DNA from: Planctomycetaceae bacterium
Lineage (GTDB): Bacteria > Planctomycetota > Planctomycetia > Planctomycetales > Planctomycetaceae
Assembly: GCA_020850695.1 (NCBI GenBank)
Contig: JADZEF010000095.1
Location: 1-36,037 of the forward strand
Length of the DNA stretch: 36,037 bases
Reading direction: 5' to 3'
Shown: positions 1 through 36,037 of the stretch, in pieces
How the letters are laid out: each line of letters begins with the position of its first letter
How positions within the stretch are numbered: position 1 is the first letter of the stretch
Translations under genes and position numbers: made by a program
The notes under the pieces: model-generated
What the model saw: only the letters and a program-made list of their open reading frames with translations
What the model was told of the DNA's origin: nothing
Database searches by the model: none

Positions 1-383
1 AGAGCTTTCGGTGCGAGCGATCAATTGCGAAGAATCTGTTGCGGGGAGTCTGTCCGAATCCTGAGTGACTCAGGGTGACAGCCGGCAACCCCGGCTCCCC
101 GGCTCCGTGGCTTACGGGACGTAATAAGTTTTCGTTGCAGGAATTGCCGAAGTCGTGCGTTGAGATGCGAGGAGGAACCCAAGTGCTCTGTACGCCGAAG
201 GCGTAGTGATGCTCGCGGCGTCTCTCAAGTCCACTACGACAGGCAATGCAGAAATCCGCTCCTACGCCCAGGCTTACGGAGTGCAGACTGTTCTCTTGCG
301 GGCCATCCGGTCGATAGACTCCAATGACGAGCCGCTCTCCGGCTCGCGATTCACTCACTGGTCACTTCCCACCTGGCGCGACA
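1..383. other. Left-edge region without a recognised gene
   Basis: No convincing coding frame is seen. The open frames here give low-complexity, basic translations typical of noncoding GC-rich DNA. A short hairpin AGCCGG-caacc-CCGGCT lies at 80-96 without a T-run. It may be the end of a transcription unit outside the window. The stretch also holds the unrecognised promoter of the gene starting near 384. Confidence 0.4.
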
Positions 384-1115
384 ATGCGACCGAACAACCG
401 CGGACAGATTGTCATTGCGTCGACTGTTCGTTCCAATCGCCGCCCCCTCCGCCGCATCACAATGGCGACCGCGGCATTGATCGTCCTGCCGGGGCTGGCG
501 GTGAATCTCGTGCGGGGAGAAGAGTTGGCGGCCGCGAAGGCTTTTGAGCCGCGTGCGATGCTCGAATCGGGTGTCGCAGTTGGGGAGATCGTCCCGCAGT
601 TCTACTCGCGGGTCGTCACGGGACCGCTGATGAACCGCTCGACCTGCTTCGTCTGCCGCTACGGCGAGCGTCCGGTCGTCATGGTGCTCATGCGAAAGAT
701 TGGCCCCGAGCTCCGGCCGTTGATGAAGAACATCGATCGCCTTGTCGAGCGGCACCGTGCGGGGGGACTGCGGAGCTTCGGCGTCCACGTCTCGGACCAG
801 TCGTTTCCGGCGATTTCGTCGGTTCAGACATTCGCGTTCAACACGCACATCGCGCTGCCGCTGACTGTCGGGACGGATGCGATCGGGGCCGAGTCGTGCC
901 AGAACCTGAATCCCGAAGCCGCCGTCACGATCGTCTTCTACGCCAGGCGGAAAGTCGTCGAACGGTTCGCCCTCCGCGGCGATGAGTTGGACGTCGCCCA
1001 CTTCACGCCGGTCATCGAATCGCTGAAGACGTTCGCAACCCGCCATGCGGGGGGGAAGTTTGCGGCGGAAGAGGAGTCGAGCGAGGCGGAGTCCACATCG
1101 CTCTCTCCAAAGTAA
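384..1115 (+). CDS. Secreted thioredoxin-like protein with a CxxC motif, function unknown
   Basis: The protein has 243 residues. It starts with an Arg-rich n-region (about residues 17-25) and a hydrophobic stretch (27-43) ending near Val-Arg-Gly-Glu, which reads as a signal peptide or membrane anchor. A Cys-Phe-Val-Cys motif at C88/C91 is followed by a Gly-Glu-Arg-Pro-Val-Val-Met-Val strand, a layout like a thioredoxin-fold protein whose CxxC precedes a core strand. Related proteins of unknown role occur in planctomycetes (recalled, not searched). An upstream ATG at 324 is in frame, but it adds 20 residues unlike a signal peptide. An internal ATG at 462 would remove the basic n-region. No clear ribosome binding site decides between them. 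The C-terminus is acidic and Ser-rich. A redox role is inference only. Confidence 0.7.
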   Translation: MRPNNRGQIVIASTVRSNRRPLRRITMATAALIVLPGLAVNLVRGEELAAAKAFEPRAMLESGVAVGEIVPQFYSRVVTGPLMNRSTCFVCRYGERPVVMVLMRKIGPELRPLMKNIDRLVERHRAGGLRSFGVHVSDQSFPAISSVQTFAFNTHIALPLTVGTDAIGAESCQNLNPEAAVTIVFYARRKVVERFALRGDELDVAHFTPVIESLKTFATRHAGGKFAAEEESSEAESTSLSPK

Positions 1116-1116
1116 C

Positions 1117-1135
1117 CCTCATGCTCCGAATGAGG
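1117..1135. terminator. Palindromic hairpin after the CxxC gene
   Basis: The sequence CCTCAT-gctccga-ATGAGG begins one base after the TAA stop at 1113-1115. With a bulged C the stem extends to TAACCTCAT/ATGAGGTTA. There is no T-run. It is nearly identical to the hairpin at 1264-1282, so it may be a copy of a small dispersed repeat as well as a transcript end. Confidence 0.45.
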
Positions 1136-1263
1136 TTAAGCCGTCGGAGATAAAGCTTCCGGAGTTCGCAATAGCGTCGCGAATGCCTTCTGATTCGTTC
1201 GACCGCCCGTGCGAGACGCCGAACCCGTTTTGATCTTCCACCCCCAACGCCGCGAAGGCTTCA

Positions 1264-1282
1264 CCTCATGCTCCGCATGAGG
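1264..1282 (-). terminator. Palindromic hairpin after the DUF4198 gene
   Basis: A perfect 8-bp stem, CCTCATGC-tcc-GCATGAGG, lies 7 bases beyond the stop codon (1290-1292) of the minus-strand gene. It has no T-run. It shares the core CTCATGCTCCG with the hairpin at 1117-1135. The position between convergent genes fits a transcript end. Confidence 0.5.
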
Positions 1283-1289
1283 GCTAATT

Positions 1290-2081
1290 TCAATCGCAGC
1301 AGGGGCAGAACTCGGGGACGTAGACTGTCAGCGTGGCCGAGTAGGTCGTCTTGTCGTATCCCTCCCCCTTTTCCTCGGGTTCGGTCCGGTGGGCGACGAT
1401 GAGGTACCAGTTGCCCGTCTTCGGGGTGAACTTCGCCCGCCCCTCGGCGTCGGTCTTCAGGTCGTATTTCGGATCGTGCTCTTCCTTGAGGACCTCGCCG
1501 CGCGGGATGAAACTGATTGCGGAGTCCGCCAGCGGCTTTCCCTTGTAGAGCAGCTTCACTTTGATGGGCACGCCGGGCCCGGAGGGGACGCACGGATTGA
1601 CTTCGGGAACGATCTCGAGCGGGTGGCCGAAGACGCGGTCGAAACCGGGTTGAATGGTCGAAACGTCATCGAGCTTCGGACTGGCGACGAACGTGGTGCG
1701 GGCCCCCTTGATCGTCCGCGTGGTGCGATGCTGCGACTGCACCGTGTGCGAGACCGTATAGAGTCCCGACCTGGCCGCCACGAACTTCGCCGACCAGAAC
1801 CCTTCGTTGGGGGCATAGCCGGTGTCGATGGCCCGGTCCTTCAGGTCGAAGCTTTGCCCCTCCGGCCCATGGACGTCGAAGGTGCATTTCTCGATCGGGA
1901 TCTTTCCGGCGAGCTTGAAGTCGCGATGCTCGTTCCCGTGGTTGCCGAGCATCAGGTCGAGATGGACCGCATCGCCGGTCCGGACGACGTTCGTGTTGGC
2001 CTGGACCCACGTGTCGTGAGCGAGGAGATCGGACCCGAAGACGGAGCAGCCGACCAGCATCGCCAGCAGCGAGCGAATCAT
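1290..2081 (-). CDS. Secreted DUF4198-family protein (NikM-like)
   Basis: The protein has 263 residues and begins with a typical signal peptide (Met-Ile-Arg, then a hydrophobic core to about residue 21) just before the sequence Ala-His-Asp-Thr-Trp, the usual mature start of DUF4198 proteins. The C-terminal half holds a carboxypeptidase-regulatory-like beta domain: Gly-Lys-Pro-Leu-Ala, then Thr-Asp-Ala-Glu-Gly-Arg-Ala-Lys-Phe, then Gly-Asn-Trp-Tyr-Leu-Ile-Val-Ala-His. DUF4198 proteins are periplasmic and often linked to nickel or cobalt uptake (NikM-like), but no transporter gene is adjacent. It ends in Glu-Phe-Cys-Pro-Cys-Cys-Asp, an unusual thiol-rich tail that could bind metal. A start at 2144 is open but would put 21 non-signal residues in front. 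The start at 2081 is preferred. Confidence 0.8.
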   Translation of the reverse strand: MIRSLLAMLVGCSVFGSDLLAHDTWVQANTNVVRTGDAVHLDLMLGNHGNEHRDFKLAGKIPIEKCTFDVHGPEGQSFDLKDRAIDTGYAPNEGFWSAKFVAARSGLYTVSHTVQSQHRTTRTIKGARTTFVASPKLDDVSTIQPGFDRVFGHPLEIVPEVNPCVPSGPGVPIKVKLLYKGKPLADSAISFIPRGEVLKEEHDPKYDLKTDAEGRAKFTPKTGNWYLIVAHRTEPEEKGEGYDKTTYSATLTVYVPEFCPCCD

Positions 2082-2177
2082 TCGACAGGATCCCGATGAG
2101 GACTGCGGAGACCGACCGACGAGTCGTCGCGCAGCCCCTTGCATTCGGGACGATTCCCATCAGACGGGCGCGACGTC

Positions 2178-4727
2178 TCAGTCCAGCAAGAAGATATCAA
2201 TCATTTCGCCCCCCGCGAAGGTAATCAGCGCCTTCAGCTTCTCATTATCGATGGACGACTTCAGCGATTTGACCGCTCCATCCGCGAAGAGGGCGACGAA
2301 CTTCTCGCCGAGCCGCCCCATGGCCGTTTTCGGATCGGCGGGGTTGAACGGAGCGTCCTCGGGTTTTGTCCAGATGACCGCCTTCTCCGGCGCCACTTCC
2401 ACGGCAAGGATGGTGCCGGACGACCCGTCCGTGAGGTCGCGCAACTTCAGCCCTTTGCGCGGGCCGAACACCGCCCCTTCGCCGGCGAAACCGACGAAAC
2501 GCGTCTTTCCTTTTTCACCCGGCTGGGCCGACTCGAACACCTTTGGCATCCTCTCGACGAGCGGTCGGTTCGTCGGGCTATCCCAGGCTTCATCGAGTTT
2601 GAACTGCTGGTAGAGCGGGGCCTCGCCCAGATAGGGAAGCAGATGAACGCGCCAGCTCAGCCCCGAACCCGATCCGTCCTCCTTCGGCGGGAATGAGCCG
2701 TTCGCATCGTGGAAGTTGTGCAGAGCCAGGCCGATCTGCCTCATGTTGTTGATGACCATCGTCCGCTGAGCGGCGCCCCGTGCCTCCTCGATCGATTTCC
2801 TTAAAGTCGCAACGACGGGCTCCCATCCGCCCGGGTTCTTCACCGTCAGCGTCGTTTCGTTGCCGGAACGGGCGATCGAGATCCCTGACTTGAGCTTCTC
2901 CGCAAAGGTCATGACATCCTTTTCGGCCTGCGAAGCGTTCGGATTCTGGAACTGCTTCATCATGTTGTAGAGGTCGTCCAGCTTTTTCTGGCCGTCCTTG
3001 AAACTGTTCTCCAGGCTCGCGCCCGCCGTCGCATCGTTGCCATCGACCTTGACCGTCAGCATTTCGGAACCCGAGAGGTCGACGGACGCCACGAACGATT
3101 TGACCTGATTGAGCTGGGCGGTCGGAGCTCCTCGCATCATCGGAGGGGCCAGCATCGAACTGGCATCGGCAAGGGCCTGCAGACTGCTGGGGAAGACGAC
3201 GACGACGAAGTCACGGTCGAGCGTCTGCGCTTTCACCTTGGCCGTCATGAGTCCCGCTTTGGGCCGTGCATCGAGCATCGCCAGAACCATCGACTTGCTT
3301 CCCATGAGAAGCGTGCGATCGTCCACCGGCGTCATGATGAAATCATTCGAATTGTTCTGCCCCGCTGCGGACGGCGAACTGGCTCCCAGCCCTGCCGATT
3401 CGATCTGCCAGTATTTCTTGCCTTTGTGGTCGTGTTGCGTCCGCTGGACACCTTGCACCGGCTTGGCATTCGTGATGAGGGATTCGAAGTCGGTCGGATC
3501 GATCATCCGGACGACAATCGTTCCCCCTTCCGTCCCGGAACTGGCGGGCGCGCCGCCGGGCGACGGCATGGGCATGGCAGCCGTTCCCGCGGCTGGCATG
3601 GGCATGGCAGGTGCCGCGCCGGGAGTCGCCATAGCGGGAACCGCTCCCGGCATCGGGTTGGCGCCCGCGCCCGGCGGCATGCCCGGAAGCCCGGCTCCCG
3701 CAGCAGGAGGGATCGCGCCGGCGGGTGCGGCGGCAGGAGGCGCCACTCCTGGAGCGGCCGCTCCGGGAGGCACGGCGCCCGCCATCGGGGGGACCGCCCC
3801 TGGTGCGGCGGCCGCGGGAGGAGCCATCGGTGTCGCCGCACCGCCCGCCGGCGCCTGGAAGGCCATATTCATCAGCCTGGGCGTTGCTGGCGGAACAGCA
3901 CCAGTCGGAGGCACTGCCGCACCGGCGGGAGGCACTGCTCCGGCCGCGGGCGGAATTGCTCCGGGAGGCATCGCTCCAGGAGGCATTGCACCGGGAGGAG
4001 CAATGCCGCCGGGCGGAGCGACCGCAGCCGGCGCAGCGTTGGCCCCCGCACCCGCGGGCATTGGACCAGCGGGCATCGCCGGCATGGCGCCAGGCCCTCC
4101 GGGCATCGCACCCGGCATGCCTCCTGGCATCGCACCCGGCATCTGTCCCGCCATCCCAGGGTTCGCGCCGCGACCTGCCGGCGGGCTACCCGCCACCGCA
4201 ATGAACTCGATCTTTCGCGGATCCAACTGGCCCAGCCCCTGCTCTTCGAGCTTCTTGATCGGCTCGTTCAGAGCATCCTGCGGAAGTCCGGAAACCAGCG
4301 ACGACTTGAAGATTCTGGACGGACGAACGAGCAGATACACTCCCGCATCGTTCGGAATGTAGGTCAATTCGTTGATGGCCCCGCCACCGCCGATCCGCTT
4401 GATGAGGTAGTAGGCTCCGGTCCCGCCAACCATCAAAAAGAGGACGATGGCGATCGCAATGAACACCGCAGCGGGAACGCCGCCTCCGGAAGAACTCTTC
4501 TTCGCGGCGGGGCGGCTGGCCCGGCTGCCGGAGCGTGTGCTCCCTGCACGCGGCGCGGGACGACGCGGGGCCGGACTCTCCCACTCTTCTTCAACTTCGA
4601 CGGCGTCCTCTTCACCCGATGGAACCGCCAGGACGGCTCCGCAATCTTTGCATTTGATTTTCTTCCCGGCCTTATCGTCGCCGACGCGGTACGTCTTTCC
4701 GCAATCGCAGGAAACGGTGATGGCCAT
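2178..4727 (-). CDS. Membrane protein with N-terminal zinc ribbon, Ala/Gly/Pro/Met-rich region and DUF1559-like C-terminus
   Basis: The protein has 849 residues. In order it has a zinc ribbon with C7, C9, C26 and C29; an acidic then basic linker; one transmembrane helix (about 86-109); an extracytoplasmic region; and a very long Ala/Gly/Pro/Met-rich low-complexity segment (about 176-396). A further domain follows, and the last ~200 residues resemble DUF1559: Met-Arg-Gln-Ile-Gly-Leu-Ala-Leu-His-Asn-Phe-His, then Ser-Trp-Arg-Val-His-Leu-Leu-Pro-Tyr, then the terminal Leu-Phe-Ala-Asp-Gly motif. DUF1559 proteins are abundant in planctomycetes and usually have a pilin-like N-terminus; here the ribbon plus transmembrane helix replaces it. 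The ATG at 4727 starts exactly at the ribbon; the ATG at 4766 would add 13 residues. Function unknown, likely cell-surface. Confidence 0.85.
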   Translation of the reverse strand: MAITVSCDCGKTYRVGDDKAGKKIKCKDCGAVLAVPSGEEDAVEVEEEWESPAPRRPAPRAGSTRSGSRASRPAAKKSSSGGGVPAAVFIAIAIVLFLMVGGTGAYYLIKRIGGGGAINELTYIPNDAGVYLLVRPSRIFKSSLVSGLPQDALNEPIKKLEEQGLGQLDPRKIEFIAVAGSPPAGRGANPGMAGQMPGAMPGGMPGAMPGGPGAMPAMPAGPMPAGAGANAAPAAVAPPGGIAPPGAMPPGAMPPGAIPPAAGAVPPAGAAVPPTGAVPPATPRLMNMAFQAPAGGAATPMAPPAAAAPGAVPPMAGAVPPGAAAPGVAPPAAAPAGAIPPAAGAGLPGMPPGAGANPMPGAVPAMATPGAAPAMPMPAAGTAAMPMPSPGGAPASSGTEGGTIVVRMIDPTDFESLITNAKPVQGVQRTQHDHKGKKYWQIESAGLGASSPSAAGQNNSNDFIMTPVDDRTLLMGSKSMVLAMLDARPKAGLMTAKVKAQTLDRDFVVVVFPSSLQALADASSMLAPPMMRGAPTAQLNQVKSFVASVDLSGSEMLTVKVDGNDATAGASLENSFKDGQKKLDDLYNMMKQFQNPNASQAEKDVMTFAEKLKSGISIARSGNETTLTVKNPGGWEPVVATLRKSIEEARGAAQRTMVINNMRQIGLALHNFHDANGSFPPKEDGSGSGLSWRVHLLPYLGEAPLYQQFKLDEAWDSPTNRPLVERMPKVFESAQPGEKGKTRFVGFAGEGAVFGPRKGLKLRDLTDGSSGTILAVEVAPEKAVIWTKPEDAPFNPADPKTAMGRLGEKFVALFADGAVKSLKSSIDNEKLKALITFAGGEMIDIFLLD
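3540..4190. repeat. Degenerate GC-rich repeat tract coding the Ala/Gly/Pro/Met-rich segment
   Basis: Short units such as Gly-Ala-Met-Pro-Pro-Gly, Gly-Ala-Val-Pro-Pro and Pro-Gly-Ala-Ala-Ala-Pro recur many times in the minus-strand gene, with matching imperfect DNA repeats (for example repeated gggaggcat/cggcatggc blocks). The tract is likely to vary in length between strains by slippage or recombination, which is inference. Confidence 0.7.
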
Positions 4728-5427
4728 AGCGCGCAGTCTTTCGGGACGGCAGAGGGGTGCGGACAAGAAAAGCCGGCGGGCCGAGCGTCCCGCACTTTGA
4801 AGAGGCGTTCAGAATACCGTGAATCTCCTGAGATGGAATGAAGAAATCACCGGTTTCCGGGGCCGTTTAACGCACAAAGGCCCCGGCTCGGGAGAGCCGG
4901 GGCCTTGAGGGGATCAAATTTCGTCGGACAATCGCACGGGTCGAAACATATCCTTTGGAAGAAAGAACCGACGAACAAACTCCCCTGTGGCTCAATCCGG
5001 ATTCGGGCTGAAAAAGTCAGTGGCTGGAGCAGAAATCTCTTCGTGATCGAATAATGACCCGGTCAGCGACAGCATTAGAACGAGATGGAAACGTGCCGAC
5101 AACTCCAGTCCCGGAGGACTGGAATCACCTTCGCTCCCCTCGCTCCTGATCACGACGCTTCGATCGGTCCTGCACCACACCGAGACCCAATGAATCTTCG
5201 TCCGTGAAAAACTCCGGATTGAACGCTGCCCACTAAAGCGATTCGCGTGCCACGAATTCCGTCGTGGACCGATTGCGGTAAGATCTTTTACCAACGTCTG
5301 TTATCATTTCAAGGCCAGTTCGATCGGCCAGCATCCCGCGGAGATCGAACTGTCGCAGTTTGCCGCAGATTTGCAGAACGCTACAGCGCCCCGTCCGTGA
5401 CCGTCTCATTGCCCTGTCAGGAAACGC
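4728..5427. other. 700-bp divergent spacer between the DUF1559-type gene and fmt
   Basis: Apart from the strong hairpin at 4877-4906 no gene or RNA is recognised. A 100-codon open frame on the minus strand (4992-5294) gives a translation without family features and is not called. A near-palindrome GGTAAGATCTTTTACC lies at 5277-5292. The spacer must contain promoters for both flanking genes. Confidence 0.4.
4877..4906. terminator. Strong terminator-like hairpin in a divergent spacer
   Basis: A perfect 13-bp stem, AAGGCCCCGGCTC paired with GAGCCGGGGCCTT, surrounds a 4-base loop (GGGA). Neither side has a long T-run. It lies upstream of both neighbouring genes, which point away from each other, so it does not end either of them. 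It could end a small RNA or act in the leader of the minus-strand gene, 150 bp upstream of its start. Confidence 0.5.
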
Positions 5428-6402
5428 ATGCCGCTCCGCCTTGTCATGATGGGAACGGGCACGTTCGCCGTGCCGACCTTTCAAGCCCTTCTCGATTCAC
5501 CGCACAACGTGGTGGGACTGTTCACCCAGCCCGACCGCGTCGGCCGCGGCCATCACCACCATCCCCATCCGATGAAGGAGCTCGCCGTCGCGCGGCAGGT
5601 TCCGGTCTTTCAGCCCGACAACGTCAATCTTCCCGAGCCGATCGAGTCGCTCAAGGCCCTCCAGGCCGATCTCGCGGTTGTTGCCGCATACGGCCAGATC
5701 CTCTCGGCCGAGCTGCTGGCCACGCCGCGGCTGGGGGCGATCAATCTGCATGCGTCGCTGCTGCCGAAGTATCGAGGAGCGGCCCCCGTCCAGTACGCCG
5801 TCTGGAAGGGAGAGCCGGAAACGGGAATCACGCTCTTTCAGATCGAGCCGAAGTTAGATGCCGGCCCCGTGCTGGGTGTCGTCCGCACTCCCATCGGACC
5901 GGAGGAAACGTCGGGAACGCTCGAAGACCGGCTCGCCGAATTGGCGGTTCCCCTCACGCTGAAGGTTCTCGACGATCTGGAGCGGGGGTGTGCAGTTCCG
6001 CTCCCGCAGAATCCCGGGGAGGTCACGCGCGCCCGAAAGCTGAAGAAGACCGATGGCGAAATTCCGTGGGCCAAGCGATCGGAAGAAATCGATTGGCATA
6101 TCCGGGCGATGCAGCCCTGGCCGATGCCCTACACCTGGTGGCACGCCTCGGAACATCCCCCGGTCCGGCTGCAGATTCTGTCGATTGGGATGTCCGCGAC
6201 CAGCAATGAGCCTCCACCCGGGGCGCTCAATCCGCCGGGGACGATCGTGCACGTTGATGAACACTCCGTGCTGGTACAGACCGGGGACGGCCGAGTAGCG
6301 CTGAAGTCCGTTCGGCCCGACGGAAAGCGGGCGATGGAAATCGGCGAGTTCCTGCGGGGCCACCGGATGAAAGCCGGTGATCACCTCGGACCGGAGCATT
6401 GA
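5428..6402 (+). CDS. fmt: Methionyl-tRNA formyltransferase
   Basis: The enzyme transfers a formyl group from 10-formyltetrahydrofolate to Met-tRNA(fMet) for translation initiation. The 324-residue length matches the family. The N-terminal Rossmann-like domain starts Leu-Val-Met-Met-Gly-Thr-Gly-Thr-Phe-Ala. The catalytic block Asn-Leu-His-Ala-Ser-Leu-Leu-Pro is at N106/H108, and the catalytic Asp is D144 in Leu-Asp-Ala-Gly-Pro. The substrate loop after Gly-Arg-Gly is unusual in carrying His-His-His-His-Pro-His-Pro (residues 42-48) instead of Lys-rich residues. The C-terminal beta-barrel domain covers about 205-315. An AGGAAA sits just upstream of the ATG. The usual partner def is not adjacent; the gene stands alone, convergent with gpmA 25 bp away. 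Confidence 0.97.
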   Translation: MPLRLVMMGTGTFAVPTFQALLDSPHNVVGLFTQPDRVGRGHHHHPHPMKELAVARQVPVFQPDNVNLPEPIESLKALQADLAVVAAYGQILSAELLATPRLGAINLHASLLPKYRGAAPVQYAVWKGEPETGITLFQIEPKLDAGPVLGVVRTPIGPEETSGTLEDRLAELAVPLTLKVLDDLERGCAVPLPQNPGEVTRARKLKKTDGEIPWAKRSEEIDWHIRAMQPWPMPYTWWHASEHPPVRLQILSIGMSATSNEPPPGALNPPGTIVHVDEHSVLVQTGDGRVALKSVRPDGKRAMEIGEFLRGHRMKAGDHLGPEH

Positions 6403-6427
6403 TGGCGGATGACGTCCGGGTTTCGGC

Positions 6428-7183
6428 TCAACCCTTCTTGCCCTGCGTCTGCCGCGCGACCGCTTCGGCCGCCGCCTTCGCCGCTTCGGGGTCTCCCAGG
6501 TAGCCTTTCGAGACGATCTTCATCGAATCGTCGAAGCGATAGGCGAGCGGAATGCCGGTGGGAATATTGAGCTCGATCACCTCTTCTTCCGACAGGCCGT
6601 CGAGCTGTTTGACGAGCCCGCGGAGGCTGTTGCCGTGGGCGGCGACGAGCACCGACTTTCCCGCCTTCAGCAGCGGCTCGATATTCTGCTGATAGTAGGG
6701 CCACGCGCGGGCGATGCAATCGGCGAGCGATTCGGTGGCGGGGAGACTCGCCGGGGGAATTGAGGCGTACCGGCGATCGAACCGCGGGTGCATCGCGTCG
6801 TTCGTATCAAGGGGAGGGGGCTGGACCGCGAAACCGCGCCGCCACTGCTTGACCTGGGCTTCGCCGTGACGTTCGACGGTTTCCGCCTTGTTCAATCCCT
6901 GGAGGGCGCCGTAGTGCCGCTCGTTGAGCTGCCAGGCGCGCGTCACGGGGAGCCACATCTGATCGAGTTGATCCAGCGAGATCCACAGGGTCCGAATCGC
7001 CCGCTTCAACACCGATGTGAAGCATTGATCGAACTGCAGTCCTTCGGCCTTCAGCAGTTGTCCGGCCTTGGTCGCCTCCTCGCGGCCGGCGTCCGAAAGA
7101 TCGACGTCGATCCAGCCGGTGAAGCGGTTCTCGAGGTTCCAGGCGCTCTGGCCGTGGCGGAGCAGAATCAGCGTGGCGGGCAT
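6428..7183 (-). CDS. gpmA: 2,3-bisphosphoglycerate-dependent phosphoglycerate mutase
   Basis: This glycolytic enzyme interconverts 3- and 2-phosphoglycerate. The 251 residues match the dPGM family. The phosphohistidine motif Arg-His-Gly-Gln-Ser-Ala-Trp-Asn places the catalytic His at H10. Asn-Glu-Arg-His-Tyr-Gly gives the acid/base E88, and Ala-Ala-His-Gly-Asn-Ser gives the second His at H183. The conserved Asn-Ile-Pro-Thr-Gly-Ile-Pro segment follows near the C-terminus. The frame is open further upstream (to 7291), but those residues are not family-like, so the ATG at 7183 is chosen. No clear Shine-Dalgarno site is seen. It is monocistronic and convergent with fmt. Confidence 0.97.
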
Positions 7184-7360
7184 GGGTTTGGTCAGGATCG
7201 GAGTCGAGAATTTTCCAGGCTGGCCCCAGGAGAACGGTCGTTCCTGGTCGTCGGCACCGCGGATGATGACTGACCGTCCGAGGGATTGCAACGTTCACGC
7301 GCAACGAGGCCTGCTCGCGCCGACACGCGGCGAGTAGGTCTGCGGATATTAAATTGAGAA

Positions 7361-7390
7361 AGCCCCGGCGCCGTTGCCAGCGTCGGGGCT
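7361..7390 (-). terminator. Rho-independent-type terminator of the first pilin-like gene
   Basis: An 11-bp stem (one G-T pair) of AGCCCCGGCGC with GCGTCGGGGCT encloses an 8-base loop. Read on the minus strand, the stem is followed by TTTCTCAATTTAATA. It begins 43 bases after the stop of the pilin-like gene at 7434. Confidence 0.75.
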
Positions 7391-7433
7391 CGTTCGGGCG
7401 CTCGTCGGCCGAATTGAACGAGACGCCGAGTCC

Positions 7434-7763
7434 TTACCAATGTCCGCCGCCCTTCGGCGATTCCGGAACCGGGTTGTCGCAGCTGATGGCGCACTCGTTG
7501 CCGTCGCACGCGTCACGGCGATCGTTGAAGAACGACCCCCGCGTGTGCGATTTCCCCGGAGCGGATTGACCGTGGTAGAAGTAGCTTTGGTTGAGCGATC
7601 CGATGGCTTCGGCAATGTCGTTCAGTTCGTTGACCACCGAGTCCTGGACTTCGCTGAGGCCCACGATGAGGCCGATGACCAGCAACGTCGCGATCAGGAC
7701 CAGTTCCGCCGAAATAATGAAGCCCGCTTCGTCATCGCGAAGCGCTTTGAGCAGTGTGTTCAT
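7434..7763 (-). CDS. Flp-pilin-like small protein, paralogue A
   Basis: The protein has 109 residues. A short polar leader ends Arg-Asp-Asp-Glu-Ala-Gly, followed by Phe-Ile-Ile-Ser-Ala-Glu and one long hydrophobic helix (Leu-Val-Leu-Ile-Ala-Thr-Leu-Leu-Val-Ile-Gly). This is the layout of a Flp/class III pilin precursor processed after Gly. If so, the conserved Glu falls at position +6 rather than the usual +5. The next segment, Glu-Leu-Asn-Asp-Ile-Ala-Glu-Ala-Ile-Gly-Ser-Leu-Asn-Gln-Ser, is shared by all four paralogues. The tail carries Cys-Asp-Gly-Asn-Glu-Cys-Ala-Ile-Ser-Cys-Asp and a Pro-rich end. It is closest to paralogue B. No tad, prepilin peptidase or secretion ATPase gene is in the window. 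Similar planctomycete proteins have, as I recall, carried misleading enzyme names. Confidence 0.85.
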   Translation of the reverse strand: MNTLLKALRDDEAGFIISAELVLIATLLVIGLIVGLSEVQDSVVNELNDIAEAIGSLNQSYFYHGQSAPGKSHTRGSFFNDRRDACDGNECAISCDNPVPESPKGGGHW

Positions 7764-7804
7764 GAGGCACGCTTTCGTGTTGTGGTAGGTTGTCGTCAGG
7801 GAGA

Positions 7805-7840
7805 GGCGTTCCCGGCAGGGCCCGCGACAGGTGGAACGCC
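7805..7840 (-). terminator. Possible hairpin after pilin-like paralogue B
   Basis: GGCGTTCC and GGAACGCC form an 8-bp stem around a 20-base GC-rich loop, 52 bases beyond the stop of the gene at 7892. There is no real T-run, so the call is weak. It would separate paralogue B from paralogue A. Confidence 0.3.
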
Positions 7841-7891
7841 ACGAGTCCTGCCTGAGAAGAGAGTCGAGCTGCAGTCACCCTCGGGCCAGAA

Positions 7892-8218
7892 TCACTTGGG
7901 GGCTTCGGGCACCGGAGCGTCGCAGCTGATGTCGCATTCGTTGCCGTCACACGCGTCGCGGCGATCGTGGAAAAACGAGCCGCGGGTGTAGGCGACGACC
8001 ACGCCGTTGCTGGTCTTGGACTGGCCGTGGAAGTAGTAGCTCTGGTTCAGAGAACCGATCGCTTCCGCGACATCGTTGAGTTCGTTGTTGACCGCGTCCT
8101 GGATTTCGCTCAGTCCGACGATCAGCCCGATCACGCACAACGTGGCGATCAGGACGAGCTCGGCGGAAATGATGAAACCGTTTTCATCCTGCCACAGGAC
8201 GCCCAGAATCTTCGTCAT
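7892..8218 (-). CDS. Flp-pilin-like small protein, paralogue B
   Basis: The protein has 108 residues and the same plan as its neighbours: leader ending Asp-Glu-Asn-Gly, then Phe-Ile-Ile-Ser-Ala-Glu and a hydrophobic helix, the Glu-Leu-Asn-Asp-Val-Ala-Glu-Ala-Ile-Gly block, and the tail Cys-Asp-Gly-Asn-Glu-Cys-Asp-Ile-Ser-Cys-Asp. It shares Phe-Ile-Ile-Ser and Asp-Arg-Arg-Asp-Ala-Cys with paralogue A, so A and B look like a recent duplicate pair. The frame is open far upstream (to 8407), but those residues are not pilin-like and the ATG at 8218 places the leader correctly. It differs by a slightly longer linker (Thr-Ser-Asn-Gly-Val-Val-Val-Ala) before Tyr-Thr-Arg-Gly-Ser. It is expected to be exported and membrane-inserted or assembled into a filament. 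Confidence 0.85.
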   Translation of the reverse strand: MTKILGVLWQDENGFIISAELVLIATLCVIGLIVGLSEIQDAVNNELNDVAEAIGSLNQSYYFHGQSKTSNGVVVAYTRGSFFHDRRDACDGNECDISCDAPVPEAPK

Positions 8219-8838
8219 TCGACAATGTCCCCGTTGGATGGAGTGTGAGTGTGAAGGCGGAATCTCCGCGCCGAGAAAATCCGCGCGGACCGCGCCCCGC
8301 GTGGGGCGAAAGGAGACGCTTCGGGCTGTGCCGCACCGCGCTCGACATCGCACCGATCGGCCGAATCGGAACGAGGGGGACTGCGACGGCCCGCGGGAAT
8401 GCAGCAATCCACTGCAACGCGGGCGGGGCTCAAGCCGAAGCTGAGGGGGTGCGTGTCAAGAATGCACGCGACATGCCGTGACGGCTCGGACCGGGACTCG
8501 CGCCAACCCGGGAGCCATGACAGCGCGGCTTAAGAGCCGCGGTCGGCACGTCTTGCGTTTCATTCCATCGGAAGGCCGCCCGCACGCGACGCGCTGCGGC
8601 GTCCGAAGGGCGCGCTCAAAAGACTTGGCGCAAACTGTCAATCGACGTCAGACGGAGATTGCGCCGTGTTCAGAAATGTGGCGTTCCCGCAACACCGCGT
8701 CAAACCGCGAATGAATGATACAACTGGAGCCAGGGAGGAGCTTCGATGCGAGACGATCCCAATCAATCGCCGGGCGACGGGGCGGCCGGCACGAATCGCC
8801 GAACTCGAGCTGCGACTCCATGGATTCGATGCGAGAAA
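8219..8838. other. Spacer between pilin-like paralogues B and C, no gene seen
   Basis: About 620 bp without a recognisable protein or RNA. A perfect 7-bp hairpin, CGCGGCT-taag-AGCCGCG, lies at 8524-8541. The translations of the open frames are Arg-rich and look noncoding. The part next to 8218 should hold the promoter of paralogue B. Confidence 0.4.
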
Positions 8839-8866
8839 CCGGGTCGAGGAGGGGACCTCGACCCGG
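8839..8866 (-). terminator. Rho-independent-type terminator of pilin-like paralogue C
   Basis: A perfect 11-bp stem of CCGGGTCGAGG with CCTCGACCCGG surrounds a 6-base loop. On the minus strand it is followed by TTTCTCGC. It lies 46 bases after the stop of the gene at 8913. Confidence 0.75.
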
Positions 8867-8912
8867 CATCGGATGTCGGAAGACCAGCGATCGAATGGCG
8901 GTCAGGCCATGA

Positions 8913-9230
8913 TCACTTGGGGGTTTCCGGAACCGGGTTGTCGCAGCTGATGGCGCACTCGTTGCCATCGCAGTTGTCGTTGCGATCGAGGAACGATGAA
9001 CCACGGGTGAAGGCCTTCACCTGCCCGTTGAACACGCCCGACTGACCATGGAAGAAGTAGCTTTGGTTGAGCGAGCCGATGGCTTCGCCGACGTCGTTGA
9101 GTTCATTGACAACCGCGTCCTGCAGTTCGCTCAGACCGACGATCATCCCGATGACGAGGATGGTCATGATCAGAACGAGTTCGGCGGAGAGGATGGCCCC
9201 CGCTTCGTCCTTCCAGAGTTTGCTCAGCAT
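8913..9230 (-). CDS. Flp-pilin-like small protein, paralogue C
   Basis: The protein has 105 residues. The leader Met-Leu-Ser-Lys-Leu-Trp-Lys-Asp-Glu-Ala-Gly precedes Ala-Ile-Leu-Ser-Ala-Glu and a hydrophobic helix, followed by the shared Glu-Leu-Asn-Asp-Val-Gly-Glu-Ala-Ile-Gly-Ser-Leu-Asn-Gln-Ser block. The tail has Asn-Cys-Asp-Gly-Asn-Glu-Cys-Ala-Ile-Ser-Cys-Asp. It is nearly identical to paralogue D (Ala-Ile-Leu-Ser-Ala-Glu, Gly-Val-Phe-Asn-Gly-Gln-Val-Lys), so C and D form the second duplicate pair. A GGAAGG upstream of the ATG at 9230 is a fair ribosome binding site. The larger open frame up to 9674 is not pilin-like. It has its own terminator, so it is probably transcribed alone. Confidence 0.87.
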   Translation of the reverse strand: MLSKLWKDEAGAILSAELVLIMTILVIGMIVGLSELQDAVVNELNDVGEAIGSLNQSYFFHGQSGVFNGQVKAFTRGSSFLDRNDNCDGNECAISCDNPVPETPK

Positions 9231-9803
9231 TGTTGAACCTTCCGATTGCGTGAGAGATGAGAGTCGAGAGATGAGAGTCGATCGACGCCGGGCTGGCGCT
9301 GACGCGATCCCGCCATCGACGTCTCGACGGCGAGCCCGGACCAGGTCCCCGAATTTCGGAGACTTCCGCTTCCTGCAGGGAGCTTCAAAGGGAGCGTCGA
9401 ACCAGGGAGAGACCGCGGCGACCTCAGAGAACTCTGGGGAGTCGCCGGGTACGGTTCGACGTCGAGCGGGGAATGCACCTACCGTGCCGAGATGTCGCGT
9501 TTTGGCAACGCGTACGCCGCGGAAGAATTCGGCGGCACGGCGAGGCGGCACGCAAGAAATGCGTTCGGAACGACTTATGGCGAAGGCGTCACGCATCGGC
9601 AGCAAATGGCACGATGCCTTCGGACCGCCATGGTGTGGCGGGAAGGCATCGCGACCGTCAAATCCGATTATCATGCGCTCTTATCACTGTTCGATCCGTC
9701 GAACAGCGGGGAGTCCGCTCCAACGTCCGAGGCGTCACCTCGAGGCGTCATATTTCGGGCCTCGGGGCGGCGTCAGGACTCGCGTCGAGCGAACCGTCAC
9801 CTA
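9231..9803. other. Spacer between pilin-like paralogues C and D
   Basis: About 570 bp with no gene recognised. Next to paralogue C it has the minus-strand leader element CTCTCACGCAA, also present upstream of paralogue D, and a 14-bp tandem repeat (9254-9281). At the other end a weak hairpin CGAGGC/GCCTCG (9741-9764) could end the paralogue D transcript. It has no T-run. Confidence 0.4.
9254..9281. repeat. 14-bp tandem duplication in the leader of paralogue C
   Basis: The unit GAGATGAGAGTCGA occurs twice in perfect tandem, 24 bp upstream of the minus-strand start at 9230. It lies in the 5' leader or promoter region of that gene. It is not seen upstream of paralogue D. Confidence 0.85.
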
Positions 9804-10127
9804 TCAGAACACCTTCGGGAACTCGGGCACCGGGATGTCGCAGCTGATCGCGCATTCGTTGCCATCACAATTGTCCGTGCGATCGACGAAGAAGGATCCG
9901 CGGGTGAAGGATTTGACCTGGCCGTTGAACACGCCCGATTGGCCGTGGAAGAAAAAGCTCTGGTTGAGGGCGCCGATCGCTTCGCCGACGTCGTTCAGTT
10001 CGTTGACCACCGCATCCTGCAATTCGCTCAGTCCGACGATCATCCCGATGACCAGGAGGGTCATGATGAGGACGAGCTCCGCGGAAAGAATCGCTCCGGC
10101 TTCATCGAGCCACAGTGTTTTCAGCAT
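9804..10127 (-). CDS. Flp-pilin-like small protein, paralogue D
   Basis: The protein has 107 residues and the same order as paralogue C: leader Met-Leu-Lys-Thr-Leu-Trp-Leu-Asp-Glu-Ala-Gly, Ala-Ile-Leu-Ser-Ala-Glu with a hydrophobic helix, the Val-Val-Asn-Glu-Leu-Asn-Asp-Val-Gly block, and a tail with Cys-Asp-Gly-Asn-Glu-Cys-Ala-Ile-Ser-Cys-Asp. It ends Pro-Glu-Phe-Pro-Lys-Val-Phe. The ATG at 10127 is chosen because it gives the same short leader as C; the frame is open to 10181. It is first in the minus-strand direction of the four-gene array, and its leader shares CTCTCACGCAA with paralogue C. The four genes divide into an A/B and a C/D pair, pointing to two rounds of duplication. Confidence 0.87.
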   Translation of the reverse strand: MLKTLWLDEAGAILSAELVLIMTLLVIGMIVGLSELQDAVVNELNDVGEAIGALNQSFFFHGQSGVFNGQVKSFTRGSFFVDRTDNCDGNECAISCDIPVPEFPKVF

Positions 10128-11512
10128 GGGATTGTTCCAGGTTGCGTGAGAGGGCTGGCGGCGTGCGGAGAGAGACCGCAACGTCCGCAGGAGAGAGTGC
10201 TCGCCCGAACCGGGATGGCGCCTTCGGGATCAGCGAAGGGGCTGGGCATTGCGTCCGTCGCTGTCTCTCGGGCCCTGAGAGATTGGCAACCGGATTCGAC
10301 GCATTCATCACCCGAGGTGATGCGCCCGCAGCTTTCCTGCCGCCGGTTCAAGCGGTGCGAATGGCACGATTTGCAGGTCGCGTACCATTGGAATAACCGG
10401 ACCAGGCGGTGTCACCTGCGCAACCCGCGTCGTCGCGACAACCCTTGCCAAATATCGGCTTTACGGATTGTGCGATCTCGACGGATTCGTTCGATCGTGC
10501 CGAATGCGCGGGTCAGTGCGCTTCTGACGGATAGCGCCAGTGTAAGGGTTGTGCTTCAACCTCTTCACAGGGACGCAGGTCGTCGCTGTTCACTGTTCGG
10601 TTGGCGCCGTCGGTCTGCATTCAGCGGCGTTGGCCTTGAGATGATCCCATTCACCCCTGCACGTCGGCGAAAGCGACTCAACAGTGGCCGTGCGTTCGAC
10701 CACTCAAATTCGCCAGGAAGCAGCGAGCGAATCCTTCCCAACCGAGTGCCCGAGGCGGGACTGCCCAAGGTCGTTCAAGACAGTTGGCGAGGTCGACGAA
10801 GTCTGTGGCCACCAGCGCTGCGATATCAGGGGACAACGAACTTCTCCAGGATCTTTCGCAGCAGCGGACTCGGCTTCTCAAGCAGCCGCTCGACGTTCAC
10901 TCTGACAGCGCATTGTCGAGGTTCCGTCGCCCCGCCCAATGTGCAGAGAATCTCGACGTGGACTTGCGAAGAGTCTCGCGTGTCTCGCAACACGCGAAAG
11001 CCGACGGGAAATGCGTTCTCGGGAATGACCGCGGCGGCAAGCAATTCTGTCAGCACGTTGCCGCCGAGCAACCCGATCGCGAGATACTTAGCGGAATCCG
11101 ACGGAGATGTTTCCACGGCCATGGGAACGCTCATGCTGGCACCAGAACATGGACGAGTCGATACATCGAATATTGCCGACGAAATTTTGGACGTCTCAGG
11201 TCTTTTCCAGGCAGATCCACTAATCGGACGTTGCCGAATCGCATCACTTCTGCACATTCGCAACCCATCTTTTGCACAACATCTTTTGGAACAGTATTCA
11301 GGGCAGCATCACGACTCGGAGCTTTGCCCCGCCTCTCAAAGCCTGTGACTCGAGGCGCATCTCGGCTTTCCGCCGGATATGATGAACGACAGACGGCGCG
11401 AAACCGCGATCGGAATATTGCTCGACCACCGATCGCGAGCCGCATATGGTCGGACTTTCGCGGTGTGAGACCGCCGGTTAAGAGTCTGGGGGGCACGATC
11501 GGGAGTTGCGAG
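10128..11512. other. Poorly coding 1.4-kb stretch upstream of the kinase gene
   Basis: No family is recognised. Base composition appears less GC-rich than the flanks between about 10,400 and 11,400. Several long frames overlap on both strands, but most give Ser/Arg-rich translations typical of antisense reading. The best candidate is the minus-strand ORF at 10826-11263, listed separately with low confidence. A sequence TGGCACGATTTGC at 10362-10374 resembles a sigma-54 site, but its spacing is two bases too short. Confidence 0.4.
10826..11263 (-). CDS. Doubtful hypothetical protein
   Basis: If real, the protein has 145 residues, or about 98 if it starts at the internal ATG at 11122. The C-terminal 90 residues look protein-like: Ala-Ile-Gly-Leu-Leu-Gly-Gly-Asn-Val-Leu, then alternating strands such as Val-His-Val-Glu-Ile-Leu-Cys-Thr-Leu-Gly-Gly and Cys-Ala-Val-Arg-Val-Asn-Val, and an amphipathic end Leu-Leu-Arg-Lys-Ile-Leu-Glu-Lys-Phe. 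The N-terminal 45 residues are less convincing. No family is recognised, no signal peptide is seen and no good ribosome binding site was found. It is divergent from the kinase gene. It could be a remnant of an older gene. Confidence 0.35.
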   Translation of the reverse strand: MRMCRSDAIRQRPISGSAWKRPETSKISSAIFDVSTRPCSGASMSVPMAVETSPSDSAKYLAIGLLGGNVLTELLAAAVIPENAFPVGFRVLRDTRDSSQVHVEILCTLGGATEPRQCAVRVNVERLLEKPSPLLRKILEKFVVP

Positions 11513-12928
11513 ATGAATATCGCCAGCGCGGCCGACCGCCGATTTTGTCCTGCGTGCAACGCCTGGATCCCGCGGGGTCCGGGGGCCGACCGTTGTCCGC
11601 GCTGCCGTTCCCTGACGTTGGGCGGTTTCGATTCGGCCGCCCACACCCCGACAATCAGGTTTAGCGAAGGGCTCCCCGAGGTCGAGACCGTCATCATGGA
11701 CGACCAGTTGACTCACCTCATCGGGTCGCGGCTTGATGTGTACGTCCTGGAGAGTCGTCTCGGTCATGGCGCCATGGGCCAGGTTTTTCTGGCGTCGCAC
11801 GAGCATCTCGGCCGCAAATGCGCGGTCAAGGTGCTGATGCCGAAGGCGACTCGCGATCCGAAGTTCCTCCAGCGGTTCCTGAACGAAGGACGAGCCGCCG
11901 CATCGCTCGTTCATCCCAACATCGTGACGACCCACGCGATCGGCGGAGAGAGCGGCGTCTACTTTCTGGAAATGGAGTTTGTCGGTGGGCGCTCGTTGCA
12001 GAGGCTGCTTCAGGAGGAAGGCCGGCTCGACCCGTTGCGGGCGACCGCCATCTGCGCCCGGGTGGCGGACGGGCTCGCGGCCGCGCACCGTGAAGGGGTC
12101 GTCCATCGCGACATCAAGCTGGAGAACATCCTGCTCACGCTGCAGGGGGCTCCGAAACTGGGAGACTTCGGGCTCGCGAAGCCGGTGGTCGGCACGGCCG
12201 ACGAACTGGCGGGAACGCCGAATTACATGGCTCCCGAGCTCTTCCAGGGCGAGCCGCCGAGCTTCGCCAGCGACGTCTACGCGCTGGGCGTCTGTTACTT
12301 CCTGCTTCTCACGGGGCGGTTTCCGTACGGCGGCGCGTCACTCAACGAATTGATGGACGCGGCCATTCATGCCCCGCTTCCCAATATCCGCAAGGAGTTC
12401 CCAGAGATCCCGCTGGAAATGGCCGAATGCCTGGCAATGCTCCTGGCAAAGGCGCCCGCAAACCGTCCGCAGAACGGAATCGCCGCCGCACAGCTGCTCG
12501 ACGCCGTGTGCGGGCAAATGCGCGACCTCCACTCGCTGATGCACGAGGCGTTCGACGGTGTTCCGGGGTTGACGTGGAAACGCGGACCGGAGGACGGATA
12601 CCGGATCGACGTCGAGATTCCCGACGGCCGGCGACAGACGCTCACGCTCGAACCGAGCGACCACTCGCTGTCCGAGCGGCTGATTCTCATTTCCAGCATC
12701 TGCTGCGATGCCCAGCCGGCCTATTACGAGCAAGCGCTCCGGCTCAACTCTGACATTCCCCACGGCGGCCTTGCCATTCGCGATGTCGACGGCCGTCCGA
12801 AGTTCGTGATGGTCGACACCTACCCCCGCGCCACGGTCGATTCGGAAGAGATCCGCCGCAGCATCCTCGAAGTGGCCGCGCGGGCCGACGCCGTCGAGAA
12901 GCTGCTGACGGGCAAAGACATCCATTGA
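11513..12928 (+). CDS. Ser/Thr protein kinase with N-terminal zinc ribbon and C-terminal extra domain
   Basis: The protein has 471 residues. A zinc ribbon with C12, C15, C28 and C31 is followed by a Hanks-type kinase domain (about 77-335). The Gly-rich loop is Gly-His-Gly-Ala-Met-Gly-Gln-Val (84-91) and the ATP-anchoring Lys is K106. The catalytic loop His-Arg-Asp-Ile-Lys-Leu-Glu-Asn has D200, Asp-Phe-Gly is at 218-220, and Ala-Pro-Glu is at 240-242, so it should be active. No transmembrane helix is seen; the ribbon suggests a cytoplasmic protein. Residues about 345-465 form a separate alpha/beta region reminiscent of YbjN or type III chaperone-like folds (a weak impression). The GGGAG 7 bases before the ATG at 11513 supports this start; the frame is open to 10784 but that part is not protein-like. 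Its substrates are unknown. Confidence 0.93.
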   Translation: MNIASAADRRFCPACNAWIPRGPGADRCPRCRSLTLGGFDSAAHTPTIRFSEGLPEVETVIMDDQLTHLIGSRLDVYVLESRLGHGAMGQVFLASHEHLGRKCAVKVLMPKATRDPKFLQRFLNEGRAAASLVHPNIVTTHAIGGESGVYFLEMEFVGGRSLQRLLQEEGRLDPLRATAICARVADGLAAAHREGVVHRDIKLENILLTLQGAPKLGDFGLAKPVVGTADELAGTPNYMAPELFQGEPPSFASDVYALGVCYFLLLTGRFPYGGASLNELMDAAIHAPLPNIRKEFPEIPLEMAECLAMLLAKAPANRPQNGIAAAQLLDAVCGQMRDLHSLMHEAFDGVPGLTWKRGPEDGYRIDVEIPDGRRQTLTLEPSDHSLSERLILISSICCDAQPAYYEQALRLNSDIPHGGLAIRDVDGRPKFVMVDTYPRATVDSEEIRRSILEVAARADAVEKLLTGKDIH

Positions 12929-12970
12929 GCGGCCTTCCGCGGAGTGCCGACGGAAGAAAGACTGCTTCAC

Positions 12971-12997
12971 GGGGCGGAGCGTCCGCGCTCCTGCCCC
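12971..12997. terminator. Hairpin between convergent kinase and aldolase genes
   Basis: GGGGCGGAGC pairs with GCTCC-t-GCCCC (one bulged T) around a 6-base loop. It lies 42 bases past the kinase stop and 22 bases past the aldolase stop. There is no T-run. It could serve both directions. Confidence 0.45.
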
Positions 12998-13019
12998 GAT
13001 TCAGTCATTCCGACAAGCC

Positions 13020-13862
13020 TCAATACTTCCGTCCGCCGGGCGTCTCGGAGGCCGCACTGCTCCCCACTTCCGCGTACGCCTCGTCCATCTCTTTCGCGTG
13101 CCGCTCGAGCATCTGCATCACGGCCAGAAACTCGCCGCCATAGTTGCAGAAGCGGGCCCCGCGATCGGCCAGGTTTTTCAGTTGGGCGCCCGATCCGACG
13201 GGCATGCCCCAGACCCTGCCATGACGTTTCGCGGCGGCCGCGACGCGATCGATGACGTGATCGAGCGTCAGCGAACTCCCCGTCGTCCGCAGGCGCAGCG
13301 ACAGGTCGCCCGGGCCGATGAACAGCGAATCGACCCCCTCCACCGCGGCAATCTTCTCGACGTTCTCGACCGCTTCCGGCGTCTCGATCTGCACCGTCAG
13401 AAACGTCTCGCGGTTGGCGTCGTCGGTGAAGGTCGGCCCTCCCTGCATGTAGAAGTCGGCATCGAGGCCCGCTCCATCCAGCCCGCGATCGCCGAGAGGG
13501 GGGAACTTCAGGGCTTGCACCAGCATCTGCGCCTTCTCGGGCGTGCTGACGTGGGGGACCATCAACCCCGCGGCGCCGTCTTCGAGATATCGATAAAGCT
13601 TCGTCTTCTCGAGCGTCGGCACCCGCACCATGCAGTCGATGTCGAACAGATGGAAGAACGCCAGCAGCCCTTGCAAGTCGCGATGGTCCATCGCCCGGTG
13701 CTCGAGGTCGAGCCAGATGCAGTCGAACCCGTGGTGGGCCTCCAGACGCACCATGAAAGGGAGCGGGCTGCCCATGGCAACCATCCGGACGGGCTGCCCC
13801 GCGCGGATGCGGGCGAGAGCTTTGGAACGACGCACGCAGAACTCCTTGAAGTCGGCCAGCAA
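13020..13862 (-). CDS. HpcH/HpaI-family aldolase/citrate lyase-type enzyme
   Basis: The 280-residue protein fits the class II pyruvate-aldolase family (HpaI, GarL, YfaU), which cleaves or joins 2-oxo acids and aldehydes using a divalent metal. Family landmarks are present: Trp-Leu-Asp-Leu-Glu-His with catalytic H55, Met-Val-Arg-Val-Pro with R80, Val-Gln-Ile-Glu-Thr-Pro with metal ligand E160, and Phe-Ile-Gly-Pro-Gly-Asp-Leu-Ser with metal ligand D186. The exact substrate cannot be told. The only upstream start codon after the in-frame stop is TTG at 13862; the next ATG (residue 27) would remove conserved sequence, so a TTG start is called. No Shine-Dalgarno site is obvious. It stands alone between oppositely oriented genes, with no sugar-acid pathway partner nearby. 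Confidence 0.9.
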   Translation of the reverse strand: MLADFKEFCVRRSKALARIRAGQPVRMVAMGSPLPFMVRLEAHHGFDCIWLDLEHRAMDHRDLQGLLAFFHLFDIDCMVRVPTLEKTKLYRYLEDGAAGLMVPHVSTPEKAQMLVQALKFPPLGDRGLDGAGLDADFYMQGGPTFTDDANRETFLTVQIETPEAVENVEKIAAVEGVDSLFIGPGDLSLRLRTTGSSLTLDHVIDRVAAAAKRHGRVWGMPVGSGAQLKNLADRGARFCNYGGEFLAVMQMLERHAKEMDEAYAEVGSSAASETPGGRKY

Positions 13863-14012
13863 AGACGGGCGAAAGCGCGGCTATCATAAGCGGATGACCG
13901 GCGTCCTTGCTAATGAGGACGGTGTCTATTCGGAGGTCGGTAGTGATGTCTATCGAGAAGGTACATTGCTTCGAGAAGCCGGATCGTTACGATTCGGGGA
14001 GAGGAGCTGCCG

Positions 14013-14234
14013 ATGCCTAACCCCAAACCCAGTTTCATCTTTCCTGTTGCCGCCGCCTTGGCGCTCCTGCTGGCACTTTACCTGGGGGCGTACTATGCAA
14101 TGGCAGCGCCGCTGCCGGTTCGAGGGGGTATTTGGGTGACTTACCGAGGCAAATTCCAAGGCTGGGAACATAGCTTCTTCGGACCAGCCCACATCCTCGA
14201 TCGCCGCATCCGGCCAGACCTCTGGAACCGGTGA
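14013..14234 (+). CDS. Small single-pass membrane protein, unknown function
   Basis: The protein has 73 residues. A short polar N-terminus (Met-Pro-Asn-Pro-Lys-Pro-Ser) is followed by one hydrophobic helix (about 8-30, Phe-Ile-Phe-Pro-Val-Ala-Ala-Ala-Leu-Ala) and a basic, aromatic tail containing Gly-Trp-Glu-His-Ser-Phe-Phe-Gly-Pro-Ala-His and Asp-Arg-Arg-Ile-Arg-Pro. A good ribosome binding site (GAGGAG, 7 bases before the ATG) supports translation. No family is recognised. The tail could face the cytoplasm or periplasm; topology cannot be fixed. It is followed after 104 bp by the secreted TPR-like protein gene, with which it may share a promoter. Confidence 0.7.
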   Translation: MPNPKPSFIFPVAAALALLLALYLGAYYAMAAPLPVRGGIWVTYRGKFQGWEHSFFGPAHILDRRIRPDLWNR

Positions 14235-14338
14235 CGCCAGCATGCTCCGTCCCGGCTTGAGAAGGCAACTCTCGAAAGGCATCACCACTCTGTGACGAAC
14301 TGAGCCGACCCTCCCTCTCGACACTTCGTAGCGCCACC

Positions 14339-15421
14339 ATGCCAGGACACTTTGTCGGATCGCAGGCCGTTCCAGGTCGATACCTTCGGACGGCTTGCCT
14401 TTGGTGCCTGCTGACGGCCAGTACTCCGCCGTTGGTCCGGGCGGCCGATGAGACGAATTCTGAGGAATCAGCCGACCGCGTGATCCTGCTGGTCAACGAG
14501 GGAAGCGGGCGCGTGACGATCACCGGACGGATCACCGACTACACCGGAAAGGCGATCAGCATCGTGCCGCGGGTCGGTGGTTCGGCGCGAGACTACGACG
14601 CTTCTCTTGTCGTCGACGTCCAGACGTCGCAACTCCCCGCTCACGTCGAAGGGATGAAGCTCTTCCGGCAGCGCGAGTTCGCCAAGGCCCGCGCCTCGTT
14701 CGAAGACGCACTCAACCTCGAAGAACGGCCGTGGGTGCGGCGCGAGATTCTTGCCATGCTGATTCGCTGCGCTCAGCGCGAGGGAGACACGGCCGCCGCC
14801 ATCGCGCGGTTCCTGGTCCTGGTCCGCAGTGACCCGGAGACGCGTCACTGGAATCTCGCGCCGCTCGCCTGGGGAATCGGTCCCTCCAGCCCCGAGTTGC
14901 GGGCGGCAGCGACTGGCTGGAAACGGCAGAAGACCGACGCGTCCCGGCTGCTGGCCGCGTCGTATCTCCTCTTTGATCCAGCAGGCGAAGTCGATTCGCT
15001 CCTCGAACTGAGGGAACTCGCGACTCAACTTTCGCCGAACGTTTCCGCGCTCGCCCGGGCCCAGCAATGGCGCAAACGTCTCGCCGAGGGAAACGTCACC
15101 CCCGACGAACGCCGCAGCTGGCAGTCGCAACTGCTTCAGATGCGCGGCCCACTCCGTGGCGGCCCCAGCTATGTCCTGGGAATGGCTCACCGCAAGGTGC
15201 AGGATCACAATCTCGCGGCCGCCTGTCTCCTCTGGGTTCCCGCCACCATGCCCGACGACGCACTGCTGGCGGCGCAAGCCCAGCGAGACGCCGCGCAATC
15301 CCTGGCAACGGTCGGCCAGCGCGCCGAAGCGCGGATTCTCTTTCAGGAGATCGTCGACCGTTACGCGCAGACGCCGGCCGCGGCGGACGCCGCCAAGGTT
15401 CTCAAATCGCTTGACGAGTGA
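14339..15421 (+). CDS. Secreted TPR-like repeat protein, function unknown
   Basis: The protein has 360 residues. It carries a signal peptide with its hydrophobic core around residues 16-30 and a likely cut near Val-Arg-Ala-Ala-Asp (about residue 36). A small beta-rich part follows (about 45-100, Val-Thr-Ile-Thr-Gly-Arg-Ile-Thr-Asp-Tyr-Thr-Gly-Lys). The rest is helical and contains TPR-like units: Gly-Met-Lys-Leu-Phe-Arg-Gln-Arg-Glu-Phe-Ala-Lys-Ala with Phe-Glu-Asp-Ala-Leu-Asn-Leu-Glu, and near the end Ala-Gln-Ser-Leu-Ala-Thr-Val-Gly-Gln-Arg-Ala-Glu-Ala. TPR proteins usually hold protein partners. No partner is evident. It ends convergently with the CAP-domain gene, with a hairpin between them. 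Confidence 0.85.
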   Translation: MPGHFVGSQAVPGRYLRTACLWCLLTASTPPLVRAADETNSEESADRVILLVNEGSGRVTITGRITDYTGKAISIVPRVGGSARDYDASLVVDVQTSQLPAHVEGMKLFRQREFAKARASFEDALNLEERPWVRREILAMLIRCAQREGDTAAAIARFLVLVRSDPETRHWNLAPLAWGIGPSSPELRAAATGWKRQKTDASRLLAASYLLFDPAGEVDSLLELRELATQLSPNVSALARAQQWRKRLAEGNVTPDERRSWQSQLLQMRGPLRGGPSYVLGMAHRKVQDHNLAAACLLWVPATMPDDALLAAQAQRDAAQSLATVGQRAEARILFQEIVDRYAQTPAAADAAKVLKSLDE

Positions 15422-15443
15422 GGCGCCCGTCACGGCGGGCGCC
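15422..15443. terminator. Bidirectional hairpin between convergent genes
   Basis: GGCGCCCG and CGGGCGCC form a perfect 8-bp stem around TCACGG. It begins directly after the TPR-protein stop and lies 33 bases from the end of the CAP-domain gene on the other strand. There is no T-run. Confidence 0.5.
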
Positions 15444-15475
15444 GCGAACAAGTGGGTCTGACCCGTTGATGATGG

Positions 15476-16822
15476 TCAGTTCCCTGTTGACTGCGTCGTG
15501 GTCGTCCGCCCCGTCTTCGTCGTCGCCCCTGTGGTGCCCGAGTCCGTCGATTGGGACGTTCCGGCGGCGTTCGTCGTTCCCGAGTTGGTCCCGGAGTTCG
15601 ACGACTGCGTGCCGCCCGCCATCGGCTGGCCGAAGATCTGCGTCCAGTAAAGTGCCCCGTTCGAGCCTTGTGCCACCCCGACGCCGATCTCGGTGAAGTT
15701 GGGGTTCAAGATGTTGGCCCGGTGCCCGGGCGAGTTCATCCAGGCCGTCACCACTTCTTCCGGCGTCGCCTGTCCGAAGGCGATGTTCTCCCCAGCGTAG
15801 GCCGGGTTGTAGTTCGACGACGTGATTCGCTGCATGAACGACAAACCATTCACTTCATGCGACATCGTGTTCGCGTTGGCCATCCGGTCGGACTGCTCCT
15901 GGGCGAGCGTCATGAGCGTGTCGTTGACCGTCAGTGTGGCCAGCCCGGCCCTGGTCCGTTCCTGATTCGTCAGTTTGACGACCGAAGCCAACTCATCCGG
16001 AAGATTCCCGGTTCCGTCCTCGGTATCGTCCGTCGGCTCGTCGCCCGTGTCGGTGGGCGTCTCCCGGGGACAGTTCATGGCGTCGTCGGTCGCCCCCAGC
16101 GAGCCCCCCGCCGCGAACGCGCCGGCCGAGGCGGAAGCCGAAGCCCCCGCTCCATCACCCGACGCCACAGCCACCGCGGTCGCATTCGCCGAAGCAATCG
16201 ACAACTGGGGGCTGAAGTTCATCAGGTTGCCAGCTGCGTAAGGCAGTCCGCCGAACCCGCTGAAGCCACTCATTCCCGCCGACGCGTAACCCCCGGCGCT
16301 GGCGCTGCCGAACATTCCGGTTCCGAATGGGCCCCCGTTTCCGCCGCCGAAGCCTCCGAACTTGGACTTCGCGAACCCGGATGCTTTCGCGGCCGCCTTT
16401 GACGACTTCTTCTTCTTGGGCTTCTTGGTGTCGTCTTTCGGTTCTTCCTCGGCGGCCGGCTCATCGGCTTTTACCTCGGCCGCTGCTTTGCCCACCGCAA
16501 CCGCCGCTGCATCCACCTTCTTCGGCGGCACGACCCCCTTCGCCACGAAGGTCACACCGATGCCGACGACCCCGACGATCTTCGGCTTCTCTTCGGTCGC
16601 TTTGGCTTCGGCCGCCGGCTCGGCCTTCTCTTCGGTGACCCGTTCCTTCACCGCCACTGGCTTCTGAACCTTGGATGCCGCCGCAGTCCCCTTTCGGATG
16701 GGCGACTTCGCCTTGTCGGCTCCGTCCATCCGGGCGGAAAGGCACAAGGTGGCGACGACGGCGACGGCAGCGAACAGCACAGACTTCCGATGACCTGCCC
16801 GGGTGAGGGATCCGGTCGACAT
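15476..16822 (-). CDS. Secreted CAP-domain (SCP/PR-1-like) protein with low-complexity regions
   Basis: The protein has 448 residues. A signal peptide (about 1-34) is followed by a Lys/Ala/Glu-rich linker with a basic cluster Lys-Lys-Pro-Lys-Lys-Lys-Lys, a Gly/Phe/Ser/Ala-rich stretch, and an acidic Thr/Asp segment. The CAP domain covers roughly 283-400. It has Leu-Thr-Asn-Gln-Glu-Arg-Thr-Arg-Ala-Gly-Leu, Ser-His-Glu, Gly-Glu-Asn-Ile-Ala-Phe-Gly and His-Arg-Ala-Asn-Ile-Leu-Asn-Pro, with the two His and two Glu that line the CAP cavity. The C-terminal 46 residues are Ser/Thr/Gly-rich. Bacterial CAP proteins are extracellular and of largely unknown role. A good AGGAG precedes the ATG at 16822. 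The linkers suggest a wall- or matrix-exposed protein. Confidence 0.92.
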   Translation of the reverse strand: MSTGSLTRAGHRKSVLFAAVAVVATLCLSARMDGADKAKSPIRKGTAAASKVQKPVAVKERVTEEKAEPAAEAKATEEKPKIVGVVGIGVTFVAKGVVPPKKVDAAAVAVGKAAAEVKADEPAAEEEPKDDTKKPKKKKSSKAAAKASGFAKSKFGGFGGGNGGPFGTGMFGSASAGGYASAGMSGFSGFGGLPYAAGNLMNFSPQLSIASANATAVAVASGDGAGASASASAGAFAAGGSLGATDDAMNCPRETPTDTGDEPTDDTEDGTGNLPDELASVVKLTNQERTRAGLATLTVNDTLMTLAQEQSDRMANANTMSHEVNGLSFMQRITSSNYNPAYAGENIAFGQATPEEVVTAWMNSPGHRANILNPNFTEIGVGVAQGSNGALYWTQIFGQPMAGGTQSSNSGTNSGTTNAAGTSQSTDSGTTGATTKTGRTTTTQSTGN

Positions 16823-17012
16823 GGGCGACTCCTGGACGTGATCAAATGTTACCTAATCTGACGGCCGAGGCAATCGGGAGCGGATGCCACGCATCAGGGA
16901 GAGAACGGAGGGGAATCACACCGATCAACACGCAGAACCAAAGAATGTGTCGAGAAGGTGCGGATTGACGACAACTCCTTTCGAGTCCGTCACCAGTCGC
17001 CCTGTCAGCGGT

Positions 17013-17522
17013 TCACGAGAACATTGAAAAAGCCGGCGCGTATCGAACCGTCCCGCACCAGGAGGGGGGCTCTTGTGGCGCCAAATCGATCGCTTGGAAT
17101 GCCTCCCCACCCCCGTACTCATCTCGGAATCCCCACACGGAAGCCGGGCGAAAGCCGAACTTTGCGTAAAACGCGGGAACCCCCAGAACGACGACGTAAC
17201 GGTGATTGAGATGCCGGCAGTGCTCGACACCCGCCTGAACCAACCGCGACGCAACGCCGCGGCGTCGCGATCGTTCCTCGACCGCGACCGGCGCGAGGCC
17301 CATTCCAATGACTGTCGCGTTGAGAGTGACCGGGCTGAACCCGATGTGTCCTATGACTCGCCCGGCCTCGACTGCCACCAGTGAAATGCTCAGATCCCCC
17401 GCTGTTCGCAGCGTATCCACAAGCCGCGCTTCCGCATCCGTGGGAAATGACGCGGCGACCACAGCACGGATGCCCAAAATGTCCTCCGCACATTCCGATC
17501 GAATCTCGAAAGAACTCGACAT
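17013..17522 (-). CDS. GNAT-family N-acetyltransferase (YhbS-like)
   Basis: The 169-residue protein has the single-domain GNAT fold that uses acetyl-CoA. Motif A is Leu-Ala-Pro-Val-Ala-Val-Glu-Glu-Arg-Ser-Arg-Arg-Arg-Gly-Val-Ala-Ser-Arg-Leu, containing the Arg-x-x-Gly-x-Ala acetyl-CoA pyrophosphate loop. Val-Val-Val-Leu-Gly-Val-Pro-Ala-Phe-Tyr-Ala-Lys-Phe-Gly-Phe-Arg is motif B with the usual Tyr-x-x-Phe-Gly-Phe signature. The order and length match the YhbS-like group, whose substrates are mostly unknown. It is divergent from ribF (199 bp spacer) and lies in the same direction as, but 190 bp from, the CAP-domain gene. Confidence 0.9.
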   Translation of the reverse strand: MSSSFEIRSECAEDILGIRAVVAASFPTDAEARLVDTLRTAGDLSISLVAVEAGRVIGHIGFSPVTLNATVIGMGLAPVAVEERSRRRGVASRLVQAGVEHCRHLNHRYVVVLGVPAFYAKFGFRPASVWGFRDEYGGGEAFQAIDLAPQEPPSWCGTVRYAPAFSMFS

Positions 17523-17721
17523 GCCGTTTTCTCAGGGACTTCAAAGGGAATTCGTAGCCGCGGCGTCAGACTCTCTGGTGCTGATCCGGTCCAGACCCAT
17601 TGTTCCGTCCTGATGTCACGATTCAGTTGACCACGGAGTGAATGGCTTCATTCTCCGAGGGGCACGGCGTAAACTCAGGAAGCTGTCGACGACCGTCATT
17701 CTCCCTGTTCGCCGCGCCGAA

Positions 17722-18648
17722 ATGAAGCTGCTGCGTGATCTGGACTCCTGCCCCGAGATCCGCGGAGGCGCCGTTTCGATCGGAAACTTCGATGGCGTGC
17801 ATCGGGGACACCAGGAGATTGCCCAGCGACTGGTGCAGATGGCACGGCGATTCGGTGGTCCGTCGGTTGTGCTGACCTTCGATCCGCCCCCGTCAGCCAT
17901 CCTGCGGCCGGCTCAGACCCCCGCCCGGCTGACGACCGTCGAGACCCGTGCCGAACTGCTCGCACAGTGCGGAGTCGACTGGGTGGTCGCCTATCCGACC
18001 AATCGGGCGCTGCTCGAACTCTCTCCCGAGGAGTTCTTCGCGTCGATCGTCCGCAGCCGCCTGAATGCCCGGGGAATGGTCGAGGGACCAAACATCTTTT
18101 TCGGAAAGGATCGCACGGGGACTGTCGAGTCGTTGCGGAGTCTCTGTTGCGGCGCGGGTCTCGAGTTCGAGGTCGTCGCGCCCCAGTCGGTCAACGGCCG
18201 GATGGTCTCGTCGAGTGCGGTGCGCGTTTTGATCGAGGAGGGAAACGTTGTTGAAGCGGTCGACCTGCTCGGCCATGGTCACCGCGTGACCGGACAGGTC
18301 GTCCGCGGAGCCGCACGCGGTCGGACACTCGGGTTTCCGACCGCCAACCTGGAAGGAATCGCCACCTTGCTTCCCCCCGAAGGGGTTTACGCGGGAGTGA
18401 CAGTCGGCCTCGACCGTCCCTATGCCGCTGCCGTCAACATCGGACCCAATCCGACGTTCGGCGAGGGAGCCATGAAGTTCGAGGCTCATCTCATCGACTA
18501 TCAGGGGGATCTCTACGGAATGTCCCTCTCGATCGATCTCCGATTCCGGATTCGTGCGACGCAGCGATTCAGCGGGCCGGACGAACTCAAGAGGCAGTTA
18601 CAGCAGGATATCGCCGAGGCGTCCAAAGCGTTGAATCCACCCTTCTGA
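17722..18648 (+). CDS. ribF: Bifunctional riboflavin kinase / FAD synthetase
   Basis: The enzyme phosphorylates riboflavin to FMN and adenylates FMN to FAD. The 308 residues match the family. The N-terminal nucleotidyltransferase domain has Gly-Asn-Phe-Asp-Gly-Val-His-Arg-Gly-His (21-30), Thr-Phe-Asp-Pro-Pro-Pro (52-57), Phe-Phe-Gly-Lys-Asp (126-130) and Val-Ser-Ser-Ser-Ala-Val-Arg. The C-terminal kinase domain (about 186-305) has Arg-Gly-Arg-Thr-Leu-Gly-Phe-Pro-Thr-Ala-Asn-Leu (199-210), Gly-Val-Tyr-Ala-Gly and Asn-Ile-Gly-Pro-Asn-Pro-Thr-Phe. Phe-Phe-Gly-Lys-Asp departs slightly from the common Arg-Phe-Gly form. The ATG at 17722 gives the normal N-terminus; the frame is open to 17638. rpsO/truB, frequent neighbours, are absent. 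Confidence 0.96.
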   Translation: MKLLRDLDSCPEIRGGAVSIGNFDGVHRGHQEIAQRLVQMARRFGGPSVVLTFDPPPSAILRPAQTPARLTTVETRAELLAQCGVDWVVAYPTNRALLELSPEEFFASIVRSRLNARGMVEGPNIFFGKDRTGTVESLRSLCCGAGLEFEVVAPQSVNGRMVSSSAVRVLIEEGNVVEAVDLLGHGHRVTGQVVRGAARGRTLGFPTANLEGIATLLPPEGVYAGVTVGLDRPYAAAVNIGPNPTFGEGAMKFEAHLIDYQGDLYGMSLSIDLRFRIRATQRFSGPDELKRQLQQDIAEASKALNPPF

Positions 18649-19247
18649 AACACCGTGCGGCTGCGGAAGACCCTATCAATGGCTGTTGACAACCCGGTGC
18701 TCTTCCCCGATGAGCCGGCGGGTTCAATGACTGTTCGAACGGACGTCGCGGGTTGGAATCACCGGATCCGCAGCCGATTTCTGCTTCGTTTCGTTCCTGC
18801 GCAATCCGTGCGCACGGTCAGCAGATTTCCCCCGATCGGTCAACATTGATATTGCCTCACTCCCCCACACTGGGATAATTGCAGTAGCCCACCCGGCCGC
18901 GGCTCCTGCGGAGGCAGTCGCGAGAATACCCGCAGCATTCCAGTTGCGGCATTCCTGATCTTTCCCGTTTCGACAATCTGCGACCGACCACGGACGGTCT
19001 GCGTCAATGCCTCGTCGTGTGCGCCCAGCACATGCCCTGGGGCTGTTCGCGCTGCGCACTCGGAGAGCGAAACCCGCACTCCGCTGGAGGATTCTGACCA
19101 ACCACACGCCGACGCCCCGATTCCCACTCGGCAGTGCGCGGCAACGGAACCGATCGCCTCATCTCTTCCGTTCGCCCACGTCCTGCCGTGACCGGCTGAA
19201 AGCTGCGTCATCGCGTTCAGGCTTCAGGCTCACGAAGGAGACGTTTC
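18649..19247. other. 600-bp region upstream of prkA, no gene seen
   Basis: No convincing protein or RNA. A 64-codon open frame at 18655-18849 gives no family signal and is not called. The stretch holds a possible sigma-70-type promoter (18852-18879) and the AAGGAG ribosome binding site of prkA at 19235-19240. If that promoter is used, prkA has a leader of more than 350 nt. Confidence 0.4.
18852..18879 (+). promoter_or_regulatory. Possible sigma-70-type promoter for the prkA operon
   Basis: TTGCCT (-35-like, 18852-18857) and GATAAT (-10-like, 18874-18879) are separated by 16 bases. The match is 4/6 and 5/6 to the enterobacterial consensus. Such matches can arise by chance, and the site is about 370 bp from the prkA start. 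Confidence 0.25.
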
Positions 19248-21299
<2,052 letters not shown>

Positions 21300-21315
21300 C
21301 AATGTAAAGTGACGA

Positions 21316-21353
21316 CTAACGAGTGCCCGGCGGCCTCGCCGGATGCTCGTTAG
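21316..21353. terminator. REP-like hairpin just after prkA
   Basis: CTAACGAG pairs with CTCGTTAG. After two G-T pairs and one mismatch the stem continues with CCGGCG/CGCCGG around a GCCT loop. It begins 16 bases past the prkA stop. No T-run follows. It could stop or attenuate transcription, stabilise the prkA mRNA end, or be a palindromic repeat element. No second copy is in the window. Confidence 0.5.
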
Positions 21354-21431
21354 CCGAAGGAATGTGTCTCTCAGTCAGAATCAAATCAGACGACGGGCGA
21401 GGCCGCTTGTCGTCGACTCTCAGGCGAAGTC

Positions 21432-22091
21432 ATGAGCACGGTGCTGGAAGAGGTCTCAAAGTCGGAAGCAGACCTTCCAGAGGCTCCAACGATCCCGTCG
21501 CGACCGGGCGAACCGGCGTGGGAGATCGCGCGCTACTTCCCCCGCCAGGGGCATTGGACCGAAGAGGCGTTCCTTGCGATCCCGAACAATCTCCGGCTCG
21601 AGTTGAACGACGGCGTCCTGGAGTTTCTCCCCGTGCCGACATTCTCTCACCACGACCTTCTTCAGTATCTGTTCTTCAAACTGCATGCCCATGTGACGCC
21701 CCACAAGTTGGGTCTGGTCTACGTCAATGGTGTCAAAATCAAGCTGTGGGATGGTCAGATCCGCGAGCCCGATGTCGTTTATCTTCGTCCGGAGCGCATC
21801 ACCGACCGGACGAAGCCTTCGGACGGCGCTGATCTCACCATGGAAGTCGTCAGCGGAAGTCATGAGGACCGGCAGCGGGACCTCGTCGTGAAGAAATTCA
21901 TCTACGCAAAGTCTGGCATCCCGGAATACTGGATCATCGACCCGAAGACAGAATCTATTTCGGTTCTGGTTCTCAAAGGCGCCGCCTACGAAGTCCACGG
22001 TGAATTCAAGTCGGGACAGGTTGCAACTTCGGTCCTGCTTCCCGGTTTTGAGATCGATGTGGCTGCTTGCTTCGCTGCTGCGATGGTCTGA
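21432..22091 (+). CDS. Uma2-family (DUF820) PD-(D/E)XK nuclease-fold protein
   Basis: The protein has 219 residues. Family landmarks are Thr-Glu-Glu-Ala-Phe-Leu-Ala-Ile-Pro, Arg-Leu-Glu-Leu-Asn-Asp-Gly-Val-Leu-Glu, Glu-Pro-Asp-Val-Val-Tyr-Leu (catalytic-type D114), Met-Glu-Val-Val-Ser (E138), then Asp-Leu-Val-Val-Lys-Lys (K154/K155) and Tyr-Ala-Lys-Ser-Gly-Ile-Pro-Glu-Tyr-Trp-Ile-Ile-Asp. The nuclease residues appear intact. Uma2 genes are very numerous in cyanobacteria and planctomycetes and have no established function. It sits between prkA and yeaH, 132 bp after prkA and 98 bp before yeaH, all in one direction, so it may be co-transcribed. It is not a usual member of this operon and was probably inserted. 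Confidence 0.92.
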   Translation: MSTVLEEVSKSEADLPEAPTIPSRPGEPAWEIARYFPRQGHWTEEAFLAIPNNLRLELNDGVLEFLPVPTFSHHDLLQYLFFKLHAHVTPHKLGLVYVNGVKIKLWDGQIREPDVVYLRPERITDRTKPSDGADLTMEVVSGSHEDRQRDLVVKKFIYAKSGIPEYWIIDPKTESISVLVLKGAAYEVHGEFKSGQVATSVLLPGFEIDVAACFAAAMV

Positions 22092-22189
22092 ATCGCAGAT
22101 CAAACTCTTTGTGTGACTCTTCGATTGGTTGATCCGTCGCTCGCCGCCCTGATCTCGTAAACAAGTCCTTCCAACCGTCCAGGTCTCCC

Positions 22190-23296
22190 ATGTCCCGCAC
22201 CATTGACCAGGACCAGAAACGCTTCAACGAGATTGTGCGGGGGAAGGTGCGCCAAAACCTTCGCAAGTACGTCACGCACGGCGAGATGATCGGCCGCAAA
22301 GGGCGCGAGATCGTTTCGATCCCCGTCCCCAACATCGAAATCCCGCACTTCCGCCATGGCGAGAAGGGTTCGGGGGGCGTTGGCCAGGGAGAGGGAGAAG
22401 TCGGTCAGCCGATCGGAAAGGGACAGCAGGAGGGGGATGGCAAGGGACAGGCGGGCGACCAGCCGGGCGGGCACATCCGCGAAGTCGACATCACGCTCGA
22501 CGAACTCGCCGAAATGCTGGGCGAGGCGCTGGAACTTCCCAACATCGAGCCCAAGGGGAAGGACTCGCTGAAGGCCCGCAAGGACAAGTACAGCTCGATC
22601 CGAACGACGGGGCCGAACTCGCTCCGCCACTTCAAGCGGACCTACAAGCGGGCCCTCAAGCGCCAGATTTCGACGAACGAATACAACCCGACGAAGCCGC
22701 TCATCATCCCGATGCGCGAGGACGAGCGGTTCAAGGCATGGAAGACGGTAATGGAGCCTGAGGCCAACGCGGCCATCCTCTACATGATGGACGTTTCCGG
22801 GTCGATGACCGACGAGCAGAAGGAGATCGTCCGCATCGAATCCTTCTGGATCGACACCTGGCTCAAGCGGCACTACGACGGCGTCCAGAGGAGGTATGTC
22901 ATCCACGACGCCGTGGCTCGTGAAGTCGACGAAGACACGTTCTACCGCACCCGCGAAAGCGGCGGCACGCGGATTTCGTCAGCCTACAAGGCCGCCGCCC
23001 AGATCATCGAGCGCGACTTCCCCGCCAGCGAATGGAACATTTACTGCTTCCAGTTCTCGGACGGCGACAACTGGGGCGAGGACAACCTCGCGTGCCTTGA
23101 GATGCTGAAGGAGAAGCTGCTCCCAGTCTGCAACCTCTTCTGTTACGGGCAAGTCGAGAGCCCCTACGGATCAGGCGACTTCATCCGCGAACTGCGAAAG
23201 GTCCGCCCCAACTGGGACAACCTTCTCCTGAGTGAAATCGAGAACAAGGACGCGATCTACGACTCGATCCGGGAATTTCTGGGGACGGGGAAGTAA
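22190..23296 (+). CDS. yeaH: DUF444 protein (YeaH/YhbH), VWA-like
   Basis: The 368-residue protein belongs to the YeaH/YhbH family found with PrkA and SpoVR. A conserved N-terminus ([14 protein letters not shown]) and Pro-His-Phe-Arg-His-Gly are followed by a Gly/Gln/Lys-rich linker (about 58-95). The C-terminal von Willebrand A-like domain has an intact metal-site motif Asp-Val-Ser-Gly-Ser-Met at D201/S203/S205, with Gly-Gly-Thr-Arg-Ile-Ser-Ser and Phe-Ser-Asp-Gly-Asp-Asn-Trp later. The family is needed for sporulation in Bacillus (YhbH) and acts in stress in E. coli; its biochemical job is unknown. The stop codon lies 4 bases before an inverted-repeat arm, so the downstream insertion left this gene whole. 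Confidence 0.95.
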
Positions 23297-23300
23297 AGGC

Positions 23301-23342
23301 ATTTGCCCACGAATGGCGCGAATAGACGCGAATAAAGGCAAA
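23301..23342 (+). repeat. Left arm of the GxxExxY inverted repeat
   Basis: The arm starts ATTTGCCC and ends AATAAAGGCAAA. Its core has three CGAAT units spaced 9-10 bp (CGAATGGCG, CGAATAGACG, CGAATAA). It matches the reverse complement of 23891-23932 with five mismatches. Confidence 0.9.
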
Positions 23343-23438
23343 GGCAATCAGACAAGACTTGATAACAAGACGGGGGGCCGTTCAAGCCTGCAAAGATTCG
23401 TTGTCGGAAATAAAGGAAAGCGCGTACGGAGCGTGTGG

Positions 23439-23840
23439 ATGTTGTTTCCCGATGAAAGCTATCGCGTCATGGGAGCCTGCTTCGAGGTCCACAACACGAT
23501 GGGATGCGGGTTCCTTGAAGATGTCTACCACGAATGTCTGGCGATCGAATTCGAACAGTCAGGAGTTCCATTCATTTCGAAGCCCGAGCTGACGCTCGCT
23601 TATCGCGGCCGCGAGTTACAGCAGAAGTATTGAACCGACTTCATCTGCTTCGGCTGCATTCTGATCGAAATCAAGGCGGTAACAATTCTCGCCGACGCGC
23701 ATCGTGCCCAGGTCATCAAATACCTCAACGCAACCAGATTTCAACTGGAAATCCTCGTCAACTTCGCCGCTCATCCGAAAATCGAGTATCAGCGAATCGC
23801 CCTCTGTGAAGGAAAGCTAAAGAACCTCACTGACGAATGA
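23439..23840 (+). pseudogene. GxxExxY-family protein gene broken by a nonsense codon
   Basis: The first part reads normally: Pro-Asp-Glu-Ser-Tyr-Arg-Val-Met-Gly-Ala-Cys-Phe-Glu-Val-His, then the signature Gly-Phe-Leu-Glu-Asp-Val-Tyr, then Leu-Ala-Tyr-Arg-Gly-Arg-Glu-Leu-Gln-Gln-Lys-Tyr. A TGA at 23631-23633 follows. Beyond it the same frame continues with the rest of the family: Thr-Asp-Phe-Ile-Cys-Phe, Ile-Glu-Ile-Lys-Ala-Val, Ala-His-Arg-Ala-Gln-Val, Tyr-Leu-Asn-Ala-Thr and Lys-Ile-Glu-Tyr-Gln-Arg, to a stop at 23838-23840. A single CGA-to-TGA change would explain this, since family members often have Arg there. Some Gly positions in the second half are also changed, consistent with decay. 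The family resembles PD-(D/E)XK nucleases. The start at 23439 is preferred; an ATG at 23313 lies inside the repeat arm. Confidence 0.88.
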
Positions 23841-23890
23841 CTTCCAAGTTCTGGCTTCAGTCATCCGGATTTCTGGCTCTTTATTTGTCT

Positions 23891-23932
23891 TTTGCCTTTA
23901 TTCGCGCTGATTCGCGTCATTCGCGGGCAAAT
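23891..23932 (-). repeat. Right arm of the GxxExxY inverted repeat
   Basis: On the plus strand it reads TTTGCCTTTATTCGCG at the start and GCGGGCAAAT at the end, with three ATTCGCG units 9-10 bp apart. It is the inverted counterpart of 23301-23342. It ends 38 bases before the spoVR start and may lie in the spoVR leader. Confidence 0.9.
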
Positions 23933-23970
23933 TCTTCCTCCCGATCGACGTCTCAGCCAGCGGGCACACC

Positions 23971-25497
<1,527 letters not shown>

Positions 25498-25592
25498 TTT
25501 CCACCTCGTCCTGAGCTTCGACGACGACCGATCACGTCGCCGCCACCCCCCGCAACCGCTCTCGAGTAACGGTCCTATCCGCTTCCCGACCT

Positions 25593-25635
25593 CTCTGCGT
25601 TTCTTTGCGACTTTGCGTCAAATTGCCTTTTGCCT
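25593..25635. repeat. Triple 9-bp repeat block resembling the GxxExxY ends
   Basis: The units CTCTGCGTT, TCTTTGCGA and CTTTGCGTC run in 9-bp period, followed by AAATTGCCTTTTGCC. Both the period and the flanking TTTTGCC match the design of the right arm at 23891-23932, with TTTGCG units in place of ATTCGCG. I know this CGCAAAG/TTTGCG motif type as widespread in environmental bacterial genomes (recalled, not searched). Confidence 0.7.
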
Positions 25636-25745
25636 GATGTGGCCCGCGGGCCGATGATGACGGTATCCCCGCACATCTCTCCTTCCGACAGCCACTTGTG
25701 CGGATAGAATTCCTGCGAAGTCCTGCTCCGCCAGGAAACCACGCC

Positions 25746-26240
25746 ATGAACACCAGAACGCGAATCCATATTGATCTCAGCGCCTTGCTGACGGCGTCGA
25801 TGCCGGCCGCGCACGCGGTCGCGCTTCCGACGCCGCAACCGGTCACGCTCCATCTCGACGTCAGCGCCGTCGACCGTCTGAGCTGCGCCCTTTCCGAGCT
25901 TCGCATCGTCGCCCCGCACCTCAGTGCGGCCGGCTTCACGGCGCTCACCGCCTGGGCCCAGAAGCTCTGCTCGCGGATCACCTACCTGCTCGAACAGATC
26001 GGTCCCCTCGAACTCGACCCCGCCGCCGGCAACGTCCTGATCCGCTCCGACCCGCCCGACCAGCAGGCCGCCGGGAACCAGTACTACGAAATCCTCCTGC
26101 AGAACGAAGGGGCAGGCAACTTCACGCTCCGCCGCTACGCGACGCAGAAGGGCACGCCGGGCCGCACGCCGGTCGACCTGTATCTCACGCACGAAGTCCT
26201 GGACAAACTCGTCAACGATCTGATCGACTCCCTGCCGTAG
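25746..26240 (+). CDS. Hypothetical protein, 164 residues
   Basis: No function is recognised. The protein starts Met-Asn-Thr-Arg-Thr-Arg-Ile-His-Ile-Asp. A hydrophobic/alpha segment with Thr-Leu-His-Leu-Asp-Val-Ser-Ala-Val-Asp-Arg-Leu follows, then a region with Gly-Pro-Leu-Glu-Leu-Asp and Asn-Val-Leu-Ile-Arg-Ser-Asp. The C-terminal part alternates beta-like stretches (Tyr-Tyr-Glu-Ile-Leu-Leu-Gln-Asn-Glu-Gly, Phe-Thr-Leu-Arg-Arg-Tyr) and ends in an amphipathic helix. No signal peptide or transmembrane helix is evident, so it is probably cytoplasmic. An AGGAAA upstream of the ATG at 25746 supports this start; the frame is open to 25698. It is monocistronic with a strong terminator 28 bases after the stop. 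Confidence 0.8.
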   Translation: MNTRTRIHIDLSALLTASMPAAHAVALPTPQPVTLHLDVSAVDRLSCALSELRIVAPHLSAAGFTALTAWAQKLCSRITYLLEQIGPLELDPAAGNVLIRSDPPDQQAAGNQYYEILLQNEGAGNFTLRRYATQKGTPGRTPVDLYLTHEVLDKLVNDLIDSLP

Positions 26241-26268
26241 CCCACGAACGCTGGACACAACCGCTCAG

Positions 26269-26303
26269 GACGCCTTGCCATCTCCGGCATGGCGTCTTTT
26301 TTT
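26269..26303 (+). terminator. Rho-independent terminator
   Basis: GACGCC-t-TGCC pairs with GGCA-t-GGCGTC around ATCTCC, followed immediately by seven T residues. It ends the hypothetical protein gene that stops at 26240. Confidence 0.9.
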
Positions 26304-26612
26304 ACGCCTCTCCGCTTCCCTGCGCCGCTGCCGGAAATCTTGTGGTGACTCCACGCGGTGGCACTCGCCCGAGAGTCTCCCGGAGACGCACTCAGTGGGT
26401 TCCCGATCCCCCGAATCCCTCAATGCGCGCCCCCTGACCGCTCTGGCAGGGCGCATGTCACGCCGCAGCTGTCCCGACGTGTGTGCGGGGCGTTCTTGGA
26501 GATCCCGCAATCTCGCTTCTCGCGTTTTTCTCCGCGCTGAACCGCGAAAAATCGCGGTTTTTGACGCTCGCCGCAGCATTCTCCGCTCGCCGGCGGCAAC
26601 CTGGCCGCCGAA
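26304..26612. other. Noncoding region before the csbD promoter, with a terminator-like hairpin
   Basis: No gene is recognised. A perfect hairpin AACCGCGA-aaaa-TCGCGGTT followed by TTT lies at 26540-26562 and looks like a plus-strand terminator, although no plus-strand gene precedes it after the strong terminator at 26269-26303. A Cys/Arg-rich open frame over this region does not look coding. The block just after 26303 is a pyrimidine-rich stretch vaguely like the triple repeat at 25593. Confidence 0.4.
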
Positions 26613-26627
26613 TGGCACGCATCTTGC
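26613..26627 (+). promoter_or_regulatory. Sigma-54 (RpoN) promoter upstream of csbD
   Basis: TGGCACGCATCTTGC matches the consensus TGGCACG-N4-TTGC at every defined position, with the -24 GG and -12 GC correctly spaced. A start of transcription near 26638 would give a leader of about 85 nt to the csbD ATG at 26724. Such promoters need an AAA+ activator, none of which is encoded here. Confidence 0.75.
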
Positions 26628-26723
26628 CTTACGTCCTGTCGACGAACACGAAGAGAAATGAAGCACGAAGGCGGTGGTATCGATCCGCCACAATCAGGAA
26701 CTTCACGAAGGAGAGACATTTCA

Positions 26724-26921
26724 ATGAACTGGGATACCGTGAAAGGCGACTGGAAACAGTTCAAAGGCAAAGTGAAGCAGAAGTGGGGAAAGCTGACCGA
26801 CGATGACCTCGACGTCATCGAAGGGAAGCGCGACGAGCTGTCGGGCAGGCTTCAGGAACGCTACGGCTACGCGAAAGACAAAGCCGAGAAGGAGATCGAC
26901 TCCTTCTGCGAAAAATGCTGA
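26724..26921 (+). CDS. CsbD-family stress protein
   Basis: The 65-residue protein matches the CsbD/YjbJ family: Met-Asn-Trp-Asp-Thr-Val-Lys-Gly-Asp-Trp-Lys-Gln-Phe-Lys-Gly-Lys-Val, then Trp-Gly-Lys-Leu-Thr-Asp-Asp-Asp-Leu, Gly-Lys-Arg-Asp-Glu-Leu-Ser-Gly and Tyr-Gly-Tyr-Ala-Lys-Asp. CsbD proteins are small, very charged and helical, induced by general stress in Bacillus (sigma-B) and E. coli, with unknown mechanism. AAGGAG lies 10 bases before the ATG at 26724; the frame opens at 26658 but the extra residues are not family-like. It is a monocistronic unit with its own sigma-54 promoter and terminator. The C-terminus carries an extra Phe-Cys-Glu-Lys-Cys. Confidence 0.95.
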   Translation: MNWDTVKGDWKQFKGKVKQKWGKLTDDDLDVIEGKRDELSGRLQERYGYAKDKAEKEIDSFCEKC

Positions 26922-26940
26922 AGCTGCTCGACAAGTGAAA

Positions 26941-27007
26941 GGGGCAGGTCCGGCCCGGCCTGACCCCTGAGAACCTCGTCCGGTCCGTGTCCGGCCGGAC
27001 GAGGTTT
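26941..27007 (+). terminator. Two adjacent hairpins after csbD
   Basis: The first (26941-26967) pairs GGGGCAGG with CCTGACCCC, one bulged A. The second (26972-27006) pairs AACCTCGTCCGG with CCGGACGAGGTT, a perfect 12-bp stem, and is followed by only a weak T-rich end. Together they should end the csbD transcript. Confidence 0.65.
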
Positions 27008-27161
27008 CCTGAAATTTCCCGGCATCCTCCGGGGCTCAGGGACAAGGGGGTTGAGTGACCAGACGCGGATCCCACCTCCACGTCGAATTGCTTACCCCCT
27101 TGCCCCCGGTCCCTTGAGCGAAGGCCCTCCTTTGCTTCCGAACTTCTGCAGGAAACACGCG

Positions 27162-27635
27162 ATGAAGAATTTCACGACTCTCGTCCCCGCCGCACTGCTG
27201 TGCGGACTCATGGTCGTCGCCGGGTGTTCCAATGAAAGCAAGCCCGGCGGGCCCGGGGCCACCACCAAACCGACGACGAGCGGCGAGACGAAGGTGGTCG
27301 CCGAGAACTCGGATCAAACTTTTACGATCAAGGCGCCCGGCACCGAGACCAATCTCGACCAGGGCAAAGACGAAGAAGTCACCCTGACCATCAACCGCGG
27401 CAAAGACTTCAAGCAGGCCGTCAAGGTCGCCTTCGAGGCCCCGCAGGGCATCACGATCACTCCGCCGACCGGCGAGTTTGGTGCGGACACCACGGAAATG
27501 AAAGTTCGTGTCGCCGCTGCGGCGACGGCTCCCGTCGGGAAGGCAGACATTAAAGTGACCGGAACTCCGGAGACCGGTAAGCCGGTCGTCACGAACTTCA
27601 TGGTCGACGTGAAAGAGGTCAAAGCGGGGACATAG
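27162..27635 (+). CDS. Predicted lipoprotein, function unknown
   Basis: The 157-residue protein starts Met-Lys-Asn-Phe-Thr-Thr-Leu, has a hydrophobic core, and a lipobox Val-Ala-Gly-Cys with the lipid-bearing Cys at residue 22. After a Gly/Thr/Pro-rich linker, the rest (about 45-150) reads as a single all-beta domain: Phe-Thr-Ile-Lys-Ala-Pro, Glu-Val-Thr-Leu-Thr-Ile-Asn-Arg, Val-Lys-Val-Ala-Phe-Glu-Ala-Pro, Met-Lys-Val-Arg-Val-Ala-Ala, and Ala-Asp-Ile-Lys-Val-Thr-Gly-Thr. This resembles an Ig-like or bacterial surface domain, but no exact family is recognised. An AGGAAA upstream of the ATG at 27162 supports this start; the frame opens at 27051. It probably faces the periplasm. Confidence 0.85.
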   Translation: MKNFTTLVPAALLCGLMVVAGCSNESKPGGPGATTKPTTSGETKVVAENSDQTFTIKAPGTETNLDQGKDEEVTLTINRGKDFKQAVKVAFEAPQGITITPPTGEFGADTTEMKVRVAAAATAPVGKADIKVTGTPETGKPVVTNFMVDVKEVKAGT

Positions 27636-27689
27636 TTCCGGGCGACGGCACCGGACGACAAGGCACACGGTTTGCTTCACCTACAACCA

Positions 27690-27962
27690 ATGGCTGTCAA
27701 CTCGAGAGTTACTGGAGCTGTGTCTACCGCGATGATCTCCCCAACGATTACCCCTCGTCCCAGCGTTGCCGAGCGTGTTCGACTGACTTTTCGCCAATCT
27801 CAGCATGCCGCGCTGCGGGATTTGGCGACCGCTGATCATGACGGGACGATTGTTGTCTCGGGTCGGGTTCCAACCTTCTATATGAAGCAGTTGGCGCAAG
27901 TCGTTGCGAAGAATGTCGAAGGCGTGCGAAAGGTCGAAAATCGCACAGTCGTTGCTCGATGA
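27690..27962 (+). CDS. BON-domain protein
   Basis: The protein has 90 residues. The last 50 carry a BON domain pattern: Ala-Asp-His-Asp-Gly-Thr-Ile-Val-Val-Ser-Gly-Arg-Val-Pro-Thr-Phe-Tyr-Met-Lys-Gln, then Val-Glu-Gly-Val-Arg-Lys-Val-Glu-Asn. BON domains are thought to bind membrane phospholipids and occur in osmotic-stress proteins such as OsmY. No signal peptide is obvious, so either it is cytoplasmic or the start is wrong. Starts at 27690 and 27732 are both possible, with no clear ribosome binding site for either. It follows the lipoprotein gene by 54 bp and may be co-transcribed with it. Confidence 0.8.
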   Translation: MAVNSRVTGAVSTAMISPTITPRPSVAERVRLTFRQSQHAALRDLATADHDGTIVVSGRVPTFYMKQLAQVVAKNVEGVRKVENRTVVAR

Positions 27963-28030
27963 CCATTGAGGATGCTAGGCGACGCTTCTTGCCGCCAAAA
28001 AATACGTTTGGAGAATCGAGTGCAGAGAAG

Positions 28031-28057
28031 TCCCCGGGGTAGGGCGAACACCGGGGA
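28031..28057. other. Short GC-rich hairpin before the terminator
   Basis: TCCCCGG and CCGGGGA form a 7-bp stem around a 13-base loop. It stands directly before the long terminator at 28062-28122, so the two form a compact structured 3' region after the BON gene. Confidence 0.4.
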
Positions 28058-28061
28058 TTGA

Positions 28062-28122
28062 AGCGGACCTGATTGCACAGTGACCACACTGGTTTCTGTG
28101 CGGTCAGGTCCGCTGATTTTTT
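28062..28122 (+). terminator. Long Rho-independent terminator after the BON gene
   Basis: Outer stem AGCGGACCTGA/TCAGGTCCGCT (11 bp), an inner GCACAG/CTGTGC stem after a small internal loop, then six T residues at 28117-28122. It separates the BON gene from treZ. Confidence 0.9.
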
Positions 28123-28201
28123 GACGCCGCGGCGTGTCAAGATTGTGATCTCGAACTGAGATTCATGGGACGACGGGTTCCGGGTGAGGGGAGCTGTTCG
28201 A

Positions 28202-30112
28202 ATGGAGAGAGAGCAGGGCCGGCAGATGCCAATCGGCACGGAAGTGATCCCGGGAGGAGTCGCGTTTCGTGTCTGGGCTCCGAAATGTCGTCGGTTGGAT
28301 GCCGTGCTGGACGACCGTGAGATTCCGCTCACAGCGGAATCGGAAGGTTACTTTTCCGGATTCGCGGACGGCGCAAAGCCGGGCCAACGCTATGGGTTTC
28401 GGCTCAATGGGAGCGAGCACGTCTATCCAGATCCCGTGTCGCGCTACCAGCCGGACGGACCGCACGGCCTTTCTCAGATCGTCGACCCGGCGGGCTTCTC
28501 CTGGACCGACAAGGAATGGAAAGGCGTAAAACGCTCGGGCCAGATCGTCTATGAAATGCATATCGGGACCTTCACCCCGGAAGGAACCTGGGCCGCCGCC
28601 ATGGAGCGGCTCCCGTATCTGGCCGATGTGGGTATCACTCTCATCGAGATGATGCCGGTCGCCGACTTTGCGGGGGACTTCGGCTGGGGCTACGACGGCG
28701 TCAACATGTTCGCCCCCTGTCGCCTTTACGGCACTCCCGACGACCTGCGGCGATTCATCGATCGGGCTCACTCCCTCGGCCTCGGAGTCATCCTCGACGT
28801 CGTCTACAACCACTTCGGTCCGGACGGCAACTATCTCGGCCTCTTCTCCCCCCACTACGTGACATCCCGCCACAAAACCGATTGGGGCGAAGCGATCAAC
28901 TACGATGCGGAACACTCCGCGCCGGTCCGCGAATTCGTCTGCAACAACGCCGCGTACTGGATCCGCGAATTCCATTTCGACGGCCTTCGCCTCGACGCCA
29001 CCCAGGACATCTTCGACGACTCCCCCCGCCACATCCTCGTCGAACTGGGCGAGGCGGCCCGTGCGGCGGCCGGGGACCGATCGATCTACCTCGTCGGCGA
29101 GAACGAGCCGCAACATGCGCGGCTGGTTCATCCAATCGCACGGGGAGGCTATGGGCTCGATGCCCTCTGGAACGACGACTTTCACCACACCGCCATGGTG
29201 GCTCTCTCGGGCCGGTCGGAGGCCTATTACTCCGATTACCGCGGAACGCCCCAGGAATTCGTGTCATCAATCAAGTGGGGCTTTCTCTTTCAAGGACAGA
29301 ACTACGTCTGGCAGAAGAAGCGGCGAGGCATGCCTGCCCTTCATCTCGAACCGGACCGCTTCGTCACGTTCCTGCAGAACCACGACCAGATCGCGAACTC
29401 GGGTCTCGGCGTTCGATCGCATCAGTTCGCGCATCCCGGCCAGCACCGGGCACTGACAGCGCTGATGCTGCTCGGCCCGGGAACGCCGATGCTGTTCCAA
29501 GGGCAGGAATTTGCCGCCACCACCCGGTTCTACTATTTCGCCTCGCACAAGCCGGAGATTGCGGCGATGGTCCGAGATGGTCGCAAGAACTTTCTCGCCC
29601 AGTTTCCGAGCCTGGCCTCGAAGGACATCCAGGACATCCTTCCCGACCCCACCGCTCGGGAGACATTCGAAGTTTCCAAGCTCGACTGGACCGACGTCAA
29701 AAAGAATGAATTTGCGGTCGCCATGCACCGCGATCTGATCGCCCTGAGAAAGGGAGACCCGGTCCTGTCTCGGCAGTCCGCGAACATTGACGGTGCAGTC
29801 CTGCACGCCGAGGCCTTCGTCCTCCGTTTCTTCTCGCAGGAAGAGTGTTCCCGAGACCGCCTGCTGATCATCAATCTCGGTTCCGACCTCGACCTTTCTC
29901 CCGCCCCGGAACCGTTGCTCGCGGATCCCGAAGGCTGCGAGTGGAAGGTCGCGTGGTGCAGCGAAGACCCGAAATACGGCGGCCTCGGCGTCCCGCCCGT
30001 GGCAAAGGATGGTTGCTGGTTTCTCCCAGGTCGATCGGCGACCTACTTTGTGGCGGAAGTTCCATCACCCGCGCTCATGAAAACCACGGCAGAATCTGGG
30101 GCAGAGAAATGA
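28202..30112 (+). CDS. treZ: Malto-oligosyltrehalose trehalohydrolase
   Basis: TreZ (GH13) hydrolyses maltooligosyl-trehalose to free trehalose, the last step of the TreY-TreZ route from glycogen. The 636-residue length is typical. An N-terminal CBM48-like part (Gly-Val-Ala-Phe-Arg-Val-Trp-Ala-Pro) precedes a TIM barrel with Asp-Val-Val-Tyr-Asn-His-Phe-Gly-Pro, nucleophile D265 in Phe-Asp-Gly-Leu-Arg-Leu-Asp-Ala, acid/base E300 in Tyr-Leu-Val-Gly-Glu-Asn-Glu, and D395 in Leu-Gln-Asn-His-Asp-Gln. Gln-Gly-Gln-Glu-Phe follows near 485-489. GGGGAG precedes the ATG at 28202; a GTG at 28184 is also in frame. It begins a plus-strand cluster with a GH133 debranching enzyme, treY and glgX. Confidence 0.96.
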   Translation: MEREQGRQMPIGTEVIPGGVAFRVWAPKCRRLDAVLDDREIPLTAESEGYFSGFADGAKPGQRYGFRLNGSEHVYPDPVSRYQPDGPHGLSQIVDPAGFSWTDKEWKGVKRSGQIVYEMHIGTFTPEGTWAAAMERLPYLADVGITLIEMMPVADFAGDFGWGYDGVNMFAPCRLYGTPDDLRRFIDRAHSLGLGVILDVVYNHFGPDGNYLGLFSPHYVTSRHKTDWGEAINYDAEHSAPVREFVCNNAAYWIREFHFDGLRLDATQDIFDDSPRHILVELGEAARAAAGDRSIYLVGENEPQHARLVHPIARGGYGLDALWNDDFHHTAMVALSGRSEAYYSDYRGTPQEFVSSIKWGFLFQGQNYVWQKKRRGMPALHLEPDRFVTFLQNHDQIANSGLGVRSHQFAHPGQHRALTALMLLGPGTPMLFQGQEFAATTRFYYFASHKPEIAAMVRDGRKNFLAQFPSLASKDIQDILPDPTARETFEVSKLDWTDVKKNEFAVAMHRDLIALRKGDPVLSRQSANIDGAVLHAEAFVLRFFSQEECSRDRLLIINLGSDLDLSPAPEPLLADPEGCEWKVAWCSEDPKYGGLGVPPVAKDGCWFLPGRSATYFVAEVPSPALMKTTAESGAEK

Positions 30113-30293
30113 GATCGAGCATGGATCGTCCCCGCGCGGCTCTGACGTACCCAGTGAAACGCCCGGCGCGTCGGCCCTCGAGCGCCCGAGACGGACTTGT
30201 CTCTCGGGACAGAATGTCCGCCGCACTGTTGGCCTCAATTTTGCTGTGGCGGGCTGCGTTGCGTCACATCGTCAATTCCCGGTGGGCAGAACA

Positions 30294-32336
30294 ATGACCG
30301 ACATCGTCCGCAGGATGCCGTGGGAGCCGGCTAGCGATACCGAACAGGAACCTCTTGTCACTCGTGAATGGCTCGTGACGAATGGACTCGGCGGCTACGC
30401 CTCGGGGACGGTCGCCGGCGTGTCGACCCGTCGCTATCACGGTCTCCTGATCGCCGCGATGCCGGCTCCGCTCGGCCGCATGATGATGCTCAATCATCTC
30501 TCCGAGCAGGTCCGACTCCCCGACGGCACAACCGTCCTGTTGAGCGGCGAAGAACGCGTCCCTCACCTGCGGATTCACGGGGCACCCTATCTGCGCGAGT
30601 TTCGGCTCGAAATGGGCCTCCCCATCTGGCAGTTCCGTATCGGCGATTATCTCCTGGAAAAGTCCCTCTTCATGCCGCGTCAGCAGAACAGCGTGCATGT
30701 CAGCTACCGACTGCTGGAGGGGAAGGACAATCTCCGGTTGAAGCTGCTTCCGAGCGTCAACTTCCGCTCGCACGACGCCCACGTCAATTCGCCGCTTCCG
30801 CCGGCGTTCTCCCTCCAATGCACCGACGAGCGCTACGAGCTCTCCGCGGGCAGCGATCTTCCCACGCTGCGCATGACCACCTTCGGGACGCGCCCGGCCT
30901 TCACCATTGAGCGCCGTTATCTGCGCGAAATGCTTTATCGCATCGAAGAAAGCCGCGGTTACGACTCGATCGGCGACCTCTACAGCCCCGGCTATTTCCG
31001 GTTCGACCTTTCCACCGCACACGGCGCGACGGTGGTCGCCTCAACGGAACCCTGGGACCAGATCCTCTCAATGCCTCCCGAGGACGCCCTGGCCGCGGAG
31101 AAGGTTCGCCGCGAGCGCCTGCTTCAGGCGGCCCCTCCGGCCGCTCGCGAGGGGGTTGGAGCCGAACTGGTGCTGGCCGCCGACCAGTTCATCATCCGTC
31201 CGATCGGCCGGCTCGAAGACCTGGCCCTGGCCAAGGCCACCGGCGACGAGGGCCGCACCGTCATCGCGGGCTACCACTGGTTCACCGACTGGGGCCGCGA
31301 CACCATGATCAGCCTCGAAGGCCTCACTCTGTCGACAGGCCGGCACGTCGAAGCGGGCTACATTCTGCGAACCTTCGCTCAATACGTCCGCGACGGACTG
31401 ATTCCCAACCTCTTCCCGGAAGGAGAGAAAGAAGGGCTGTATCACACGGCCGACGCCACCCTCTGGTTCTTCCACGCCCTCGACCGCTACCTCGAGGCGA
31501 CTGACGATCAGCCCACTCTTCGCCAGATCCTCCCGAAACTCGTGGACATCTACAACCGTCACATGGCCGGCACGCGGTTCAACATCGCCGTCGACCCCTC
31601 GGACGGCCTGCTGCGGCAAGGACAGGAGGGATACCAGCTGACATGGATGGACGCGAAAATGGGGGATTGGGTTGTCACCCCGCGACGCGGCAAGGCCGTG
31701 GAAATCAATGCCCTCTGGTACAATACGATCCGGCTCCTCGAGCGCTGGGTCGGAGAGTTCGAAAGCCCGGAAGCAGCCGCGCCCTACGCTCATCAGGCGG
31801 AGCGCGTGCGAGCTTCGTTCAACAAGCGCTTCTGGAATCCGGACGCGGGATTTCTGTTCGACGTCGTCGACGGCGACAAAGGGAACGATCCGTCCTGCCG
31901 GCCGAATCAGCTTTTCGCTATTTCACTGCCGAATCCGGTCCTCAACCCGGAATATTGGAAACCCGTGCTGCGGGCTGCCGAATCGAAGCTGCTGACGCCG
32001 GTCGGCCTCCGCTCGCTCGCCCCGGGCGATCCCGAATACAAGTCGTCCTACCACGGCGACCTCCGCACGCGCGACGCGGCTTACCATCAGGGCACGGTGT
32101 GGGCCTGGCTCATCGGCCCCTACGTCGACGCTTTCCTGCGAACATCGCCCGATGATCGGGCCGCGGCCCGCAAGCTTCTGAGCGGACTCGTCCACCATCT
32201 CGATGATGCGTGCGTCGGCTCCGTCAGCGAAGTGTTCGACGCCGAATCACCGTTCACCGCACGGGGATGCTGTGCCCAGGCCTGGAGCGTCGCCGAGTTT
32301 CTCCGTTGCTGGGTCAAGTCGGCGCCGCCGGAGTAA
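30294..32336 (+). CDS. Glycogen-debranching enzyme, amylo-alpha-1,6-glucosidase type (GH133)
   Basis: The 680-residue protein has the two-part layout of bacterial/archaeal GDE. The N-terminal domain has Asn-Gly-Leu-Gly-Gly-Tyr-Ala-Ser-Gly-Thr and Ser-Thr-Arg-Arg-Tyr-His-Gly-Leu-Leu (about 30-52). The (alpha/alpha)6 GDE_C domain has Trp-Phe-Thr-Asp-Trp-Gly-Arg-Asp-Thr-Met-Ile (about 328-338), Thr-Ala-Asp-Ala-Thr-Leu-Trp-Phe and Thr-Trp-Met-Asp-Ala-Lys (about 450-455), then Glu-Ile-Asn-Ala-Leu-Trp-Tyr-Asn. GH133 enzymes remove alpha-1,6 branches of glycogen. The ATG at 30294 is used; the frame is open to 30246. It lies 181 bp after treZ and 177 bp before treY. Having GH133 and a second debranching enzyme (glgX) in one cluster is a partly redundant arrangement. 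Confidence 0.94.
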   Translation: MTDIVRRMPWEPASDTEQEPLVTREWLVTNGLGGYASGTVAGVSTRRYHGLLIAAMPAPLGRMMMLNHLSEQVRLPDGTTVLLSGEERVPHLRIHGAPYLREFRLEMGLPIWQFRIGDYLLEKSLFMPRQQNSVHVSYRLLEGKDNLRLKLLPSVNFRSHDAHVNSPLPPAFSLQCTDERYELSAGSDLPTLRMTTFGTRPAFTIERRYLREMLYRIEESRGYDSIGDLYSPGYFRFDLSTAHGATVVASTEPWDQILSMPPEDALAAEKVRRERLLQAAPPAAREGVGAELVLAADQFIIRPIGRLEDLALAKATGDEGRTVIAGYHWFTDWGRDTMISLEGLTLSTGRHVEAGYILRTFAQYVRDGLIPNLFPEGEKEGLYHTADATLWFFHALDRYLEATDDQPTLRQILPKLVDIYNRHMAGTRFNIAVDPSDGLLRQGQEGYQLTWMDAKMGDWVVTPRRGKAVEINALWYNTIRLLERWVGEFESPEAAAPYAHQAERVRASFNKRFWNPDAGFLFDVVDGDKGNDPSCRPNQLFAISLPNPVLNPEYWKPVLRAAESKLLTPVGLRSLAPGDPEYKSSYHGDLRTRDAAYHQGTVWAWLIGPYVDAFLRTSPDDRAAARKLLSGLVHHLDDACVGSVSEVFDAESPFTARGCCAQAWSVAEFLRCWVKSAPPE

Positions 32337-32513
32337 ACCGCAAGAATGGGCGAATCGACATCTCCAGGCATCACGCGAATCAGCACCGCCGGGGCTCCAG
32401 GACTCGGCCAGAAGCGCTGACGGAAGCTCGGCACTGCGTCAGTCCTCCTGGATCGCTGGATCAAAGACCGACATACATCAGCCTGCAAACCCTCCAAAAC
32501 CATCGGGCCCGCT

Positions 32514-35500
32514 ATGGAGACTGCCACATCCGTCGTTGATGAAATCATTCAATCCGTCCGCCGGCGTCTCAACGAGGCCCGGCCGATCCTCGCCACCTAC
32601 CGGCTTCAGTTCCAGCAGGCGCAGTTCCGCTTTCCCGACGCTGCCGCGATTGCCGATTACCTCGAACAGCTCGGCGTCAGTCACGTCTATTCGTCGCCGA
32701 CGCTCAAGGCCCGGAGCGGCAGCACGCACGGTTACGACGTCGTCGAGCACTCGCGCATCAATGACGAGCTCGGGAATGACTCGGAATTCAAAGCCTACAT
32801 CGACGCGCTGCACCAGCACGGCCTCGGTCAGATTCTGGACGTCGTCCCCAACCACGTCAGCGTGGCGACCGATGAAAATCTCTGGTGGATGGACGTCCTG
32901 CAGAACGGTCCGTCCTCTCCCTACGCCGGTTATTTCGATATCGACTGGCATCCGGTGAAGCAGGAGCTGCAGGGGAAGGTCCTGCTCCCCATTCTGGGCG
33001 ACCTCTACGGAAAGCTTCTGGAAGAGGGGACATTGTCCGTCCTCTACCGTGACGGCGGTTTCTTCGTGAGGGTGAACGAATCGCAACTTCCCCTCGATCC
33101 GCAGACCTGGAGTGCGGTCCTAACGCCACACCTCGAGGACCTGTCCCAGTCCTCCGGCGAAGCCTCTCCCCCCCTGCTCGAGCTCCGCTCCATCGTCACC
33201 GCACTGCAGTATCTCCCCTCGCGTAACGAAACCGCGCCCGAGAGAACCGCCGAACGGCATCGCGAGCGCCTCGTCATTCAGGGGCGAATCGCCCGGCTGC
33301 TCGAGTCCTCGCCGGAGATCGCAGCACACGTCGACCGCAACCTGAACGAGCTGAACGGCGCCGTCGGCAGACCCGAGTCCTTCGATGCGCTCGATCGGCT
33401 CCTGGACGACCAGGCCTTTCGCCTCGTGCATTGGAAGGCGGGCTCGGACGAGATGAACTACCGGAGGTTTTTCGACGTCACCGAACTGGCGGCGTTGTGC
33501 ATGGAACGGCTCGACGTGTTCGAAGCCACGCACCGCAAGCTCTACGAGTTGCTCGTCGAGGCGAGTGCGGACGGATTCCGGATCGACCACATCGACGGCT
33601 TGTACGATCCGGGGCAGTATCTCTGGCGACTGCAATGGGGATGGTTGCGGGCGCTGGGGCAGGCGGCCCACGCGGAAGTGGCGTCGCGACACCCGGATCT
33701 CCCCGCCTGGGCGGCGCTGGAATCGCCGTTCTTCGATGCTCTGTATCCCCAGGTGGGCGGCCCCCATCCGCGAAATCTCTTTGGCACACCGTCGCACGCC
33801 GCCATCGAAGGGACGCCGCTCCCTGCGCCAGAAAGCAACCGTCCGCCGACCGAGCGACCTCCGTTCCGCCCGTTGTATGTCGTGGTGGAGAAGATTCTGG
33901 GGCCGGACGAGCCACTCCCCGCCGAGTGGCCGATCGAAGGGACGACCGGTTACTACTTTCTGAATGTGATCAACGGCCTGTTCGTCGACCCGGAAGGGCT
34001 TCGGCAGCTGGAAAAGCACTACGCGAAGTACCTTGACGAGGAGGTCGACTACAACGAAATCGTCTACAACTGTAAGCGGCTGATTCTGAGCGGTCCGATG
34101 CAGAGCGAAGTGCAGCTTCTTGCTCACCGGCTCGATCGCCTTTCTCACCGGCACCGCCGCAGCCGCGACTACACCCTCCAGGCTCTCCGGGCGGTTCTCC
34201 GTGAGTTGATGGCCTGCTTCCCCGTCTACCGCACCTACCTCGTCGATGGATGCGTGACTGAGCGCGACCGCCACCTCGTCCAGCGGGCGATCGCACACGC
34301 CCGCCGTCGCAATCCGGTAACCGACGCGTCAGTCTATCAGTTCGTCCGCGATGTCCTGTTCTTCGAGCAACCCGCCAGCCTGGACGCGGAAGGCCGGCTT
34401 CAGCGCGACTTGTTCGTGGGTCGATTCCAACAGGTCACGGGACCGGTCATGGCGAAAGGAGTCGAAGACACGGCCTTTTATCGCTACCTGCCGCTCACCT
34501 CGCTGGAAGAAGTGGGGGGAGAGCCCGTCCATGCGGTCCGATCGGTCGCGGATCTGCACGAACAGAACTCGTCGCGCCGCGAGCATTGGCCTCAGGCCCT
34601 GCTCGCGTCCACGACGCACGACACCAAGCGGACGGAGGATGTCCGCGCGCGGATCACCATTCTTTCGGAAATCCCGGACCAATGGCGGACCGTCGTCCAG
34701 AAATGGACTCGAACGAATCGAAAGCACGTCCGCGAAGTGGACGGCGAACCGGCCCCCAGCCGGAATGACGAGTGGCTCGTCTATCAGACTCTCGCGGGAA
34801 TGTGGCCGCTCACTCCACCAGACGACCAGCAGCGTCAGGAGCTCATGGGACGCCTTCAGGCTTACATGCGGAAAGCGATTCACGAAGCGAAGGTGCGAAC
34901 CAGCTGGATCAACCCGAATCCCGCGTACGACGAAGCCATCGATCAGTTTGTGGCCGGCATTCTTTCCCAACGCAATTCGCGTTTCCTCCAGGATTTTCAG
35001 GAGTTCCACGAGTCCATCGTTGATCTGGGCCTCTGGACGTCCATTGCGCAGGTTCTCATCAAGCTCACGGCGCCAGGAATTCCCGACATCTATCAGGGGC
35101 AGGAAATCTGGGACTTCAGCCTCGTCGACCCGGACAATCGCCGCCCGGTCGACTATGCAGGTCGTCGGCAGCTTCTGGACGACATCGTGCGGCAATCCGC
35201 CAGTCCCGAAGGACGCCTCGAACTCGTCCGCACGCTCGCGGCCAATCCTCGGGACGAACGGACGAAACTCTTCGTCACCTGGTCGGCGCTGCAGCTTCGC
35301 AAGGCGTGGGGAACGGACATTCTGACGGCGGAATATCTTCCCCTTCAAGTCGATGGCCCCAAGGCCGACCACGTGATCGCCTACGCCCGGAAAAGCGCCC
35401 TGCACGGTGGGAGCCCCGCAAAGCAGGCGGTGGTGATTGTTCCGCGACTGTTCCATCGATTGTTCGATGGATCGGCACGGCAATTGCCAAAAGCAGCCGA

Positions 35501-35654
35501 CGTGTGGGGAGAAACCGCAGTGACGATGCAGCAAATGACGGGAAATTCACTCCGGAATCTGCTCACAGGTCGAACAGTTCCCGGTCACAATGGTCGCTTG
35601 TCGCTCAGCGACGCATTGGACGATTTCCCGGTCGGACTTTTCGAGGCCGAGTGA
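32514..35654 (+). CDS. treY: Malto-oligosyltrehalose synthase
   Basis: TreY (GH13) converts the reducing end of maltodextrin to an alpha,alpha-1,1-linked end, giving maltooligosyl-trehalose for TreZ. Landmarks: Ala-Thr-Tyr-Arg-Leu-Gln-Phe, Ser-His-Val-Tyr-Ser-Ser-Pro, Gly-Tyr-Asp-Val, Asp-Val-Val-Pro-Asn-His, Met-Asn-Tyr-Arg-Arg-Phe-Phe, nucleophile D358 in Phe-Arg-Ile-Asp-His-Ile-Asp-Gly, acid/base E459 in Val-Val-Glu-Lys-Ile-Leu-Gly, Gly-Val-Glu-Asp-Thr-Ala-Phe-Tyr-Arg-Tyr, and Thr-Thr-His-Asp-Thr-Lys-Arg-Thr-Glu-Asp-Val-Arg-Ala-Arg. At 1046 residues it is a long form; the extra length includes stretches near 205-260 and 405-450. The ATG at 32514 has no clear ribosome binding site. It is followed 100 bp later by glgX. 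Confidence 0.96.
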   Translation: METATSVVDEIIQSVRRRLNEARPILATYRLQFQQAQFRFPDAAAIADYLEQLGVSHVYSSPTLKARSGSTHGYDVVEHSRINDELGNDSEFKAYIDALHQHGLGQILDVVPNHVSVATDENLWWMDVLQNGPSSPYAGYFDIDWHPVKQELQGKVLLPILGDLYGKLLEEGTLSVLYRDGGFFVRVNESQLPLDPQTWSAVLTPHLEDLSQSSGEASPPLLELRSIVTALQYLPSRNETAPERTAERHRERLVIQGRIARLLESSPEIAAHVDRNLNELNGAVGRPESFDALDRLLDDQAFRLVHWKAGSDEMNYRRFFDVTELAALCMERLDVFEATHRKLYELLVEASADGFRIDHIDGLYDPGQYLWRLQWGWLRALGQAAHAEVASRHPDLPAWAALESPFFDALYPQVGGPHPRNLFGTPSHAAIEGTPLPAPESNRPPTERPPFRPLYVVVEKILGPDEPLPAEWPIEGTTGYYFLNVINGLFVDPEGLRQLEKHYAKYLDEEVDYNEIVYNCKRLILSGPMQSEVQLLAHRLDRLSHRHRRSRDYTLQALRAVLRELMACFPVYRTYLVDGCVTERDRHLVQRAIAHARRRNPVTDASVYQFVRDVLFFEQPASLDAEGRLQRDLFVGRFQQVTGPVMAKGVEDTAFYRYLPLTSLEEVGGEPVHAVRSVADLHEQNSSRREHWPQALLASTTHDTKRTEDVRARITILSEIPDQWRTVVQKWTRTNRKHVREVDGEPAPSRNDEWLVYQTLAGMWPLTPPDDQQRQELMGRLQAYMRKAIHEAKVRTSWINPNPAYDEAIDQFVAGILSQRNSRFLQDFQEFHESIVDLGLWTSIAQVLIKLTAPGIPDIYQGQEIWDFSLVDPDNRRPVDYAGRRQLLDDIVRQSASPEGRLELVRTLAANPRDERTKLFVTWSALQLRKAWGTDILTAEYLPLQVDGPKADHVIAYARKSALHGGSPAKQAVVIVPRLFHRLFDGSARQLPKAADVWGETAVTMQQMTGNSLRNLLTGRTVPGHNGRLSLSDALDDFPVGLFEAE

Positions 35655-35754
35655 GTGTCGCAGACGCGGCAGCTCGCGGTCCAACCTGTGATCGACGCGG
35701 TTTTCTACTCGCGAAGTCGGTTCTCTCAAGATCATTCTTCAGTGGGATTCAGTC

Positions 35755-36037
35755 ATGCGAGTCTGGCAGGGCCGGCCATATCCTCTCGGGGCGACATGGG
35801 ACGGGAACGGAGTGAATTTCGCGATCTTTTCGGAGAACGCTGAGGCGATTGAGCTCTGCCTTTTCGGTTCAGCCGATGCGAAATCCGAAACGACGAAGAT
35901 CAAGCTGACGGAGAAAAAGGACATGGTCTGGCACTGTTACCTGCCAGACGTCCGTCCGGGGCAGCTTTATGGTTATCGCGTCCACGGCCCGTACGATCCG
36001 GCCAATGGGATGCGGTTCAATCCGGCCAAAGTGGTCC
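35755..36037 (+). CDS. glgX: Glycogen debranching enzyme GlgX/TreX, N-terminal part (cut by window end)
   Basis: The first 94 residues are visible and the frame is open to the last base. They show the start of a GlgX/TreX-type isoamylase: [10 protein letters not shown], [12 protein letters not shown], Glu-Leu-Cys-Leu-Phe, Trp-His-Cys-Tyr-Leu, and [10 protein letters not shown], then Gly-Met-Arg-Phe-Asn-Pro. This is the CBM48 domain preceding the GH13 barrel. The enzyme debranches glycogen so that TreY can act on linear chains; in trehalose clusters it is called TreX. The catalytic domain is outside the window, so activity cannot be judged. Confidence 0.92.

Follow-up and report, generated by a model that had tools for sequence, protein, structure and literature searches.

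A tandem array of four probable Flp-like pilin paralogues represents an uncatalogued, Planctomycetia-specific family

A 36,037-nt stretch of DNA from a Planctomycetaceae bacterium (hereafter the window) carries four short genes in tandem whose products begin with a pilin-type leader, and none of them adjoins a gene for TadA, TadB, TadC, or RcpC. The locus thus raises the question of whether the four genes encode pilins and, if so, which machinery might assemble them. Our analysis assigns a probability of about 0.72 to the reading that the four are paralogues within a Planctomycetia-specific subfamily of Flp-like (Tad, type IVb) pilins and that machinery encoded elsewhere exports and assembles them.

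In the order of transcription, the array consists of paralogues D (9804..10127, 107 aa), C (8913..9230, 105 aa), B (7892..8218, 108 aa), and A (7434..7763, 109 aa), all on the minus strand and separated by intergenic gaps of 573, 694, and 128 bp. Intact ORFs at these positions confirmed the original prediction of four minus-strand genes of 105-109 residues, and the pilin-type leader (D-E-x-G) and hydrophobic helix that it described are present in all four proteins. The leaders are MLKTLWLDEAG in D, MLSKLWKDEAG in C, MTKILGVLWQDENG in B, and MNTLLKALRDDEAG in A; D has a Glu at +6 and three Cys in its C-terminal tail. The start of B, the ATG at 8218, was picked by leader alignment; a longer frame runs upstream to 8407. 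The four proteins share 72-89% amino acid identity. The proposed C/D pair, a recent one, was upheld by an identity of 88.6%; the proposed A/B pair shares signature residues but is weak, with an identity of 76.0% versus 75.2% for A-C (A-D, 74.8%; B-C, 73.3%; B-D, 72.4%), and the family tree left the branching of A and B open. Nucleotide differences fall mainly at the third codon position (7, 8, and 42 at positions 1, 2, and 3 for C-D; 17, 15, and 53 for A-B), which indicates that A to D are genes under purifying selection rather than chance ORFs.

The array lies among unrelated genes, which encode a methionyl-tRNA formyltransferase, a phosphoglycerate-mutase-like protein, a DUF1559 protein, a protein kinase, prkA-DUF444-spoVR, and glycogen enzymes. 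The separate terminators that had been claimed for at least two of the genes were supported in part: strong minus-strand hairpins follow C (8835..8870, -26.6 kcal/mol) and A (7359..7394, -24.9 kcal/mol), whereas only 5% of random window stretches reach -18.8 kcal/mol; however, both have a weak T tail (TTTC) and were absent from the hits of a consensus scan, leaving both as possible terminators. Scans of the window found no sigma-70 promoter and no Rfam element. A sigma-54 (-24/-12) promoter-like site with one mismatch, TGGTACGCGACCTGCA (10372..10387, minus strand), is located 260 nt before the ATG of D; a site with two mismatches, CGGCACGGTAGGTGCA (9474..9489, minus strand), lies 259 nt before that of C, and a weak one with three mismatches, CGGCATGTCGCGTGCA (8463..8478, minus strand), lies 260 nt before that of B. 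The distance is thus nearly equal in B, C, and D, and no such site was found upstream of A.

Across the family, sites matching TGGCACR-N4-YTGCW with at most one mismatch were present in 18 of 95 non-redundant 320-nt upstream regions, compared with 2.6 expected from random places in the same loci, an approximately sevenfold excess that is somewhat inflated because the Y was added after the sites from the first scan had been viewed. That earlier scan, which searched for TGGCACR-N4-TTGCW and used shuffled controls for comparison, led to the same conclusion. RpoN is encoded in the window genome, and sigma-54 probably directs transcription, at any rate from D and C. Together with the lineage-wide expansion of the family, the fading of site strength from D and C towards A suggests shared rather than condition-specific control; this is the one result that bears on the original suggestion that the paralogues may serve distinct conditions or surfaces.

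The window genome (an 8.6-Mb assembly in 440 contigs) contains nine intact family members, the four in the array and five elsewhere, on contigs C379 (two), C107, C380, and C172. Members were detected in 32 of 392 genomes of the phylum, all from one class and mostly from the window's own family, with up to 19 copies per genome and frequent tandem arrays. When 84,980 species were scanned with a degenerate pattern, ten loci were found, all planctomycete. No Pfam or NCBIfam model reached its cut-off for the family; sub-threshold matches to Sec61_beta, IsaB, and Flp1_like were mostly confined to the hydrophobic stretch and were dropped. A literature search on Flp/Tad pilins of planctomycetes turned up no paper describing the family. 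It is lineage-specific, confined to the Planctomycetia, and without a catalogued model, and annotation pipelines overlook it for want of any matching curated model.

An alignment of 139 distinct members, in which the leader-terminal Gly could be scored in 133 and the Glu position measured in 117, showed that the Gly, at the position of the prepilin cleavage site, is invariant (133/133), that Glu stands at +6 from it in 116/117 members, and that the residue after the Glu is Leu, Ile, or Val in 115/117. The sequence from this Gly onwards is G-[AF]-I-[IL]-S-A-E-L. AlphaFold2, applied to 20 sequences, predicted a single helix (residues 9-61) and an uncertain tail; pLDDT reached 95 within the span and dropped past residue 50, so that approximately residues 11-50 are confident. 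The predicted helix fits a pilin stem, and polymerization is beyond the reach of the model. Foldseek returned no fold match in the PDB for this single-helix prediction with its low-confidence tail, and a PDB sequence search gave chance hits only.

The tail itself, which varies in length and in number of Cys (mostly two or three), could point elsewhere: the proteins might remain unassembled as small membrane or periplasmic proteins with a signal anchor, their pilin-like N-terminus being ancestral and their Cys tail functional, for example in envelope stress or metal/redox sensing. The presence of Cys in most members, the departure from the +5 Glu and Tyr of Tad pilins, and the lack of machinery beside the dispersed copies are in line with such a role. 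Conservation is nevertheless strongest in the helix and the segment E-L-x-D...A-I-G-x-L-N-Q-S-[YF] rather than in the variable tail, and both the genes found within Tad clusters and the co-occurrence with type I Tad (see below) favour assembly, making this explanation quite unlikely.

Profile comparisons argue for a relationship of the family to Flp. In hhalign, the family matched canonical Flp with a probability of 92.3% (E 5e-7), compared with 1.5% for RcpC and 0.3% for TadG as controls. It matched the VEY small pilins encoded in planctomycete Tad clusters (L098:1954-2136, L105:11761-11943, and L106:15279-15455) with 96.9%, and these in turn matched Flp with 95.0%; the VEY pilins thus bridge the family to canonical Flp. 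In the hhalign alignments, a gap of one residue falls between Gly and Glu, which makes the shift of the Glu independent of manual counting. The Flp model PF04964 had no match in the window proteins at E values up to 1, and its best E value among 17 relatives, 0.083, fell short of the curated cut-off, which the true Flp of the window genome (on contig C260) passes. The Flp hallmark, Glu+5/Tyr+6, is present in all 19 planctomycete Flps and absent from the family. With the Glu shifted, the Tyr lost, and a tail added, the family should not be filed under PF04964, although it very probably works like the pilins that are.

The position of a sister branch of the family points in the same direction. 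In ten genomes from two families (f1 and f2), sister-branch genes are located directly before RcpC-TadA-TadB-TadC, in what we call type II clusters (L098, L105, L106-L111, L114, and L121, with a more divergent case, L125, in family f3). A gene for an A24 prepilin peptidase lies between the sister genes and RcpC in two of the ten, and the L105 cluster contains T2SSE, two T2SSF, RcpC, Peptidase_A24, and TadE domains according to Pfam. Each type II cluster holds between one and four family genes, of which one often lacks the Glu, and some of the clusters additionally encode a VEY pilin of 61 aa whose Glu is at +5; the sister branch, and not Flp, fills the pilin slot of these clusters. The family tree separates the in-cluster genes from the dispersed ones, which include those of the window, a split with moderate support (SH-aLRT 86-89) owing to the few alignment columns. 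The identification of the four proteins as pilin paralogues, which the original prediction had drawn from the leader, thereby gains the pilin slot of the sister branch and profile homology to Flp.

The dispersed copies might also undergo cleavage and insertion as pilins do and yet be pseudopilins or minor or tip subunits that modify filaments made of the canonical Flp, which is encoded in the window genome and in 112/118 genomes of the class. Tip pilins often lack the Glu, as does the unlike copy included in the in-cluster sets, and some dispersed copies have long Pro-rich tails. A copy number that reaches 19 in a genome and a Glu kept by nearly all dispersed copies would be unusual for minor subunits, however, and it is family genes rather than Flp that occupy the type II pilin slot; we consider a minor-subunit role improbable.

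If the window genes are indeed pilins, the machinery should be found elsewhere in the genome. The prediction that none is nearby held for the window, which contains no pilus assembly gene, and the wider genome search showed that other contigs encode both Tad modules and prepilin peptidases, ruling out an absence that would speak against pilins. The type I module on contig C259 (A24-TadE-RcpC-TadG-TadA-TadB-TadC; by domain, A24, TadE, RcpC, TadG, TadA, and two T2SSF) has no pilin gene of its own; a second module on C311 encodes an A24 peptidase, RcpC, and a TadZ-like protein, and C149 carries TadA. There are five A24-peptidase loci, all outside the window, and no type II locus with the pilin in the cluster was found in the window genome. 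Several further T2SSE ATPases of other kinds are also encoded there, which would allow the family to serve another type IV filament system, such as a type IVa pilus or type II secretion. No N_methyl or type IVa pilin model (GFTLIE-type leader) in Pfam matches the family, however, and Tad is the only machinery found beside the sister genes; such a function seems very unlikely.

Six type I clusters from the window genome and related genomes contained no pilin-like small gene beyond TadE. Among 30 genomes of the window's family, all 25 with a type I TadG carry the pilin family (two of the TadG matches being weak), and of the five without it, four lack members and one has in-cluster copies only. 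The association is significant by Fisher's test (approximately 2e-4, and 7e-6 for dispersed copies only), with kinship ignored. From this co-occurrence, we lean slightly towards type I Tad as the motor for the dispersed pilins. The near-universal Flp could instead be the type I substrate. Canonical Flp is encoded 1-2 kb from a type-I-like TadG in four species of a genus of another family (g277); many genomes have it approximately 6.5 kb upstream of a TadA of a third kind. Two dispersed copies in another genome (G087) are located 3.2 kb from a type I cluster; this proximity was discounted since molybdate-transporter-like genes lie between them. Co-regulation of motor and pilins by sigma-54 was unsupported: of six type I Tad operons, just one had a site.

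We propose that an A24 prepilin peptidase encoded elsewhere would cut the short, charged leader after the invariant Gly. The helix of about 50 residues, made up of the membrane span and the amphipathic ELND..NQSY segment, would then polymerize into a thin filament built in trans by a TadA-TadB-TadC motor, the likeliest being that of the C259 type I cluster. The Cys-containing C-terminal tail would be exposed on the filament surface, where differences among paralogues would vary it, and the putative function is adhesion. Points that count against the pilin reading are that the Glu/Tyr pair needed for Caulobacter Tad assembly is missing here (PMC11067988), that the dispersed copies adjoin no Tad gene, and that no pilin model matches.

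Fibres that such proteins might form are known from microscopy of the lineage: Planctopirus limnophila has pili-like fibres of 12 nm on large crateriform structures, which bind dextran, and stalk fibres of 6 nm on small crateriform structures (PMC5394234). Our literature search found no paper naming the subunits of planctomycete pili-like or stalk fibres, and the family is a good candidate for subunits of the pilus-like fibres. The more specific proposal that the dispersed, sigma-54-controlled family supplies the subunits of the crateriform pilus-like fibres or the fibrillar stalk of Planctomycetaceae is speculative and, at present, doubtful. Were it true, the displacement of the Glu by one residue and the missing Tyr would mark a Tad filament packed unlike the Caulobacter type. 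An expanded, conserved family linked to a Tad motor and with likely sigma-54 promoters nevertheless provides a short gene list for a direct test. If the pilin reading is correct, the family comprises pilins related to those of Tad in which the Glu+5/Tyr+6 pair, considered essential for packing, is missing and an extra tail is present.

Canonical Tad pilins are mature helices of 45 residues with no globular part, and in the Caulobacter pilin hydrogen bonds of Glu+5 and Tyr+6 are required for assembly (PMC11067988). With these Flp/Fap pilins (PF04964) the family shares its small size, a short, charged leader ending in Gly, a long helix with an early Glu, profile homology, and, in its sister branch, the Tad pilin slot; it differs in having the Glu at +6 instead of +5 and Leu instead of Tyr next to it, in a tail of 40-50 residues that usually has two or three Cys, and in its many dispersed copies. 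The VEY pilins align along the helix, including the segment ELxDLADAI, but have Glu at +5 followed by Tyr, lack the tail, and are only about 61 aa long. The pseudopilins TadE, TadF, and TadG are likewise associated with Tad and have a prepilin-like N-terminus (G-[FI]LSMEL in planctomycete TadE), although their Glu is at +5 and the TadE and TadG models miss the family. The DUF1559/SBP_bac_10 proteins, for which we found no sequence relation to the family, have an N_methyl (type IVa/T2SS) leader and a large C-terminal domain; however, they are also planctomycete, hugely expanded, equipped with a prepilin leader, and scattered in the genome, and they thus provide a precedent for a dispersed family with prepilin leaders (PMC8567305).

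Each of the genomes G181, G238 and G350 of genus g3 contains 17-19 copies of the pilin family, with approximately 10 or more members per tandem array; one such array lies at positions 5178885-5184632 of contig C1 in G238 (locus L086). A 439-aa protein of locus L010, which lacks a pilin helix and seems to have a signal peptide, resembles the family only in the ELKDIAHALRSLDQSF segment typical of these pilins (G000:C82:41749-41868; E 1.4e-9, iterated profile).

In the window, the prkA-DUF444-spoVR gene group (19248-25497, plus strand) has a Uma2 nuclease-like gene between prkA and DUF444, and the DUF444 gene contains a sigma-54-like site, TGGAACATTTACTGCT, at 23033. Another such site, TGGCACGCATCTTGCC, is located at 26613 (plus strand), immediately upstream of an unassigned ORF of approximately 87 aa (26658-26921). 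The 862-aa protein encoded at 2178-4766 (minus strand) has an unusual architecture: its sole DUF1559/SBP_bac_10 portion is the beginning of that domain, near the C-terminus.

At four loci (L006; L045:2485-3321; L101:8157-8864; L104:3037-3759) the family includes long proteins whose Pro/Cys-rich tails measure 100-170 residues; these may be display or tip versions. In type II Tad clusters there is often one divergent family copy that has lost the Glu (L098:6096-6482, L105:7430-7843, L107:9116-9454, L108:7526-7822 and L111:7781-8086). These Glu-less copies recall pilins that serve as tip or minor subunits in other type IV filaments.
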